Source: Gemmatimonadota bacterium
GTDB taxonomy: Bacteria; Gemmatimonadota; Gemmatimonadetes; Gemmatimonadales; GWC2-71-9
Length of the DNA: 64,000 nucleotides
Assembly: GCA_020351775.1 (NCBI GenBank)
Contig: CP070666.1
Span: 5,274,650 to 5,338,649, forward strand
Reading direction: 5' to 3'
Shown: piece by piece, positions 1 to 64,000 of the stretch
Layout: each line of letters opens with the position of its first letter
How positions within the stretch are numbered: the first letter of the stretch is position 1
Notes under the pieces: generated by a model
Told to the model about the DNA's origin: nothing
Databases searched by the model: none
The model's input: only the letters and a program-made list of their open reading frames with translations
Made by a program: the position numbers and the translations under genes

Positions 1-1960
1 CCTCTTCGTACTTCTGCTTCAGCTCTTCGACGGCGCCCGGGTCCGCCAGCGTGGTGACGTCACCCAACGCGCGGCCCGAAGCGATGTCGCCCAACAGTCG
101 CCTCATGATCTTGCCGCTCCGCGTCTTGGGGAGGTCCGGAGTGAAGAAGAGATCCTCGGGCCGGGCGATCGCCCCGATCTTCTTGACGACATGCTGCTTT
201 AGTTCGTCCACCAACTGGGGGGATGGCAGGAAGCCGGTTCGCAAGATCACGAAGGCGGTGATCACCTGTCCTTTGAGATCGTGCGGTTTGCCGACAACCG
301 CAGCCTCGGCCACGGCGTCATGCGACACCAGCGCGCTCTCCACCTCCATGGTCCCGATCCGGTGTCCCGCGACGTTCAACACGTCGTCGACACGGCCCAG
401 GATCCAGAAGTAGCCGTCCTCGTCGCGTTTGGCGCCGTCGCCCGGGAAGTAGTAGCCGGGATACTTGCTCCAGTACTGCTCGCGGTAGCGCTTGTCGTCG
501 CCGTAGATGGTTCGCAGCATGCCGGGCCAGGGACTCTTGATCACCAGGTAGCCGCCGCCCACGCCTATCGGTTGCCCCTCTCCATCGAACAGATCCGCCT
601 CGATGCCGGGGAACGGGACGGTGGCGGAGCCGGGTTTGGTCGGCGTGACCCCGGGCAGCGGAGTGATCATGATCCCACCGGTCTCCGTCTGCCACCAGGT
701 GTCGACGATGGGGCACGTCTTGCCGCCGATGTGCTCGTGATACCAGATCCATGCCTCGGGGTTGATCGGCTCGCCCACCGTTCCCAGCAGGCGCAACGTC
801 GACAGGTCGTTCCTGGCGGGATGCTGTGGGCCCCATTTCATGAACGCCCTGATGGCGGTCGGCGCCGTGTAGAAGACCGTGACTCCGTAACGCTCCACTA
901 TCTCCCACAGCCGGCTCTTGTCGGGCCAGTCGGGCGACCCTTCGTACATCACTGCGGTGGCACCCGCGGCCAGCGGACCGTAGACCAGATATGTGTGGCC
1001 CGTAACCCATCCTACGTCGGCCGTACACCAGTAGACATCGTCATCCTTGAGATCGAACACCCACCGCGTGGTGGCGAGCGCCTGGGTCATGTAGCCGCCG
1101 GTGGTGTGCACGATCCCCTTCGGCTTGCCGGTGGTGCCCGAAGTGTAGAGGATGAACAGCATGTCCTCTGCATCCATCACTGCCGGTTCACAGTGAGGCT
1201 TCCCGTTGGCCATGAGGTCGTGATACCAATGATCCCGGCCTGATTTCATGTGCATTAGCGTGTCGTCGTATTGAGCATGTGCCCGGCGGCGCACCACCAC
1301 CGTGTGCTTCACGGACGGAGTCTCCTCCAGGGCCTCGTCCACATTGCGCTTGAGGGGAACGATCTGGCCGCGGCGGTAGCCGATGTCGGCGGTGATCACG
1401 ATCGTGCACTTGGCATCGTTGATCCTGTCCCGCAGCGATTCGGCGGAGAACCCTCCGAACACGACCGAATGCGGCGCTCCTATGCGGGCACAGGCAAGCA
1501 TCGCGACTACGACCTCGGGTATCATCGGCATGTAGATGGCGATCCGATCTCCCTTGCTCACGCCGAGTGACTTTAGGACGTTGGCGAAGCGGTTGACCTC
1601 CCTATACAGCTCCCAGTAGGTAATCGCCCGGCGATCTCCGGGTTCGCCTTCCCACAGCAGCGCGACCTTGTTCTTGGTGGCGGAGGTGATGTGACGATCC
1701 AGACAGTTGACCGACGCATTGAGCTTGCCGCCCACGAACCACTTTGCGTGAGGAGCTTTCCAGTCCAACACTCTCTTCCATGGCTTCATCCAATGGAGTT
1801 GACGCGCCTGTTTGGCCCAGAAGCGCAGTCGTGCTGCCCCGGACTCCTGATAGACGCGCTTTGCCCTGACGTGCGCCATCCGTTTGAATGCCGGAGCGGG
1901 CCGGAACAAGCGTTGCTCCTTGAGTAGAGTGGAAATTTGGTCGGACACATCGCCCTCCAT
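1..1960 (-). CDS. acs: Acetyl-CoA synthetase (3' end cut by window edge)
   Basis: AMP-forming acetate:CoA ligase of the cytoplasm, activating acetate through acetyl-AMP. The minus-strand frame is open from 1960 to the edge (653 codons), and motifs near both ends lie in the same frame, so there is no frameshift. Visible are the acetyl-CoA synthetase N-terminus, the P-loop-like [11 protein letters not shown] motif near nt 1127-1150, and the C-terminal [12 protein letters not shown] motif near nt 100-135, whose lysine is the known acetylation control site of the family. The frame ends in [16 protein letters not shown], so only a few residues should be missing. ATG at 1958-1960 is used. GTG at 1946-1948 follows GGAGGG by four bases and is a serious alternative start. 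The gene diverges from the STAS gene at 2219. Confidence 0.95.
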
Positions 1961-2218
1961 GCCAGTTTGATCGCCTGCTTCCGCATCAGGTGCGGATCTC
2001 GAGCGGCCCTATATAACCCGATACACGGAGGCGCGCCATTGCATAAACCGCGCCCCGGCTCCGGCTTGCCGCCCAGGACCTGAGGCCGGACTTTGAGCCA
2101 CCGTGCGTAAAGCTCCGTTGTAGAAGGGCTTGGCCCGGCTATGCCGCGGCTCACCAGGGCGCTCTCCGCGCCTCCGTACAGTCCGTTGCACAAAGATTGC
2201 AATAACTGGTACAGCTAC

Positions 2219-2554
2219 ATGGTGGGGGAGCTCGAGGTGCAGCGAGCGCCGTCGGATGAGCGGGTTTTGGTCGCACCCGTGGAACTAGATCTGAACAGCC
2301 GTCTCGACTTTCGTCGCGACGCTCTCAGGTGTGTTGAGAGCCTCCGCAGAGGTGCGGGGCGGCTCGTGATAGACATGACAGCCACCAGATCAGTAGACAG
2401 TACCGGCCTGGGGGTGCTGTTCATGGTACGCCGCCGGGCAGCACAACGCCGGCAGCAGGTGGTGCTTCGCGGGGTGAGTGAAGAGCTGCGGCTCCTCTTG
2501 GTCCTCACAAAACTGGAAGGTCTCTTCGAAATCGAGATGGCGCCCACCCACTGA
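2219..2554 (+). CDS. STAS-domain protein, anti-sigma-factor-antagonist type
   Basis: A single STAS domain of about 111 residues. The motif VDSTGLGVLF carries the serine that is phosphorylated by anti-sigma kinases in SpoIIAA/RsbV-type antagonists; this is family knowledge. The expected role is partner-switching control of an anti-sigma factor, but no RsbW-like kinase or SpoIIE-like phosphatase lies nearby, so the target is unknown. The frame is open upstream to 2141. ATG 2219 is preferred because the extension is not STAS-like and the domain begins just after it; no strong ribosome binding site is visible. The ccm cluster starts 124 bp downstream on the same strand. Confidence 0.75.
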   Translation: MVGELEVQRAPSDERVLVAPVELDLNSRLDFRRDALRCVESLRRGAGRLVIDMTATRSVDSTGLGVLFMVRRRAAQRRQQVVLRGVSEELRLLLVLTKLEGLFEIEMAPTH

Positions 2555-2678
2555 GCACCACTGATCCTCAATCGGTGCTATATTGCGGCCCTGTTCGCGG
2601 CCCCCGTCAAACACAACAACGCTGGTCGAGTGAGCAACGAGATCGCGGTCCCAGGACCCTCCAGCAGCCAACGAGTCT

Positions 2679-3365
2679 GTGCAGATGAAACGCGTTGAAC
2701 CGGCACTCAAGGCGCAGGGTGTAACGCGGCGGTATGGGCACCGTGTGGTTCTGCAGGACGTCTCAGTTGAGGTTTCCGGGGGCGAGTTCCTGATGTTGGT
2801 GGGCCACAACGGAGCCGGAAAGACCACGTTGATCCGCGTGCTGGCAGGTCTGCTCAAGCCGAGTGCCGGCACCGTGCAACGCTCGGGTGCGACTGGTATG
2901 GTGGCGCACAGCTCCATGCTGTACGATGCGCTCACCGCGCGTGAGAACCTGGCCTTTTTTGGACGCCTGCACGGGCACAACGATCCGGCCCTGATACAGC
3001 GTGTCTTGGAGCAGATGGGTCTGGCTCCCCATGGCGACCGCCGCGTGGCAACGTTCAGTCGCGGCATGGTGCAGCGATTGTCCATTGGGCGGGCGCTGCT
3101 ACCCGATCCGGAGCTGCTGCTACTGGACGAGCCGCTGACCGGGCTGGACGACACGGCGGCGGCGACAATCAGAGAGGTGCTGCACGACTTGCAGCAGCGC
3201 GGACGGGCCATAGTCGTGGCGACCCACCAACTGGCAGAGCTGGTCGATCTGGCATCTACGGTCGGGTTCCTGGTCGGTGGCCGGCTGGCGGGTTTGGAGC
3301 CAGTGGCCGGCCGGGACGGTCACTCGGTAATGGCCCACTACCGGGAGCTTGCAGCCAATGTCTAG
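2679..3365 (+). CDS. ccmA: Heme exporter ATP-binding protein CcmA
   Basis: ATPase subunit of the CcmABCD complex of system I cytochrome c maturation, which releases heme-loaded CcmE in the periplasm. The 228-residue protein shows Walker A GHNGAGKTT (about 42-50), an ABC signature read as SRGMVQR, Walker B LLLLDEPLTGLD and the H-loop VATHQ. Start GTG 2679; an in-frame ATG lies two codons downstream. The stop codon overlaps the start of ccmB (ATGTCTAG), and ccmC plus a ccmD-like gene follow, which separates it from generic ABC ATPases. Confidence 0.9.
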   Translation: MQMKRVEPALKAQGVTRRYGHRVVLQDVSVEVSGGEFLMLVGHNGAGKTTLIRVLAGLLKPSAGTVQRSGATGMVAHSSMLYDALTARENLAFFGRLHGHNDPALIQRVLEQMGLAPHGDRRVATFSRGMVQRLSIGRALLPDPELLLLDEPLTGLDDTAAATIREVLHDLQQRGRAIVVATHQLAELVDLASTVGFLVGGRLAGLEPVAGRDGHSVMAHYRELAANV

Positions 3366-4038
3366 CTTCTGGACGGCCGCCCTCACGATCGCTGTCAAAG
3401 ACATGAAGATCGAATGGCGCACCAAGACGGCGTTCGCTTCGGCAATCGTGTTCGCGGTGCTCGTGCTGGCCGTCTTCTACTTCGCGCGCGATCCCACGGC
3501 CGTGGGCGCACTCGACATAGCGCCGGGGGCTCTGTGGGTGACATTCACCTTCGCCGCCATGCTGGGTCTAAACCGGGCCTTTCTGCTCGAGAGCGAGAAC
3601 CGGGCGATGGACGGTCTGCTGCTGGCACCCATCGCGCCGTCCGCGATCTTCGTTGGAAAGTTTCTGGGCAACCTGGCCTTCGTGGGTGTCGTAGAGCTGG
3701 TGTCGCTGCCGCTGTTCATCCTGTTCTACGATCTGCCGATCATCAGACAGTTGCCGGCTCTCGTGGGCGTCATCGCGATGGCCACCATTGCGTTCGTCGC
3801 TGTTGGAACGCTGTTGAGTGCCATGGTCGTACGCACGCGGTTCGCTGAGCTGATGCTGCCCATCCTGCTGCTCCCGTTTCTGATTCCACCTGTCGTAGGC
3901 GCAGTACAGCTCACCTCCCGGATCCTGAGCCAGCGTCCCTTGAGCGATCTTGCCGGCTGGCTTAAGTTGCTCGCTTCGTTCGACATCATCTTCGTGATTC
4001 TCTGTTTCTTCTTATTTGAGGCGACGCTGGAAGAATGA
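3358..4038 (+). CDS. ccmB: Heme exporter membrane protein CcmB
   Basis: Permease subunit of the Ccm complex, 226 residues with about six hydrophobic segments. It shows the CcmB-type N-terminal cytoplasmic start (KDMKIEWRTKTAFAS) and the ENRAMDGLLLAP stretch typical of the family. ATG 3358 overlaps the ccmA stop; the frame is open to a TTG at 3349, which is less likely because it lies inside ccmA. The 3' end overlaps ccmC by four bases (ATGA), implying translational coupling. Confidence 0.9.
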   Translation: MSSFWTAALTIAVKDMKIEWRTKTAFASAIVFAVLVLAVFYFARDPTAVGALDIAPGALWVTFTFAAMLGLNRAFLLESENRAMDGLLLAPIAPSAIFVGKFLGNLAFVGVVELVSLPLFILFYDLPIIRQLPALVGVIAMATIAFVAVGTLLSAMVVRTRFAELMLPILLLPFLIPPVVGAVQLTSRILSQRPLSDLAGWLKLLASFDIIFVILCFFLFEATLEE

Positions 4039-4736
4039 CTCGACGTGATCACGCACTCGCGCTGGCCCGGCGGGGCCAGGTCATAACCGCGATTGCGTTG
4101 GCCGGATTGGCGGGGGTGTTCATCAGAGCGCTGGCGTTCACACCCATCGAGCGGACCCAGGGGCTGGCCCAGAAGATTTTCTACGTTCATGCGCCGTCTG
4201 CGTGGGCGGCTCTGCTGGCGTTCGGAATTACCGGCATCCTGAGCCTGCTCTACTTGTGGCTCAAGGACCGTAAGATCGACTCTATCGCTGCGGCATCGGC
4301 GGAGGTCGGATTGGCGTTCTCCGTCGTAATGCTCACGACGGGTCCCATCTGGGGCAAGACTGTGTGGGGAACCTGGTGGAGTTGGGATGCACGGCTCACA
4401 TCCACCATGTTCATCTTTCTGCTGTTCATTGGGTACCGTGTGATGCGGGGCGCGATCGTAGATCCGGAGATGAGGGCGCGGTACTCGGCGGTGATCGGGA
4501 TAATGGCGCTGGTGCTCGTTCCGTTCATCCACATGACCGTGTATCTGTTCCGCACGTTGCATCCCGATCCGGTCCTGCTCAAGCCGAGCTCGCCTTCGAT
4601 GCCGGGTGTGATGTTGGTGACGCTGTTGACGTCCGTTGCAGTGTTCACTCTCATGTACGTCGGATTCGTAACACAGCGGTATGCCATCGCCATCCTGCGC
4701 GACGTCAGAGAGGAGGCCGCGAGTGCAGTATCCTGA
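4035..4736 (+). CDS. ccmC: Heme-handling protein CcmC
   Basis: Inner-membrane member of the heme-handling protein family, which presents heme to the chaperone CcmE. The 233-residue, multi-pass protein has the diagnostic tryptophan-rich motif WGTWWSWD (111-118), flanked by the external histidines expected to ligate heme (H52 in YVHAPSAW; H166 and H176 in the FIHMTVYLFRTLHP region). It overlaps ccmB by four bases. ccmE and the CcmF/H lyase genes do not follow here and must lie elsewhere if the pathway is complete. Confidence 0.93.
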   Translation: MTRRDHALALARRGQVITAIALAGLAGVFIRALAFTPIERTQGLAQKIFYVHAPSAWAALLAFGITGILSLLYLWLKDRKIDSIAAASAEVGLAFSVVMLTTGPIWGKTVWGTWWSWDARLTSTMFIFLLFIGYRVMRGAIVDPEMRARYSAVIGIMALVLVPFIHMTVYLFRTLHPDPVLLKPSSPSMPGVMLVTLLTSVAVFTLMYVGFVTQRYAIAILRDVREEAASAVS

Positions 4737-4833
4737 CAACGGTACCTACATGGTAGTGGCCTACGTGATCGCGGCAGTCGTCGTGGTCGTGTATGCAATC
4801 TCGCTGGCGTGGCGGGTGAAGAAGGAGCGCTGA
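4723..4833 (+). CDS. ccmD: CcmD-like small membrane protein (36 aa)
   Basis: A 36-residue ORF starting at GTG 4723 inside the end of ccmC, with AGGAGG six bases upstream. One hydrophobic helix (VVAYVIAAVVVVVYAISLAW) is followed by a basic tail (RVKKER). CcmD proteins are tiny single-pass proteins with exactly this layout that stabilise CcmABC-CcmE. Position after ccmC, the good ribosome binding site and the topology together support the call; sequence identity within the family is too low to be decisive. Confidence 0.8.
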   Translation: MQYPDNGTYMVVAYVIAAVVVVVYAISLAWRVKKER

Positions 4834-4848
4834 CGGGCTAGCTGCCCG
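4834..4848. terminator. Small hairpin between convergent ccmD-like and aquaporin genes
   Basis: CGGGC-tagct-GCCCG, a five-base-pair stem in the few bases separating the two convergent genes; its left arm covers the aquaporin stop codon. There is no U-tract in either direction, so it is at best a weak bidirectional terminator. Confidence 0.3.
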
Positions 4849-5533
4849 ACGGTCCCAGGTCTTCCGGGGACAGCAGCGTCTTCCACCACACCCACCCTGC
4901 CGCCAACCCTCCCAGCAGCGGCCCGGCCCAGTAGGCTATGTGCCCCTCGAAATCGAGAGATACCAGTGCCGGCCCGAACGCCCTGGCGGGATTCAAGGCA
5001 GCGCCCGTCAACGGTCCCACCACCAGGATCGCGCAGAACTGGACCAGCCCTACGGCGAAGCCCCCCACCTTGGGTGCCCCCCGCGAGACGATGGTGCCGC
5101 AGACCGAGCTCACCAGCAACAGGGTCATGAGGGCCTCGGCTGCGATGGCCTGGGGCATCGTGACGTCTACTGCGATCTTGGGCGTTCCGAGGCTGGTGAC
5201 CTCCACAGCCGGCCCGGGAAAGAGCAATCGCACCAGAAGCGCGGCGATGACTGCCGCCAGCAGCTGGGTGGCTATGTAGCTGCCGGCGCGTACTGCGTCG
5301 ATCCTCCGCGCCATCCAGAGAGCAGCGGTAACCGCCGGGTTGAGGTGACCGCCCGAGATGTTCATCGTGGTTGTCACCATGGTGGCGTACGCCAGCGCCG
5401 TAGCCAATCCGATGCCGAGGAGACCGAGCGCATTGTTGGTCCAGGTGTTCGCTACGATCGCGCCAGCGCCGACGAAAACCAGCCCGAATGTCCCCAGGAA
5501 CTCCGCAACCAACGGTTTGAGGCTGCTAATCAT
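4838..5533 (-). CDS. Aquaporin / MIP-family channel
   Basis: Water or small-solute channel of 231 residues with six membrane helices and both NPA boxes (SGGHLNPAVT, NPA at 65-67; LNPARAFGPAL, NPA at 181-183). The arginine after the second NPA is the selectivity-filter arginine of the family. The frame extends to 5746, but that extension is low-complexity and basic. ATG 5533 is chosen because GGGAG lies seven bases upstream and the protein then begins as normal for the family (MISSLKPLVAEFLGTFG). Whether it carries water or glycerol cannot be judged by eye. Confidence 0.92.
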   Translation of the reverse strand: MISSLKPLVAEFLGTFGLVFVGAGAIVANTWTNNALGLLGIGLATALAYATMVTTTMNISGGHLNPAVTAALWMARRIDAVRAGSYIATQLLAAVIAALLVRLLFPGPAVEVTSLGTPKIAVDVTMPQAIAAEALMTLLLVSSVCGTIVSRGAPKVGGFAVGLVQFCAILVVGPLTGAALNPARAFGPALVSLDFEGHIAYWAGPLLGGLAAGWVWWKTLLSPEDLGPSGS

Positions 5534-5628
5534 TGGACGACTCCCGTTCTTGGGACGCAACTGTGGCCGCCACAACCGATGCCACATAGCGAACTTGTCC
5601 GCTCCCCGCTCCCCGCTCCCTGCTCCCT

Positions 5629-6402
5629 TCACACCAACCCCCACAACACCAGAGCCACCCCGGCGCCGGAGCCGGTTGCCACCAGATTCACCGCGTCGTT
5701 GTCGAGCCATCGCCAGCCATGCGACAGCGTGAGAGTCCGGCCACACTGGTGCGCCGGGGTCTCTGCGGCTGTGCCACAGGAATCACAGTAATAGCCGGCT
5801 TGCAGTGTCGCTCCCAGCAGCGAATCCAGCATCATGCCCAGCACGCCTCCTGTAAGGCCGGCCGTCAGGGCCGTTCCCGCCGGACCCAGCATTGCACCCA
5901 GCCCCGCCAATGTGGCCGCCCCTACCGCCCCTCCAGCGGTTCCCGTTAGTGTGATTCCTCCCGAGGTTCCCGGCGGCACCACTCGACCCGAGGATATCAG
6001 GCGCGGTGGCTTGCGTGAGAAGGCTCCCAGCTCCGTTGCCCAGGTGTCCGCTTGGGCCGCTGCCAACGCGCCCACCATCAGCGGCCAGCCGCCTTGCCAC
6101 ACCGGGATCAGCAGCGCGCCGATGGCGGCCCAGCTGCCGTTGGCGAGCACCTGCCGGGCTCGGCGGCCACCAGATTGCAGGTCGAGCCTGTCGCGTCTGC
6201 CGCCGACGTGGGAGAGCTTGGTGAGCAGACTGCCCGATACGAAGAACGAGGCTAGCAGGACTGCGCCTGCCGGACCGCCACCCGTAAGGACTGCAGCCCC
6301 TACAACGGCTGCAGCGCCGGCGCCGGCCAACGTGAGCCAACCCAGTCCGCTGCCAACCAGAGCCAGGCCGCAAGCCAATGCAGCCGCGATGGCCGGGTTC
6401 AC
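5629..6402 (-). CDS. DUF92 / TMEM19-family membrane protein
   Basis: Polytopic 257-residue membrane protein with the DUF92 hallmarks ADTWATELG, GTSGGITLTGT and LDSLLGATLQAGYYC. Characterised relatives include the plant phytyl-phosphate kinase VTE6 and archaeal/bacterial prenyl-phosphate kinases, so a CTP-dependent isoprenoid-phosphate kinase activity is possible but unproven. GTG 6402 overlaps the stop of the anti-sigma gene (GTGA), making it the third gene of an overlapping sigma/anti-sigma operon. A membrane/isoprenoid link to that stress-type regulator is inference. Confidence 0.8.
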   Translation of the reverse strand: MNPAIAAALACGLALVGSGLGWLTLAGAGAAAVVGAAVLTGGGPAGAVLLASFFVSGSLLTKLSHVGGRRDRLDLQSGGRRARQVLANGSWAAIGALLIPVWQGGWPLMVGALAAAQADTWATELGAFSRKPPRLISSGRVVPPGTSGGITLTGTAGGAVGAATLAGLGAMLGPAGTALTAGLTGGVLGMMLDSLLGATLQAGYYCDSCGTAAETPAHQCGRTLTLSHGWRWLDNDAVNLVATGSGAGVALVLWGLV

Positions 6403-6662
6403 TCGGGGTCAGCGGCGCCCCGGTCGAAGAGTACTTGCTCGAAGATGCGCTTCTTCAGGTGCTCTGGGGCATGGCGCGCCTGTGCGCGTGCTCGTAGGAA
6501 CGCCAGGTAGGACTCCTCGAAGCCCAACAGCTGGAAACAGGGCGCGCAGCTCTCCAAATGGGTGCGCACCGCAGCCTCGACCTCTGGCGTCAGCTCCCCG
6601 TCCAAGTATGCGTAGAGCTGCTCAGCGGCCGCACTACAATCAATCGAATTCGGGGTATTCAC
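6399..6662 (-). CDS. Zinc-binding anti-sigma factor (ZAS-type)
   Basis: An 87-residue protein with the zinc-binding anti-sigma motif H-x3-C-x2-C (H35, C39, C42, read as HLESCAPC), preceded by the short helix AEQLYAYLDGELTPEVE typical of RsrA/ChrR-like N-terminal domains. It has no membrane helix and is therefore a cytoplasmic anti-sigma factor, possibly redox-sensing through its zinc cysteines. The start is GTG 6662, overlapping the sigma-factor stop, so partner stoichiometry is probably set by coupling. Confidence 0.87.
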   Translation of the reverse strand: MNTPNSIDCSAAAEQLYAYLDGELTPEVEAAVRTHLESCAPCFQLLGFEESYLAFLRARAQARHAPEHLKKRIFEQVLFDRGAADPE

Positions 6663-7228
6663 CGCTCCACCCCCTTGATATAGCCCATCTCGACAGCATA
6701 GTCGTACAACACCTTCTGCAACGCCTGGCGTGCCCTGAACAGACGGGACTTGACGGTTCCCACCGGCGCTCCGGTGACTTCGGCGATCTCCGCGTACGAT
6801 AGCTGTTCCACGTCACTCAGCACCAGCGTCTCACGGAATTCCTCGGGCAGTGAATCGATTGCCCGGAGAACCTCCTCATCGACGATTTGCTTGAAGAAAG
6901 TGCCCTCGGGGTCGACGTCCTGCACGTCGTGGAACACGGAGTAACCCTCGATGTTGCCGATGTCGACCGTCGGCCCCGCTCGCTTGGATTTGCGGTATTC
7001 GTTTATGAACGTGTGTCTCAGAATTGTGAGCAGCCATGCGCGCACGTTCGTGCCGCTCTTGTACTGATGCCACGAGCGGTAGGCCCTCAGCATCGTCTCC
7101 TGTGTGAGATCGTCCGCCTGAGCTTCACCTCCGGCAAGTCGCAGGGCCACTCGATACACGGAGTCGAGGTGCGGCAGCGCCTCGCTCTCGAAGCTCCTGC
7201 GCCGTTCCTCAGAGGGTGCTGCCGTCAT
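6659..7228 (-). CDS. ECF-type RNA polymerase sigma factor
   Basis: A 189-residue extracytoplasmic-function sigma factor. Region 2 contains DDLTQETMLRAYRSWHQY and region 4 contains LSYAEIAEVTGAPVGTVKSR, the helix-turn-helix for the -35 element. ATG 7228 is chosen; an in-frame ATG at 7267 would add 13 basic residues with no sigma character. The gene is first in a three-gene overlapping operon with its zinc anti-sigma factor and a DUF92 membrane protein. Autoregulation is usual for such pairs, but no clear operator was recognised in 7229-7378. Confidence 0.93.
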   Translation of the reverse strand: MTAAPSEERRRSFESEALPHLDSVYRVALRLAGGEAQADDLTQETMLRAYRSWHQYKSGTNVRAWLLTILRHTFINEYRKSKRAGPTVDIGNIEGYSVFHDVQDVDPEGTFFKQIVDEEVLRAIDSLPEEFRETLVLSDVEQLSYAEIAEVTGAPVGTVKSRLFRARQALQKVLYDYAVEMGYIKGVER

Positions 7229-7378
7229 GAGATGTCGGTCCCGGCGCGGCGGGGTCCGACAATCCATATGGCTGTCACAGTCATAGATTGGGTAGAATCG
7301 CCTCGTAGACGCCCGCGCGCAACAGGTCTGGTCGATTCACCGTGGCTAGGCTAACTTGCGCGCCATCTACCTATTCGG

Positions 7379-8014
7379 TTGTTTGACTCTGTGGATGCCA
7401 AACACATCAGTGCGATAATCCCCTTGGCGGTGCTCCAGGCAGTGCGCGCCATCGACCAACGCGGTCAGGAGCGCAGTGCGGAATACCAGGAAGAGTTCAC
7501 CCTCAAACGGTTGGGCATGAGCCCCACCGTCACTGCGCAAATCGAGCGCTATCGTCAATTAGCGCTCCGCAAGGATGAGGTCGAACTCGAAGAGGTGGAG
7601 CAGCTGTTCCGGCTCGTGGGACGCAGGTCTGACGCAGGTTTGGCGTTTTCCCAGGGTGGCCGCTTGGCTGCGCGCCACGCGCTGCAGCGGATCCCGGGAG
7701 CGGTGAAGCTCGCGCACAAGGTGGCACCATTCCGCGCCAGACAGCGCATCGGGCTGCGCTCTGCAACCCGGCTGGCGGCCAGCGTGTTTGGCGCGGCGAT
7801 GTCACTACATCCGGAACAGGGTGTCGTGGTCGAGGCGCATCCGACTACCACGGTCGTCACGCCTGGCGGAGTGGGCTGCAGCTTCTACTCGGCTGCCTTG
7901 GCCGAGATGCTGCGAACGGTCATGGATTTCGAGGGTGCCATGCTGCACGATGTCTGCGTAACCCGCGGCGATGATTGTTGTCGCTGGCACACTGGCTCCA
8001 AACAAGGCTGGTGA
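7379..8014 (+). CDS. Protein with V4R-like C-terminal domain
   Basis: A 211-residue protein of uncertain function. The C-terminal third (SFYSAALAEMLRTVM, then LHDVCVTRGDDCCRWH) resembles the V4R small-ligand domain found near 4-vinyl reductases and in some sigma-54 activators, which carries a similar cysteine-rich ending. The N-terminal half is helical without a recognisable motif. The first start is TTG 7379; GTG 7391 is an alternative. Four bases separate it from the M24 peptidase gene, so they are probably co-transcribed. V4R membership is a by-eye judgement. Confidence 0.55.
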   Translation: MFDSVDAKHISAIIPLAVLQAVRAIDQRGQERSAEYQEEFTLKRLGMSPTVTAQIERYRQLALRKDEVELEEVEQLFRLVGRRSDAGLAFSQGGRLAARHALQRIPGAVKLAHKVAPFRARQRIGLRSATRLAASVFGAAMSLHPEQGVVVEAHPTTTVVTPGGVGCSFYSAALAEMLRTVMDFEGAMLHDVCVTRGDDCCRWHTGSKQGW

Positions 8015-8017
8015 ACC

Positions 8018-9190
8018 GTGGCCCCGCTAGACCGGATCGACGCGGGCGAACTCAGGGACACGTTGGCGGACATCGGAGCCGACGGCTGGTTGATCTACGA
8101 TTTCCACAATCTCAATCCCGTTGCGGCCCGGCTCATCCAATACCACGGGATGGTTACCCGCAGACTTTTTCTGTGGCTCCCAGCAAGCGGGAGCCCAACC
8201 TGCATCGTGCACAACATCGACACCAACGCGGTGAGCCATGTTGGGGCGGAGGTGTCGTACTACACGACTTGGCAGCAGCTGCACACCCTGCTTGAGCGGA
8301 CCTTCGCGGGTAAGCGCGTTGCCATGGAGGTCTCGCCCGAGAATGCGGTGCCGTACCTCGACAGGGTACCGGCGGGAGTCGCCGAACTGCTCAGGCGGTT
8401 TGGCACCACGGTCGTTCCTTCAGACATGCTGGTGACGCGCTTCGCAGCATCCTGGTCGGCGCGGGAACTCGAGGCACATCGATCCGCCGCGGAGACCATT
8501 GCCGAGATAGCGCGGAACACGCTGCGTACGGTCGTCGGCGAAGCCGGGGCGGTCTCGGAGTATCGAGTTCAGCAGCGCGTGATCGAGGCGATGTCGCGGC
8601 GGGGGCTCCAGATCGAAGACCCTCCGATCGTGGGGTTCGGCCCCAACTCGGCAAACCCTCACTACGACGCGAGTGAGAGCGACTCGCGCGTGCTGCAGCC
8701 TGACGAGGTCATTCTGCTGGACCTGTTCGGCTGGCAGACCGATCGGGGCTGGGCCGATCAGACCTGGATGGCTTTCTCGGGCGGTGCGCCACCCCAAGAG
8801 GTCGTGCGGGTGTGGGAGGCGACGCGGGACGCCCGTGATGCAGCCGTGCAGCGGCTACAGGATGCCGGCCGAGCGGGCGAGGTGGTCACAGGCGCCATGT
8901 TGGACGATGCAGCTCGGGACCTATTGCGCGAGCGCGGCTACGCCGACTGGTTCGCGCATCGCACGGGACATTCGATCGACGGAGATCTGCACGGATCGGG
9001 TCCCCATCTGGACAACTTCGAGACCAACGATATCCGGGCACTGGTGCCTGGGGTTGTCTTCTCGATCGAGCCGGGTGTCTATTTGACGGGCCGGTTCGGT
9101 GTCCGCAGTGAGATCAACGTGGTTCTCCTCGAGGATGGGCCTGAAGTGACGCCCATCGAGCCGCAAACGGAACTGATAACCACCCCGTAG
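8018..9190 (+). CDS. M24-family metallopeptidase (Xaa-Pro peptidase type)
   Basis: Cytoplasmic 390-residue peptidase with a creatinase-like N-terminal domain (about 1-155) and a pita-bread catalytic domain. All five metal ligands of the family can be placed: D235 and D247 (LLDLFGWQTDRGWADQTW), H318 (GHSIDGDLHG), E351 (SIEPGVY) and E365 (RSEINVVL). It is expected to cleave Xaa-Pro peptides or dipeptides with a dinuclear metal centre. The start is GTG 8018. No signal peptide is visible. Confidence 0.88.
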   Translation: MAPLDRIDAGELRDTLADIGADGWLIYDFHNLNPVAARLIQYHGMVTRRLFLWLPASGSPTCIVHNIDTNAVSHVGAEVSYYTTWQQLHTLLERTFAGKRVAMEVSPENAVPYLDRVPAGVAELLRRFGTTVVPSDMLVTRFAASWSARELEAHRSAAETIAEIARNTLRTVVGEAGAVSEYRVQQRVIEAMSRRGLQIEDPPIVGFGPNSANPHYDASESDSRVLQPDEVILLDLFGWQTDRGWADQTWMAFSGGAPPQEVVRVWEATRDARDAAVQRLQDAGRAGEVVTGAMLDDAARDLLRERGYADWFAHRTGHSIDGDLHGSGPHLDNFETNDIRALVPGVVFSIEPGVYLTGRFGVRSEINVVLLEDGPEVTPIEPQTELITTP

Positions 9191-9238
9191 CCCGGCTTCC
9201 CGGTCTCCCGGCTACCATCGACCCTATGCGCCAGTTTC

Positions 9239-10168
9239 TCAGTCGTTCGTGACGCCGGGGTACCGGGTCACTGGGCCGTCGGGTCTATCCGTCACCAGCC
9301 ACATCGTGTACACCAGGGCCACCCACAGGGCTGTCCCGACCGCCACGTGCAACATGCGCCACACTGGCTGCAGCATTGAGAGGATCATGACGGCCGCAAT
9401 CGCCGTCTGCACCAGCGCTGCGTTGAATGCTATCCAGGCTGCGTCCTTCACCTGCGACGGGGCCTCCCGCATGCGCAGGCGCACGACTATCCCCAGCAGG
9501 TGGAACAGGAGCGCGAAGGCCAGCAGCCGGTGAGTCCAGTGGATGTGCGCCAGCCCGCCGGCTCCACCGGTCGGCCACAGTTGACCGTTGCACAGGGGGA
9601 AGCCGAGGCATGCCCCGATGGCACCGAGATTGGCCGTGAGCCCACCCAGTAGGATGACGGTGCCCCCCAGAATGGCGGCCGCAGTTATCGACCCCTTGGG
9701 CAGCAGCCCGCTGCACGGTTTGCGGTTGGTATCGGCCCGTAACGCCGTTACCAGCAGTGTGGCGATCAAGGCCATCGCCACGCCGAGGTGCAGTATCACG
9801 GTCGCTGGCGGCAGCTCCCGAATCACGGTCACGGCACCCAGGAGGATCTGGACCAGCAACAGCAGCACGGCCAAGATGGCTGGATAGACTATGCCGCCCG
9901 GTCCGGTGACTTCCGGCTCGCTTCGAGTCCGTACTGCCTGGATTCCCACTGCTGCAGTGAGCACCGTGAGGATCACGGCAACCTGCCGATGACCCCACTC
10001 CAGCAGCGTTCTGTAGTCGTCGAGGTGTGGGATCAGGCGACCGTTGCACAGCGGCCAGTCGTCGCCGCATCCCAGGCCCGATCCGGTGATGCGGACTACT
10101 CCACCCAGCACGATCAGGGCATAAGCGAACCCGACGGCGGTGTATGATAGGACGCGGAGAGTTTTCAT
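9239..10168 (-). CDS. ctaA: Heme A synthase CtaA
   Basis: Eight-helix membrane enzyme (309 residues) that oxidises the C8 methyl of heme O to give heme A for aa3-type cytochrome oxidases. Seen are the first-loop motif GSGLGCGDDWPLCNG with the cysteine pair C34/C41, the matching pair C187/C193 in the second half, and the conserved heme histidines H60, H127, H213 and H274. The two halves are internally homologous, as in all CtaA/Cox15 proteins. Together with ccm it indicates aerobic respiration. Confidence 0.93.
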   Translation of the reverse strand: MKTLRVLSYTAVGFAYALIVLGGVVRITGSGLGCGDDWPLCNGRLIPHLDDYRTLLEWGHRQVAVILTVLTAAVGIQAVRTRSEPEVTGPGGIVYPAILAVLLLLVQILLGAVTVIRELPPATVILHLGVAMALIATLLVTALRADTNRKPCSGLLPKGSITAAAILGGTVILLGGLTANLGAIGACLGFPLCNGQLWPTGGAGGLAHIHWTHRLLAFALLFHLLGIVVRLRMREAPSQVKDAAWIAFNAALVQTAIAAVMILSMLQPVWRMLHVAVGTALWVALVYTMWLVTDRPDGPVTRYPGVTND

Positions 10169-10243
10169 AGGGGAGAAGGTACAGGTGGCGACTGCGCGCG
10201 GAAAGCCGTGCGCCCGGCTCGGCTCGCCCGAAGCTTCACCGTG

Positions 10244-11659
10244 TCACAGCAGGAAGCCAAACACTACGAACAGCGCCGTGGCTCCACCGGCAGCCGTGAG
10301 CGCATAGGGCAACTGCGTGCGCACGTGGTCTATGTGATCGGTAGCAGATGCCATTGATGCTACGATGGTCGTGTCCGATATCGGGGAGCAGTGATCTCCG
10401 AATATCCCGCCTCCCAAAGCGGCTGCCACGGTGAGCCCGGGGTGGAGTCCGATGACGTCGACCATCGGGATGACGATAGGGATCATGATGGCGAACGTAC
10501 CCCACGATGTTCCCGTGGAGAACGCGATGAAGCAGGCCAGCAGGAATACTATCGCAGGGACGATGTTGGGGTTGAGCACCCGGCGCGCGGCGTCGGCTAC
10601 GAATTCGCCGGTGCCCAGCGCCGAAGTCGTGGCAGCGATTGCGAACGCGAGTGACAACACGATCACTACCGGTATAAGACCCTGGACACCCCTGATTATG
10701 CAGTCAGTCGATTGCTTCACGCTGAGGATACCCTGCAACCGGTACATCGCCACCGCAGCGAGCAGCCCCACTATCACTCCCCACAGTACGGCTTGAGATC
10801 CGCTGCCGTTTGGGATGCTACCGTCACCCGTCAGCCACAGCACGATGGGAACGGTGATGACCATGAGGAGAATCGGCAGCACCATGTTGACGGCGCGCTG
10901 GGGCGCCCCCTCCTTCGGCTTGGTCGTGGATACGTCCTCTGATACGAGCGGCTCTGCTCCATCACGCAGCAGCTTGCCCTCTTCACGAACCCGCCGCTCG
11001 GCTTCGCGCATCGGTCCGTAGTCCCATTCGGTGACGACTACGACCGAGACCAGCACGATCGCGAGTATCGCGTAGAAGTTGAGCGACAAGGCTGTGAACA
11101 GGAGCGTGTTCGCGTTAGCTACATTCTGCGCCAACAGCAGCCCAGTTACGTACGCTCCCCATGCGTTCAGCGGGATGAGGATCAACTTCGGCGCGCACGT
11201 CCCATCGATGATGTAGGCCAGCTTCTCTCGGGAGATGCGGCACTTGTCGAACAGTGGACGGGCCACCGAGCCGCTGACCAGGAGACTGAAGTTGGACTCG
11301 AGAAAGATGCAGAAGCTTACCGCCATGGTAAGCAAGCCAACCGACCGCCTGGACTTAGCCAGGCCGCCTCGCTCGACACGGTTCACGAAGCCGTCCATTC
11401 CGCCCGAGGCCTGCGTCAGGGTGATCATCGCTCCAATAAGAGAGCTGAACAGCAACACTCGCGCGTTGTCGGCGGTCGTGACCTGCGTCAAATAGACCTC
11501 GACAGACCGAATCAGGCCTGTCACTGGATTCCACGAGCTCATTATCGTACAGCCTAGGAACACGAACAGGCCCAATGACAGGTAGACCTGCTTCGTCTTG
11601 ATCGCGAGCGCAATCGCGACGACCGGTGGAACGATCGATAGCCAACCGTAGGTGTCCAT
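10244..11659 (-). CDS. NhaC-family Na+/H+ antiporter
   Basis: A 471-residue protein with about 11-12 membrane segments. The conserved transporter stretches FSTGTSWGTFAIMIP and GGGIFGDHCSPISDTT are those of the NhaC branch of the ion-transporter superfamily, which includes Na+/H+ and malate/lactate antiporters. A hydrophilic loop around residues 220-250 is unremarkable. A purine-rich ribosome binding site (GAGGAGGGGAAGAGG) precedes ATG 11659. The substrate cannot be fixed by reading alone. Confidence 0.85.
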   Translation of the reverse strand: MDTYGWLSIVPPVVAIALAIKTKQVYLSLGLFVFLGCTIMSSWNPVTGLIRSVEVYLTQVTTADNARVLLFSSLIGAMITLTQASGGMDGFVNRVERGGLAKSRRSVGLLTMAVSFCIFLESNFSLLVSGSVARPLFDKCRISREKLAYIIDGTCAPKLILIPLNAWGAYVTGLLLAQNVANANTLLFTALSLNFYAILAIVLVSVVVVTEWDYGPMREAERRVREEGKLLRDGAEPLVSEDVSTTKPKEGAPQRAVNMVLPILLMVITVPIVLWLTGDGSIPNGSGSQAVLWGVIVGLLAAVAMYRLQGILSVKQSTDCIIRGVQGLIPVVIVLSLAFAIAATTSALGTGEFVADAARRVLNPNIVPAIVFLLACFIAFSTGTSWGTFAIMIPIVIPMVDVIGLHPGLTVAAALGGGIFGDHCSPISDTTIVASMASATDHIDHVRTQLPYALTAAGGATALFVVFGFLL

Positions 11660-11696
11660 GGCTCGCCTCTTCCCCTCCTCCCGTCCTACGCCGTGT

Positions 11697-12776
11697 TCAA
11701 GTCCGTGCCCGGCTTAGCAGCACGAGGCCGGTCACGCCGAACAACATGTTGGGCGTCCATGCTGCATATGTCGGTGGCAGGACACCGCCGGCTCCGACGG
11801 CTTGCGACAGTTGGACCGAGAGCAGGAAGAGCATGGTGGTGGCAAGGCTGATCGCGATCCCGAACGCGCCGGTCGCCCGGGGCGCCGCGATGACCAGAGG
11901 TGCGGCAAACAGGGCGATGATGATGCACGTGATCGGGACGGCGAACTTGAGTTCCCGGACGACTCTGAGTTTGCGTCCATCTCCGCCGGAGCGCTCCAAG
12001 GCATCGATGTAGCGTCCTAGCTCGGCGTATGTCATCTCTTCCGGCTTCTTGGGTTCAGCCAGCAGGTCGGCGGGAGTCTCCGTGAGGTAGCGTAGCCTGA
12101 GCGAATCGAACCGAAATGCAGTCTCGCCAGCGGTTTCGGTCATCAGCCGTGACCAACCATCGCGCAGCGTCCAGCTTTGGGTGGAATCGTCGTAGAAGGC
12201 GTTCTTGGCCTGTATCGCCACTGTCGGATAGTCTCCGGATCCCTCGCGTTCGAGCACTGCGTCGAACATCTGCCCCTCTTCGACATTGAGCGAGCGCACC
12301 GTGTACACCCAGCCCGCATCGGCGCGGTACACGAAGTTCTGTCTCAAGCTGCGCGAACGGACCTCTAGATCCCCCAGCAGCTCGAGCTGCTTTCTAGTGG
12401 CTCCGGGGGCGAACTCGCCCAAGATTATGCCTGCGCCGGCAGTCAGGCATGCGGCAGCAAGAATGGGCACCAAGGTGCGGTAGAAGCTGCGGCCTGAGGC
12501 CTTGGCGGCGGTCAGCTCGGAATGACGCATCATGGTGCCCAAGCTGAACACGGTGGCGAACAGCACGGCGGCGGGGAGAACGAGGAACACCTTGTCGGGG
12601 AGGCTATACACGTAGGCGAAGGCGATCTCGATCGGCCGGAGACCCTCGCGCAGGTATGCGTCCAGCTTGTCTGTGATCTCGAATAGGATCACGATCAATG
12701 GGAACCCGATGGTCGTGACCAAGAAGATCTTCAGCCACTCTCGCAGCAGGTAGCGGTCGAGGATGTCGGCGATCAT
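11697..12776 (-). CDS. lptG: LptF/LptG-family LPS export permease (LptG-like)
   Basis: A 359-residue YjgP/YjgQ-family permease with three N-terminal and three C-terminal membrane helices around a large periplasmic domain. Such proteins form the LptB2FG transporter that extracts lipopolysaccharide from the inner membrane. The true start is ATG 12776, where the canonical N-terminus (MIADILDRYLLREWLKIF) begins and which overlaps the upstream gene stop (ATGA); the longer frame to 12908 is a read-in. Its length equals that of E. coli LptG. The cell should therefore have an outer membrane with LPS. Confidence 0.87.
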   Translation of the reverse strand: MIADILDRYLLREWLKIFLVTTIGFPLIVILFEITDKLDAYLREGLRPIEIAFAYVYSLPDKVFLVLPAAVLFATVFSLGTMMRHSELTAAKASGRSFYRTLVPILAAACLTAGAGIILGEFAPGATRKQLELLGDLEVRSRSLRQNFVYRADAGWVYTVRSLNVEEGQMFDAVLEREGSGDYPTVAIQAKNAFYDDSTQSWTLRDGWSRLMTETAGETAFRFDSLRLRYLTETPADLLAEPKKPEEMTYAELGRYIDALERSGGDGRKLRVVRELKFAVPITCIIIALFAAPLVIAAPRATGAFGIAISLATTMLFLLSVQLSQAVGAGGVLPPTYAAWTPNMLFGVTGLVLLSRART

Positions 12777-14260
12777 TCCCTTGTCGCTGCGCCCCCGAAC
12801 ACCCAACCGGGCCACCGTCGCCGGCCACTCCGTGCGGCGATCCCGCGACGAGCAGTGTGCCACAGTGCCAGTCCGCCCAGCAAGCCGAACACGACGTTGG
12901 GAGTCCACATGGCCCAGAATGGTGACACGACGAGCCCGTTTGCCAGTGACTCACCGGCAATCAATCCCACGTAGTAGACTGCGAAGATCACCATGGCGAC
13001 ACCGATCACCATGCCGAGTCCGCCGGGCAAGCGCAGCGCGAGGGGCACGCCTACGAGCACGAAGACGATGCAAGCCGCTGGGATCGCGTACTTCTTGTGA
13101 AACTCGACCAGGTACATCGCGGCCTGCCGCTCGTTACCGATTACGCGATCTCGCTGCATCCTGACCTCATTCATGGCCGCTGTGGGCGTGCGCGACGCCA
13201 GACGAGCCCCAGGAAGGTGTGCCAAACGAACCTGAGGGGAATCAGCCGAGTCGGGTTGCACACGGGTGAACGGCCTTTCCTGGGCATCGAGGCGCGCGGG
13301 CAGGACCCAGTCCAGGGCGCGGCAGTACAGGCTGCGTCGGTGTTGGGGCACCACTGTGTCCGGCTCGATCGGCGGAAGCCCGACCAGCGCTCGCACGCCG
13401 TTCCGCCAGGCGGCCGCGGCGCTGCGTTCTGCCAGCCACTGTCGCCGGCGCGCGGACACGACCACGTCTTCCAGCGCACACGTACCCAGTTCCCTGTCGC
13501 TGCGGAAGTTGTCGTCTCCACGGCGCTCGAAGATGCCGCCTATGTCCTGCAGCCCCATGAGATACCTGTCGTAGTAGGTGCGCTGAAAGTTCCCGGGGTC
13601 GCGGCGGTCGAACTCGAGCGCGGTTCCGTTGAACAGCATCAGTTGCAGATCTTCCTGGTTGGGCGCAAACGTAATGCGTCCGCTGTCGGCGTAGATCGTT
13701 CCCACGTTGCTGCGATCCATGAAGCGATAGATCGTAACGTCGTGCATCCCGTACGTGACCGGATCGATCCTGGCGGTCCACAGGAACAGGCGGCCACGCT
13801 GCACTTCGTTGATCGCGTGCTCCTTGAGCGAGAACGTCGGCTTGGTACGGTTGATGTCGGTCATCAGCGTGCGCAGCCGGTGGTTGGTGCGCGGCAGGAT
13901 CTGATCGCTGAACAAGAAAGCGAAGACCGTGACTACCGCTGCTGCAAAGAAGACAGGACGCACCAGCTGCCCCAGTGATACGCCGCCGGCACGGAACGCG
14001 GTTACCTCGCTGTCGCGGGTCAGGTGGCTAAACGTGTAAAGTACTGCCACCAGGACCGACATGGAGATCGTCATCGCTACCAGATAGGGAATCGTGAGAA
14101 CGAAGTACTCGACAATGATGAGCCACGGCAGGTCCTTACCAACCAGCTGCTCGAGGCGCCGGGCAATCTGGTTCAGCAGCATGAACCCGGTCAGCGCCGC
14201 TAGCGAGAACAGGAACGGAGCCGCATGCTGTCTGATCAAGTACCGGTTCAGGATTCGCAT
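12773..14260 (-). CDS. lptF: LptF/LptG-family LPS export permease (LptF-like, enlarged)
   Basis: First gene of the lptFG-like operon, 495 residues against about 360-370 for E. coli LptF. The N-terminus (MRILNRYLIRQHAAPFLFSLAALTG region) and the C-terminal helices match the family. The extra length is mostly a poorly conserved, arginine- and proline-rich insert at about residues 255-365, between the periplasmic domain and the C-terminal helices. Similar inserts may be common in this phylum, so it need not signal a new function. Transcription likely starts at the promoter at 14303-14331. Confidence 0.85.
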   Translation of the reverse strand: MRILNRYLIRQHAAPFLFSLAALTGFMLLNQIARRLEQLVGKDLPWLIIVEYFVLTIPYLVAMTISMSVLVAVLYTFSHLTRDSEVTAFRAGGVSLGQLVRPVFFAAAVVTVFAFLFSDQILPRTNHRLRTLMTDINRTKPTFSLKEHAINEVQRGRLFLWTARIDPVTYGMHDVTIYRFMDRSNVGTIYADSGRITFAPNQEDLQLMLFNGTALEFDRRDPGNFQRTYYDRYLMGLQDIGGIFERRGDDNFRSDRELGTCALEDVVVSARRRQWLAERSAAAAWRNGVRALVGLPPIEPDTVVPQHRRSLYCRALDWVLPARLDAQERPFTRVQPDSADSPQVRLAHLPGARLASRTPTAAMNEVRMQRDRVIGNERQAAMYLVEFHKKYAIPAACIVFVLVGVPLALRLPGGLGMVIGVAMVIFAVYYVGLIAGESLANGLVVSPFWAMWTPNVVFGLLGGLALWHTARRGIAARSGRRRWPGWVFGGAATRE

Positions 14261-14281
14261 CTGTTTTACTAACTATCTGAA

Positions 14282-14310
14282 TTGTAACGACTTGAGACGC
14301 TCATTATATT
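14282..14310 (+). promoter_or_regulatory. Sigma-70-type promoter for the SprA-like gene
   Basis: TTGTAA (14282-14287), 17 bases, TATATT (14305-14310). The predicted start of transcription is near 14317, giving a leader of about 40 bases before GTG 14357. Its -10 shares four bases with the -10 of the divergent lptF promoter. Confidence 0.6.
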
Positions 14311-14331
14311 CTACTCTCTCACCACTAACAA
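14303..14331 (-). promoter_or_regulatory. Sigma-70-type promoter for lptF-lptG
   Basis: Read on the minus strand: TTGTTA (14326-14331), 17 bases, then TATAAT (14303-14308). Transcription would start about 35-40 bases before the lptF ATG. The -10 overlaps the -10 of the opposing promoter. Confidence 0.65.
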
Positions 14332-14356
14332 TGGTTACCCCGCTCGCAGCGTCAAA

Positions 14357-17300
14357 GTGTCGCGTGCAACGATAGCAGTTGTAGTCGCTGCTCTCCTGAT
14401 GCCCTGCGGCACACTCCTGGCACAGGTGGGCGCCGCGGCCCAGCCCGGGCTCCGATTGCGGTTCGCGGCCGACACGCTCGAACTGCGGGTCCCGCCGCAG
14501 CTACAACCTGGCGGAATCCTGACGCCGCGCACAACTCCTGAAGAGCTGGCACGGAGCTGGGTGGCGCAACTCCGCCTGGTGATTGACGCCCAGCGAGCCC
14601 GGCGGCGCCACGAGCTGCTGTTGCAGTCTGTGGGTCTCAGGCGCGAGCCCGCAAGGCCTGCGATCCCGAGACCGGAGGCCGTTGCTCAACCGGCTGCCGA
14701 ACAGGTGGGTCGGGAACAGCAACCGCCACTGGGATCGCTGGCGCAGTTTGCCGATCTGGGAGTAGATCTCAATGCCCGTATCGAGCTTGTTTTCGACCAG
14801 CTGCGCAATGCTCGCTGTACCGCAGCGGATGCGTTCAACGTGGCTTCCGGCTGCGTGGGCGGGTTCCCCACACCGACTCTGCAACCGCGCTTCGACGTTC
14901 GATCGAGTGGAATCGTGGGCGATCGAGTCCACCTCGACGTTGACTTCGACACGGAACGGGAGTTCAACGCCAACAACAGCATCATCGTCTACTACCAGGG
15001 CCTCGAGGACGAGATCCTGCGCCGGGTCGATGTCGGAACGGTAACGTTCCAGGCGCCTCCCTCCCGCTTCATCACGACTGGGATTCCTTCGAACTCCTTC
15101 GGTGTGCAGGCCGAGGCCCAGCTGGGCGCACTCAACTTCCGGTCGATAGCTGCGCAGCAGAAAGGATCTGCCGTGCGCGTGCGCGAGTTCACTGTCGGCG
15201 AAGCCGCAACGCAGCCGGTGGATTTCGAGGCACGTGACCTCGACTTCGAAGCGGGGAGGTTCTTCTTCGTAGTCAATCCCATCGACCTACCCGGTTATCC
15301 TGCCGTTGATATACTGAACATCAACGTGGCAGCCCTGCCACCCGCGCTACAGCTGGATGCCGTGCGGGTCTACCGCCTGCGGGCGCAGAGCGGGCAGGTT
15401 CAAGACAATCCGAACCTCGGCGGTATCGATGCAGTCGCCGTACGGTTTGACGGGCCGCAGCGGGTCGGACCGTTTTCCTGGGAGCTACTGATCGAGGGAC
15501 GGGACTACTACCTGGATCCATCGGCGACCTGGTTTGCTCTCAACACGCGCGTGGGAACGCAAGATTTCCTGGCGGTTTCCTACGTCACCACCTCCGGTGA
15601 TACGATCGGCACCTTCCCGGCAGTCAATGGAGTGAGCGACACGCTCGAGTTGGTGTACGAGCCGCGGCGGGGAGCCGACGTGCCGACGTTCCCGTACGAA
15701 ATGCGCAACGCATACCGGATCGGCTCCGGAGAAATGGACCGAGGGACCACCTCGGTTTCGGTCCTGGTGAACAACTCCGAGACACCGTTAGACGGACGAG
15801 GCACGTACTTGTCGCGGCTTGGTGTGGCTCTCCAGACCGATGCCTCCACGGTGGACGAGTTCAACCGCCTGTTCCCCCGGATACGAGATCCTGGGGGTGG
15901 GGCGCCGGTGCGGGATCTGTTTCTCGTCTTTCCCCACCTCACCCCGTTCGCCGACAGTAGCCGGTTGGCAGTCGGCGAACGGAACGACTCACTGTACCGG
16001 ACTCCGACCTACCTGCGGCAGTCCCAAGGTCCGCCACCCAAGTTCACACTGGCCGTCCACTACGAAGCCGGTGGCGCGGGAACTCAGACGGTGTTGAACC
16101 TGGGCGCGATTCAGGTCCGCGTGGGCAGCGAGCGCATCTACTCGGGCGAGCGACAGCTGACGCGCGGTCGCGACTACGAGATCGACTATGCATTGGGGCA
16201 GCTGACGTTTCTCAATCCCGACTCGCTGTTTCAGGGCCCCACGCAGATCCGGGCCGAGTACGAGGAGAACCAACTGTTCGACGACGCGCCACGCAGCATC
16301 CTAGGGTTCTCCAGCAGCTACAGCTTGGGGAAGACCGGCGACATACACGCCATCGGGATATTCCAGAGCGAGAGATCGGTGAGCAATCGACCGCTACTGG
16401 GGTTCGAGCCGCAGGCATTGTTCATCGGAGGGCTGAGTACGGAGCTTCACTTCCGACCCTTGGGGATCACTCGCTTCCTGGACGGACTCCCCCTGCTGAA
16501 CACAACGGTACCGTCGGCCCTGGACATCGATGGCGAGGTAGCCGTCTCGCTGCCGAATTCCAACCGCAGTGGGGTTGCGTACGTGGAGGATTTCGAGACC
16601 GCGCCGTCCACCAGAGTCAATCTGAGCGAGGGGGCGTTCCAACTCGCCGCTGCTCCAACGTCGGGCAGGGGACTGCCACTGGAATACCTCGACGCGAGTG
16701 GCAACTTCGATCCCGGGCAGGCGGTACCTCTGGTGTGGCAGAACCTGATCAGGAGCTCCACCGGTGGCCTGGTGCAGTTCACTGCGCGAGATATCGACTC
16801 GACCATCGTTCTCTCGGGGTCCGGTGTGTCGATCGAGACGGCGCTCTGGTTGACTCTGAAGCCGGATACGGTGGGGGGAGTCCCGGATGGAATAACCGGT
16901 GCTCCGCGCTGGTTCCGGCCGCACACCGTAGGGCCGCGGTGGCGCAGTATCGTGCAGCCCTTGGGTGGTGGGTCGGGCGTGGGTATCGACCTGTCCCGTG
17001 TTGAGTTCTTCGACTTCTGGGTGTTGGAGGACGCATCACGCCTTGCGAGGCAGCAAGGCGCTTATCTGGTCTTCGATTTCGGTACGGTGTTTGAGGATGC
17101 AGTCGGGTTCGGCCCCACATCATTCAGCCCGGCGGGTGCCGACACTTCGTTCGACGGGTTCCAGTTGATCGGGACCGGGCGTCTGGATTCCGAGAAGGAC
17201 CCTCTGACCAATGTCTACAACGCACAGTTCGACGAGGTCGGGATTCTGGGGGATCTGTTGGACTCCATCGTCGACACGCAGAGTGGGACTGTGATACGAG

Positions 17301-20300
17301 AGTTCCCTACCTGCGATCTCCGCACGTTCACGGATATCTCGGCGTTCCCGCTCGGCAATCTCCTGGCCCGTTGCTCCCGAGGAAACGGGGCATTGAACAC
17401 TGAGGACCTGGACGGCGACAACCGCTTGGACCTCAATGTGGGGACGACACAGGAGGACTTCTTCCGTTACGTCTTCCCCGTGGGTGACGACCGTCACTTC
17501 GTTCGCGAAGGCGGATCGTACACAGATTTCGACGGAGGCCAGTGGACCTGGCGGCTGTATCGCGTTCCGTTTCGGGAAGACACGGTCCAGGTAGGACGGC
17601 CCAACATCACCCAGATCAGATCACTGCGCACGACTGTGGTCGCACCCGATCAAGCGGGCGTCGCGCAGGAGTTCTCACTGGCGCTGGCTCGAATGCAGTT
17701 CGTCGGCGCGCCGTGGATCAAGCGATCCGAGACCCCAATTGCCGGATTGAGTGGGATGAGGGGCGAGCCCCGCGGTGAGGTGCTGGTGTCGGTGATAACG
17801 ACCCAGGACCTGGAGCTGGGTTACGAATCTCCACCTGGTGTCATTGACCAACCCCCCCGATCGGATCTGGATCTCACATTTGGCAGCGTCGAGGTGAACG
17901 AGACATCGCTCCGGATACTGGTTAAGGATCTGCGCGCCGGGGAACGCGGCGAGGCCCTGACACGGTTCACCAATACAGCCGACAAGAATTTCTTGCAGTA
18001 TCGCAATCTGCGTGTGTGGGCTCGGGGCCGCGACGTAGGGTGGGAGGAGGGTGATCTCGAGTTTCTCCTGAAGGTGGGTCGCGACGAAGACAACTTCTAC
18101 ATGTATAGGACGCAGGCGAGGAGCGTCAGCTGGGAGCCCGAAGTCGTCGTCGACATCACCCGGTGGACGCAGCTGCGAGTTCAAATCGAGAACCGCTGGT
18201 TGAGTGGCGCTCCACCTTCCGGTGCCGCGGAATGTGGCGGCGATTCCACTGCCTACGTCGCGTGTGACGGTCCCTATTTCATACAGGTTCGCGATCCGGG
18301 TACGTCGCCGCCCAACCTCGCCCGGGTATCTGAGGTGGCAGTGGGAGTCTTCCGAGCCCAGGAGTCGACGACTATCGAGCAGGCAGAGCTGTGGGTGGAT
18401 GACATCCGGCTCACGGATGTGATCGATGATGCGGGAGTGGCCGCCGCCGTCGATATCAGGCTCGCAGCGGCCGACGTCGCACAACTCTCCGTCGGGTACA
18501 GCTCGGTCAGTGACAGATTCCGCCAGCTGGAGGAAGAGCCCAGCTACATAACCGACCGGTCTCTGCGGCTCGGGCTGGGGCTCAACCTCGACAAGTTCCT
18601 ACCCCAGAGCTGGGGCCTCTCGATGCCGTTCCAGGTTCGCCACGCTCGAACGGATGCAGACCCGTTCTACGTTTCCGAGACAGACGTGAGAGCAGATGCC
18701 CTCGCGGACCTGCGGCAGCCGGGCAGCGCGGTGACCGATTTGGAAGTGGGGCTGAGGCGGGTCCGGCGGGGGACATCGCTGGTGGAGCGGGTGCTGTTGG
18801 ATCCCGTATCGGTCCGAGTCCGTAGTAGCAGTGGTTCGAGTACCACTTCACTCAGCGAGGCCAGCACCAAGAACCGCCAGCTACACGCTGACTACTCGAC
18901 TGCGCCCCGTCCCAAGACCGTGAGGGTCGTGCCCGATTTCATAGTCGATCTCGTCGATGCCCTCCCCGGGTTCATCAGCAACAGCGAGTTCGCCAACGCA
19001 TTGCGAGGCTCCCGCTTCCGCTGGAATCCGCAACGGTTGAGGTTCAGCTCCACATTGACCGACAATAGCACGCAACGGACCGTGTTCCGGGTGCCAGTCG
19101 AGCTTCCCAGCGACACCACGACGCGGGTGTTGCCCAGCATCAGGCACCTGTGGCGCAACGCCGCGGAGCTGGATCTAAGACCATTTTCGACCTTCGGCCT
19201 GAGCGCATCGTACGAGAGCACTCGCGACCTCCAGGACTACGGTGACTCGACGGCAATCGGCGACTACCTCGGAGGATTGAGCGGAGATTTTCTCGGCATG
19301 AATGCCGGCTTCGAACGTACGCGGCGGATCACGACGGGCATGGATCTGTCACCTGTCTTGAGCGCCTGGCTTCGACCACGCTTTTTGTTCAGTAGCTCGT
19401 TCCTATTCAACCGTGATCCCAATGCCCCGGCGCCCGACACGATCATGGGGATCTTCAGAACGCCGCAGAGCACCACGAACTCCCGGGTGCGGGAGCTGGG
19501 AGCAACGGTCGATCTGGCTCGTTTGTTCAGGGGCATCTTCGGCGATTCCAGTCTGCCGGCCACGGTGATGGGTGGATTGCTGCCCGCGGATTTCTCCCAC
19601 GTCAGAGAGCTCCGCTCGAATTTCAACGACATCACGTTTATCCCCGGCCTGAAGTATCAACTAGCGCTCGGCGGTCTCGACGAGTTCCGAACGCAAGGTG
19701 GTCTGCTGGCGACGTCCACTGGAGAGATCACCGGCTTGACGCTGACGGCGGGTGCACGCCTGCCGCTTGGCACTCAGGTTCGCATCTCGTATCGCAAGGG
19801 TGGCAATCGCGTTTGGCTGGCCCGGTCCGGTGTCCAGGAGCGCAACGAGCAGAAGAGCCTCGAGTGGCCGTCGCTGGTCGCGTCGTGGGTGTATACGCCG
19901 GGCGATCGGCTGCGCAACGTGATCTCCAGCATCAGTGCACAATTCGAGTACCGGACGGTGGAGCGCGCCACATTCCAGCCGATTACGGATCCGCTGCCAC
20001 AATCCGGCGCCGGGGCAGGAATCGGAATGCAGGGGCCCAGATGGACAGAGGACTACACCCGGTCGCTGGCGCCCCGACTCACGATCATTTGGCCCGCCGG
20101 GGTGTCCACTTCGGGGTCTTACGCGTCCACCAGGAACAGGCTGCTCACGTCTGGCAACACTAGGAATACGGACCAGGTCGACTGGAATGGGAGCCTGGGT
20201 TTCGGGTTCAGACCACCGTCGGATCTGTTCGGCAGCCGTAACGAGATCCGCACAACCGTGTCGTTCACCGACTCACAGCGTGCCGTGTGCATGATGACCA

Positions 20301-20506
20301 CTGGCAGCAGTGAGTGCAGGACGGTCTCCGACAGCCACCGCCGCGTGCTCGACATTCGGATGGACGCCGGATTGTCGGAGACCCTGCGGGGTGGGGCCAC
20401 ATTCAGCTATGTTCTGAACGAACTGCGACATACGTCGGAACGGTTGTCTCAGGTGGTATTCAGCATCTACATCGACTACAGGTTCTTCGCAGGTGAAATC
20501 CGATGA
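14357..20506 (+). CDS. sprA: SprA-like giant outer-membrane protein
   Basis: A 2049-residue protein with an N-terminal signal peptide (about 1-23, ending TLLAQ) and no internal membrane helices. Family hallmarks are the YVEDFE motif near residue 741, the WVDDIRLTD motif near residue 1345, and long runs of alternating residues in the C-terminal part typical of outer-membrane beta-strands. In Bacteroidota, SprA is the about 2300-2400-residue, 36-stranded barrel through which the type IX system exports cargo; this protein is slightly shorter. The start is GTG 14357. The stop overlaps the next gene by four bases. No other type IX components (PorV, GldKLMN) are in this window, so export activity is inference from family membership. 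Confidence 0.8.
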   Translation: MSRATIAVVVAALLMPCGTLLAQVGAAAQPGLRLRFAADTLELRVPPQLQPGGILTPRTTPEELARSWVAQLRLVIDAQRARRRHELLLQSVGLRREPARPAIPRPEAVAQPAAEQVGREQQPPLGSLAQFADLGVDLNARIELVFDQLRNARCTAADAFNVASGCVGGFPTPTLQPRFDVRSSGIVGDRVHLDVDFDTEREFNANNSIIVYYQGLEDEILRRVDVGTVTFQAPPSRFITTGIPSNSFGVQAEAQLGALNFRSIAAQQKGSAVRVREFTVGEAATQPVDFEARDLDFEAGRFFFVVNPIDLPGYPAVDILNINVAALPPALQLDAVRVYRLRAQSGQVQDNPNLGGIDAVAVRFDGPQRVGPFSWELLIEGRDYYLDPSATWFALNTRVGTQDFLAVSYVTTSGDTIGTFPAVNGVSDTLELVYEPRRGADVPTFPYEMRNAYRIGSGEMDRGTTSVSVLVNNSETPLDGRGTYLSRLGVALQTDASTVDEFNRLFPRIRDPGGGAPVRDLFLVFPHLTPFADSSRLAVGERNDSLYRTPTYLRQSQGPPPKFTLAVHYEAGGAGTQTVLNLGAIQVRVGSERIYSGERQLTRGRDYEIDYALGQLTFLNPDSLFQGPTQIRAEYEENQLFDDAPRSILGFSSSYSLGKTGDIHAIGIFQSERSVSNRPLLGFEPQALFIGGLSTELHFRPLGITRFLDGLPLLNTTVPSALDIDGEVAVSLPNSNRSGVAYVEDFETAPSTRVNLSEGAFQLAAAPTSGRGLPLEYLDASGNFDPGQAVPLVWQNLIRSSTGGLVQFTARDIDSTIVLSGSGVSIETALWLTLKPDTVGGVPDGITGAPRWFRPHTVGPRWRSIVQPLGGGSGVGIDLSRVEFFDFWVLEDASRLARQQGAYLVFDFGTVFEDAVGFGPTSFSPAGADTSFDGFQLIGTGRLDSEKDPLTNVYNAQFDEVGILGDLLDSIVDTQSGTVIREFPTCDLRTFTDISAFPLGNLLARCSRGNGALNTEDLDGDNRLDLNVGTTQEDFFRYVFPVGDDRHFVREGGSYTDFDGGQWTWRLYRVPFREDTVQVGRPNITQIRSLRTTVVAPDQAGVAQEFSLALARMQFVGAPWIKRSETPIAGLSGMRGEPRGEVLVSVITTQDLELGYESPPGVIDQPPRSDLDLTFGSVEVNETSLRILVKDLRAGERGEALTRFTNTADKNFLQYRNLRVWARGRDVGWEEGDLEFLLKVGRDEDNFYMYRTQARSVSWEPEVVVDITRWTQLRVQIENRWLSGAPPSGAAECGGDSTAYVACDGPYFIQVRDPGTSPPNLARVSEVAVGVFRAQESTTIEQAELWVDDIRLTDVIDDAGVAAAVDIRLAAADVAQLSVGYSSVSDRFRQLEEEPSYITDRSLRLGLGLNLDKFLPQSWGLSMPFQVRHARTDADPFYVSETDVRADALADLRQPGSAVTDLEVGLRRVRRGTSLVERVLLDPVSVRVRSSSGSSTTSLSEASTKNRQLHADYSTAPRPKTVRVVPDFIVDLVDALPGFISNSEFANALRGSRFRWNPQRLRFSSTLTDNSTQRTVFRVPVELPSDTTTRVLPSIRHLWRNAAELDLRPFSTFGLSASYESTRDLQDYGDSTAIGDYLGGLSGDFLGMNAGFERTRRITTGMDLSPVLSAWLRPRFLFSSSFLFNRDPNAPAPDTIMGIFRTPQSTTNSRVRELGATVDLARLFRGIFGDSSLPATVMGGLLPADFSHVRELRSNFNDITFIPGLKYQLALGGLDEFRTQGGLLATSTGEITGLTLTAGARLPLGTQVRISYRKGGNRVWLARSGVQERNEQKSLEWPSLVASWVYTPGDRLRNVISSISAQFEYRTVERATFQPITDPLPQSGAGAGIGMQGPRWTEDYTRSLAPRLTIIWPAGVSTSGSYASTRNRLLTSGNTRNTDQVDWNGSLGFGFRPPSDLFGSRNEIRTTVSFTDSQRAVCMMTTGSSECRTVSDSHRRVLDIRMDAGLSETLRGGATFSYVLNELRHTSERLSQVVFSIYIDYRFFAGEIR

Positions 20507-21408
20507 GATCCGGCTTTAGGGCGTTCTTCGTGGCGGCCCTGGCTTGCAGTGCGGGAGCGCAGGTGGAGCGGGAGTTCGACGGTGCTAAGGCGCTGGAGTA
20601 TGTGGAGACCCAGCTGGCCTTCGGCCCGCGTGTACCCAACACCAGGGGCCACCAGAGTACCGGCGACTGGATCTTGGAGCGAATCGAGGCGACCGCCGAC
20701 TCGGTAGAGGTGCAGGCCTGGGATCATGTCACGAGCCAAGGAGACACGCTGCATCTGCGGAACTTCATCGCGCAGTTCCGACCAGCGGTGAGCGAACGGA
20801 TTCTGTACGTGGCTCACTGGGACACCAGGCCCGCGGCAGATCGGAGCGCCAATCTGGGGGAGCAGCAGTCGCCGGTGCCTGGGGCCAACGATGGGGCCTC
20901 GGGAGTGGCGGTCCTACTCGGTGTAGCGGATGCACTGGCCGTGAAACCGCCGTCGTTCGGCGTCGACCTGCTGTTCGTCGACGGTGAGGACTACGGCGAT
21001 TTCGGCCGCAATATCGATGTGTTGCTGGGATCCCGGTACTATGCCGCCAACCTGGATCCCGAGAAGCCGAAGCCTCTCTTCGCAGTCGTTTGGGACATGA
21101 TTGGTGATCGCGACCTCAGGATTCCCCAGGAACCCAACTCGGTGCGCGGAGCTCCCGAAGTAGTGCAGCGCGTCTGGGATAAAGCGGCGGAGCTGGGATA
21201 CGGCCGCATCTTCCGACGGGAATCGGGACCGCCGATGACCGACGACCACTTGCCGCTCCAACGGGCCGGTATCCGAGCCATCGATGTCATCGACTTCGAG
21301 TTCGGTCCCGGTAACAGCTATTGGCACACCACGGAAGACACCATAGACAAGGTTAGCGTCGAGAGCCTCCAGACCGTGGGTGACGTAGCGGTGGCGTTAG
21401 TGCGATAG
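20503..21408 (+). CDS. M28-family zinc protein, glutaminyl-peptide cyclotransferase-like
   Basis: A secreted 301-residue protein with signal peptide MRSGFRAFFVAALACSAGA, possibly a lipoprotein because of C15. The M28/QC fold is supported by H105 (AHWDTRP), D130 (GANDGASG), the acidic pair E162/D163 (DGEDYG), D198 and H275 (YWHTTEDT). The TDDHLPLQRAG segment is also typical of glutaminyl cyclases, which convert N-terminal Gln to pyroglutamate; aminopeptidase activity is the alternative. It is translationally coupled (ATGA) to the SprA-like gene, suggesting a shared role in maturing exported proteins. Confidence 0.75.
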   Translation: MRSGFRAFFVAALACSAGAQVEREFDGAKALEYVETQLAFGPRVPNTRGHQSTGDWILERIEATADSVEVQAWDHVTSQGDTLHLRNFIAQFRPAVSERILYVAHWDTRPAADRSANLGEQQSPVPGANDGASGVAVLLGVADALAVKPPSFGVDLLFVDGEDYGDFGRNIDVLLGSRYYAANLDPEKPKPLFAVVWDMIGDRDLRIPQEPNSVRGAPEVVQRVWDKAAELGYGRIFRRESGPPMTDDHLPLQRAGIRAIDVIDFEFGPGNSYWHTTEDTIDKVSVESLQTVGDVAVALVR

Positions 21409-21493
21409 CAGGAATCTCTGGTCCGCGTTATTGGGCTCCCTTGTGCGCAGAAACGATCTGGTTCACGGGCCGCCGTGATTCGATTCATGAGTC

Positions 21494-22105
21494 ATGGCTA
21501 CCAGAGACGAACGGCGTGCCACCCTGATCCTGCTGGGTCTCGCGTGTGCCGGCCTGGTGGTCCGCCTGCTCGCCCTGAGCGGGACAGCACCGGGTGACAT
21601 CACCTACCGTGCCGCTGGAGGGGATCGGCCGACTCGAGACTCGCTGGCCGCCAAAGCCGGCCGACTGGCGCGACCGCTGGCACCGGACGAGAAGATCGAT
21701 CTGGATTTGGCGCCGGCAGACGAGCTGGCGCGGCTACCGCGCATCGGGCCAGCGCTGGCGGCCAGAATCGTGACCGATCGCACCATCAACGGCCCGTTTG
21801 GCTCGCTGGCAGGCTTGGACCGTGTTTCCGGTGTCGGTCCCACGCTGCTGCGTGGTATCGAACCGCATGCTGTCTTCAGTGGCCGGTCACGCAAGTCACC
21901 GGACCGGCAGCCGGATCTTGTGAGGCTCAGCACAGCGACCGCCGAGGAGCTGGCCCAACTTCCGGGAATCGGACCGGTCAAAGCGAAAGCGATCGTCCGG
22001 CATCGGGAGCAGTACGGCCCATTCAGGTCTGTGGAGAACTTGACGAACGTAAGAGGTATAGGGCGGGCTACGGTGGACCGCATCCGGCAGCTCGTGCGGC
22101 CGTGA
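21494..22105 (+). CDS. ComEA-like protein with two helix-hairpin-helix domains
   Basis: A 203-residue protein with one N-terminal membrane helix (about 10-29), a linker, and two HhH domains (LARLPRIGPALAARIV and LAQLPGIGPVKAKAIV). ComEA proteins are anchored DNA receptors that pull DNA into the periplasm during T4P-dependent transformation; most have one double-HhH unit like this. The pilBTC operon immediately downstream supports a competence role. A DNA-repair HhH protein is less likely because of the anchor. Confidence 0.75.
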   Translation: MATRDERRATLILLGLACAGLVVRLLALSGTAPGDITYRAAGGDRPTRDSLAAKAGRLARPLAPDEKIDLDLAPADELARLPRIGPALAARIVTDRTINGPFGSLAGLDRVSGVGPTLLRGIEPHAVFSGRSRKSPDRQPDLVRLSTATAEELAQLPGIGPVKAKAIVRHREQYGPFRSVENLTNVRGIGRATVDRIRQLVRP

Positions 22106-22110
22106 CCAAC

Positions 22111-22138
22111 TTGACACGATATGGAGCACCCCTACTTT
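22111..22138 (+). promoter_or_regulatory. Sigma-70-type promoter for pilB-pilT-pilC
   Basis: Perfect TTGACA (22111-22116), 16 bases, TACTTT (22133-22138), giving a leader of about 50 bases before the pilB ATG at 22195. Confidence 0.55.
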
Positions 22139-22194
22139 GCTCTTGGGATTGAACGGGTTTACGCGATTCTCACCTCTTTCTAACCTGGTTTGCC

Positions 22195-23901
22195 ATGGCG
22201 ACGGCTGCGGCTAGTACAGAGCGGCTCGGTGACCTGTTGGTACGTGAAGGCCTGATAACGCGGGAGCAGTTGCAGGCGGCGCTCACCGAACAGAGGAACA
22301 CCGGGATGCGATTGGGCTACACTCTGGTGAAGCTCGGGATCGTGGAAGAGACCGAGATCACCAAAATGCTGGCCCGCCAGTATCGTATGCCAGCGGTGGA
22401 TCTGGCCCGTTTCGAGGTCGATCCCCGGATCGTGAAGCTGGTGCCGGGCGAGGTTGCGGTGCGGCACACTGTGTTGCCGCTCAAGCGAGAGGGTCGCACG
22501 CTGACAGTGGCGATGTCCGATCCGACCAACATGACCGTGGTGGACGACCTCAAGTTCATCACGCGTTACGACATCTTTCCCGTCATAGCTGGTGAGTATA
22601 CGCTGCGCACGGCCATCGAGCGCTATTACGAGCAGACGGACGCACAACTACAAACCATTCTCAAGGACATTGCGGAGGAGGAGGACCTCGAGGTCATCGA
22701 GGAAGAAGAGGATGAAGACGCTCCTACGCAGGTGGCCGACGATGCTCCGGTAGTCAAACTGATCAACGGTATACTCACCGACGCCGTCAAGCGTGGAGCG
22801 AGCGACATACACATCGAGCCGTTCGAGAAGGAGCTACGGGTTCGGTACCGTATCGACGGCGCGTTGCAGGAAGTTATGAAACCGCCGCTCAAGCTACGGG
22901 CTGCTCTCACGAGCCGCGTGAAGATCATGTCTAACTTGAACATTGCTGAGCGACGTGTGCCTCAGGACGGACGCATCAAGCTCAAGATGGGCAAGAGGGT
23001 CATTGATTTCCGGGTGTCCACGCTCCCCGTCATCTTCGGCGAAAAGATCGTGCTGCGGATTCTGGATAAGGGCAACCTGACTCTCGACCTCACGAAGTTC
23101 GGCTTCGAGCCGAAGGCCGAAGACGACCTAATGCGGGCGATCCTCAATCCCTACGGCATGGTGTTGGTGACCGGGCCTACCGGCTCTGGCAAGACGACGA
23201 CACTCTATTCGGCGCTGCAGCGGGTCAACACGATAGAGGTCAACATCATGACCGCCGAGGATCCGGTGGAGTACAATCTCCATGGGATCAACCAGGTGCT
23301 AGTGCGCACCGAGATCGGCATGACGTTCGCTGCCGCGCTGCGGGCGTTTCTACGCCAAGATCCCAACATCGTGATGGTCGGAGAGATCCGGGACATCGAG
23401 ACGGGCAGCATTGCGATCAAGGCGGCACTCACCGGCCACCTCGTTCTGTCGACACTTCACACCAACGATGCTCCCTCGACGGTGACCAGAATGATCGACA
23501 TGGGGATCGAACCGTTCAACGTCGCCAGTGCGGTCAATTTGATCGTGGCGCAGCGACTGGTGAGGCGGATTTGCACGGACTGCAAGCGGGAGTACAAGTA
23601 CAACGTGGAGGAACTCCACGCGCTGGGCATAAGCGAGGCGGAGGCAAAAGGGATCACGTTCTACAAGGGCGAGGGCTGTGACGCCTGCGGTGAGACCGGA
23701 TACAAAGGCCGCCAGGGTCTGTACGAGGTCATGGCAATGTCTCCTGAACTGCGCCGCATGGTGCTGCGCGGAGCATCGACCGCCGAGCTGAAAGATCGGG
23801 CGGTTGAAGAGGGCATGCTGACCTTGCGGACGGATGGAATCGTAAAGGTGAAGCGGGGCATAACTACGTTGGAGGAAGTCGTGAAGGAAACGGCGGAATA
23901 G
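22195..23901 (+). CDS. pilB: Type IV pilus assembly ATPase PilB with MshEN c-di-GMP domain
   Basis: Cytoplasmic hexameric motor (568 residues) that powers pilin polymerisation. The N-terminal MshEN domain has two complete 24-residue c-di-GMP motifs, R10-Q33 (RLGDLLVREGLI...) and R39-Q62 (RLGYTLVKLGIV...), separated by exactly five residues. There follow an acidic linker (about 160-180), a GSPII_E N2 domain, Walker A GPTGSGKTT (near 325), and a C-terminal zinc site of two CxxC pairs (CTDC near 460, CDAC near 497). It is first of pilB-pilT-pilC with four-base spacing to pilT. Confidence 0.95.
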   Translation: MATAAASTERLGDLLVREGLITREQLQAALTEQRNTGMRLGYTLVKLGIVEETEITKMLARQYRMPAVDLARFEVDPRIVKLVPGEVAVRHTVLPLKREGRTLTVAMSDPTNMTVVDDLKFITRYDIFPVIAGEYTLRTAIERYYEQTDAQLQTILKDIAEEEDLEVIEEEEDEDAPTQVADDAPVVKLINGILTDAVKRGASDIHIEPFEKELRVRYRIDGALQEVMKPPLKLRAALTSRVKIMSNLNIAERRVPQDGRIKLKMGKRVIDFRVSTLPVIFGEKIVLRILDKGNLTLDLTKFGFEPKAEDDLMRAILNPYGMVLVTGPTGSGKTTTLYSALQRVNTIEVNIMTAEDPVEYNLHGINQVLVRTEIGMTFAAALRAFLRQDPNIVMVGEIRDIETGSIAIKAALTGHLVLSTLHTNDAPSTVTRMIDMGIEPFNVASAVNLIVAQRLVRRICTDCKREYKYNVEELHALGISEAEAKGITFYKGEGCDACGETGYKGRQGLYEVMAMSPELRRMVLRGASTAELKDRAVEEGMLTLRTDGIVKVKRGITTLEEVVKETAE

Positions 23902-23905
23902 GGCG

Positions 23906-25054
23906 ATGGCGGATCAGGATACTCAGAAAGGTGCATCTGTCTCAGTCAATCTCAGGGCGCTGCTCGAGGAGATGATCGAACGTGATGCATCCGATCTGCA
24001 CATCACTGCGGGCGAACGCCCCAAGCTGCGGGTCGATGGTGACATCACGAACTCCAAGATCGAGAATCCGCTCAGTCCCAAGGAGACGCTGCAACTCGCG
24101 TACTCGGTGTTGACGGAGAATCAGAAGAAGCGCTTCGAGAACGAAGACGAACTCGACTTCTCATTCGGTATTCAGAACCTGGCCCGCTTCCGTGGCAATT
24201 GCTTCAAACAGAGGGGCTGCGTGACGCTCGTGATCAGGCAGATCCCCTTCTCGGTGAAGACGTTTGAGGAGCTGGGCTTGCCGGCTGCGCTGAAGCAGCT
24301 ATCCGAGCGACCCCGCGGCCTCGTCCTTGTCACCGGTCCCACAGGCTCCGGCAAGTCCACTACACTGGCCGCGATGATTGACAAGATCAATAAGGAGCGC
24401 AAGGCACACATAATAACGATCGAGGATCCCATCGAGTTCATCCATCGGCATCAGAGCTGCATAGTCAATCAGCGCGAGGTGGGTACGGACACGAAGTCGT
24501 TTGCCAACGCACTCAAGTACGCTTTGCGTCAAGATCCCGATGTAGTTTTGATTGGCGAGATGCGTGATCTGGAGACCATCGCAGCCGCGCTCACCATCGC
24601 TGAGACGGGCCATCTGGCGTTCGCCACCTTGCATACGAACTCTGCAGCAGAGACCATAAACCGTGTGATCGATGTGTTCCCCTCGCATCAGCAATCTCAG
24701 GTTCGGGCACAGCTCGCCTTCGTGCTCGAGGGTGTGGTGACGCAGACATTGCTGCAGAGAGCATCGGGCAAGGGGCGGGTCATGGGTTGCGAGATCATGA
24801 TCGCGACTCCGGCGATCCGTGCGCTGATCCGTGATGACAAGGTGCACCAGATCTATTCAGCAATGCAGGCGGGCAAGAAGCACGGTATGCTGACACTGGC
24901 AGATTCCCTGTACACACTCTACATGGCGCGCGATGTGAGCCTGGAGGAATGCCTCAGAGTAGTGCCTGATCAAAACGAATTCCTTCGCATGGTGGGAGAA
25001 CCCGTGCCGGGTGAAGAGGGGATTGGAGCAACTGCGATGGCAGGGAGACGTTAA
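23906..25054 (+). CDS. pilT: Type IV pilus retraction ATPase PilT
   Basis: Hexameric ATPase (382 residues) that depolymerises pili for twitching and DNA uptake. It shows ASDLHITAG in the N-terminal domain, Walker A GPTGSGKST, the Walker B region VLIGEMRDLET with the adjacent histidine box (ETGHLAFATLHTN), and the PilT-specific C-terminal motif read here as AIRALIRDDK (usual AIRNLIR). It lies between pilB and pilC, as in many bacteria. Confidence 0.95.
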   Translation: MADQDTQKGASVSVNLRALLEEMIERDASDLHITAGERPKLRVDGDITNSKIENPLSPKETLQLAYSVLTENQKKRFENEDELDFSFGIQNLARFRGNCFKQRGCVTLVIRQIPFSVKTFEELGLPAALKQLSERPRGLVLVTGPTGSGKSTTLAAMIDKINKERKAHIITIEDPIEFIHRHQSCIVNQREVGTDTKSFANALKYALRQDPDVVLIGEMRDLETIAAALTIAETGHLAFATLHTNSAAETINRVIDVFPSHQQSQVRAQLAFVLEGVVTQTLLQRASGKGRVMGCEIMIATPAIRALIRDDKVHQIYSAMQAGKKHGMLTLADSLYTLYMARDVSLEECLRVVPDQNEFLRMVGEPVPGEEGIGATAMAGRR

Positions 25055-25072
25055 ACCGCAGAGGAGATCGGG

Positions 25073-26266
25073 ATGTCAGTCTTCGAATACACAGCACGTA
25101 CCGCGACCGGTGAAGAGACTCTGGGAACAATGGAAGCCTCCAGCAGAGAGGAGGTTGTCCAGCAGCTACGCAAGAACCGCATGATGGTGGTTCGCGTGCG
25201 AGAGCAGCGGAAGCGAAGAAAAGGTGGCAGGGTGCCGATCCGAGACACTGTGGTGTTCACCCGCCAGTTCGCCACCATGGTCAACTCGGGCCTGCCGTTA
25301 GTACAAGCACTCGACATACTGGCGCGGCAGACGGAGAACAAGACTCTCTCCGAAGTAACCAAGCAAGTCGTGTACGACGTCGAGAGCGGTAACACGCTGG
25401 CAGACGCCTTGGGCAAACACCCGAATGCGTTCAGCCAGCTCTACGTCAACATGGTTGCGGCAGGTGAGGCCGGCGGTATCCTGGATACCATCATGTTGCG
25501 TCTGGCCACCTTCCTGGAGAAGAACGACGCAATAATCCGGAAGGTGAAGGGCGCGATGGTATACCCCTCGGTGATCTTTTCGGTGGCGATTCTGGCCGTG
25601 CTGGTGCTGCTGATATTCGTGATTCCGACGTTCCAGAACATGTTCGCATCCGTCAACCTGGAACTACCTCTCCCCACACGGATCGTGATTGGGATGAGCG
25701 CGTTCCTCCAAGGCTTCTGGTGGGCGATAATCGCAGCCGGAGTCGCTCTCTTCTTCGGGATTAGGTACTACTACGGAACGGAGAACGGCAAGCTGGTCAT
25801 CGACAGGGCGCTGCTGGGTTTCCCGGTATTAGGCGACCTGCTCCGTAAGTCGTCGGTTTCGCGTTTCACACGCACCCTGGGAACGCTGTTGGCATCGGGT
25901 GTATCGATCCTCGACGGATTGGAGATAACTGCCCGAACTGCGGGCAACCGCGTGATTCACGATGCAGTGATGGAATCACGGGGCTCGATTGCCGGCGGTG
26001 AGACGATCGCGGGTCCGCTAGAGAAGTCGGGCGTCTTTCCGCCAATGGTGACGTCGATGATCGCAGTCGGTGAGGCGACCGGCGGCCTGGACGAGATGTT
26101 GTCCAAGATTGCCGACTTCTACGACGACGAAGTGGATGCGGCTGTCTCGACCCTGCTGTCGCTTATGGAGCCGATTATGATCGTGTTCCTTGGCGTCATC
26201 GTGGGCGGCATGATCGTAGCCATGTACCTGCCGATCTTCGACATGATCAACGCGGTGGGAGCCTAG
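25073..26266 (+). CDS. pilC: Type IV pilus inner-membrane platform protein PilC
   Basis: A 397-residue GspF/PilC-family protein with two cytoplasmic T2SSF domains (about 65-190 and 265-390) and three membrane helices (near 165-190, 215-240 and 365-390). It is the platform on which PilB and PilT act. The repeated family motifs FTRQFATMVNSGLPLVQALDI and FTRTLGTLLASGVSILDGL mark the two halves. A strong hairpin follows at 26308. Confidence 0.95.
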   Translation: MSVFEYTARTATGEETLGTMEASSREEVVQQLRKNRMMVVRVREQRKRRKGGRVPIRDTVVFTRQFATMVNSGLPLVQALDILARQTENKTLSEVTKQVVYDVESGNTLADALGKHPNAFSQLYVNMVAAGEAGGILDTIMLRLATFLEKNDAIIRKVKGAMVYPSVIFSVAILAVLVLLIFVIPTFQNMFASVNLELPLPTRIVIGMSAFLQGFWWAIIAAGVALFFGIRYYYGTENGKLVIDRALLGFPVLGDLLRKSSVSRFTRTLGTLLASGVSILDGLEITARTAGNRVIHDAVMESRGSIAGGETIAGPLEKSGVFPPMVTSMIAVGEATGGLDEMLSKIADFYDDEVDAAVSTLLSLMEPIMIVFLGVIVGGMIVAMYLPIFDMINAVGA

Positions 26267-26307
26267 TCGGCAGGGAAGACGCCAAGGCCATAGAGCACAG
26301 GATCGGG

Positions 26308-26345
26308 CGATGGGGTCTCACTCAAGGCGTGAGGCCCCATCGTGG
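26308..26345 (+). terminator. Hairpin terminator after pilBTC
   Basis: A 14-base-pair stem (CGATGGGGTCTCAC / GTGAGGCCCCATCG, one T-G pair) with a seven-base loop. The following GTGGTTC is a poor U-tract, so it may attenuate rather than fully terminate before the next two genes. Confidence 0.6.
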
Positions 26346-26388
26346 TTCAGCGAAGGTCTGATCTTTGACCGAGCGGAGCAGAGATCGA

Positions 26389-26715
26389 ATGCGTTTGCCG
26401 CCCCAGCCGTTTCTGCGTGCCATTCTGTTGCGGTCCACCATCATCTGGATCGGTGTCAGGATCGCTGCCACAGCCGTAGTTCGAATGGTGCCGGAGTGGC
26501 CGGGAGAAGAGCCCGCCCCTCCGTATGCACTGGCTCCCCCGCTAATCGCTGCAGTCATAGTACTGACCACCGCCCTCACGGTGCTCGACTGCGCCCGTCA
26601 CAATGAGGTCCTGTACCTGACGAACCTCGGCGTCAGCCGCAGGACTCTGGTTCTCGCAGCAGGCCTGCTGCCACTGCTTTACTCGGTGGCGACTGCAGTG
26701 TTGGTGCGGCTGTGA
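26389..26715 (+). CDS. Small three-helix membrane protein, probable ABC partner
   Basis: A 108-residue unrecognised protein with three hydrophobic segments (about 12-33, 46-67 and 84-106). ATG 26389 with GCGGAG ten bases upstream is preferred over TTG 26365. Its stop overlaps the start of the ABC ATPase gene (GTGA), so it is the likely membrane partner of that ATPase, although it is far smaller than a normal permease. The function is unknown. Confidence 0.55.
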   Translation: MRLPPQPFLRAILLRSTIIWIGVRIAATAVVRMVPEWPGEEPAPPYALAPPLIAAVIVLTTALTVLDCARHNEVLYLTNLGVSRRTLVLAAGLLPLLYSVATAVLVRL

Positions 26716-27458
26716 ACCCGCTCCTCGCGGTCGAATCGATCGGCAAATCGTTCGGCACGAGGATTGTGCTGAGAACAGCCTCGATGTGGGCCCACCCCAG
26801 CCGAATCACCGTGCTGCTGGGGAGGAACGGTTGCGGCAAGACTACATTGGTGAAGATCACGGTCGGTCTGCTGCGGGCGGACTACGGTGTCGTGATCTAC
26901 CGGGGATTGCGGAGCCTGAAGCCGCGGCTCCACCGCCTGGCGCGGACCGGTCTCTATTACCTGCCAGAACGCAATCTGCTTTCGTCGGCGTTCACGTTGC
27001 GCGAGCACCTCCGGGCCGTGAACCGGCTGGTCCCGGAATCCGACGTCGAGGGAGCCGTCGAGCTGTTGCGGCTGGGTGAGTTCATCGATCGCAAACCGCG
27101 CTCCCTGTCTGGTGGCGAACTCCGCCGCGCCGAGATTGCCATTGCCCTGGCGCGCCGGCCGATTTGTCTTTTGGCGGACGAACCCTACATGGGCATAATG
27201 CCAACCGATACCGAGCTGATTACCCGTGCGTTCCGTGAGCTGGCCGGCGAGGGGTGCGCGGTGCTCGTCACGGGTCACGAAGTGAGGACCCTGCTGGAGC
27301 TGGCGGATGACGTTATCTGGCAGACAGGTGGCACGACGCACCATATCGGCACCCCCGATCAGGCGCAGCTCCATCACGAGTTCCGCCGCGATTACTTGGG
27401 GCCCGGATTCGCCGCGAATCGCGGCTCACCGGAGCCAGGAGGCGGATCTCGCGAGTGA
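26712..27458 (+). CDS. ABC transporter ATP-binding protein, LptB/LivF-like
   Basis: A 248-residue ATPase with Walker A LLGRNGCGKTT (about 36-46), signature SLSGGELRRAEIAIALA, Walker B CLLADEPYMG and H-loop VTGHEV. The ending RDYLGPGF resembles the YLGxxF tail of LptB, and the overall sequence is closest to the LptB/LivF group. The D-loop is not canonical (MGIMPTDTE). The start is GTG 26712, coupled to the small membrane protein. The substrate is unknown; the place inside the pilus region suggests a surface-related role. Confidence 0.75.
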   Translation: MNPLLAVESIGKSFGTRIVLRTASMWAHPSRITVLLGRNGCGKTTLVKITVGLLRADYGVVIYRGLRSLKPRLHRLARTGLYYLPERNLLSSAFTLREHLRAVNRLVPESDVEGAVELLRLGEFIDRKPRSLSGGELRRAEIAIALARRPICLLADEPYMGIMPTDTELITRAFRELAGEGCAVLVTGHEVRTLLELADDVIWQTGGTTHHIGTPDQAQLHHEFRRDYLGPGFAANRGSPEPGGGSRE

Positions 27459-27582
27459 GCGGATCGGGCTGCGTGGCTGCGCGAGCGCCGGGTGCGCTGT
27501 GTACTCCGCCACTTCCGAGGGTGGATCTTGCGATAGCTGTACTATTGCATTTTGCAACGGCTATTCGAATACTAGGGGTGCA

Positions 27583-29268
27583 ATGATGTTGACCGGTGGC
27601 AATCCCACCGCCGCTGCCGGCGGGGAACGAATCCGCGGGACCGTGCCGAGCACGCACGACCTGCTGCGGTGGGTCTATTTCGGGCGAGTGACGGTTGCAA
27701 TAGTGGTGTTCGTGGCGGCCGCGTTCTCATTCAAGGACATACCGCCTGCGACCATCGTCATCATTGCGGTGGCAGCGATTGCCAGCGTGCTGATGAGCGC
27801 TTGGTCGTACTGGCACACCTACATCGTAGGATACATCCCGAGCCGTTCGTTCCTCTATGCCCAGGCGGTGTTCGATCTCGGGCTCGTGACCACGATGGTT
27901 CACGTGACCGGGGGACCGGCCAGCGAATTCCCAGCCCTCTACATACTCGTCATCGCCATAAGTGCCGTTCTGATGCCGCTGCCATCCAGCTTGCTGGTGA
28001 CGGCCTTGGCGGGCCTACTCTATCTGGCCGATATCATCCTCTGGCAAGAGGGAGCGCTCACTGGAGCCGTGTGGGTGCAGTTGGCCGTGTTCCTCGGCGT
28101 GTTCTTGGTGACCGGGCTGATTACTGGCCGGATGAAGGAAGCTGGCGCGAAGAGCGAGCGACTGCAGCGGGAGGTCCATCGGCTGAGGCTCGAAGCCGGC
28201 GATATCCTGCGTAACATCCGGAGTGGCGTGATAACAGTCGATGGGCACGGGAACCTGGTGTACGCCAACCAAGCAGCCGTGGAGTTGCTGGAGTTGCAGC
28301 AGGCCAAGGCGTTGGGGCGCCCGATCGAGGAACTCGTGGCGGACAGGTCGCCGGAGCTGGCCATGGTGGTCTTGGACACGCAACGACGACGAGTCAAGAC
28401 GCTGCGGGCCGACGGCGAGATACGACGGTCAGACCGCACCTTTCCGATCGGTGTGACGACGACCGCTCTCGATCTCGAATCCGATGGCGACATCTCTGTT
28501 ACCGCCATCTTCACCGACATTTCCGACCAGAAGCGGGTCGAGGAACTGAGGCTGCGAGCGGAACGCCTTGAGGCTGTAGCTGAGCTGTCCGCGTCCCTAG
28601 CACATGAGATCAAAAATCCACTTGCGTCGATCCGCTCTTCGGTAGAGCAACTCGCCGGCTCCGTTCACGCCAACGAAGACGACAGGTTCCTCGCGCAGCT
28701 GGTTGTGCGGGAAAGCGACCGGCTGAGTGGCCTGCTCAGCGAATTCCTCGACTTTTCGCGGGTCACGGTCACAGACAGCCGTATGCTGGATCTCGCTGCC
28801 GTTGTGGAAGGTGCCGTAAAAGTCGTACGCGAGCATCCCGACAAAGGCGACGGCGTGGACATAGAGCTGGTTGCGGATTCCGTTTCGATCGAGGGTGACG
28901 AAGACCTCATCCACCGTATCGTGATCAACCTGGTTCTCAATGCAGTTCAGGCGTCCCAAGGCAAAGCGCATATCCGAGTCGAAGTCAGAGAGGTGCGTCC
29001 GGGTGAGCTGCCCAAAGGGCTGCAACTCGAGAATGCCGCCCTGCTGAGAGTCACGGATGACGGTCCGGGGATAGCGCAGGATCTGAAGGAGCGGTTGTTC
29101 GAGCCGTTCGTGTCGGGTCGCGTAGGTGGATCTGGCCTAGGACTCGCCATCGTACAGCGAGCCGTTCAGGCTCATCGAGGGGCGGTGCTTGTCGAGAGTG
29201 ATCCCTCGAAAGACACCACATTCACGGTCTTCTTGCCGATCAAAGCGACCTCGGAGGTGGCTGCTTGA
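27583..29268 (+). CDS. pilS: Sensor histidine kinase PilS
   Basis: A 561-residue kinase with six N-terminal membrane helices, a PAS domain (about 185-300), HisKA with H-box SLAHEIKNPLASIRSS, and HATPase_c with N-box INLVLNAVQAS, G1 DDGPGIA and G2 GGSGLGLAI. Six helices followed by PAS is the PilS layout; in Pseudomonas PilS senses pilin level in the membrane. ATG 27583 with AGGGGTG upstream is chosen; the longer frame from 27307 overlaps the ABC gene and is not real. It overlaps pilR by four bases. Confidence 0.9.
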   Translation: MMLTGGNPTAAAGGERIRGTVPSTHDLLRWVYFGRVTVAIVVFVAAAFSFKDIPPATIVIIAVAAIASVLMSAWSYWHTYIVGYIPSRSFLYAQAVFDLGLVTTMVHVTGGPASEFPALYILVIAISAVLMPLPSSLLVTALAGLLYLADIILWQEGALTGAVWVQLAVFLGVFLVTGLITGRMKEAGAKSERLQREVHRLRLEAGDILRNIRSGVITVDGHGNLVYANQAAVELLELQQAKALGRPIEELVADRSPELAMVVLDTQRRRVKTLRADGEIRRSDRTFPIGVTTTALDLESDGDISVTAIFTDISDQKRVEELRLRAERLEAVAELSASLAHEIKNPLASIRSSVEQLAGSVHANEDDRFLAQLVVRESDRLSGLLSEFLDFSRVTVTDSRMLDLAAVVEGAVKVVREHPDKGDGVDIELVADSVSIEGDEDLIHRIVINLVLNAVQASQGKAHIRVEVREVRPGELPKGLQLENAALLRVTDDGPGIAQDLKERLFEPFVSGRVGGSGLGLAIVQRAVQAHRGAVLVESDPSKDTTFTVFLPIKATSEVAA

Positions 29269-30638
29269 CCCAGCAACGAGCCAGCATTCTGATAATCGAC
29301 GATGAGGCGGGGATTCTCGATACCCTGAGCATCCTGCTGAAGAACTCAGGCTTCGATGTCGAGACCGCGCAGGGTGGAAGGGTGGGGCTGGAGACGATGA
29401 GATCCTCCGCGCCCGACATAGTGCTCACCGACATTCGTATGCCCCAAGTGAGTGGGATCGACATCCTGGAGGCGGCTCGCGGCTTGGATCCCGAGATGCC
29501 AGTGATACTCATGACTGCTCAGGCATCGCTGCAGAGTGCTATCCAAGCGGTCAACCAGGGTGGCTTCTACTACATTCAGAAGCCGTTCGCCAACGATGAT
29601 CTGGTGGCCATCTGTCGCCGTGCCGCGGAGTACCGCGCGCTACGATCCGAGAACAAGCACCTGAAGCGAGAGATACAGCGCCGCGAGAGGTCTCGGGCGG
29701 TCAAGCCGCTGGGCAAGGCGAGGTCGTTCCTCGAGGTGTTGAATCTCGCAGAGCAAGTCGCTCCCACAGATTCCACGGTGCTGATCCTGGGCCAGAGCGG
29801 AACGGGCAAAGAGGTGATCGCGCGCTATATCCATGAGCTGTCCGAGCGAAGCGACGGCCCCTTCTTCTCGATCAACTGCGGCGCCCTGCCGGAGAGCCTC
29901 CTGGAATCGGAGTTGTTTGGGCATGTGAAGGGTTCGTTCACGGGCGCCGTGCGTGACAAGCAAGGGATGTTCATGGCCGCGCGTGGCGGCACATTCTTTC
30001 TGGATGAGATCGCCGAGACCCAACCATCGACCCAGGTCAAGCTGCTGCGCGTACTGCAGGAACGTGAGGCCCTCCCAGTAGGCGGCACCGAAGCCATACC
30101 GGTGGACGTAAGGGTCATAGCCGCTACCAACCGCGACTTGGACGAGGAGATCAGGCGCGGAACCTTCAGGCCCGACCTCTACTATCGTCTCAACGTCATT
30201 GCGCTGCACCTGCCACCACTACGTGACCGCCGCGAGGACGTTCCTATCCTTGCGGAAGCGTTCTTGAAACGGATAGCCGAAGCGCGTGGTGAGCCCCCGA
30301 AGCGCCTGGATCGCGACGCTCTAGACATCGTGCTGTCGTACGATTGGCCCGGCAACGTGCGGGAACTGGAGAATGCCCTGGAGCATGCCGCCATTCTCAG
30401 TGCGGATACCGAGATCAGAGCCGTACAGCTGCCGGCTCGGGTGCGGGAGCGGAAAGGAGCGCCGCTGGTTGGCGAGAAACCGCCGGACAATCCCACACTC
30501 GAGGTCATCGAACGGGCCTACATCACGTGGGTTCTCGCAGCCGAAGGTGGCAACAAGACGCGCGCAGCGGAGGTCCTGGGCATCGATCCATCAACTCTGT
30601 ACCGCAAGCTATCTCGGTATGAGTCCGAGCAGGGATAG
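29265..30638 (+). CDS. pilR: Sigma-54-dependent response regulator PilR
   Basis: A 457-residue NtrC-family activator. The receiver has D12/D13, phosphorylatable D56 (LTDIRMP) and K105. The AAA+ domain has Walker A GQSGTGKE and the sigma-54 contact loop read as GSFTGA (usual GAFTGA). A Fis-type HTH (RAAEVLGIDPSTLYRKL) ends the protein. The start is TTG 29265, with GGAGGT six bases upstream, overlapping pilS. The sigma-54 promoter before the first pilin gene at 36030 is its obvious target. Confidence 0.92.
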   Translation: MTQQRASILIIDDEAGILDTLSILLKNSGFDVETAQGGRVGLETMRSSAPDIVLTDIRMPQVSGIDILEAARGLDPEMPVILMTAQASLQSAIQAVNQGGFYYIQKPFANDDLVAICRRAAEYRALRSENKHLKREIQRRERSRAVKPLGKARSFLEVLNLAEQVAPTDSTVLILGQSGTGKEVIARYIHELSERSDGPFFSINCGALPESLLESELFGHVKGSFTGAVRDKQGMFMAARGGTFFLDEIAETQPSTQVKLLRVLQEREALPVGGTEAIPVDVRVIAATNRDLDEEIRRGTFRPDLYYRLNVIALHLPPLRDRREDVPILAEAFLKRIAEARGEPPKRLDRDALDIVLSYDWPGNVRELENALEHAAILSADTEIRAVQLPARVRERKGAPLVGEKPPDNPTLEVIERAYITWVLAAEGGNKTRAAEVLGIDPSTLYRKLSRYESEQG

Positions 30639-31347
30639 CGTTTCCCTGCCTCAGGACGCAGTCGGAGCGTCCACTCTCGAGAGAATGGCCAACGCGCCAG
30701 CATTCAATCGCTGGGTGTATCACCGTATCTCGCCGTGGATCGGTGCTCGGGTATTGGAGGTGGGTTCCGGGATTGGCAACATCTCGCAGTTCCTGACCGC
30801 AGGGGAGGATCTAGTCCTCACCGACACCGAGCAGTTCTACAGAGATGAGCTGCAGCGGCGGTTTGGGAATCTGCCGAACGTTGAGATTCTGAGCCTGTCG
30901 TTGCCAACGATCCCAGACGAGCTGGCCCGGCGCGAGTTCGATACGGTCGTATGCCTCAACGTGCTGGAGCACATCGAGGAAGATGAGGAGTCGCTGGTGG
31001 CGATGCGAGATCTACTCGCAGTCGGAGGCCGCTTGGTTCTCTTGGTGCCCGCACTCCCCGCAATCTACGGTACGCTCGATGTAGCATTGGGTCATTGCCG
31101 ACGCTACACGCCGGATATGCTGCGTTTGCGGTATGCTGCCGCCGGATTGGATATGCGGCATCTCGAGTACTTCAACCTCGCTGGCGTTCTCGGTTGGCTG
31201 GTTACCGGCCGAGTGTTGCGCCGCAATATGATCCCTGCTGGTCCCCTGAGTCTGTACGACCGGCTGGTGCCGCTGTTTCGGCTCGAGCGGTTCCTACCGG
31301 TACGAATTGGTCAGTCCCTCATAGCGATCGGTGAGCGCAAATCATGA
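30619..31347 (+). CDS. SAM-dependent class I methyltransferase
   Basis: A 242-residue methyltransferase with motif I LEVGSGIGNIS, a second acidic motif (LVLTDTE) and FDTVVCLNVLEHIEED. ATG 30619 lies 20 bases inside pilR; ATG 30685 is an alternative. The pairing with a following GT2 gene (four-base overlap) is common in cell-surface polysaccharide clusters. The substrate is unknown; a lipid-linked sugar or pilin glycan is possible. Confidence 0.75.
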   Translation: MSPSRDSVSLPQDAVGASTLERMANAPAFNRWVYHRISPWIGARVLEVGSGIGNISQFLTAGEDLVLTDTEQFYRDELQRRFGNLPNVEILSLSLPTIPDELARREFDTVVCLNVLEHIEEDEESLVAMRDLLAVGGRLVLLVPALPAIYGTLDVALGHCRRYTPDMLRLRYAAAGLDMRHLEYFNLAGVLGWLVTGRVLRRNMIPAGPLSLYDRLVPLFRLERFLPVRIGQSLIAIGERKS

Positions 31348-32072
31348 CCGTGCCCCAGGATTGGAACGACATCCGGCTTACGGCCATCGTGCCCGTGTAC
31401 AACGAGGAGGCAACGGTCGAAGCCGTCGTGAAACGGCTGCACCAGGTCCCCCTCGACGTAGAGATCGTGGCGGTGAACGATGGCTCTTCGGATGGGACTG
31501 GGGAGATACTGGACCGCCTGTTACGGGACGGGGAGTTGCAGCAAGTGGTGCATCAACCGGAGAACCGGGGCAAGGGAGCAGCGGTGCGGGCCGGGATAGC
31601 GGCGGCTACCGGTCACGTTGTGGTGGTGCAAGACGCTGACCTCGAATACGACCCGTCCGAACTGCCAACGCTGCTCGACCCCATCCGCCTGGATAAGGCC
31701 GATGTAGTGTATGGGTCGCGGTTTCAGAGTGGGCCGCGCCGTGTGCTCTTCTTCTGGCACGCTGTGGGCAATCGATTTCTCACCCTACTCTCCAACATGC
31801 TCACCGATCTCAACCTGTCCGACATGGAGACCTGCTACAAGATGGTGCGAGCTGACTTGCTCAAGTCGCTGCACCTGACGTCCGATAGGTTCGGGATCGA
31901 AGTGGAACTCACTGCGCGGCTCGCCAAATCAGGCGCACGCATCTGGGAGATACCGATAAGCTACAGCGGGCGCACCTATGCTGAAGGGAAGAAGATCGAC
32001 TGGAGAGACGGGCTCGCAGCGCTGTGGCACGTGATTCGGTTCAATCTGTTCACACGCAGACGTCGCAAGTGA
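31344..32072 (+). CDS. Family 2 glycosyltransferase, polyprenol-phosphate mannose synthase-like
   Basis: A 242-residue GT-A enzyme without membrane helices. It shows VPVYNEE, VNDGSSDGT, the NRGKGAAVRAGI stretch and the metal-binding QDADLEYDP, all typical of DPM1-like transferases that load a sugar onto polyprenyl phosphate. The start ATG 31344 overlaps the methyltransferase stop. It should supply the lipid-linked donor for the GT-C enzymes that follow. Confidence 0.82.
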   Translation: MTVPQDWNDIRLTAIVPVYNEEATVEAVVKRLHQVPLDVEIVAVNDGSSDGTGEILDRLLRDGELQQVVHQPENRGKGAAVRAGIAAATGHVVVVQDADLEYDPSELPTLLDPIRLDKADVVYGSRFQSGPRRVLFFWHAVGNRFLTLLSNMLTDLNLSDMETCYKMVRADLLKSLHLTSDRFGIEVELTARLAKSGARIWEIPISYSGRTYAEGKKIDWRDGLAALWHVIRFNLFTRRRRK

Positions 32073-34069
32073 CCCGGCGAGTCGCGCGCGGTCTATGGCT
32101 AGCCATAGGCGCGATGTTGATCATACTGCCGGCGCTGCCGCTGCAGTACTGGACCGGTGCGCCCGACGCCGGTCCAGCGTGGCAACCGAATCTAGTGGCG
32201 TGGGGATTGGGGCTGCTCGTTATCCTGGTCGTGGCACTGGCGGCCGGTCGGCTGGCTGCGGGACTCAGGCTCCGCAAGGTGCGTTTGCCGTCGCTGCCGC
32301 CACGCCGCTGGGCGATGGCGTTGGCGGTTCTGCTCGCCGGGCTTGCGGCCACGGCGATGCTCGACGCGTTCGCGCGCAATCCGCACCTCATCGATGAAGT
32401 CGCCCAGCTGTTTCAGAGTCGCATCTTTGCTGCCGGCCGAATCGCCGCCCCCGTGCCGGAACCGCCAGAGTTCTTCCTGGTAGCGCAGACCCTGATCTCC
32501 GATGCCGGTTGGGTCTCGCAATATCCCCCTGGTCAGTCGCTGCTGCTGGCGGTGGGTATGCTACTCGGACTCGAGTGGCTGGTGAATCCGATCCTCGGTG
32601 GCATCAGCGTCCTGCTGGTCTTCTATCTTGCGCGGGGAATGTTCGGCATCAAGGTCGGCGTGGCAGCCTGTCTCTTGTGGGCAGCCTCATCCTGGGTGCT
32701 GTTCATGTCTGCCACATACATGAACCATGTGGGAGCGACAACTCTGGCCCTGGGCGCCTGGACGGCGCTGTGGGCGCCACGTCGGTGCAACCGCTGGCAT
32801 GTTCTGGTCGCCGGCTTTCTGCTGGGCGCCACCGCGGCGACCAGGCCACTCGATGGTGTGGCATGTGCGTTGCCGATGCTGGTATGGATGGTCGCACGAC
32901 GGCGCGTCACGAGTGCTGCCTGGTTGGCGCTGGGAATGCTGCCGGTGGCGATCATGTGGGGCTATCTCAATTGGCAGCTGTTCGGCTCACCGATCACGCT
33001 CGGCTACAGCGCGCATTACGGCAGTGACGTAGGGCTCGGGTTTCACATGGACCCATGGGGCCACCCCTACACTCCACTGATCGCCGTGAGCAACGTGGCG
33101 ACTGCCGTCAGGCGGCTCCACATCTACTTCTATGAATGGCCGATCCCCGCCCTGCTGCCGCTGGCCCTGTGGGGAGTTCTGGGTAGGCAGTGGTCGTGGA
33201 AGGACCTCGTGATGGGCGCTGGAGTGGTGGCCGGCCCGTTGCTGTACTTCTTCTATTGGCATTCCGGATTCTATCCGGGCCCACGGATGTACTATATCGC
33301 TGCTCCGTTTCTGGTGCTGGCGTTGGCCCGCGGCTGGCACGGGGCCTGGCGATGGTCCCGACGACGATCGTGGCGGCACTTCCGGGCTGACGTCGCGCTG
33401 GCGAGCGCTGCATCGGTGGTGCTGGTGTGGGGCTCGGTTGGCCTCCTTCCTCGCAGATGGGACGCATACCGTACACAGCTTCCCTCAATGAAGCTCCATC
33501 CGGAGCGTGAGATGGCGAGGGCGGGAGTACATCGTGCTTTGGTCATTGTACCCGAGAGCTGGGGTAGCCGGATCATAGCGAACCTCTGGGGCCTGGGCGC
33601 GCCGCCCGGTCTGGTCGAACGGGCTTACCGGCGTGGAGATGCGTGCGACCTGCATCATCTCGCCATCCGTGCCCGCGCCGGGCGTCTCTCGGAGACGGCG
33701 TTGGTGGCAGCCTTGGAGCGGATGATGGACGCCACCGGTCCTCAACCACAGTCACGTCCCGATTGGCCCGATCCCAGCCTGCGCCTCCGCCGCGGAGCCG
33801 TTCCGGCCGACTGCGCGGCCGAGATGCAGCGCGACCTGGACGGCTTCACGCTGTACGGCAGCTTGGCGTGGCGCAACGCCGTGGGTCTGAAAGACGGGAT
33901 CGTGTTTGCACGCGATATGCATGAGCGAAACGGTGCGCTCCTGGCCCACTACGAGGGTTGGCCGGTGTGGCGCTATGCTCCGCCTCCAGGGCAGCCGCAA
34001 TCCGAGCCGGTTCTGCGCCGCGTCGATCATCCACTCGCGGCGGACCTCGGCATGAAAGTCTCACGGTGA
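32069..34069 (+). CDS. GT-C membrane glycosyltransferase (ArnT/PMT-like)
   Basis: A 666-residue protein with about eleven N-terminal membrane helices and a soluble C-terminal domain (from about 470). The first large external loop (HLIDEVAQLFQSRIF, then SQYPPGQSLLLA) carries the acidic residues and layout of lipid-sugar-dependent GT-C enzymes (GT39/ArnT type), which act on the periplasmic side. GTG 32069 overlaps the GT2 stop; the longer frame from 32024 lies within GT2. The acceptor is unknown. Confidence 0.75.
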   Translation: MTRRVARGLWLAIGAMLIILPALPLQYWTGAPDAGPAWQPNLVAWGLGLLVILVVALAAGRLAAGLRLRKVRLPSLPPRRWAMALAVLLAGLAATAMLDAFARNPHLIDEVAQLFQSRIFAAGRIAAPVPEPPEFFLVAQTLISDAGWVSQYPPGQSLLLAVGMLLGLEWLVNPILGGISVLLVFYLARGMFGIKVGVAACLLWAASSWVLFMSATYMNHVGATTLALGAWTALWAPRRCNRWHVLVAGFLLGATAATRPLDGVACALPMLVWMVARRRVTSAAWLALGMLPVAIMWGYLNWQLFGSPITLGYSAHYGSDVGLGFHMDPWGHPYTPLIAVSNVATAVRRLHIYFYEWPIPALLPLALWGVLGRQWSWKDLVMGAGVVAGPLLYFFYWHSGFYPGPRMYYIAAPFLVLALARGWHGAWRWSRRRSWRHFRADVALASAASVVLVWGSVGLLPRRWDAYRTQLPSMKLHPEREMARAGVHRALVIVPESWGSRIIANLWGLGAPPGLVERAYRRGDACDLHHLAIRARAGRLSETALVAALERMMDATGPQPQSRPDWPDPSLRLRRGAVPADCAAEMQRDLDGFTLYGSLAWRNAVGLKDGIVFARDMHERNGALLAHYEGWPVWRYAPPPGQPQSEPVLRRVDHPLAADLGMKVSR

Positions 34070-35937
34070 GCGCTTTGCAGCCACGAACAGAAGCGACATG
34101 GCTCAGCCCGATTCGGGTCGCGGCTACCGTGTTCCTGGTGGCCGTGCTGATAGCGGCGCCGTCGATCCGCAATGGTTTCGTATTCGACGATGTGGGTGTC
34201 ATCGAAGAGAACGAAATCGTCCACCAGCTCGAGCTGGGACGGCTGGTGACCTCGCCTTACTGGCCGCCAGACCGTGGATCTGCGATGTGGCGACCACTCG
34301 CCCTCGTGGCCTTCGCGGTTCAGTGGGCCGTGGGCGGGGGCGGCCCGGGCGTCTTTCACCTTACGAACATCCTGCTCTACGGCGTGGTGTCGGGCTTGGT
34401 CGCCCTGTTGGCCGCCCAGTTGTTCACGGCGCGGCTCGGACTGATGGCGGGGGTGCTGTTCGCGGTGCATCCGGTTCACGTCGAGGTAACGGCCAACGTG
34501 GTTGGTCAGGTGGAGATGCTGGCAGCGTTGGGATACTTGGGCGGTCTGTGGGCGGTCTGGAAGCGGATGGAGGCGTCGGATGCTGGCAGGCGCCGCGTAT
34601 TGCTTGCGGTTGCGGCTTTGTGCTTGGCAGTCGGGCTGGCGTCCAAGGAGCACTGCGTGACGTTCCCCGGAGCCGTATTGCTGCTGTGGTGCCTGGAGCG
34701 GTCCCGAGGTGACCATACTTGGCTGGGGCTCATGCGGCGTGAGTGGCCGGTGCTGGCAGTCAGCGCAGTCCTCATAATCGGATATCTGGTGGGTCGTGGG
34801 CCCATGGCCTACGGTCTCACTGCCACGGGCGGGGCAGCGGCTGGTTTGGACGTCTACTCCCCCGTATCCAGGGCCGTTGTGATGTTGCCCGTATCACTCA
34901 AGTGGCTTGAGCTGCTCTTCATTCCGGTGAGGTTGTCCGCGGACTACTCGCTGCGGCACTTGGTTCCTGCTCCCGTGTTCGGGCCGGTGCACGCCAGCGC
35001 ACTATTAATATGGATTCTATTGTTCCTCTGCATCTGGCGAGCAAAGGGCGCGGTACCGGCACTGGCCTTTGGTGCTGCTCTGTTCGTGGTCACGGTCTCT
35101 GTCGTTTCCAATATCGTAGTCCCGATTGGAGTCTTGTTGGCGGAGCGTCTCCTGTTCTTGCCGTCGATCGGCTGGGCGGTCGCCGTGGGCGGGTTGCTGG
35201 TTGCCCTCGAGAGCCGAATGGGTATGGGGCGGCCCCGACGCGTCCTGTGGTTTGCGGTAGCGCTGGTTGTTGTCCTGTTCGCCGTGCGGAGCGCAACGCG
35301 CGCTCTGGTGTGGTATGACAAGGAAGTCTTCTTCACTCAATTGCTGCGTGACGCGCCTCAATCATTCCGGGCTCATTGGGTAATCGGCGACATGGCCTTC
35401 GAACGGGGAGACAGCGCTGTGGGCGAGCGCGAGATGAGCATCGCGCTGCGGCTGAATCCGGACCACCCGCACCTGCTGGAGGAATTTGGACTGCGCTACG
35501 AGACCACTGGCAGGTACCAGCCGGCTATCCCGTTGCTGGCGCGCGCGGTAGCGGTCGACTCCACCAGGCTGTCGTCGGCTCTGCCCCTAGCCCGCGCACT
35601 GGCGCGCACGGGGCGAGCAACGGAAGCACTCGTCGTGTTGGACGCGATGTCGCGACTGCACGGTGAGACCAAGGGAATCGCGTTGGTCAGGGGCGAGGCG
35701 CTGCTCCTGGCGGGCGAAGCAGATGCGGCATGGCGGGTTCTGAGCGACCTGCTGCAGCGAGACCCAAGTGTGTGGACGGTGCGAGGGATGGTGGCCGAGG
35801 CGGCCGCCCGTTCGGGACGTTGTGAGATTGCGTTGGCCCAAGTCGATACAGCGGTGCGAGTTGCGCCGGCCGAAGTCCATGAGGGTCTGCTTGCGATACG
35901 GACTTGGGTGGCGAATGGCAATGCCCCTTGCAAATAG
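34066..35937 (+). CDS. TMTC-like membrane protein (GT-C part plus TPR repeats)
   Basis: A 623-residue protein with about ten membrane helices followed by TPR-like repeats (about 440-610). The first loop motif FVFDDVGVIEENEIV matches TMTC/DUF1736 proteins, whose animal members are O-mannosyltransferases; bacterial ones are usually uncharacterised. GTG 34066 overlaps the previous stop. It is the last gene before the pilin promoter, ending about 90 bases upstream of it. Confidence 0.75.
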   Translation: MSALQPRTEATWLSPIRVAATVFLVAVLIAAPSIRNGFVFDDVGVIEENEIVHQLELGRLVTSPYWPPDRGSAMWRPLALVAFAVQWAVGGGGPGVFHLTNILLYGVVSGLVALLAAQLFTARLGLMAGVLFAVHPVHVEVTANVVGQVEMLAALGYLGGLWAVWKRMEASDAGRRRVLLAVAALCLAVGLASKEHCVTFPGAVLLLWCLERSRGDHTWLGLMRREWPVLAVSAVLIIGYLVGRGPMAYGLTATGGAAAGLDVYSPVSRAVVMLPVSLKWLELLFIPVRLSADYSLRHLVPAPVFGPVHASALLIWILLFLCIWRAKGAVPALAFGAALFVVTVSVVSNIVVPIGVLLAERLLFLPSIGWAVAVGGLLVALESRMGMGRPRRVLWFAVALVVVLFAVRSATRALVWYDKEVFFTQLLRDAPQSFRAHWVIGDMAFERGDSAVGEREMSIALRLNPDHPHLLEEFGLRYETTGRYQPAIPLLARAVAVDSTRLSSALPLARALARTGRATEALVVLDAMSRLHGETKGIALVRGEALLLAGEADAAWRVLSDLLQRDPSVWTVRGMVAEAAARSGRCEIALAQVDTAVRVAPAEVHEGLLAIRTWVANGNAPCK

Positions 35938-35952
35938 CCCCGCCAAGTCGTG

Positions 35953-36045
35953 ACGGACATCACGGACAAGACTGAGGTTTTCCATTATAAGACATTGCAC
36001 AGCAACAAGTTAGAATTTGGCCCCGCGGTTGGCATACGGGTTGCG
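35953..36045 (+). promoter_or_regulatory. Sigma-54 promoter and upstream repeats of the first pilin gene
   Basis: TGGCATACGGGTTGCG at 36030-36045 fits the sigma-54 consensus at 15 of 16 positions, with GG at 36031-36032 and GC at 36043-36044 in exact -24/-12 spacing. The expected transcript starts near 36056, 60 bases before the ATG. Upstream, ACGGACA occurs twice nine bases apart (35953-35959 and 35962-35968), with a further GACA at 35991. Read on the minus strand these are TGTC boxes like those bound by PilR in Pseudomonas. Confidence 0.8.
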
Positions 36046-36115
36046 ACATTTTGGGGACAGTCACTTGGCGCCCTAACAGCGCTTCAGGGAATCACTTTAC
36101 GGGAGGTTGGAGGTA

Positions 36116-36514
36116 ATGGTCCGCAATAAGAAGGGTTTCACACTGATCGAGCTTCTGATCGTCGTCGTCATCATCGGTATCCTGGCGGCGATTGCGATCC
36201 CGAAGTTCGCCGGCACCAAGTCCAAGGCCTACATCGCTTCGATGAAGAGCGACTTGAAGAACTTGGTCTTGGCTGAGGAGTCGTACTTCACCGACTTCAA
36301 CACTTACGCGGGTAACGTGGGCGACGCGAATCTGCAGCTGCTGTGGACCCCCACGAGCAACGTGGCCGTTGTGATCGGTGGCGCATCAGCCACGACGTTC
36401 AACGCTACTGCGACTCACCCTGGCGCTGTGGGAACCACCTGCGGTGTCTTCGTTGGAGCGGGTGCGTCACCCAATGCGGCCGTGACTAACGAAGGTGAGG
36501 TTGCCTGCTGGTAA
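36116..36514 (+). CDS. pilA: Type IV major pilin PilA1
   Basis: A 132-residue prepilin with short leader MVRNKKG, cleaved before F, giving FTLIELLIVVVIIGILAAIA with the essential Glu at mature position 5. There is one long N-terminal helix and a small globular domain with a C-terminal cysteine pair (TCGVF ... VACW) likely to form the D-loop disulfide. ATG 36116 is preferred over TTG 36107; GGGAGG lies nine bases upstream. The promoter and PilSR nearby make it the probable major pilin. Confidence 0.93.
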   Translation: MVRNKKGFTLIELLIVVVIIGILAAIAIPKFAGTKSKAYIASMKSDLKNLVLAEESYFTDFNTYAGNVGDANLQLLWTPTSNVAVVIGGASATTFNATATHPGAVGTTCGVFVGAGASPNAAVTNEGEVACW

Positions 36515-36525
36515 TGCCAGCAGGC
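36503..36525 (+). other. Hairpin enclosing the pilA1 stop codon
   Basis: GCCTGCTGG-taatg-CCAGCAGGC, a perfect nine-base-pair stem whose loop holds the TAA stop. There is no U-tract. It may block 3' degradation or attenuate read-through into the second pilin gene. Confidence 0.6.
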
Positions 36526-36557
36526 CCGCATTTCGCCCGTTTGTCACGATGAACGGC

Positions 36558-36597
36558 TGCGCCGGCTGCCGGGAACGAAGTGCCCAGCGCCGGCGCA
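36558..36597 (+). other. Second intergenic hairpin between the pilin genes
   Basis: TGCGCCGGC (36558-36566) pairs perfectly with GCCGGCGCA (36589-36597) around a 22-base loop that can form a short inner GGG/CCC stem. It lies just upstream of the pilA2 ribosome binding region and could lower pilA2 expression relative to pilA1. Confidence 0.5.
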
Positions 36598-36620
36598 GGC
36601 ACAAGGGGGCCTGGGATCCG

Positions 36621-37004
36621 ATGAATCGACGCGGCTTCACTTTGATAGAATTGCTGATCGTAGTGGTGATCATCGGTATCCTGGCTGCCATAGCGATTCC
36701 GAAGTTCTCGGCCACAAAAGGCAAGGCCTATGTCAGCACGATGAAGTCTGATCTCAAGAACCTGGCAAGTGCGCAGGAGAGCTACTACTACGATTTCAGT
36801 GTCTATTACAACGGTGCCGTTCCCAATGCCGCGCTTGCGTTTTCGCCATCAGCCAACGTTACCGTGAACATGCTAAGTGGTGACGTTGCCGGATGGTCGG
36901 CCACGTCCAGCTATGCGGGGATCGCCAACACGTGTGCCATATTCGTAGGTGCCGCAGCGCCGGTGGCGCCGGCGACGGTTGAGGGCAGCCCAGCCTGCAA
37001 CTGA
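36621..37004 (+). CDS. Type IV pilin PilA2 (paralogue of PilA1)
   Basis: A 127-residue prepilin with leader MNRRG and a mature N-terminus identical to PilA1 over the helix. The similarity continues through the SDLKNLA segment and then falls off in the globular domain, while the C-terminal cysteine pair (NTCAIF ... PACN) is kept. It arose by tandem duplication. ATG 36621 is the only start that gives a normal leader; the frame is open to 36495. A GGGGG tract lies about 12 bases upstream, so translation is probably weaker. Confidence 0.9.
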   Translation: MNRRGFTLIELLIVVVIIGILAAIAIPKFSATKGKAYVSTMKSDLKNLASAQESYYYDFSVYYNGAVPNAALAFSPSANVTVNMLSGDVAGWSATSSYAGIANTCAIFVGAAAPVAPATVEGSPACN

Positions 37005-37029
37005 GTAACCAGATGATACGTTAGGTGTG

Positions 37030-37063
37030 CGGGGGCGAGAGTGGTTCTCGCCCCCGTCTTGTT
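37030..37063 (+). terminator. Rho-independent terminator after the pilins
   Basis: A ten-base-pair G+C-rich stem CGGGGGCGAG / CTCGCCCCCG with a seven-base loop, followed by TCTTGTT. Confidence 0.85.
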
Positions 37064-37260
37064 ACTCCCCTCGTAAGACTGTGGCTCTATCTCCGTGGTG
37101 TGTGAGGCTCAGAAATCCACCTTTCTACATCATACCTCATACCTCGTACCTCCCCTCGATCGAGGCGCGTAAACCTGGACTCGAGTGCGTCAATACGCTT
37201 AGGCACCTCCGTGCGCTCTCGCGTATAGTGGGCATCAATCTCGCGCCTGGTGGGTCAACC

Positions 37261-37602
37261 ATGAGATCAAGAGACGGATTTACTCTGGTCGAGATCGTCG
37301 TCGCGCTGCTGGTGCTCTCGGTGGGGCTGTTGAGCACCGTCTCTGGCCTCGTTCTGGCGACCCGAACGGTCGATTCCACGGGGGAACACTCGGCGGCCGG
37401 GGTCGCAGTCGTCGGACGGCTGGAGCTATGGCTGAGCACTCGCTGTGGCGGCAACGCCGGGGTCTCCTTGCCAGATGGCATTGAGGGATCGTGGACCACG
37501 GTCGCGCTGGGCAGCTCGATCGAGAGCACCACCATCGTAGCGGCTGCGAGGGCGGGGAGTCGCGTGCGGCCGGACACGTTTACGGTAACGGGTGGTTGCT
37601 GA
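37261..37602 (+). CDS. Minor pilin-like prepilin, PilV-type
   Basis: A 113-residue protein with leader MRSRDG and the prepilin segment FTLVEIVVALLVLSVGLLS, closest to PilV/GspI-type minor pilins. The start is ATG 37261; the upstream open frame from 37027 runs through a terminator and is not coding. It is first of three consecutive genes (PilV-, PilW- and PilX-like) that probably form the tip-priming complex. Confidence 0.8.
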   Translation: MRSRDGFTLVEIVVALLVLSVGLLSTVSGLVLATRTVDSTGEHSAAGVAVVGRLELWLSTRCGGNAGVSLPDGIEGSWTTVALGSSIESTTIVAAARAGSRVRPDTFTVTGGC

Positions 37603-38489
37603 TGCATGCTGGGGGCCAGCGGGGTCTGTCTTTGATCGAGCTGATCCTGGTGACGCTGCTGCTAGGGGTTGTCGGGAGCAGTGCTTTGGCGGTCGTGACC
37701 GCGTCGCTGCGCTCGGCTCGGAGGCAGGCCGCAGCCGCACAGATCCAGACCAGCCTACGCACGGCCGTTGCCGTTGTGGCCGCCGAGCTAAGGGAGCTAG
37801 GCTCGGGACCCACGGGTGGAGATCTCATCGAAAGAGGGCTTCAAGGCATAACCTACCGGGCGAAGCGGAGCACAGCCTTCCTGTGCCACAAACCCGATCA
37901 ACGCGTAGCAGAGGTCATCGCATGGGGTGATCCCGTCTACGGCTTGCGACCGTTCGAGGCTGGGCGCGATTCGATCCTGGTGTTTGCAGAGAACGACCCG
38001 CGCACATCGGCCGACAACGAGTGGCACAGTGCCATGATCGAGGCCGTGATTCATGGCAATTTCTGTCCCGGACCGTCCCGGGGGGTTCGGATGAGGCTGG
38101 CCGGGCTCGCGTGGGGCTCTTTGGCTGGAGTGGAGCGCGGTGCGCCGGTGCGCGGGTTTCAGGTGACGCGCCTGCTGTTGTATCAGGATGCCCGCCGTAC
38201 GTGGTGGCTCGGGCTGAGGGAGTATCGTGCTCAGGGGGGCTGGAGCGTTACGCAACCAGTGCTCGGCCCGCTGGCTCACAACGGACTGCGCTTCGAGTAC
38301 TTGGATGCGTCAGGTGAGCCGGTAGATGACTCGCAGCCGGTAGCTCTCATCGGCTTCACCGTAGTTGCGCAGGGCCCGCATCCGGCGGCACCCGTGATAG
38401 GACCCGGGGGAGTGATGGTTGACTCTCTCAGCACCTACATCGCGTTGCGCAATCGCGGGCCCGTCAGGGCAGACCCGGCGCCCCAATGA
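37602..38489 (+). CDS. Minor pilin-like prepilin, PilW-type
   Basis: A 295-residue prepilin-like protein with leader MHAGGQRG before LSLIELILVTLLLGVVGSS. It has the size and position of PilW/GspJ-like minor pilins. ATG 37602 shares one base with the PilV-like stop. The first mature residue is Leu rather than the usual Phe/Met, which prepilin peptidases tolerate. The 3' end overlaps the next gene by four bases. Confidence 0.78.
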   Translation: MHAGGQRGLSLIELILVTLLLGVVGSSALAVVTASLRSARRQAAAAQIQTSLRTAVAVVAAELRELGSGPTGGDLIERGLQGITYRAKRSTAFLCHKPDQRVAEVIAWGDPVYGLRPFEAGRDSILVFAENDPRTSADNEWHSAMIEAVIHGNFCPGPSRGVRMRLAGLAWGSLAGVERGAPVRGFQVTRLLLYQDARRTWWLGLREYRAQGGWSVTQPVLGPLAHNGLRFEYLDASGEPVDDSQPVALIGFTVVAQGPHPAAPVIGPGGVMVDSLSTYIALRNRGPVRADPAPQ

Positions 38490-39604
38490 TCATCGAGAAG
38501 CGCGGGGACGAACGGGGCGCGGCCCTGGTGTTGGTCTTGGTCGCCCTGACCATCGTCGCCGGGCTCGCTGGTGCTGCGTTTCTGACGGCCCTCGCGCAGG
38601 AACGAGCGGGGAGAAGCTACCTCGATCACCTGCACGCGTTCGCTGCGGCGGAGGCCGGTGTTTATCGGCCCGTTTGGAGCTGGGATACGAAGGCCTACAA
38701 CACGCTCCCGATAGACGGTGCGACTCCATTCGAGGGCCGGCTGGCCGACGGGACCGGCAGCTACCGCGGCACTTTGCGCCGGCTGAGCCAGCTGCTCTTC
38801 GTCGTGACGGCCGAGGGCTCCGACGAGGGCTCACAGGCACAGGTCCGCTTGGGTCTCCTCCTGCGGCTGGGACCTCTGCCCATACACCCTGCAGCCGCGC
38901 TGACAGTGCGGGGTGCGGTTTCTATTGACGACGCCTCCTTGGTGACCGGGCGCGATCGGCCGCCGCCCGGCTGGGACTGCCAGCCGCCGGAATCGGACGT
39001 CCCTGCTCTCCGCATTCATCCTCAAGACTCGGCAGCGGTGACTGTCAGCTGCCCGACCCCCCCATGTTTGATCGGCGACCCGCCAATACTACTAGATGAC
39101 TTGGTCACGCTGCCGAACCTGACCACGTTTGCGGGGATGGAACTCACGGCGCTGCAGCAGTTGGCCAACCATTCGATCTCCGGCTCTGTCAGCCCTCTGC
39201 CGCGCTCACGGGGTGCGACGTGCGTCACAGCGGTAGCGGACAATTGGGGCGACCCTTATGGCATTGAAGGCTCCTGCGGTGACTACAGACCGCTGATCTA
39301 CGCGGCGGGAGATCTGGAGGTGAGGGGAGGTAGAGGTCAGGGGACGCTCGTAGTAGCAGGAGACCTGACGATCGGTGGAGGGTTTGCCTTCAGCGGTTTG
39401 GTACTGGTGCGGGGCACCCTCGCGATCGGTGGGACAGGGAATCAGTTGATGGGGGCGCTGATCGTGGCCAATGCGGATCTTGGGCGAAACTCGATTGCGG
39501 GGGGCACGATGATCGAGTACTCCAGCTGCGCTGTACGGCGGGCCCAGATTGGGGCTGGGACGGCCGCGGTCGTCCGCCACCACAGCTGGTTTCACGCTTA
39601 CTAG
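38486..39604 (+). CDS. PilX-like pilus-associated protein
   Basis: A 372-residue protein with one N-terminal membrane helix after a short basic start (MIIEKRGDERGAALVLVLVALTIVAG...), the PilX/GspK-type N-terminus that lacks the usual Glu5 pattern. The C-terminal half has glycine-rich repeats (AAGDLEVRGG, VAGDLTIGGG, VRGTLAIGGTG) suggesting a beta-solenoid similar to polymer-forming or bactofilin-like folds. Several cysteines imply a periplasmic or external location. It is the last gene of the minor-pilin operon. Confidence 0.7.
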   Translation: MIIEKRGDERGAALVLVLVALTIVAGLAGAAFLTALAQERAGRSYLDHLHAFAAAEAGVYRPVWSWDTKAYNTLPIDGATPFEGRLADGTGSYRGTLRRLSQLLFVVTAEGSDEGSQAQVRLGLLLRLGPLPIHPAAALTVRGAVSIDDASLVTGRDRPPPGWDCQPPESDVPALRIHPQDSAAVTVSCPTPPCLIGDPPILLDDLVTLPNLTTFAGMELTALQQLANHSISGSVSPLPRSRGATCVTAVADNWGDPYGIEGSCGDYRPLIYAAGDLEVRGGRGQGTLVVAGDLTIGGGFAFSGLVLVRGTLAIGGTGNQLMGALIVANADLGRNSIAGGTMIEYSSCAVRRAQIGAGTAAVVRHHSWFHAY

Positions 39605-39664
39605 ATTGGCGTAAGTTCCTGCATGTCAGAGGTTTGTTACATCTGGCTTAAAGTAGGTTGGAGC

Positions 39665-39693
39665 TTGACAAACCAGGCGGCTGATCATACTGT
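39665..39693 (+). promoter_or_regulatory. Sigma-70-type promoter for pilMNOPQ
   Basis: Perfect TTGACA (39665-39670), 17 bases, TACTGT (39688-39693); the leader before pilM is about 38 bases. Confidence 0.6.
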
Positions 39694-39737
39694 TGACTGC
39701 CGCACACCTCACTTATCTCGTTGACCTGTAGGCAGAT

Positions 39738-40781
39738 ATGGCGCTTTTCGGGCTCGGGGGTAAGACAACAGTCGGATTGGACATCGGGAGCGGATTCCTC
39801 AAACTGGTGGCCATAGACCACGGCAAAGGGGAGCCGCAGCTGAGTGGCGTGTCCGTTACCCCGGTGTTGGCCGATGCGATCGTCGAAGGTGAGATCATGG
39901 ATCCGGGGATCGTGTCGGACACAATCCAGGGGCTGTTCAAGACCGCCGGAATCAAACAGAAGCGGGTAGTGGTCGCGGTCGGTGGACGCGACGTCATCAT
40001 CAAGAAGATCCAGGTCGATCGCATGAAGGAGAGCGAAGCGTTCGATGTCGTGCGCTGGGAAGCTCAGCAGCACGTTCCGTTTGACATCGAAGCGGTTGAG
40101 CTGGATTTCCAGATTCTGGATCCAGAGGGTGAGGGGCTGCAGATGGATGTGCTCCTGGTCGCGGCGAAACGCGACCTTGTGGAGGACAAAGTCCAGCTGC
40201 TGGCGCAGGCCGGTCTGGAGCCCGAGATAGTGGACGTCGATGCCTTCGCGTTGCACAATGCGTTCGGCGTCAATCACCCGGAGGCGATGCGGGGCGTCAC
40301 GGCCCTACTGAATATCGGGCACGAGTTGACCAACGTGAACGTGCTCGATCAGGGGATCCCGTTGCTGACCCGAGACCTGACGGTTGGCACAAGGAAGATC
40401 CGGGAGGACCTACAGCGTGAGCGCGGCGTGTCTGCGGAAGACGCTGATGCGATGCTCAAGGGGTTCGAGCGTTCCCCTGACCTCGACCCTTACGTCCAAG
40501 GCAGAGGTGAAGAGATAGCGGTGGGTGTCGAGCGGGCATCGGCGTTCCTCCAGTCGGCGAGTCGTGAAGCGGGTTCCATCGAGCGGGTCTATTGCTGCGG
40601 TGGTGGTGCTCGAGTACCGGGGCTCACGGAGATTCTGAACCACCGTCTCAACATTCCCGTGGAGGTGGCTAACCCCATCCAGCGACTCGACGTCAAGGAC
40701 GGGGTGTTCGATACGGTCAATCTAGACGATGTCGCGCCGCTCTTAATGCTGGCGACGGGCCTCGCCTTACGCTCAGCCTGA
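39738..40781 (+). CDS. pilM: Type IV pilus assembly protein PilM
   Basis: Actin-like cytoplasmic ATP-binding protein (347 residues) that binds the N-terminus of PilN and links the motor to the alignment complex. VGLDIGSGFLKLVAI is the phosphate-1 loop and CCGGGARVPGL the adenosine motif. Ten bases separate it from pilN in the pilMNOPQ operon. Confidence 0.95.
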   Translation: MALFGLGGKTTVGLDIGSGFLKLVAIDHGKGEPQLSGVSVTPVLADAIVEGEIMDPGIVSDTIQGLFKTAGIKQKRVVVAVGGRDVIIKKIQVDRMKESEAFDVVRWEAQQHVPFDIEAVELDFQILDPEGEGLQMDVLLVAAKRDLVEDKVQLLAQAGLEPEIVDVDAFALHNAFGVNHPEAMRGVTALLNIGHELTNVNVLDQGIPLLTRDLTVGTRKIREDLQRERGVSAEDADAMLKGFERSPDLDPYVQGRGEEIAVGVERASAFLQSASREAGSIERVYCCGGGARVPGLTEILNHRLNIPVEVANPIQRLDVKDGVFDTVNLDDVAPLLMLATGLALRSA

Positions 40782-40791
40782 GGTTGGAATC

Positions 40792-41490
40792 GTGCATTCG
40801 CAATCGATGATCGAGATCAACCTGCTCCCGGGTAAGAGGAAGAAGAAGCGGGCTGGTGCCGGCATATCCATGCCGGATGTCGGGGAGCTGCTTGGCAAGA
40901 TTCGAGACCCGCTGATGCTGGCGGCGGTGGGCGTGTGGCTGGTCGTGCTGCCGGTGGTTGGCTACACATACTTCAACGAGCAGGCCAAGCTGAACACGCT
41001 CCAGGACAGGGTCGATCAGGTGACCGTTCAAGCCCGCAACTTCAACACCCTGATTAGAGAGAAGCAGAGGCTGGAGCGGCTGCGCGACTCGCTGGTGATC
41101 GAGCTCGCAGCGATTCGCGAGATCGATGCCGACCGCTATATCTGGGCCCACATAATGGAAGAGGTGACTAGGGCGCTACCGGATTTCACTTGGCTGGTGA
41201 GTCTCGAATTCGTACCACCCGCAGCGCCCGACGTGACCGAAGATGTAGAGCCCACGGTGCGGCCTCCGGTGCGCTTCACGCTTGACGGTCGGACGGCGGA
41301 CATCGGCGCGTACACACGCTTCTTGCGCAACCTCGCCAACTCGCCTTGGATCGCGGATGTTCAACCGGGCGCGACCCAGACGGTGATGGAGAGCGACAGA
41401 CCCGTTACGGCGTTCACGATCACTGGAACGTTCCAGCAGGCGGACTCCGCGTTCATTCGGACCGCTCCGTTGCAGGAGTCGGTGAGGTAA
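40792..41490 (+). CDS. pilN: Type IV pilus assembly protein PilN
   Basis: A 232-residue bitopic protein. The INLLPG motif near the N-terminus is the PilM-binding site; one membrane helix (about 46-64) is followed by a coiled coil and a ferredoxin-like periplasmic domain. Start GTG 40792; ATG 40807 would keep INLLPG and is an alternative. Confidence 0.92.
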   Translation: MHSQSMIEINLLPGKRKKKRAGAGISMPDVGELLGKIRDPLMLAAVGVWLVVLPVVGYTYFNEQAKLNTLQDRVDQVTVQARNFNTLIREKQRLERLRDSLVIELAAIREIDADRYIWAHIMEEVTRALPDFTWLVSLEFVPPAAPDVTEDVEPTVRPPVRFTLDGRTADIGAYTRFLRNLANSPWIADVQPGATQTVMESDRPVTAFTITGTFQQADSAFIRTAPLQESVR

Positions 41491-41502
41491 GGGAGTGCTC
41501 AC

Positions 41503-42117
41503 ATGGCGATGACGTCCAAGGAACGACAGCAAGCTCTGATCCTCGCGATCTTTCTTGGGGTCGCGGGGGCAGCCGGCTTCTGGATGTACTGGCGTGGGCC
41601 GAAGATCGAGGAACAAAGGCAGTTGCAGAACCAGATCGACACGCTGCAGGCGCGGGTTGATGCGGCGCGGCGCGATCTGGCCAGCGGAACGGTTGAGAGC
41701 ATTAGGCAACGCAACCGGGATTACGAGGCCACACTGGAGCGGATGAAGGAGCTGGTCCCGACGAGAACCGAGGTCACCACACTGATTGACGAGATCTCGG
41801 CCCGAGCCAAGCGCAGCGGTGTGGAGATCGGCCAGTTCAACCCGATGGGGCTGGAAGTGGGCCCGAACTTCGATATCGACAGATACCGGTGGGTCGTCTT
41901 CGGTCATTACAACCAGATTGGCGTGTTGATGTCGGACATTGCTCAACTCTCCCGTATCATGGTGCCATACGACTTGACGCTGACGGTTGCGAGCCAGAAC
42001 GATCAGCAGGCCTATGCGGATACGACCGGTGCGTTGATTAGAGCCCAGTTCATGCTGCGCACATTTGTGAAGCCGCAGGCGGGTGAGGGACAAGGAGGTG
42101 ACGGTGGTGATGTCTAG
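41503..42117 (+). CDS. pilO: Type IV pilus assembly protein PilO
   Basis: A 204-residue PilN partner with one membrane helix (about 12-28), a coiled coil (about 35-90) and a periplasmic domain. The acidic, glycine-rich C-terminal tail is short. Its end overlaps the start region of pilP. Confidence 0.9.
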   Translation: MAMTSKERQQALILAIFLGVAGAAGFWMYWRGPKIEEQRQLQNQIDTLQARVDAARRDLASGTVESIRQRNRDYEATLERMKELVPTRTEVTTLIDEISARAKRSGVEIGQFNPMGLEVGPNFDIDRYRWVVFGHYNQIGVLMSDIAQLSRIMVPYDLTLTVASQNDQQAYADTTGALIRAQFMLRTFVKPQAGEGQGGDGGDV

Positions 42118-42586
42118 CCGGCTGGTGGGATCGGTGTTGTTTACGGGGTTGCTCTTCGGCTGCGGTGGTGGTGAGCCGGAGGCCGAGGTGCCCATGCGGA
42201 CGCCTCCTCCTGCGGCCGGCCAACAGCAAGCCCAGGACACGGCTGAGGCGGCCGGTGAGACGGAGCTGTTGCGCGAGGTGTTCTCGTTCAGGGGCTCGGG
42301 ACGCGACCCGTTCATCTCACTACTGGAATCCGGTGAAGTCCGCCCGCTGGTGCAGGACTTACGGGTTACGACGATAACATATGATGCGCGCTATCCGGCT
42401 GCGAGCGTGGCGGTGTTGCGGGATACCATCGTGAATCAGGCGTACTCGGTTCGAGTTGGCGACGAACTGGGCAGACTCAGAGTCGTCGAGATCACTCCCA
42501 GCCAGGTGGTTCTGGTCCTTTCGGAGTTCGGAAGTGAACGCCAGGTAGTGTTGCGCCAGAGGAGAAGGCAGGAGGGAACACCATGA
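42110..42586 (+). CDS. pilP: Type IV pilus lipoprotein PilP
   Basis: A 158-residue inner-membrane lipoprotein with lipobox LFGC (lipidated C18), a disordered linker rich in P, A and Q, and a beta-domain that binds the N-domains of PilQ. Three in-frame starts are possible: GTG 42104, GTG 42107 and ATG 42110. The AAGGAGGTG ribosome binding site (42092-42100) is better spaced for the GTG codons, so the true protein may be one or two residues longer. Confidence 0.88.
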   Translation: MSSRLVGSVLFTGLLFGCGGGEPEAEVPMRTPPPAAGQQQAQDTAEAAGETELLREVFSFRGSGRDPFISLLESGEVRPLVQDLRVTTITYDARYPAASVAVLRDTIVNQAYSVRVGDELGRLRVVEITPSQVVLVLSEFGSERQVVLRQRRRQEGTP

Positions 42587-44409
42587 AGCGGTCGTTGATT
42601 CTCGCAGCCCTGGGATTATTCCTGGCGGCGCCACAGGCGGTTGCGGCATCACGTGACGTTGCGGAGCCTGGCGAGGTAACCGCAGTCAGCGTCCTACCCG
42701 GTGCCGGTCAAACCCACGTCGTGATCGACGTTCGCGGTAGCGTGAGCGTACAGGACTTCATGCTGGAAAACCCGGCCCGCCTCGTGATCGATGTAGAGGG
42801 AGCCCAGTTGAATGCGCCCGGATCGCTCTATGACGGGCGGAACCGGGGTGGTATTCTCGACATCCGTTACTCCCAGTTCCGGCCCGATGTCGTGAGAGTG
42901 GTTCTGGAGCTGGAATCTGTCCGGGGGTATCGGCTCACGAAGGTCGATGAGAACATTCACGTCTCCTTCGGGTCCGACCGGTCCTTCCAGGCCTGGTCGT
43001 CCGCCACCGCGGCAAATTGGGCGGACGTCGCCGGGGACCCGTCTCCAGGATCGACCAAGACCACATTCAAACCATCGCGTCCAGTTCCGTCTCCGCAGTC
43101 GCAGCAGCCACCGGTCACGGTGACGTACGATTCGGCACACATACGGGACGTAGCCAGTGGCTTTGCCGAGTACAGCGGCAAGTCGATCGTCGTCGGGAGG
43201 GACGTCGACGCAATCGTCAACGCAACCATAAAGAACCAGCCGTGGGATGTGGCGTTCCAAACGATTCTCGAGGCCAATGGTCTTACGGGGACGGAGGATG
43301 TCCCGGGAATCATTCGCGTCGACAGCCGCGAGTCCCTGGCCGCGAGGGATTCCACGGAACCGTTGGTCACCAAGGTGATCTCGATCAACTATGCCAAGGC
43401 TGCAACGCTGGCGACAGTGATGGAATCTGTCATTTCGGAACGCGGTTCGGTGGTGGCGGACACCGCCACGAACAAGCTGTTGATAACCGATGTGCAGAGC
43501 CGCATCGAGGACGACTCCATTCTGGTCTCCCAGCTGGACATAAGGACGCCGCAGGTGTCGATCCAGGCAAAGTTGATATTCGTTGACCGTACTGACATCG
43601 AGGAGCTGGGAATCCAATACGACCTCGGCACAACGGACCAGTTTTTCAATTCACTGGTACAACGTCCTGATCCGGCATCGGCTGAAGCGATCGATACCGA
43701 CGGCGATGGGGTACCTGACGCGATCCGGGCCACGGAGTTCTACGACGAGGATGTCACGATCGTGGACCTCGGCGGCAACGCGTTGTCGGGCGTCGCGAAC
43801 GCCGACGCGTTCATAGCGAGCCCTGCTCTCGAACTCATCTTCTCGACTGCTATTGGCGCTTTCAACTTGACTACCTTCGTTCGTGCGCTGCAACAGGTTC
43901 AGCTAGCCGACCTGCAGGCTGAGCCTCTCACCAGCGTGGCCGATAACACCAAGGCCTACATTCTCGTGGGTGAGCGTACGCCGATCCGCGTCGTCGACGT
44001 GAGTACGCAGGTAACGGCGGGCGGCCAGGCCCCGCGAGCCACGACCGAAATCGTGCCCACCGGCTTGCAGCTCGAGGTGACCCCACACGTCACACACAAC
44101 CGCCAGGTCCTCATGGAGGTGAAGGTCGAGAACTCGTCGATCCAGGAGGCGCCGGCCGATCTGGGCTTCACGTTCCAGACGCAGGTAGTCGAGAGCCAGA
44201 TTCTGGTGCCCGACGGTGACACCTATGTGATCGGTGGATTGACTGTGAGCGGCATCACTGTGTCCAAGAGCGGAATACCGTTCCTTGTAGACCTACCGAT
44301 ACTTGGTGGGCTGTTCGGCTTCACTGAGCGGCGTGAGACGCGGCGTGACCTGCTGATCCTGGTCACCCCGCACATTCTGGATGATGAGGCCACGGGGAGC
44401 GGCCGGTAA
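42583..44409 (+). CDS. pilQ: Type IV pilus secretin PilQ
   Basis: Outer-membrane channel for the pilus (608 residues). Signal peptide (about 1-22, ending QAVAA), AMIN domain (about 32-125, peptidoglycan binding), STN and secretin N domains, and a C-terminal secretin core containing VPTGLQLEVTPHV and VPDGDTYVIGGL. It overlaps pilP by four bases. Only one AMIN domain is evident, fewer than in Pseudomonas PilQ. Confidence 0.94.
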   Translation: MKRSLILAALGLFLAAPQAVAASRDVAEPGEVTAVSVLPGAGQTHVVIDVRGSVSVQDFMLENPARLVIDVEGAQLNAPGSLYDGRNRGGILDIRYSQFRPDVVRVVLELESVRGYRLTKVDENIHVSFGSDRSFQAWSSATAANWADVAGDPSPGSTKTTFKPSRPVPSPQSQQPPVTVTYDSAHIRDVASGFAEYSGKSIVVGRDVDAIVNATIKNQPWDVAFQTILEANGLTGTEDVPGIIRVDSRESLAARDSTEPLVTKVISINYAKAATLATVMESVISERGSVVADTATNKLLITDVQSRIEDDSILVSQLDIRTPQVSIQAKLIFVDRTDIEELGIQYDLGTTDQFFNSLVQRPDPASAEAIDTDGDGVPDAIRATEFYDEDVTIVDLGGNALSGVANADAFIASPALELIFSTAIGAFNLTTFVRALQQVQLADLQAEPLTSVADNTKAYILVGERTPIRVVDVSTQVTAGGQAPRATTEIVPTGLQLEVTPHVTHNRQVLMEVKVENSSIQEAPADLGFTFQTQVVESQILVPDGDTYVIGGLTVSGITVSKSGIPFLVDLPILGGLFGFTERRETRRDLLILVTPHILDDEATGSGR

Positions 44410-44423
44410 CACAGGAAGGCACC

Positions 44424-46883
44424 GTGCAAAAGCGAGCTTATTTCGGAGCGATCAGTGCCATGGCACTGATCGCAACCGCATGCAGCGAATCGCAGTTCCA
44501 GCCCGGCTTTGAGGACGACCGGTTTCCGCCCGTAATTGCCATAGTCAAGACTGCGGGCGACACGCTGGATCTGACTGACGGCATCCAGTTCGGTGTGGTC
44601 GCTTCGGACAACCTGGGACTGAAAAATGTTTCGATTGCCTTGACTGGCGGCTACACGGTCACGATCGACACCACGTTTACCAGCGCCGTGCAGCAGGTTG
44701 CGCTGCAGGTCCAGATCGACTTGCCTCCGACGACCACAGCTGGTGGCCACATCGACATCGCCGCCATAGCGACAGATGGGAACAACCTGACCGGAAGTGC
44801 GCAGGACTCCGTGTTCCTCAGGAACGAAGCCGCCCTTTCGGTGAGAGTGCTCCAGCCCGCAAACGGCTCGATTGCATCCCCGGGACTGGGTATCCCGGTC
44901 GACGTGCAGGCGGCTCAGCAGACCGGTGTGACACAGGCGGGCTACATCGTTACCGGTGTGTTCTCCGACAGCGCTGGTGCAGCTTACAGTGCCCCACTGC
45001 CAGACACGGTTGTCTTCTCAGACACGCTGGTCATTCCGGCAGGCACGTCCGACGGGACATTCGAGATCATTGGTGTTGCCTCTGACTCAGCTGGAAGGGT
45101 GGCCCAGAGCACACCGGTCACGGTGATCGTGCAGTCGATTGCTAACGACACGGATCCTCCGATCGTGACGTTCCAGATCCGCGACCGGGTCGAGGCCACC
45201 GACTCCATCACGGTCAAGGCTACCGATCCCAGCGGAATCGTAGAGATGGGATGGTCGGCCACGCTGCTGGATGGTACGCCCGTCGGAGGTGCAACCACCA
45301 CGTTCGCCGGCAATCTCACCGCGGTGAGCCAGACGTACCCGCTGGACTTCTCGTTTGCGACGCTGCCCCAAACGCTGATCATCACAGCCACGGCGACAGA
45401 TGGCGCCGGGAATCAAGGCCAGGCGAGGGTGGATACAACAGTCACCGGGGCCCTTCGGGCCGACACGGTAATTGTGGTCTACGGCATCACCAATCCGCTC
45501 CCCGCCGGTGGGCGCATAATAGACGCGATCTACAGCCGCAGCCTGAACGAGGTGTACCTCACGAACATCGAACTCAGCAGGTTGGAGGTTCTCCAGCTCG
45601 CCGACACTTCGTTTACCTCGGGTGGTATACCGGTCGGCTCGCAGCCTTGGGGTATTGCATTGTGGCCCCGCGACGCCAACGGAACGGCTGGGGACTCGGT
45701 GGTCGTGGCAAACTCGGGGGGCACGGATCTCTCGATCGTGGACCTGCAGTTGAGGCGCGAGATCCGGCGCCACGCGCTGCCCAACTTCCTGGTCGATGAG
45801 GTCTCGACCGAGCTGGATGCGGCAACTCTGGTAATCCAGATCAAGTTCACACGCCACGATTTCTCGGATCGGCCGCAGTACCTGGGCATGACGTGCCGCC
45901 CCGGTGTGGGACCCTGCGATCCCAATCAGATCCTGGCGGTCTACTCCACGACACCCACGATCGATCAGGACAACCTGCCGCTGCGCGGCTCGCTGCGGTG
46001 GGAGAATCTGACTTCGGCGGTGCCGGAATCCCACTTCTTCTGGGAGCACGCCGAGGTACTGCCGTCTCCGGACGTCGACACACTGCGCGTGATCGTCGAC
46101 AGAGGACCTGTCCTGGGAACTGAGGAGATCCTCAATCCGGCATGCGGTCGTCTGGTGAACATGGAGAACCTTGTGTTCCGCGACATGACGTTCGTGCGCA
46201 ATTCGGGAGACTTCAGTCACGCGCTCGCCGGAGAAGGGCACGTGCCGGTCGGGGAAGGGTTCGCTCAGGCCGTAGGTTTCAACGCCCAGAGCGGTGTGCT
46301 GTCCGCGATATGCACCGGTGACGTCATAACCGGCACCGATACGATACCCTTCAGCGGCCCAATCCACGAGGACCTAGGCATCAGCCCGAGTTTCCGGGTC
46401 AGCGACTTCATCAGCAATACCGCTACGACTGTGACCGCTATCGCGCTGAACTTCAACGGCCTCACGAACCTGGTTCGCACAACGGATTCCGTCTATGTGC
46501 TGGACGAAGCGCTGCGCCTCAAGGGGCTGATAGCGGCCGGCGGCCGGAACGCCGGTATGGACCTCGACTTCGATCACGCGTTCACTGCGGGAGTAGGGGG
46601 AACTCCGGGGACCTGGCCGGTAGGAGCTACGGGGGATCCCAACGACCGCTTGGTTTACCTTGCAAGTACCGAGCCTCAGATCGAAGTCTTCGATACGTAC
46701 TTCTTTGAATCGGTTGCCGTCATACCGATTCGTGACCCCATCATCGGTCCGCTGCGCGTAGCCGAGCAGCCATCGGGTGCTCAGATCCTGGTCGGTGTAA
46801 CGACTTTCGGGGTTGTGACGGTTCAGCTACCCGCAGTAGCCAACCCGTTCCCCACAGACGGTTGGGGGGAGATACAGCACTAG
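44424..46883 (+). CDS. Large lipoprotein with Ig-like and propeller-like regions, pilus-associated
   Basis: An 819-residue unrecognised protein. An N-terminal lipobox (LIATAC, C20) predicts an outer-membrane lipoprotein. Residues about 35-340 form three repeated Ig-like/Big-type domains, seen from recurrent DNLGLKNVSIALTGG-, TDPSGIVEMGWSATL- and ATDGAGNQGQARV-type strands. The remainder has YVTN-like propeller features (IDAIYSRSLNEVYLTN, WGIALWPRD, VYLASTEPQIEVFD). GTG 44424 with AGGAAGG upstream lies 14 bases after pilQ, so it belongs to the pilM-Q operon and is a candidate accessory or adhesin of the pilus. Confidence 0.65.
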   Translation: MQKRAYFGAISAMALIATACSESQFQPGFEDDRFPPVIAIVKTAGDTLDLTDGIQFGVVASDNLGLKNVSIALTGGYTVTIDTTFTSAVQQVALQVQIDLPPTTTAGGHIDIAAIATDGNNLTGSAQDSVFLRNEAALSVRVLQPANGSIASPGLGIPVDVQAAQQTGVTQAGYIVTGVFSDSAGAAYSAPLPDTVVFSDTLVIPAGTSDGTFEIIGVASDSAGRVAQSTPVTVIVQSIANDTDPPIVTFQIRDRVEATDSITVKATDPSGIVEMGWSATLLDGTPVGGATTTFAGNLTAVSQTYPLDFSFATLPQTLIITATATDGAGNQGQARVDTTVTGALRADTVIVVYGITNPLPAGGRIIDAIYSRSLNEVYLTNIELSRLEVLQLADTSFTSGGIPVGSQPWGIALWPRDANGTAGDSVVVANSGGTDLSIVDLQLRREIRRHALPNFLVDEVSTELDAATLVIQIKFTRHDFSDRPQYLGMTCRPGVGPCDPNQILAVYSTTPTIDQDNLPLRGSLRWENLTSAVPESHFFWEHAEVLPSPDVDTLRVIVDRGPVLGTEEILNPACGRLVNMENLVFRDMTFVRNSGDFSHALAGEGHVPVGEGFAQAVGFNAQSGVLSAICTGDVITGTDTIPFSGPIHEDLGISPSFRVSDFISNTATTVTAIALNFNGLTNLVRTTDSVYVLDEALRLKGLIAAGGRNAGMDLDFDHAFTAGVGGTPGTWPVGATGDPNDRLVYLASTEPQIEVFDTYFFESVAVIPIRDPIIGPLRVAEQPSGAQILVGVTTFGVVTVQLPAVANPFPTDGWGEIQH

Positions 46884-46908
46884 GTTGGTTTCAGGATCGG
46901 TCTGTGAA

Positions 46909-46942
46909 AAGAGCCCGGCCCAGAGGTCGGGCTCTCTGTTTG
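46909..46942 (+). terminator. Rho-independent terminator after the pilM-Q operon
   Basis: Stem AGAGCCCG / CGGGCTCT extended by inner pairs around a short loop, preceded by an A-run and followed by CTGTTTGG. Confidence 0.75.
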
Positions 46943-47043
46943 GTGCGATAAGCGCGGCGGCTAGGGTAGATTGTTTCTCATGTGGCACTGATGCCGCACG
47001 AGGCTATACCTCATTCCTTTTACGGGAACGGTGACTGTCTGTG

Positions 47044-48243
47044 ATGATTCGATTCACCACTGCTGGCGAATCACACGGTCAAGCTCTAGTGGCCATCCTG
47101 GAGGGCATTCCCGCGGGACTGCAGATCACCGCTGAGGATGTGAACTCCGAACTCAGACGGCGCATGAGCGGGTACGGTCGTGGCGCGCGCATGAACATCG
47201 AATCGGACGCGGTGGAGTTCTTGGCGGGTATACGTGCGGGGGAGACTCTGGGATCGCCTATTGCTCTGCTGGTGCGAAACCTCGACTGGGAGAACTGGTC
47301 CGCTATCATGGCGCCGGAACCGCTTGGAAGAGGCACGCGCAAGCGGAAGGTAACGCGACCCCGCCCGGGTCATGCTGACCTCGTCGGCGTGTTGAAGTAT
47401 GATCGGAGTGATGCCCGGGATATCTTGGAACGCGCAAGCGCGCGTGAGACGGCGGCCCGTGTAGCCTGCGGAGCGGTGTGTCGCAGACTACTCGCCGAGT
47501 TCGGGATCGAGATCGGCAGCCACGTCGTCCAGCTAGGGACCGTGGTTGCCACGCGTCCCGGACAGCTCCCCACCCCTCTTAACGCGGCGGCTGACCAGTC
47601 GGCTGTCCGGTGCCTGGATGATGCGGCAGCGCAATTGATGGTAGCGGGTATCGATGCGGCTATTCGTGACAAGGACACCCTGGGTGGGGTAGCGGAAGTG
47701 GTTCTCCGCGGCCTTGTCGTTGGCTTGGGTTCCCACGTGTCCTGGGACCGGAAGCTCGACGGCAGGCTGGCGGGAGCGATGATGTCGATTCCGGCCGTGA
47801 AGGGCGTCGAGATCGGACTGGGGTTCGAGGGTGCAGGGCGTAGCGGCTCACGGGCGCACGATGAAATTGCGTGGGGTGGCAACGCCCGGACCGGCGGGTT
47901 TGTCCGAAAGAGCAACCGAGCGGGTGGGCTGGAGGGAGGCATTAGCACGGGCGAACCGGTTGTCTTGCGCTTGGCGATGAAGCCGATCTCAACGCTGCGT
48001 CGGCCGCTGGGCACCGTGAATCTCACAACGGGGAAGGCCGGGCGTGCCCAGTCCGAGCGCTCTGACGTGACTGCAGTACCGGCGATGGGGGTCATCGCGG
48101 AAGCGATGGCTGCCCTGGTCCTGGCCCAAGCGATGGTGGAGAAGTTCGGTGGCGATTCGCTTTCGGAGATGCGCAGCAACTACGACGCCTACGTGCAGGG
48201 GCTGGGGGCCCGTTGGAGTGCGGCTCATGGGGGCGGTGAGTGA
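47044..48243 (+). CDS. aroC: Chorismate synthase AroC
   Basis: Last common step of aromatic biosynthesis: EPSP to chorismate, needing reduced FMN. The 399-residue protein shows GESHG at the N-terminus, RRMSGYGRGARM and RASARETAARVA, the FMN/substrate motifs. ATG 47044 is chosen; GTG 47041 directly before it is an alternative. It overlaps aroK by four bases. Confidence 0.96.
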   Translation: MIRFTTAGESHGQALVAILEGIPAGLQITAEDVNSELRRRMSGYGRGARMNIESDAVEFLAGIRAGETLGSPIALLVRNLDWENWSAIMAPEPLGRGTRKRKVTRPRPGHADLVGVLKYDRSDARDILERASARETAARVACGAVCRRLLAEFGIEIGSHVVQLGTVVATRPGQLPTPLNAAADQSAVRCLDDAAAQLMVAGIDAAIRDKDTLGGVAEVVLRGLVVGLGSHVSWDRKLDGRLAGAMMSIPAVKGVEIGLGFEGAGRSGSRAHDEIAWGGNARTGGFVRKSNRAGGLEGGISTGEPVVLRLAMKPISTLRRPLGTVNLTTGKAGRAQSERSDVTAVPAMGVIAEAMAALVLAQAMVEKFGGDSLSEMRSNYDAYVQGLGARWSAAHGGGE

Positions 48244-48752
48244 AACGGCACCTCATCTTGGTGGGCCTACCAGGTGCGGGCAAGAGTACCGTGGGTCGGC
48301 TGGTTGCCGCGAGCCTGGGGACCCCAATCCAAGACGTGGATGCTTTGATCGAGGAGAGGTTGGGGATTTCGATCAAGGAGATCTTTGCCTCCCGCGGGGA
48401 GGCAGAGTTCCGCGAGCTGGAACGAGCTGAGACTGTGCAGCTACTCTTGGATCCGCCGGCCGTAATCGTCCCGGGGGGCGGCTGGGCCGCTCAACCGGGG
48501 AACCTGGAATCCGTGGTCGGAAAAGCCCTGACCGTCTATCTCGCGACCTCCCCCAGCACCGCACTCGCTCGAGTCGGAGACGTGGACACAAGGCCGCTCC
48601 TGGCTGGTGATGACCGGGCGGCACGATTCGAGTCTCTACTGGCCGCCAGAGAGCCTTACTACGAGAGATGCGATGTGACTGTCCCGACGGACGGTAGGAC
48701 CGTGGGCGAGATAGCCCGGGAGGTGATTGAGCTTGCGCTCGAGTGCGAGTGA
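48240..48752 (+). CDS. aroK: Shikimate kinase AroK
   Basis: Phosphorylates shikimate at O3 with ATP, two steps before AroC. The 170-residue protein has Walker A GLPGAGKST (9-17), the DVDALIEE substrate aspartates and the GGGW stretch after VIVPGG. Start GTG 48240, coupled to aroC. Confidence 0.93.
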   Translation: MKRHLILVGLPGAGKSTVGRLVAASLGTPIQDVDALIEERLGISIKEIFASRGEAEFRELERAETVQLLLDPPAVIVPGGGWAAQPGNLESVVGKALTVYLATSPSTALARVGDVDTRPLLAGDDRAARFESLLAAREPYYERCDVTVPTDGRTVGEIAREVIELALECE

Positions 48753-48981
48753 TTGTAACTATGCGCCCCTTACACTGTGTTGATCGGTCCGGGTGTGTAG
48801 CGCGATAACCTCTTGGTGACGTTACAGTTAAAGGAGGCTATCCGAGACGCTGGATCGTCACTGAGGCCCTGCTCTGGCGCGGGCTCAGCCGTGGGTTGAA
48901 GAAGCAGGTGTCGTGTTGAGGCTGTGTTGACGGTGCTGGCTTAGCTAGAGAGAGTCGATAACGGCGGTGATTGACGAGCAT
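48753..48981 (+). other. Intergenic leader region before topA
   Basis: No gene recognised. It holds a strong Shine-Dalgarno-like AAAGGAGG (48832-48839) with no start codon at a usable distance, and an imperfect hairpin CTGAGgCCC / GGGCTCAG (48861-48888) that could shape the topA leader. No convincing promoter was found. Confidence 0.35.
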
Positions 48982-51360
48982 ATGGCACCACAGAAACGGA
49001 GCACGAAGAAGAAGCCGGCGCAGAAGCGAAAGTCGACGACCAAGCGGAAGCGGGCGGCTAAGGCGACCAAGGGGAAGCCGGCAGTGCGCCGCAAGCCGGC
49101 GGCACGGCAGGTGAATGCTCTGGTAGTGGTCGAATCCCCTACCAAGGCACGTACGATCGGCAGGTACCTAGGTAGAGGCTATGCCGTCAAGGCTACGGTC
49201 GGACACGTGCGCGATCTGCCCCAGCGCGAGTTGGGCGTCGAGATAGAGAAGGGCTTTCAGCCCAAGTACGTCACCATACGGGGAAAGGGCAAGACGCTAG
49301 CGGAACTGAAGCGCACCGCTAGTGACGCCTCTGTAGTCTATCTCGCCACCGACCCCGACCGTGAAGGTGAGGCAATCGCTTGGCATGTCGCGGAACAGAT
49401 CGGAAACGGTAGCCACGTGCAACGGGTGCTGTTTCACGAGATCACGCAGTCTGCCATCGCAGAGGCGATGGCGCATCCCGCTGAGATCGACGAACGGAAG
49501 GTGGAGGCTCAACAGGCTCGGCGGATCCTCGACCGGCTGGTGGGCTACAAGGCGAGCCCCTTGCTGTGGAAGTCGGTGAAGACCGGGCTTTCCGCCGGGC
49601 GGGTGCAAACGGTGGCATTGCGTCTCATCGTAGAACGGGAAGGTGAAATACGCGCGTTCAAGCCTGACGAGTATTGGACGATAGAAGCGGAGCTGGAGGC
49701 TCAGGCCAAGCGTTTCACCGCGAAGTTGCACAAAGTCAAGGGCCGCAAGCCCGACGTCAGATCCGAGTCGGCCGCCAACAAGATCGTGTCCGCCGTCACC
49801 GGCAAGGACTTCGTGGTATCGGAAGTACAGCGGAAACAACGGCGCAAGCGGCCCGCAGCTCCGTTTATCACGAGCACCTTGCAGCAGGAAGCGGCTAAAC
49901 GGCTCGGTTTCACGGCCAGGCGTACGATGAGCTGCGCGCAGCAGCTTTACGAGGGAGTTGAGCTGGGTGACGAGGGGGCGGTTGGGCTCATAACCTACAT
50001 GCGCACCGACTCCACTAGAGTTGCGGCAAGCGCGATAGAAGAGGTTCGTTCGTACATCAAAAGTGAATACGACGATCGGTATCTGCCGGCAAAGCCCAAT
50101 CTCTACAAGACCAAGAAGGCTGCGCGGGCTCAGGACGCACATGAAGCTGTGCGCCCGACCGACGTAAGCAAAACACCCGATCACGTCAAGAAGTACTTGA
50201 CCAGTGATCAGAAGAAGCTGTACCAGCTCATCTGGAAACGGTTCGTCGCATCACAGATGACGCCGGCGGTCTACGATACGACGACCCTCGACTTCACTGT
50301 GGGCCAATATGTTTTTCGTGCAACCGGATCAGTCATCGTGTTTGACGGATTCCACGCTGTCTACTTCGAGGCCAAGGAGGTAGAGGAGGAGAAGACATTC
50401 GAGGAACTGGCACCGGTCCCCGCTCTGGAGGAAGGCGACAAGGCAATCGTTGTCGAGATCGCTGGCAAGCAACACTTCACTGAGCCGCCACCGCGCTACA
50501 GTGAGGCTAGCTTGGTGAAACAGCTGGAGACGATGGGCATCGGCCGTCCGAGTACGTACAGCAGCATCGTTTCGACACTGAGGGATCGGGCCTACGTCCG
50601 CATGGAAAGCCGTCGCTTCCATCCGACGGAGCTGGGTGAGACGGTGACTCGGGTCCTCGTAGCCCGGTTCCCGAACATCTTCAATGTCGAGTTCACCTCG
50701 GAGATGGAGAACGAGCTTGACAAGGTCGAGGACGGAGAGCTGGCGTGGCGCACGGTGCTGGAGAACTTCTATGGTCCGTTTGCCAGGGCTTTGGAGCAGG
50801 CAGACACGGCGACCATGATTCGCGAAGCATTCGACGTAGAAACCATAGAACGGGAACCATGTCCTGATTGTGGCGGCAAGCTGACGGTGAAGAGCGGTCG
50901 GTTCGGTCCGTTCATCGCGTGCACCAACTATCCCGAGTGCCGTCACACGAAACCGCTCAAACGAGACAAGGTGGCGGATCGGCCGACGGAAGAGATCTGC
51001 CGTGACTGTGGTGCGCCCATGGTTGTGAAGACGGGCCGCTACGGTGAGTTCCTTGCTTGCACCAAGTACCCCAAATGCAGGCACACCCGCCCGGTCCCTC
51101 TAGGTGTGGACTGCCCCAAGTGCAAGTCGGGTGACCTGACCGAACGACGAACGCGGCGAGGTCGGTCGTTCTTCGGATGTTCCGATTACCCGGATTGCGA
51201 TTTCTCGACTTGGTATCGACCCGTCGCAGAATCATGCCCGTCTTGCGGCAACGTCGGAGCGGAGACGCGCTCAAGCAAGGCGCGCGGTGACTACCTCCGC
51301 TGCCTCAAGTGCGCTCACGAGTTCATGCCAAAGGAGGCCGGCGCGGCGGCACCCAAGTGA
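48982..51360 (+). CDS. topA: DNA topoisomerase I with lysine-rich N-terminal tail
   Basis: Type IA topoisomerase (792 residues) that relaxes negative supercoils. About 45 lysine/arginine-rich residues precede the Toprim domain (NALVVVESPTKAR; acidic TDPDREGE). The catalytic tyrosine is Y339 in GLITYMRTDSTR. The C-terminus carries four four-cysteine zinc fingers, the last of a different form (CPSC ... CLKC). ATG 48982 is used; GTG 48967 is in frame five codons upstream, and neither has a strong ribosome binding site. The stop overlaps trmFO. Confidence 0.95.
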   Translation: MAPQKRSTKKKPAQKRKSTTKRKRAAKATKGKPAVRRKPAARQVNALVVVESPTKARTIGRYLGRGYAVKATVGHVRDLPQRELGVEIEKGFQPKYVTIRGKGKTLAELKRTASDASVVYLATDPDREGEAIAWHVAEQIGNGSHVQRVLFHEITQSAIAEAMAHPAEIDERKVEAQQARRILDRLVGYKASPLLWKSVKTGLSAGRVQTVALRLIVEREGEIRAFKPDEYWTIEAELEAQAKRFTAKLHKVKGRKPDVRSESAANKIVSAVTGKDFVVSEVQRKQRRKRPAAPFITSTLQQEAAKRLGFTARRTMSCAQQLYEGVELGDEGAVGLITYMRTDSTRVAASAIEEVRSYIKSEYDDRYLPAKPNLYKTKKAARAQDAHEAVRPTDVSKTPDHVKKYLTSDQKKLYQLIWKRFVASQMTPAVYDTTTLDFTVGQYVFRATGSVIVFDGFHAVYFEAKEVEEEKTFEELAPVPALEEGDKAIVVEIAGKQHFTEPPPRYSEASLVKQLETMGIGRPSTYSSIVSTLRDRAYVRMESRRFHPTELGETVTRVLVARFPNIFNVEFTSEMENELDKVEDGELAWRTVLENFYGPFARALEQADTATMIREAFDVETIEREPCPDCGGKLTVKSGRFGPFIACTNYPECRHTKPLKRDKVADRPTEEICRDCGAPMVVKTGRYGEFLACTKYPKCRHTRPVPLGVDCPKCKSGDLTERRTRRGRSFFGCSDYPDCDFSTWYRPVAESCPSCGNVGAETRSSKARGDYLRCLKCAHEFMPKEAGAAAPK

Positions 51361-52670
51361 GTGTTGTAGTGGTTGGTGGCGGCCTCGCCGGGTGCGAGGC
51401 CGCCTGGGCTCTCGCCGAGCGAGGTAAGGCGGTTACACTCATAGAAATGCGGCCGCACGTTGGCACACCGGCGCACAAGACGGACCAACTGGCCGAGATC
51501 GTCTGTAGCAACACCTTCAAGTCGACTGAAATCACCAACGCGCACGGTCTCCTCAAGGCCGAGCTCGTGCTGCTGAACAGCTTGCTCATGGATGTCGCGC
51601 AACGGACGCGTGTACCCGGGGGCGTGGCGTTGGCAGTGGACCGCTCGATGTTCAGCGCGATGGTAACGGATCGTGTGATGCAGCACCCGAGTATCGTGGT
51701 CGAACGGAGGGAGGTCACGGATCTGACCTCACCGGCTGTAGTTGCCACAGGGCCGTTGACATCGGACGCATTGGCCAGCGCCATCCAGCAGAGGATCGGC
51801 GGTGAAGCCCTCGCCTTCTATGACGCAATTGCCCCAATCGTAAGCGGCGAATCACTGGATTGGGGGTCGCTGTACCGGATGTCGCGCTATGGCAAGGGTG
51901 GCGGCGCGGACTACGTGAATGCTCCGCTTGATCCAGACCGGTACTACGAATTGATCGATAGCCTGCTCCGCGCAGACCGATTCGTCGCTCATAGCTTCGA
52001 TGAAATCCCGTATTTTGAAGGGTGTCTGCCGATTGAGGAAATGGCCCGTCGCGGCCGGGATACTCTGAGATACGGACCATTGAAACCAGTCGGTCTGGCT
52101 GACCCCAGAACTCGAAGGGAGCCATTCGCTGTGGTCCAGCTGAGACAAGAGGACCTGGCTGGACAGATGTGGAACATGGTAGGATTCCAGACGCGATTGA
52201 AGATCCCGGAACAGAAGCGTGTGTTTCGTACCATACCGGGATTGCAGCATGCCGAGTTCCTGCGATACGGCAGCGTTCACCGGAACACTTACCTCAACTC
52301 TCCGGCTGCGCTTACGGCTCATCTGTCGGCGAAGGATGACCCGCTGCTGCTGTTTGCCGGACAGCTCGTCGGCGTCGAAGGATACACCGAGTCCTTGGCT
52401 ACGGGTCTCCTCGCTGGCGTGAACCTGGCTCGGATGCTGGATGGCGACGATCCCCTCGTCCCTCCTGGGGAAACCATGCTCGGCGCTTTGCTGCGATACG
52501 TCCATGCAGCGGATCCCGAACGGTTCCAGCCGATGAATGCCAACTTTGGCCTTCTGCCGCCGTTGGATCCGCCCGTACGCAACAAACGACTCAAACGGGA
52601 GGCGTTGGCGGAGCGAGCGATTGCTGCCATGCAGAGCTTCGTCGGTCACCTATCAGGAGTAGCCGCGTGA
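51357..52670 (+). CDS. trmFO: tRNA (uracil-54-C5) methyltransferase TrmFO
   Basis: Folate- and FAD-dependent enzyme making ribothymidine at tRNA position 54. The 437-residue protein begins with the FAD-binding VVVVGGGLAGCEAAW and contains the TrmFO-typical CSNTFKS, GVALAVDRSMFS and VGVEGYTESLATGL segments. GTG 51357 overlaps the topA stop; the longer frame from 51309 lies in topA. The topA-trmFO-xerC-hslVU order is also known from Gram-positive bacteria. Confidence 0.95.
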   Translation: MSVVVVGGGLAGCEAAWALAERGKAVTLIEMRPHVGTPAHKTDQLAEIVCSNTFKSTEITNAHGLLKAELVLLNSLLMDVAQRTRVPGGVALAVDRSMFSAMVTDRVMQHPSIVVERREVTDLTSPAVVATGPLTSDALASAIQQRIGGEALAFYDAIAPIVSGESLDWGSLYRMSRYGKGGGADYVNAPLDPDRYYELIDSLLRADRFVAHSFDEIPYFEGCLPIEEMARRGRDTLRYGPLKPVGLADPRTRREPFAVVQLRQEDLAGQMWNMVGFQTRLKIPEQKRVFRTIPGLQHAEFLRYGSVHRNTYLNSPAALTAHLSAKDDPLLLFAGQLVGVEGYTESLATGLLAGVNLARMLDGDDPLVPPGETMLGALLRYVHAADPERFQPMNANFGLLPPLDPPVRNKRLKREALAERAIAAMQSFVGHLSGVAA

Positions 52671-53602
52671 GTTCCACTGCGCTCGCGGATATCGATGAGT
52701 TCCTGACATACCTCAGCAAGGAGAGGCAGGACTCGAGCCACACGGTGAAGGCGTATGGTAGGGATCTTGCCTCGTTCGCTTCGTTCTGCGACGCGTACTA
52801 CGGAGGTGCCAGCCTGTGGGAGTGGGGCTCCGTGGATCGCCTCGCCATTCGTGGTTTCATGGGAGAGTTGCGCCGCCGTGGACTGTCCAAGCGGTCGGTG
52901 GCACGTGCGATATCGGCACTGCGCGCCCTGTATCGCTTCCTCGGCGTTCGGCGCGGCACAGAAGGCAATCCGGCGGCCAACGTGAGACTGCCACAGGCCG
53001 AGCGCAGACTTCCTGCGGTGCTGGACCGTGCGCAAGTGGAGCTCCTCTTTGAGTACGCCGAGACCATCGCATCACGAGGTGGCTTCAAGCCGACGCGTGA
53101 CCTGGCGATGCTCGAGACGTTCTATTCGACCGGTATGCGTCTGTCGGAAATGGCAGGACTCGAGATGGCGCATGTGGATCTGGTGACTGAGTTGGTGAAG
53201 GTACGCGGGAAGGGAAGGAAGGAACGGATAGTCCCGATCGGAAGCTACGCTGCGAGTGCGCTGCGCAACTACTACGTGGAACGCGAATCGCTATTGGCCA
53301 GAATCCCTCGTGGCCGGGCGGATCTCGACGCAGTCTTCCTGTCGACCAAGGGCGCACGGCTCTCTCCTCGGGGGGTGCAGTACGTCGTACGGCAGTTTCT
53401 CAGCATGCTGGATGATGACGCCGGGCTGAAGGTCCACAGCTTGCGGCATAGTTTCGCAACTCACATGCTGGACTCAGGGGCTGACTTGCGCGCTGTTCAG
53501 GAGTTGTTGGGACATGCCTCGTTGAGCACGACACAGGTGTATACTCATACGAGCGTCGCCAGGCTGAAGAAGGTGTACGATCAGGCTCATCCAAGAGCGT
53601 GA
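52667..53602 (+). CDS. xerC: Tyrosine recombinase XerC
   Basis: Chromosome-dimer resolution recombinase (311 residues) with an N-terminal SAM-like DNA-binding domain (about 8-95) and a catalytic domain holding R158, K182, H257, R260, H283 and nucleophile Y292 (LGHASLSTTQVYTH). GTG 52667 overlaps the trmFO stop. Housekeeping context and full length argue against a phage integrase. Confidence 0.93.
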   Translation: MSSTALADIDEFLTYLSKERQDSSHTVKAYGRDLASFASFCDAYYGGASLWEWGSVDRLAIRGFMGELRRRGLSKRSVARAISALRALYRFLGVRRGTEGNPAANVRLPQAERRLPAVLDRAQVELLFEYAETIASRGGFKPTRDLAMLETFYSTGMRLSEMAGLEMAHVDLVTELVKVRGKGRKERIVPIGSYAASALRNYYVERESLLARIPRGRADLDAVFLSTKGARLSPRGVQYVVRQFLSMLDDDAGLKVHSLRHSFATHMLDSGADLRAVQELLGHASLSTTQVYTHTSVARLKKVYDQAHPRA

Positions 53603-53668
53603 CACTCGTTCCTTCCTACTCCATTTGCGGCGTGGAGGAGGGAAAGGGTGACGGAGGTAAAGGGACAT

Positions 53669-54214
53669 ATGAAGGACCAGCTGCGTTTCCACGCGACCAC
53701 GATTCTCAGCGTTCGGGCGGCCGGCAAGGTAGCCATGGGCGGCGACGGCCAGGTTACCGTGGGCGATACAGTCATGAAGGCTCACGCCAACAAGGTCCGT
53801 GAGTTGGCAGGCAAGCGGGTCTTGGCCGGCTTCGCTGGTGCAGCGGCCGACGCCTTCACTCTGTTCGAGAAGTTCGAAGAGAAACTAGAGCGCTATCCCG
53901 GCAATCTATCGCGGGCGGTGGTGGAGCTGGCCAAGGACTGGCGAAGCGATCGGGTACTGCGGCGCCTGGAGGCCTTGTTGGCGGTTGCGAACAAGGAACA
54001 CTCCTTTGTCGTGAGTGGCAGCGGTGAGCTGATAGAGCCTGACGATGGCATCATCGCAATCGGGAGCGGTGGCAACTACGCGCTGGCAGCAGCTCGCGCG
54101 TTGGCCACCAACTCGGATCTTTCTGCCAGGGAGATCGTACAACAGGGTCTGGAAATAGCTTCGGATATCTGTGTCTACACCAATCGACACATCAGCATTC
54201 TGGAGCTGGCGTAA
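53669..54214 (+). CDS. hslV: HslV protease subunit (ClpQ)
   Basis: Proteolytic chamber of the HslUV protease (181 residues). The catalytic Thr1 is T10, after propeptide MKDQLRFHA as in Bacillus ClpQ, so self-cleavage is expected. GDGQVT and the [14 protein letters not shown] segment are conserved. ATG 53669 gives a family-like propeptide; GTG 53648 has a stronger ribosome binding site (GGAGGAGG) and would add seven residues to a part that is removed anyway. Confidence 0.93.
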
Positions 54215-54243
54215 TGCAGATGCCGGTCAAGTGAGATGGAGAT

Positions 54244-55773
54244 ATGACAACCGATCGGAAATCAATAGAAGCGAACCTTGAGGCCATCGATACGGGACCG
54301 GATGCGCTGCCCTGGCTAGAAGAACTTGCGCCGCGGCAAATCGTCGCTGAGCTGGACCGGTACATTGTGGGTCAGCAGAATGCGAAGAAGTCGGTCGCCA
54401 TTGCCATACGCAATCGCTGGCGCCGCCAGCAAGCGCCGGATGAAATCAGAGACGAGATTCTCCCCAACAACATCATCATGATCGGGCCGACCGGGGTTGG
54501 GAAGACGGAGATCGCACGTCGGTTGGCCAGGCTGGCCGGAGCACCGTTCCTCAAGGTGGAGGCGTCGAAGTTCACCGAGGTTGGATACGTCGGCCGTGAC
54601 GTTGAATCGATGATCAGGGACCTGGTCGACTCAGCCATCAACATGGTGCGTGGTGAACGTGAAGAAGACGTCTTCCCTCTAGCTGAAGGGCGAGTGGAAG
54701 ACCGCCTGGTAGAACTGCTGTTTCCCACCCCGGCCGCGGTGCCACCTACCTCACGTGTCGCCTCTCCTGCGACGGCTAAGGCTCAACAACAGGACGGCGA
54801 GAGCCGTCCACTCTTCGTGGTCTCGTCGGATGGCGCGGTGACACAGCAGGAATCGGAGGAGGCCGACGCGGAGTCTTCCAAGGAGCGCCACAGCCGCACG
54901 CAGGAGAAGCTTCGAAAGCTGCTCAAGGACGGGAAGCTGGAAGACCGCGAGATCGAGATCGAGGTGACGCAGCAAGGGTTCCCGGTGTTGGAGTTCATGC
55001 AACCGCAACCCGGCATGGATGCACCGGACGTGAATATCGGAGAGATGTTGCAGGAGATCCTGCCCAAACGCACCAAGAAGCGGACGGTGAAGGTGTCTGA
55101 GGCCAGGCGGATCCTGCTGGACGAGGAGCTCAAGAAACTGGTTGACATGGACGACGTGGTGAACGAGGCCCTCGACCGGGTGGAGAACCATGGCATCATC
55201 TTCATTGATGAACTGGACAAGATCGCTGGTGAGCGCAGCCAGGCTGGGCCGGATGTATCGCGCGAGGGTGTGCAGCGCGATCTGCTTCCTATAGTCGAAG
55301 GGTCCACCGTACAAACTCGCTATGGATACGTGCGAAGTGACCATGTTCTCTTCATCGCGGCCGGTGCCTTCCACGTTGCCAAGCCATCAGATCTGATACC
55401 GGAGTTGCAGGGGCGGTTCCCCATACGGGTGGAGCTCTCGTCGCTGTCCGCGGATGACTTCGTGCGGATCATGACCGAGCCAGAGAACTCTCTGGTCAAG
55501 CAGTATCAGGCACTATGTGGTGCGGAGGGTGCCACGCTCGAGTTCACCAAAGACGGGGTGAGTGAGATTGCGCGGCTCGCGATGCTGATGAATGAACGGA
55601 TGGAGAACATTGGAGCGCGCCGACTACACACGGTCATGACGACTCTGTTGGAGGATGTGCTCTTCGGTTTGCCCGATCTGGACGACAAGCACATCGTCTT
55701 CGACGGCCCTCAGGTCGGTGAGAGACTGATGCGGATTGTTGAGGATGAGGACCTCAGGAAGTACATACTCTGA
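54244..55773 (+). CDS. hslU: HslU unfoldase ATPase (ClpY)
   Basis: AAA+ unfoldase partner of HslV (509 residues). It shows the N-terminal PRQIVAELDRYIVGQ, Walker A GPTGVGKT (81-88), pore loop GYVG (near 114), a long I-domain insert (about 140-290) rich in charged residues, Walker B IIFIDELDKIA (near 320) and the terminal RKYIL, the tail that docks into HslV. The I-domain is larger than in E. coli HslU (443 residues). Confidence 0.95.
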   Translation: MTTDRKSIEANLEAIDTGPDALPWLEELAPRQIVAELDRYIVGQQNAKKSVAIAIRNRWRRQQAPDEIRDEILPNNIIMIGPTGVGKTEIARRLARLAGAPFLKVEASKFTEVGYVGRDVESMIRDLVDSAINMVRGEREEDVFPLAEGRVEDRLVELLFPTPAAVPPTSRVASPATAKAQQQDGESRPLFVVSSDGAVTQQESEEADAESSKERHSRTQEKLRKLLKDGKLEDREIEIEVTQQGFPVLEFMQPQPGMDAPDVNIGEMLQEILPKRTKKRTVKVSEARRILLDEELKKLVDMDDVVNEALDRVENHGIIFIDELDKIAGERSQAGPDVSREGVQRDLLPIVEGSTVQTRYGYVRSDHVLFIAAGAFHVAKPSDLIPELQGRFPIRVELSSLSADDFVRIMTEPENSLVKQYQALCGAEGATLEFTKDGVSEIARLAMLMNERMENIGARRLHTVMTTLLEDVLFGLPDLDDKHIVFDGPQVGERLMRIVEDEDLRKYIL

Positions 55774-55803
55774 CGGAAGGAGCATAAGCACCGACATCTC
55801 TCC

Positions 55804-55832
55804 TTTACACGTGGCTCCACCCAGGCTACGTT
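55804..55832 (+). promoter_or_regulatory. Possible promoter before argF
   Basis: TTTACA (55804-55809), 17 bases, TACGTT (55827-55832). No ArgR box could be recognised. Confidence 0.35.
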
Positions 55833-55876
55833 CCCCTCGCACCCTGTCATTTTGACTGACCCATCCGGCTGGTGAT

Positions 55877-56776
55877 ATGCCAAAAAAGGACTTTCTCCAG
55901 ATATCCGATCTCTCCGCCGCCGAGGCCGGAGAGCTCTTCGAGCTTGCGGCTGCTATGAAGTCGGGTGATTACCGTAAAAAGCCCCTCGCGGGGAAGACCC
56001 TGGCTATGGTCTTTGCCAAGAGCAGCACGCGAACGCGCGTGTCCTTTGAGGTCGGTGCCTTCCAGCTGGGGGCTCACGCGATCTTCCTCTCAGCTCAGGA
56101 CATGCAGCTTGGTCGCGGCGAGACCATTGCCGACACAGCGATGGTGCTATCGCGCTATGTCGACGGGATCACGATCCGAACGTTTGCCCATTCGGATGTG
56201 GAAGAGCTAGCACGTAAGGCGACGATACCTGTCGTGAACGGGCTGACTGACCTGGTCCATCCTTGTCAGGTTCTGAGTGACGTCTTCACCGTGTCCGAAT
56301 CACTGGGCACCTGGCAGGGGAAGGTGGTTGCTTGGGTGGGGGACGGCAACAACATGGCCAACTCTTGGCTCAATGCCGCCGCCCTGTTTGGCTTCGAACT
56401 CCGGATCGCGTGCCCTGAGGGTTACGAACCCGATCGTGAGATCTTCGAGCGTGCCAAGCAGGCAACCGGTGTCGCCATCTTCGAGGACCCTGATGAGGCG
56501 GTGCGCGATGCACATGTTGTGAACACGGACGTGTGGGCCTCCATGGGCCAGGAGGCCGACGCCAAAGCTCGCCGCTTGGCCTTCAAGGGATACACAGTCG
56601 ACTCAGATCTGATGAAGCTCGCTGCACCCGATGCCATCTTCCTGCATTGCCTGCCCGCGCATCGCGGTGAGGAGGTCGCCAGTGAAGTCATTGATGGTCC
56701 GCAGTCCCGAGTCTGGGACCAAGCCGAGAACCGGTTGCACGTGCAGAAGGCGCTCCTGGCGACCCTGATGTCCTGA
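55877..56776 (+). CDS. argF: Ornithine carbamoyltransferase ArgF
   Basis: Makes citrulline from ornithine and carbamoyl phosphate in arginine synthesis. The 299-residue protein has the carbamoyl-phosphate motif SSTRTRVSFE (STRTR 50-54), HPCQVLSD, and the ornithine-site HCLPAHRGEE near residue 257. Other arg genes are not in the window. Confidence 0.93.
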   Translation: MPKKDFLQISDLSAAEAGELFELAAAMKSGDYRKKPLAGKTLAMVFAKSSTRTRVSFEVGAFQLGAHAIFLSAQDMQLGRGETIADTAMVLSRYVDGITIRTFAHSDVEELARKATIPVVNGLTDLVHPCQVLSDVFTVSESLGTWQGKVVAWVGDGNNMANSWLNAAALFGFELRIACPEGYEPDREIFERAKQATGVAIFEDPDEAVRDAHVVNTDVWASMGQEADAKARRLAFKGYTVDSDLMKLAAPDAIFLHCLPAHRGEEVASEVIDGPQSRVWDQAENRLHVQKALLATLMS

Positions 56777-56792
56777 CCCGAAAGGAAGAACT

Positions 56793-57914
56793 ATGGCGGG
56801 AGAGAAACTAAAGCGGACACCCTTCTACGATTTCCACGTGGCACTGAAGGCGAAGCTGGTCCCGTTCGGAGGATTCGAGATGCCGGTTCACTACCCCACC
56901 GGCATCACGCGAGAGCACGAAATAGTCCGTTCGGAGGTCGGCGTATTCGACGTCACCCATATGGGTGAGTTCGAAGTGTCCGGTCCCGATCGCAACGCAT
57001 TTGTGAATCGCCTGACATGCAACGACGTCTCTGCCCTCACCGAAGGCCAGGCACAATACTCGGCGTTGCTGACAGACGAAGGGACTTTCATCGACGACTG
57101 CCTGGTGTATCGTTTTGAAGACCGCCTGATGTTGGTGGTCAATGCGGCGAACTCGAAGAAGGACTGGGACCATGTGGTTAGTCGCAAGGCCGGGATAAAC
57201 GTTAGGCTGAAGGATATTTCCGATCAGGTCGCTCTTCTCGCTGTGCAGGGACCCAAGAGCGAGCAGCTGGTTGGTTCGGTGACGTCGACTGATTTGTCGA
57301 AGATCAGCTACTACCACTTCGAGGCGGGACAGGTCGCCGGAGCTGACTGCTTCATTTCGCGCACTGGGTACACCGGCGAGGACGGCTTCGAGCTGTATTT
57401 CCGTCCCAGGTCGGCGGCGGCGGTATGGGGCGCGCTCGTCGGTGAAGGCCGCGGCCGGCCAGTGGGCCTGGGCGCGCGTGATTCGCTGCGGCTGGAAATG
57501 GGTTATCCCTTGTACGGTACTGATATCGACGACACGGTGAACCCCTACGAAGCGGGCCTCGGCTGGATTGTGAAGCTCAACAAGGGCGCGCCGTTTAGCG
57601 GTAAGGGTGTGCTGCAACAGATCAAAGGCTCAGGAGGCGCTACGCGGCGACTGGTGGGTTTCGTGGCTGGCGAGAAAGGTCCGATCCCACGTCACGGCTA
57701 CGATGTGTATCTCGCCGATCGCAGGGTCGATCTGGTCCGCAGTGGCGGATTCAGTCCCAGTCTCAAGAAAGCGATAGGAACTACGTACCTACCAACCCAC
57801 TCTGCGGATGCCGGTACCAGAATTCAGATAGACTGCCGCGGTAGGCGCATTGACGCTGAGGTTGCCAAGATGCCGTTCTACAAGGGCGGGAGCGTCAAGC
57901 GCAAGAAGGGCTAG
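56793..57914 (+). CDS. gcvT: Glycine cleavage system T protein GcvT
   Basis: Aminomethyltransferase (373 residues) that transfers the methylene carbon from lipoyl-H protein to tetrahydrofolate. Its N-terminus (TPFYDFHVALKAKLVPFGGF) and the motifs FDVTHMGEF, SRTGYTGEDGFELYF and DDTVNPYEAGL are family-typical. gcvH and gcvP are not adjacent. Confidence 0.95.
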   Translation: MAGEKLKRTPFYDFHVALKAKLVPFGGFEMPVHYPTGITREHEIVRSEVGVFDVTHMGEFEVSGPDRNAFVNRLTCNDVSALTEGQAQYSALLTDEGTFIDDCLVYRFEDRLMLVVNAANSKKDWDHVVSRKAGINVRLKDISDQVALLAVQGPKSEQLVGSVTSTDLSKISYYHFEAGQVAGADCFISRTGYTGEDGFELYFRPRSAAAVWGALVGEGRGRPVGLGARDSLRLEMGYPLYGTDIDDTVNPYEAGLGWIVKLNKGAPFSGKGVLQQIKGSGGATRRLVGFVAGEKGPIPRHGYDVYLADRRVDLVRSGGFSPSLKKAIGTTYLPTHSADAGTRIQIDCRGRRIDAEVAKMPFYKGGSVKRKKG

Positions 57915-57927
57915 TACGGAGGTCTGG

Positions 57928-58413
57928 ATGAGTGTGCGCGTCGCGGTGCTGACCGTGTCCGACAGAGGTGAGGCTGGACGGCGGAGAGACACATCGGGCG
58001 ATGCGCTTGCCGACTGGGTTGAACGGCAAGGCTACCAACTGTCGGGCAGGGAGATCGTTCCCGACGAAACGGATCTCATCGCCGCAGTGCTGGTGCGCTG
58101 GGCGGATGATCGTGTCGCTGACCTAATCATCACGACCGGTGGTACAGGTCTCGGACCGCGAGATGTCACACCCGAGGCGACTCGCGCAGTACTGGAGCGG
58201 GAAGCACCCGGGATTGCGGAGGCGCTCCGCGCTGATGGGCGCGACAACACACCCTACAGTGTGTTGTCGCGGGGGACGGCAGGAATCCGGGGTGCGACGC
58301 TGATAGTGAACCTCCCGGGCGGTACGAGTGGTGTGAGGGACGGGATCATAACACTCTCTCCGATCGTCGAACATGCTGCACGACTGTTGCGAGGGGAGCT
58401 GACTGAGCACTGA
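57928..58413 (+). CDS. mog: Molybdopterin adenylyltransferase, Mog/MoaB type
   Basis: A 161-residue MogA/MoaB-fold protein that adenylates molybdopterin for molybdenum or tungsten insertion. It shows TVSDRG, the ITTGGTGLGPRDVTPEA pterin-binding segment and NLPGG. ATG 57928 has GGAGGT four bases upstream; the open frame from 57850 lies in gcvT. Mog or MoaB cannot be separated by eye. Confidence 0.88.
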   Translation: MSVRVAVLTVSDRGEAGRRRDTSGDALADWVERQGYQLSGREIVPDETDLIAAVLVRWADDRVADLIITTGGTGLGPRDVTPEATRAVLEREAPGIAEALRADGRDNTPYSVLSRGTAGIRGATLIVNLPGGTSGVRDGIITLSPIVEHAARLLRGELTEH

Positions 58414-59945
58414 TGACTGGCAGGATTCTCATAACCATGGATGACCTTGAGGCTGCGGTCCGGTCGAATGCGCAGCTCGAGAACGCTGGATTCCGCACGG
58501 TCATAATCTCGTCGCAAGACGATTCGGCAAAGCTACTACGGAGTGAAGAACCCGACCTAGTGTTGCTTACCGGCGCCCTACAGGAGAGCCCCGCCACAAC
58601 ATTGCTGCGGCTCGCACGTGACCGTTCCATCTCGACCTTGGGCCTGGTCGAGCCGACTGCACCTGATTCCGCGGAGCTGGCTCGACGGATTGGCCTCACC
58701 GCATGGTTGCGCAAGCCAGCTGATCCTGCTGAAGTTGCCGCCACTGTCAGCCAGCTGGTCGAGCGGCGCCGACTACAAACTCACACGGGAATCCTCGGTG
58801 AGAGCCCAGCCATCCAAGAAGTGCTGGTGAAGATAGAGCAGATGGCGCCGGTATCCTCCACCGTACTCGTCGAGGGCGAGTCAGGCACGGGCAAAGAGCT
58901 GGTTGCTCATGCCATTCACGAATTGTCGCCGCGGCGTGATCACCCGTTCATAGCCGTCAACTGTTCAGCCCTACCCGAAACACTGCTCGAATCGGAGCTG
59001 TTCGGGCACGAGAAGGGATCGTTCACCGGTGCGGCGGAGAGACGCTTGGGACGGTTCGAGTTGGCCCACCGGGGAACGTTGTTCTTGGACGAAGTCGGCG
59101 AGATGCCGCTGACAACACAGGTCAAGCTGCTCCGTGTGCTAGAGAGCCGTGCGTTCTTTCGGGTGGGTGGCTCAGAGTCGATTCGGACCGACGTGAGGGT
59201 CATCGCCGCAACGAACCGGTCGCTCAAAGAGCAGGTGTCCTTGGGAGAATTCCGCGACGATCTCTTCTACCGGCTCAACGTGCTCTACGTATACCTGCCG
59301 CCTCTGCGAGAACGGAAGGGCGACATACCGATATTGATCAGGCACTTCGTCACAGAGCTGAGTGAGACGCACGCGCGGCCGTTCCCAGGCATCAGCCCCG
59401 GAGCAATGGAGATTCTGGTGAACGCCGACTGGCCCGGGAACGTGCGCCAACTCAGGAACTTGATCGATTCGATGTTCGTGTTGGCGCCGGACCGTGAGGT
59501 GCGGGGTAGCGATATTCCGGCCGACATCCGCGAGGGTGGAACCAGACTGCTGCCGATGCGGGTGCCGCAGCAGAGGCGTGAAGTTCAGGGCAAAGAACTG
59601 GAATTCATCTTTCGCAGCCTGGTTGAGTTGAAGCTTCAGGTCGAGGACCTACGTCGCCGCGTGGAGGAGGCGCCTGCGCGGGTGGGCGTGATCGATGTGG
59701 GTCGGGCGCAGCCCGCGGAGTATGAAGAGATCCATGCGGTGGTACCGGAGCCGGAGCTCGAATCGTTGCAGGTGAAGGAGGAGGAGGTGGTGTACAAAGC
59801 CGGTATGACGATGGCCGATGTGGAACGTGCCGCCATCGAGGCTGCTTTGCGTGAGACCGAAGGTAACCGCCGCCAAGCCGCTGAGAGGCTGGGCATCGGT
59901 GAGCGAACGCTGTACCGGAAATTGAAGGACTACCAGATGGGCTGA
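58413..59945 (+). CDS. NtrC-family sigma-54 activator with degenerate receiver
   Basis: A 510-residue protein. The receiver-like domain (1-115) lacks the phosphoacceptor: the aligned position is T53 (DLVLLTGAL) instead of Asp, although acidic D10/D11 and K101 remain. The AAA+ domain has Walker A GESGTGKE, the contact loop GSFTGA and FLDEVGEM; a variable coiled linker (about 380-450) precedes a Fis HTH ([19 protein letters not shown]). ATG 58413 shares one base with the previous stop. It has no adjacent histidine kinase and is probably controlled by something other than phosphorylation. Confidence 0.88.
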
Positions 59946-60627
59946 GGCAACGTGCCGGTGCCGGCCACCGGTACACCCAAATGAGCCGGCACTACATCTC
60001 CTGCGCTCGCGGTAACGCAGACTCTTCTGTTCATCACACCGGATTCGCCTGCGCGCCGTGCCTCGATGATCCAGGTCATTCTGTTCTGGAGTTCCGTGCC
60101 CACGAGCACGATCTGCATCTCAGGCCAGAGGCTTGGCCTGCCTGTAGTTGATGACGCCGCCCGTCAGCGTTGCCGGGTTCCTGCGCGGGTTCGCAGATAG
60201 TGAGTGAGTAGTCAGCAAGCGGGGTCGGTCGGCGTCAACCGCCTCATGGTTCCTATCTGACTGTCCAGGGTGACCGAGGCTGAGGCCGCCTGTTGGTCAT
60301 TCGTTTGGTTCATCACCTCGCTGTTGATTTCCGGGGCCTCGGCTTAGTTGCGCACCAGGGACGACAAACGCAAGGGCCGAGAGGAGTGAATGCCCTCCAC
60401 GGTGCCATACCGCTACGCGAAGAGGTTGACGGATGTGCCGTCTCGGCGGATTGAGCTGCTCGTGGCACTGTTCGTGCTACACAAGGTCGATGGGAGTTCG
60501 CGCGTTGTTGCCGCGCCACTTTCTCAGTTTCGGTAAGCCTAAATCAGGTAACTCGACGCCCTGCAGTAGCTTGTCAAAAGGGTGATCTAAGTCACTGATT
60601 TTCAGTGCGTTGAGGAGCCTTATGCTA
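59946..60627 (+). other. Gene-poor stretch before the hydrogenase-GGDEF gene
   Basis: No tRNA or homologous gene was recognised. It begins with a strong hairpin (stem CCGGTG / CACCGG at 59955-59971, no U-tract) that may end transcription of the NtrC-type gene. A weak partial palindrome pairs the GAGGCTGAGGCC and GGCCTCGGC regions around 60270-60345. A six-base palindrome CACTGA-ttt-TCAGTG (60593-60607) sits just before the -35 of the next promoter and could be an operator. Confidence 0.4.
60390..60536 (+). CDS. Possible small ORF (48 aa)
   Basis: ATG 60390 follows GAGGAG by three bases and opens 48 codons starting MPSTVPYRYAKRLTDVPSR. No recognised domain, no membrane helix of normal length, and arginine-rich composition. 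It may be chance. Confidence 0.2.
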   Translation: MPSTVPYRYAKRLTDVPSRRIELLVALFVLHKVDGSSRVVAAPLSQFR

Positions 60628-60657
60628 TTGACAGTGACATATTTCCCGAGCTATAGT
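60628..60657 (+). promoter_or_regulatory. Strong sigma-70-type promoter of the hydrogenase-GGDEF operon
   Basis: Perfect TTGACA (60628-60633), 18 bases, TATAGT (60652-60657). The leader is about 65 bases and contains hairpins GGGTC-cgtttt-GACCC (60660-60675) and CCAGGT-tgctct-ACCTGG (60697-60714). Confidence 0.7.
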
Positions 60658-60729
60658 AGGGGTCCGTTTTGACCCTTAGGGAACTCGGGAGGCAGTCCAG
60701 GTTGCTCTACCTGGCCGGGCACAGATTCA

Positions 60730-62463
60730 TTGCGGTTCGAGATTGATCCCGACAAGTGCGTGAGCTGCCTGGCCTGCGTGAGAGTATGCGCGGCCAGAGC
60801 CATCTCCGTGGGCGATGACTCGGTCCGAATAGAGGACGAAGTCTGTATCAGATCTGGGTCGTGCCTTCCGGAGTGCCCGCACGATGCGATAAAGGCTGTA
60901 GGAGACCTGGCGCGTGCTGAGGAACTTGCCAGGAGTGGCGCGGCGGTCCTCGTTCTGGCTGTGGAGGCGGCCGCCCACTTTTATCCTCACACGCCCGAAC
61001 AGGTGGTGAATGCGTGCTACGGAGCTGGTTTCCGGGCGGTTCACCACGGAGTGTTGGGTGACGAGCTGGTAGCCGAGGAGTATCGTAAGCTCCTGGGCGA
61101 TCCCAACTGGGGCACCATGGTGCGTTCGACATGTCCGGTAGTTGTCGCTCGGATTCAGCTGGACTACCCCGAGTTGGTGCCGTTTCTGGCACCTGTGCAG
61201 ACGCCGCTGGCAGCGGAGGCTGGTTACCACCGGGCACTATATGGCGACAATGTCGGGTTGGTGTATGCTGGCGTGTGCCTGGCAGATAGCACGCCCCATG
61301 TAGATGCGGTCTTGACGCTGTCCGAGTTGGGGCAGCTGCTGCAGCGGCGGGGTGTCAGGTTGGGCGACCAGCCGCAGCACTACGAGCGAATTCCGGAGGT
61401 GAGGCAGCGGTTTCTCAGCACTGCGGGCGGTCTGCCGTTCCCGGTGTTGCAAGAGGAGCATCAAGCCAGTCGCCGGTTTCGTAAGGTGCGGGGGCTTGAC
61501 GCGCTGGCGGTGGTGGCCCACGCGGTGGCGATTGAGCGAATAGAGCTGGGTTTCGTTGACATCCTGCCGTGTGATGGATGTTTAGACCATCCCCTGATGG
61601 GGCCGAGGGAGGAGCTGTTTTGGCGTCGCAGGGTGGTGAGCGAGACGGAGCCGCCGCGATCGCACGCTCCTGTGGTCGACCCGGGGATTCGGGTGCGGCT
61701 GGATCGAGCCTTCGACTTCTATCACAACGGTCGCAAGCCGCCGCAGATAGAGATTGATCGGGTAATCGAGACCGTAGGCCGCGCTCCTGGGGGTGCCCCG
61801 TGGGACTGTGGTGCATGTGGCTACGACACTTGTGCGGGGTTTGCGGTGGCGATGCTGGAAGGCCGGTCGACGCTGAGGCAATGTCCGCCGTATCAGGAGC
61901 GGAGGGCGGAAGACGCGATTAGGGTAGCGGCGGTCGACGAACTCACTGGCCTCGCGACGTTCCGGATGCTGCGCGCGCGGTTGGAGCAGGAGGTGGCCCG
62001 CAGCGACCGTAGTGGAGAACCGTTCGGCGTGTTGTTCGTCGATATGGACGATTTCAAGAAGCTCAACGACGCCTACGGCCATGAAGCGGGGAATCGGGTG
62101 CTCGAGGGAGTGGGTCGGGAGCTGGAGTTCAGCGTGCGTAAGACAGATCTCGCAGCTCGCTATGGCGGTGACGAATTCGTGTTGGTGCTGGTGCGGACCG
62201 ACTTGGAGGGGGCGGTGAGGGTGGGTGAGATGGTACGCGAGGGAGTGGAGTCATTTGGGCGGGCACAGGGATTCGGGGCGGGTGAGGTATCGGTATCGGT
62301 GGGTGTGGCGTGTCACGATCCCAGAGCAGTAGAGGTGGTTGATGTATTGCGGGAGGCGGACCGGGCGCTGTACATGGCAAAGGAGCGGGGTGGCAATCAG
62401 GTGGCGGCACGGGAACGAGGGGCAGAGCGGAAATCAACCGACACAGTCAGGGAGCAAGCTTGA
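60730..62463 (+). CDS. Ferredoxin / [FeFe]-hydrogenase-like / Fe-S / GGDEF fusion
   Basis: A 577-residue protein in four parts. (1) Ferredoxin: C10-x2-C13-x2-C16-x3-C20, and a second motif with only three cysteines (C39, C45, C49; S42 at the missing place). (2) A [FeFe]-hydrogenase large-subunit-like domain (about 60-300) with C135 (RSTCP), C183 (GVCLAD), C281 and C284 (LPCDGC) at the H-cluster cysteine sites; the proton-relay cysteine and the conserved lysine are replaced by T134 and D186. (3) An Fe-S domain, C360-x2-C363-x4-C368-x16-C385. (4) A GGDEF domain with intact YGGDEF (478-483) and inhibitory site R470-x2-D473. It should make c-di-GMP under redox or H2 control. TTG 60730 is the only start in the frame. 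Confidence 0.85.
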   Translation: MRFEIDPDKCVSCLACVRVCAARAISVGDDSVRIEDEVCIRSGSCLPECPHDAIKAVGDLARAEELARSGAAVLVLAVEAAAHFYPHTPEQVVNACYGAGFRAVHHGVLGDELVAEEYRKLLGDPNWGTMVRSTCPVVVARIQLDYPELVPFLAPVQTPLAAEAGYHRALYGDNVGLVYAGVCLADSTPHVDAVLTLSELGQLLQRRGVRLGDQPQHYERIPEVRQRFLSTAGGLPFPVLQEEHQASRRFRKVRGLDALAVVAHAVAIERIELGFVDILPCDGCLDHPLMGPREELFWRRRVVSETEPPRSHAPVVDPGIRVRLDRAFDFYHNGRKPPQIEIDRVIETVGRAPGGAPWDCGACGYDTCAGFAVAMLEGRSTLRQCPPYQERRAEDAIRVAAVDELTGLATFRMLRARLEQEVARSDRSGEPFGVLFVDMDDFKKLNDAYGHEAGNRVLEGVGRELEFSVRKTDLAARYGGDEFVLVLVRTDLEGAVRVGEMVREGVESFGRAQGFGAGEVSVSVGVACHDPRAVEVVDVLREADRALYMAKERGGNQVAARERGAERKSTDTVREQA

Positions 62464-63203
62464 TCCAGAGCGGTCCAGAACCCGACCCGGAGCAGATCAC
62501 TAAGACGCAACCGGGTAAAGGCGAAGACGGCGACCGAGTACCCGACCCGTGGGGCGTGAAGCGGGCGGAGAACCTGCTGCAGAGCCTGCAGGCGGTCCTG
62601 TCGGCGCGGGTTGTTGTTTCGCCAGTCGGCGAGATCCAGGAGGTCCACGTGCTTGCCAGTAGCGGTGTGTCGCCCAAGCAAGTGGTGCGCAACGTGGAGA
62701 GCGCGTTGCTGGCCCATCTCGGGATCAAGGTAGACCATAGGAAGATCAGCGTGGCGCAGACGGCGGAAGTGGAGCCAATTGAGGCGCTGGAGCAGTCGGC
62801 GGTCAAGCAGGAGGCGCAGCGGCGCGGTGTTGTGTACCAGTCACTCGAATTGGTGGCGGCTGCTCCGCACCGGGTTCGCTTTGCGGTTACGCTGGATGTC
62901 GACGGTCAGGAGGTTGTCGGGCAGGATGAGGCAGCCGAGACCAGTCGGGCGCGGTTGCAGGCGGCCGCGCGGGCAGCGGTCGCAGCGTTGGACAAGGCTC
63001 TGCCTCGTGGGACGTTCCAGCTCGAGGGCGTCAAGATAATCGAGGCGTTTGACGAGGAGTTGGTTGTCGCCGGTGTGCACGTCGTGGACGGGCGCGAGAC
63101 TCGGTTGCTGACGGGAACTGCGGAGGTGAGAGAAGCACCCGAGCAAGCCGCGGTATTGGCCGTGCTGGATGCGACCAACCGGTGGTTCCAGACGCACAGG
63201 TGA
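62460..63203 (+). CDS. Uncharacterised protein coupled to the hydrogenase-GGDEF gene
   Basis: A 247-residue protein of unknown function without signal peptide or membrane helix. Two alpha/beta modules can be seen: about 36-100 (ARVVVSPVGEIQEVHVLAS, then QVVRNVESALLAHLGI and VDHRKISVAQ) and about 120-245 (a strand-helix unit with RLQAAARAAVAALDKAL and LAVLDATNRWF). TTG 62460 overlaps the GGDEF stop by four bases, so the two products are made together. An accessory or ligand-binding role in the same signalling unit is inference. Confidence 0.7.
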   Translation: MIQSGPEPDPEQITKTQPGKGEDGDRVPDPWGVKRAENLLQSLQAVLSARVVVSPVGEIQEVHVLASSGVSPKQVVRNVESALLAHLGIKVDHRKISVAQTAEVEPIEALEQSAVKQEAQRRGVVYQSLELVAAAPHRVRFAVTLDVDGQEVVGQDEAAETSRARLQAAARAAVAALDKALPRGTFQLEGVKIIEAFDEELVVAGVHVVDGRETRLLTGTAEVREAPEQAAVLAVLDATNRWFQTHR

Positions 63204-63228
63204 GGCTGCGACAGAGCTAAGGCAGAGG

Positions 63229-63423
63229 CAGTAGTGACGGACGAGTGAATCGAGCGATGGCGTCAAGCCATCTGCCTTTGGAATAGAGACGAACAAGCGA
63301 AAAGGGGGTGCCCCGGAAGAAAGTCTAGCCAGCTCATAGCGAAGCGGATCGGTGATAAACTGAGCGGAGCCTCGAACATACCGTAGCGGGGTATGTCACT
63401 TTCCGAGCGGCTGACGCCGCCTG
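63229..63423 (+). ncRNA. Hairpin-rich untranslated leader, possible structured RNA
   Basis: Between two coupled-looking genes lie several pairings: AAGGCAG / CTGCCTT enclosing GATGGC-gtcaa-GCCATC (about 63229-63278); GCTCA / TGAGC (63332-63365); CATACC-gtagcgg-GGTATG (about 63377-63395); and GCGGC-tgac-GCCGC (63407-63420). AAAGGGGGTG occurs at 63301-63310 and again at 63424-63433 as the ribosome binding site of the next ORF. No known riboswitch could be matched. Calling it a functional RNA is tentative. Confidence 0.35.
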
Positions 63424-63440
63424 AAAGGGGGTGACGCGAC

Positions 63441-63509
63441 ATGATCACATTGATCCTCGACGCCTTGTGCGCCTTGTGCGCACTTGCCTCATGGCAGAAT
63501 TGGGGCTAG
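63441..63509 (+). CDS. 22-residue peptide with CxxC motif
   Basis: ATG 63441 is preceded by AAAGGGGGTGA, a near-ideal ribosome binding site, at suitable spacing. The peptide is hydrophobic with C10-A-L-C13, a tandem ALC repeat encoded by two identical nine-base units, then WQNW and a stop at 63507-63509. It is too short to identify by similarity. Its place between the signalling genes and the membrane gene suggests a leader peptide or small membrane partner. Confidence 0.5.
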   Translation: MITLILDALCALCALASWQNWG

Positions 63510-63554
63510 ACGTTCGGCCGGGGTATCCTCCCCTGATTGAGAGCGCTGCGACGA

Positions 63555-64000
63555 ATGGCGATTTCAAGTAGTCGGGCGAACGCTGTCAACAGCTACGTGG
63601 CTCTGGTTGCCCTCTTGGGCGCAGCGTCGCTTGTACTGTCAGCCACCTTCGACCCCCTGGCGCGTTTTAATGACGCTGAGTCAGTCTTCGGTGTCCTCGC
63701 GTTCGTTCTTCTCGCCCTTGGTCTCCAGCTAGCCGAGTACCGACTGGCGGTTGGCACTTCACATGGTGCCATTGCCTTCATCGTTTACATGGCTGCTGCG
63801 CTACTGTTTGGCCCGACCTGGTGCGCGATTATCACCGGCGTTACGGTAGTGTCAGCTCAAGCGTTGAATCGGAAGGCTCCGCTCAAGATCGTATTCAACG
63901 TCTCGCAGCATGTCACTGCCCTGATTGCTGGAACGTGTGTATATGTGTTAATGGGCGGACCGATCCCGCCTGATTCACTGGGTATTGCCTTGGTGCCGTT
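63555..64000 (+). CDS. Multi-pass membrane protein, N-terminal part (runs off the window)
   Basis: The first 148 residues are visible, open to the window edge, with four to five hydrophobic segments (about 13-29, 40-58, 68-86, 87-102 and 116-135). The motif FNVSQHVTALIAG is the kind seen in N-terminal membrane regions of HD-GYP phosphodiesterases and related signalling proteins. If an HD-GYP or GGDEF domain follows, the operon would both make and break c-di-GMP; the visible part cannot prove this. Confidence 0.6.
   Translation, partial: MAISSSRANAVNSYVALVALLGAASLVLSATFDPLARFNDAESVFGVLAFVLLALGLQLAEYRLAVGTSHGAIAFIVYMAAALLFGPTWCAIITGVTVVSAQALNRKAPLKIVFNVSQHVTALIAGTCVYVLMGGPIPPDSLGIALVP

Follow-up and report, generated by a model that had tools for sequence, protein, structure and literature searches.

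A predicted diguanylate cyclase with a hydrogenase-like sensor part and an apparently undescribed micropeptide-containing RNA leader in Gemmatimonadota

A single gene in a 64,000-nucleotide stretch of Gemmatimonadota DNA (the window) combines ferredoxin, [FeFe]-hydrogenase-like, iron-sulfur and GGDEF domains and lies upstream of a membrane protein gene. The locus raised the question of which signal such a protein reads and what part its neighbours take in cyclic di-GMP (c-di-GMP) turnover. An initial annotation of the sequence had proposed a five-part cassette in which H2 or redox state sets c-di-GMP.

The fusion gene and its neighbourhood

Pfam confirmed the four proposed domains in one frame: Fer4 (E 6e-7), PF02906 Fe_hyd_lg_C (53.1 bits, cut-off 22.1), PF04060 FeS (41.2 bits) and PF00990 GGDEF (140.4 bits). 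No other PF02906 locus was present in the 5.51-Mb genome, and the sensor part of the fusion matched the HydA subunits of HydABC in Foldseek (E 1e-11). Within its own family (f1), the fusion was found in 29 of the 37 genomes of the relatives set, with identities of 48-81% apart from the fragment L055, and two other families of the same class of Gemmatimonadota (f7 and f9) carried it at full length (E about 1e-145). The ferredoxin and FeS cysteines were near-invariant among 27 f1 homologues. Those of the PF04060 domain were kept in 26-27 of 27, and the second ferredoxin motif has S42 in the window fusion at a position occupied by cysteine in 20 of the 27. The linker from C385 to GGDEF had the same length in all 27 homologues, and the GGDEF active site with its metal-binding Asp and the RxxD I-site (D438, D440, R470, D473, GGDEF 479-483) were invariant. 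With its GGDEF domain complete, the fusion is predicted to be an active-looking diguanylate cyclase.

A sigma-54 activator-type regulator was the conserved upstream neighbour in f1, f2 and f3 by synteny. No sigma-54 promoter was found before the fusion; sigma-70-like boxes were present there instead, and most relatives had a TTGACA-type -35 box at about -60 to -100. Downstream, the usual gene order in f1, f7 and f9 was fusion, protein U and MASE9-type membrane HD-GYP. Gene order had been named beforehand as a check that could refute the cassette, and the neighbourhood was found conserved in these three families. The membrane protein noted at the end of the window is the MASE9-like part that follows the micropeptide, and the HD-GYP domain anticipated beyond the window is indeed encoded next in relatives. 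In the genome itself the gene runs past the window into a 100-N scaffold gap (L002:5950-6049; C1:5338949-5339048), where the HD-GYP part is lost. Among ten homologues from relatives, MASE9 exceeded the Pfam cut-off in six and HD_5/HD-GYP was strong in all.

The cassette held as a conserved neighbourhood and was not supported as an indivisible unit, as families without the fusion still have protein U, the leader with its micropeptide and HD-GYP together. Since that core stays together there, the fusion would be an add-on to an older U/leader/HD-GYP core.

Protein U (247 aa) overlaps the fusion by 4 nt (TTGA) and was correctly described as a coupled protein of no recognised kind: no Pfam or NCBIfam family was above cut-off, and sequence searches of PDB and Pfam gave no match. 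The top fold match of its model (pLDDT 89) was the LeuA regulatory domain (E 3e-6), and none of 25 protein U members matched the LeuA_dimer sequence family. The modelled fold weakly suggests that protein U may act on the HD-GYP side as an adaptor or as a partner that binds a small molecule.

Table 1. Positions of the features of the locus within the window.
Feature	Position	Strand	Remarks
Sigma-54 activator-type regulator (Sigma54_activat + Fis HTH_8)	58413..59945	+	Pfam 238 bits; synteny
Sigma-70-like promoter before fusion	60628..60657	+	TTGACA-18-TATAGT
Hydrogenase-like/Fe-S/GGDEF fusion, 577 aa	60730..62463	+	TTG start; single ORF
Two [4Fe-4S] ferredoxin motifs of fusion	60739..60891	+	C10, C13, C16, C20; C39, C45, C49
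[FeFe]-hydrogenase-like domain, degenerate H-cluster loops	60985..61584	+	C135, C183, C281, C284
PF04060 FeS domain of fusion	61804..61890	+	C360-x2-C363-x4-C368-x16-C385
GGDEF diguanylate cyclase domain of fusion	61927..62400	+	GGDEF and RxxD intact
Protein U	62460..63203	+	N-terminal alpha/beta domain and two beta-beta-beta-alpha repeats, LeuA regulatory-like
Structured RNA leader with micropeptide ORF inside	63298..63535	+	Covariance-model match 63298-63443, 107 bits
P1 5' strand GGGGGTGCCCCGG	63304..63316	+	p about 0.015 against shuffles
Hairpin H2 ACATACC-GTAGCGG-GGTATGT	63376..63396	+	Seven pairs, all with two-sided changes (wide alignment)
CTTTC...GAAAG hairpin masking the extended Shine-Dalgarno GAAAGGGGGTG of the micropeptide	63399..63433	+	Helix 4, 69% paired, weaker support
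Micropeptide MITLILDALCALCALASWQNWG, 22 codons, CxxC	63441..63509	+	Behind extended Shine-Dalgarno
P1 3' strand CCGGGGTATCCTC	63518..63530	+	8 nt after micropeptide stop
MASE9-like membrane part of HD-GYP protein	63555..64000	+	ATG 63555, or TTG 63537

H-cluster state and the input signal

The H-cluster residues were altered, as first noted: the window fusion has STCPVVV, GVCLADS and LPCDGC compared to the canonical TSCPxxV, GPCIAKK and CxxxC, so that CxxC replaces CxxxC and AKK is lost. All four H-cluster cysteines were kept, in altered context, in 14 of the 27 f1 proteins including the window fusion, and were gone as a set in the remaining 13, every one of which has D in place of C135. These 13 form a clade inside f1 with support of 95/99, the only part used of a fusion tree distorted by a badly trimmed row (XL096) and a far outgroup. 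The fusion proteins of f7 and f9 all lacked the H-cluster cysteines and kept the other cluster cysteines, except for two f7 sequences (L110 and L111) which had also lost most of these. The 14 f1 proteins with four cysteines could still hold a functional cubane, an observation that counts against the explanation favoured here.

Neither HydG nor HydF was above cut-off in any of 61 genomes of the order, own genome included, with Thermotoga maritima as positive control, and HydG was above cut-off in none of 17 f7 and f9 genomes. The only HydG-positive genome among 21 others (G061) is from another class and carries a related protein with the canonical motifs TTCP/GPCIAKK. Matches to PF00374 in the own genome were three short partial pieces (≤55 bits), with no full-length [NiFe]-hydrogenase.

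As judged from the aligned proteins, evolution can dispense with the H-cluster cubane cysteines. Because it would no longer assemble the diiron H-cluster, the fusion most likely reads redox, oxygen or Fe-S status and not H2. A diguanylate cyclase that descends from a sensory hydrogenase and senses redox or iron-sulfur status is the better reading of the fusion, and such an input is plausible. In the characterised group D enzyme TamHydS, H2 does not reduce the C-terminal cluster, whose role may be structural (PMC13104023); the C-terminal cluster of the fusion therefore need not be the signal.

Control by the apo/holo state (iron or Fe-S supply), or a mere scaffold for a constitutive cyclase, is unlikely but carries some weight, as the cluster cysteines are conserved despite loss of the active site that they would support, and L110 and L111 have lost most of them too; a mere scaffold agrees poorly with near-invariant cysteines and a linker of fixed length. 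The H2 reading of the initial annotation, in which a genuine group C-type hydrogenase would set c-di-GMP through H2 at its H-cluster, is highly improbable and was rejected on the absence of HydG and HydF and the cysteine loss in half of f1 and all of f7 and f9, together with the altered loops and the short PF00374 pieces, despite the hydrogenase fold, a domain layout that matches groups C and D from the ferredoxin through the H-domain to the C-terminal FeS (PMC13104023) and the four cysteines retained in the window fusion.

The RNA leader and its micropeptide

The structured leader, which the initial annotation pointed out and left uninterpreted, was borne out by comparison and not by single-sequence folding, as the folding energy in the window was unremarkable (z -1.8). 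Each of the 39 U-HD-GYP intergenic regions examined, drawn from five families, contained the leader. It comprises AGCGRA repeats, a covarying hairpin, a Shine-Dalgarno, an ORF for a hydrophobic micropeptide of 14-35 aa and a long helix (P1) which closes around this ORF just before the HD-GYP start. Two-sided changes numbered 132 compared to 37 in shuffled and at most 42 in slid controls, and an alignment that had not been fitted to the model gave 32 compared to 12 in shuffled controls. P1 beat shuffles at p≤0.05 in 32 of the 39 loci, all 39 helices differ in sequence, and the 3' strand starts 0-23 nt past the micropeptide stop in 38 of them, ahead of the HD-GYP start. Where protein U and HD-GYP are separated (G225 and G288), the leader stays with HD-GYP. 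Individual loci were less regular: a long-range helix pairs poorly in the window (GAGCCUC with GACGCGA), the HD-GYP Shine-Dalgarno is not visibly within P1 in several f1 loci, and L133 has neither a clear micropeptide Shine-Dalgarno nor a clear P1.

RNAalifold gave poor consensus structures on whole unguided leader alignments; helices were named by hand, then tested via pair counts and a covariance model. A cross-partner duplex test of P1 was weakly informative (C-runs and G-runs in all copies) and shuffles were used instead. A wider leader-core alignment was misregistered between families and left out of the results.

The ORF of the proposed CxxC micropeptide is real enough in its 22 codons, but CxxC is no family feature: it occurred in 1 of 55 distinct micropeptides and is private to this genome, and a redox role for the CxxC peptide was rejected on that ground. 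Mean hydropathy of the 55 was +1.16, and 46 had Trp as their final or penultimate residue. The ORF has a fixed place before one gene, its start, stop and Shine-Dalgarno are conserved, and its substitutions follow a coding-type pattern: pN/pS was 0.42 in one genus, and another genus had 8 synonymous changes against 2 non-synonymous. The median Shine-Dalgarno energy was -12.6 kcal/mol for the micropeptide versus -3.8 kcal/mol for HD-GYP, the HD-GYP start codons being assigned mechanically.

From these features, translation-coupled control of the phosphodiesterase can be proposed. The strong Shine-Dalgarno of the micropeptide would be held in structure, and P1 would melt as a ribosome moves through the micropeptide ORF, which would allow translation of HD-GYP or readthrough. 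Candidate triggers are a ligand, a ribosome stalled on the terminal Trp, or insertion of the peptide into the membrane.

Two other readings of the leader were weighed. A small-molecule riboswitch, possibly for c-di-GMP, with the micropeptide incidental or secondary, would suit the position before a c-di-GMP phosphodiesterase and the AGCGRA repeats and UAGCG loop, conserved beyond the needs of a simple attenuator. Conservation of the ORF's Shine-Dalgarno and coding signature argues against it, and Rfam gave no match at E≤1 for the window region and 20 representatives (4227 families, including c-di-GMP riboswitches), on which ground a known riboswitch was rejected. We regard this reading as improbable, if still deserving of attention. 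Somewhat less probable again is that the micropeptide is the product itself, a single-pass membrane peptide binding the MASE9 sensor domain or a type I toxin-like peptide, with the RNA limiting its synthesis. Type I toxin mRNAs are controlled by a masked Shine-Dalgarno, as may be the case here, the peptide is hydrophobic and short with a conserved Trp near its C terminus, and a membrane sensor is the product of the following gene. However, it is nearly always single copy and at a fixed place across whole families, without toxin-typical mobility, and P1 surrounds the ORF and lies directly against the start codon of the following gene, which points to control of that gene. Overall, the leader is the stronger finding of the locus, a structured RNA that is conserved widely and apparently undescribed.

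A c-di-GMP module and its relation to known systems

On balance, we favour the locus as a local c-di-GMP module, with an Fe-S-input cyclase, a leader-controlled MASE9-HD-GYP phosphodiesterase and protein U as likely partner. The cyclase would have a former sensory [FeFe]-hydrogenase as input, with two N-terminal and one C-terminal [4Fe-4S] clusters coupled to GGDEF through the fixed-length linker. The opposing enzyme two genes down would be the MASE9 membrane HD-GYP phosphodiesterase under control of the structured leader. A wider proposal, put forward tentatively and with slightly less than even confidence, is that the leader is an undescribed cis-regulatory RNA class of Gemmatimonadota whose closing helix encloses a conserved, hydrophobic Trp-ending peptide and gates MASE9-HD-GYP translation, and that in three families an H-cluster-less Fe-S cyclase of hydrogenase origin in the same locus places both halves of c-di-GMP turnover in one module under separate redox and translational inputs.

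The hydrogenase fold would then have been kept for signalling after loss of hydrogen chemistry. One bacterial family has the cofactor site in two natural states, with four cysteines or with none, and so offers a ready-made experiment, which bears on the role of accessory clusters in sensory hydrogenases raised by the TamHydS work. A little-studied phylum also gains a leader with an embedded micropeptide before a c-di-GMP enzyme. A search of the literature turned up nothing that matched either a leader of this kind or a fusion of a hydrogenase-like part with a diguanylate cyclase.

TmHydS (group C) and TamHydS (group D) have two N-terminal [4Fe-4S] clusters, an H-domain and a C-terminal [4Fe-4S] domain (PMC13104023). 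The fusion has the same domains in the same order, but its output is GGDEF directly and not PAS, its H-cluster loops are degenerate or lost and its genome has no HydG or HydF above cut-off. In HydDB, [FeFe] regulatory classes are linked to histidine kinases (C1), chemotaxis (C2) and phosphatases (C3), none is linked to a diguanylate cyclase, and [NiFe] 2c is diguanylate-cyclase-linked with a proposed c-di-GMP output (PMC5037454). The fusion is likewise hydrogenase-derived and tied to a signalling output, whereas its hydrogenase-like part and cyclase are one polypeptide. Protein U in its modelled fold resembles the LeuA/citramalate synthase regulatory domain, at 14-18% identity, and differs in having no catalytic barrel, an extra N-terminal domain and no sequence-family match. 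The downstream gene shares MASE9 followed by HD-GYP, as seen in relatives, with known MASE9-HD-GYP c-di-GMP phosphodiesterases, and differs in the micropeptide-containing structured leader that precedes it.

SecM/TnaC-type leaders are cis-regulatory leaders which contain a uORF. Another is ilvB-II of Corynebacterium (PMC11109978, PMC10272879). The leader described here likewise has a small ORF with a conserved Shine-Dalgarno in structured RNA before the putatively controlled gene. In contrast to these, its ORF is enclosed by a closing helix and accompanied by repeated AGCGRA motifs, its peptide is hydrophobic and Trp-ending, the gene is that of a c-di-GMP phosphodiesterase, and it extends over several families and not one genus.

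Iron-sulfur domains and cyclase of the fusion protein

The source genome is a single scaffold of 5.51 Mb, with the window at C1:5274650-5338649, and the fusion is its only PF02906 locus. Nine loci of this genome carry GGDEF, the fusion included, and hence other cyclases exist beside it. Homologues of its sensor part (397 aa) were found in 29 of the 37 genomes of its own family (f1) in the relatives set with 48-81% identity, the fragment L055 excepted. A 395-genome sample of the phylum also yielded full-length homologues (E about 1e-145) from two other families of the class, f7 and f9. The sole counterpart in f2 was a distantly related hydrogenase-like domain that lacks ferredoxin motifs. These f2 domains (L060-L064) lay in proteins of 472-866 aa without another Pfam domain, at most two per genome. 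Foldseek with the AlphaFold model (pLDDT 78) showed GGDEF proteins as top matches, and HydA subunits of HydABC hydrogenases were matched over about 390 columns (E 1e-11).

Features of the fusion locus (window positions, except where a locus or contig is named)
Feature	Position	Strand	Description
Fusion	60730-62463	+	577 aa: Fer4 pair, Fe_hyd_lg_C, FeS (PF04060), GGDEF
U	62460-63203	+	247 aa
Leader with enclosed micropeptide ORF	63298-63535		before MASE9-HD-GYP gene; conserved in several families of the phylum
Hairpin H2	63376-63396		within leader
Micropeptide ORF	63441-63509		within leader
Run of exactly 100 N	L002:5950-6049 (C1:5338949-5339048)		breaks HD-GYP gene directly after membrane segment
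747-aa ORF	L002:5187-7430		assembly artefact

Among 27 f1 fusions, the cysteines of the ferredoxin (position 42 excepted, Ser in the window protein) and of the FeS domain were near-invariant. The H-cluster positions 135, 183, 281 and 284 were all Cys in 14 fusions; the other 13 always had Asp at position 135 and none kept the full four-Cys set. All four cysteines were gone in every f7 and f9 protein. HydG and HydF did not score above the curated cut-off in any of the 61 genomes searched, with T. maritima as positive control scoring over it, and no HydG passed the cut-off in 17 f7 and f9 genomes. The hydrogen sensing suggested by the initial annotation is not supported by these maturase and cysteine results. 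The linker from the last Fe-S cysteine to the cyclase had the same length in all 27 f1 fusions, and GGDEF and I-site residues were conserved. Because the cubane ligands are lost while the other clusters, the cyclase residues and the exact linker length are kept, we infer that the fusion may be a redox- or Fe-S-status-sensing cyclase.

In family f11 of another class, 669-aa proteins (L112 in G066, L113 in G061) had intact sensory-hydrogenase motifs; their contigs also encode HydG, and related radical-SAM matches lie close by. The G061 protein bears TTCP and GPCIAKK. These are plausibly true hydrogen sensors of the same phylum, kin to the sensor part of the fusion. The f9 homologue L096 (G203) lay in a 1247-aa open frame not adjoining U, possibly a further domain fusion. 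Two f7 homologues (L110, L111) lacked most ferredoxin and FeS cysteines and L111 also a readable GGDEF, a state of decay or further repurposing.

Gene neighbourhood and protein U

The f1 gene order was MoaB-like, sigma-54 regulator, fusion, U, MASE9-HD-GYP and an opposed TPR gene. U followed the fusion in 14 of 16 f7 and f9 loci with enough contig. A conserved neighbourhood, whose absence would have refuted the initial annotation, was found within the phylum. The HD-GYP that the initial annotation proposed to look for past the window was also present in f1, the source copy being cut by an assembly gap (the N run); a different gene (NtrC-type regulator) is encoded past this run, hence the artefactual ORF in the table. 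The proposed five-part cassette is not supported as an indivisible unit, since f2, f3 and the f1 genome G023 had the regulator then U without the fusion and f5 still had U and HD-GYP. U homologues occurred in 289 of 395 genomes, of which the weakest matches (near 1e-10) may be another paralogue. As U and HD-GYP persist in families without the fusion and U is widespread, U, leader and HD-GYP form an older, wider core, and the place between regulator and U is where the fusion was either gained by insertion or lost. About 60-100 nt ahead of most fusions lies a sigma-70-like promoter of the TTGACA type, so they need not share a transcript with the regulator. In one part of f1 (L038, L043, L045) the U-HD-GYP gap was about 1 kb compared to the usual 0.3 kb or so, apparently with an extra ORF between U and leader.

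No sequence-family match was found for U. Its model (pLDDT 89) showed an alpha/beta N-terminal part followed by two beta-beta-beta-alpha repeats, and the best PDB fold matches were the regulatory domains of LeuA and citramalate synthase (E 3e-6 to 8e-4). Since PUR and dsRNA-binding domains were among the weaker fold matches, U could possibly bind the neighbouring RNA.

RNA leader and micropeptide

The U-HD-GYP gaps of 39 loci from f1, f2, f5, f7 and f9 shared a single layout: the 5' strand of closing helix P1, two to five AGCGRA-type motifs, hairpin H2 (loop often UAGCG), a hairpin hiding an extended Shine-Dalgarno (ideal form GAAAGGAGGTGA), a 14-35-codon ORF, the P1 3' strand and the HD-GYP start. 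A covariance model trained on 18 sequences (17 of f1, 1 of f9) recovered the expected sites in f3, f5, f7, f2 and f10, all outside the training set, to E 1e-13, nearly always with one match per genome. The f2 scores were weak (E about 1e-4 to 1e-2), identification there being carried by syntenic position. In MAFFT alignment A5, 87% of cells paired, whereas slid controls reached 32-53%; two-sided changes numbered 32 there and 11.7 in its shuffles. Alignment A6, which is wider and model-fitted, includes a few false matches and is biased toward the model, gave 132 such changes against 37. P1, never included in the covariance model, differed in sequence in all 39 loci and paired better than its shuffles in 32 of them (p≤0.05), and its 3' strand started 0-23 nt past the micropeptide stop in 38.

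The 66 loci gave 55 distinct micropeptides (median 23 aa, mean hydropathy +1.16), 46 with Trp as last or next-to-last residue; CxxC, once considered part of the cassette, was seen in the window copy only. In genus g27 pN/pS was 0.42, and genus g16 showed 8 synonymous and 2 non-synonymous differences. Family and genus labels are as assigned by the search tool. The median Shine-Dalgarno strength was -12.6 kcal/mol (near-perfect) for the micropeptide compared to -3.8 (poor) for HD-GYP, whose best Shine-Dalgarno sits within the P1 3' strand in several f5 and f2 loci. In G225 and G288, where U and HD-GYP are apart, the leader remains with HD-GYP.

Proposed control and known systems

Domains, conservation, RNA covariation, coding signature and gene order are the observed parts of the following scheme; input signals, direction of control and the role of U are proposed. 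Translation of the micropeptide would open P1 and so license HD-GYP expression, the cyclase across U would be set by its own Fe-S clusters, and both enzymes would jointly set local c-di-GMP. That the leader is a riboswitch, or the micropeptide a functional membrane peptide, are possible alternatives to this translation-coupled control.

Comparisons cover one phylum, Gemmatimonadota, and the literature search covers open papers. Sensory hydrogenases with the cluster layout of the fusion are already known (PMC13104023, PMC8924675). In HydDB, the partners linked to [FeFe] classes are histidine kinases, chemotaxis proteins and phosphatases; diguanylate cyclases are linked there to a [NiFe] class, and no [FeFe] class is listed with a cyclase (PMC5037454). 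Given this shared layout and the HydDB classes, the fusion appears to work like a relative of signalling hydrogenases, yet it departs from them in H-cluster motifs and maturases. An Rfam search gave no match to the leader, which appears to be undescribed; it is alike in kind to uORF-controlled leaders (PMC11109978), but differs from them in sequence and structure.
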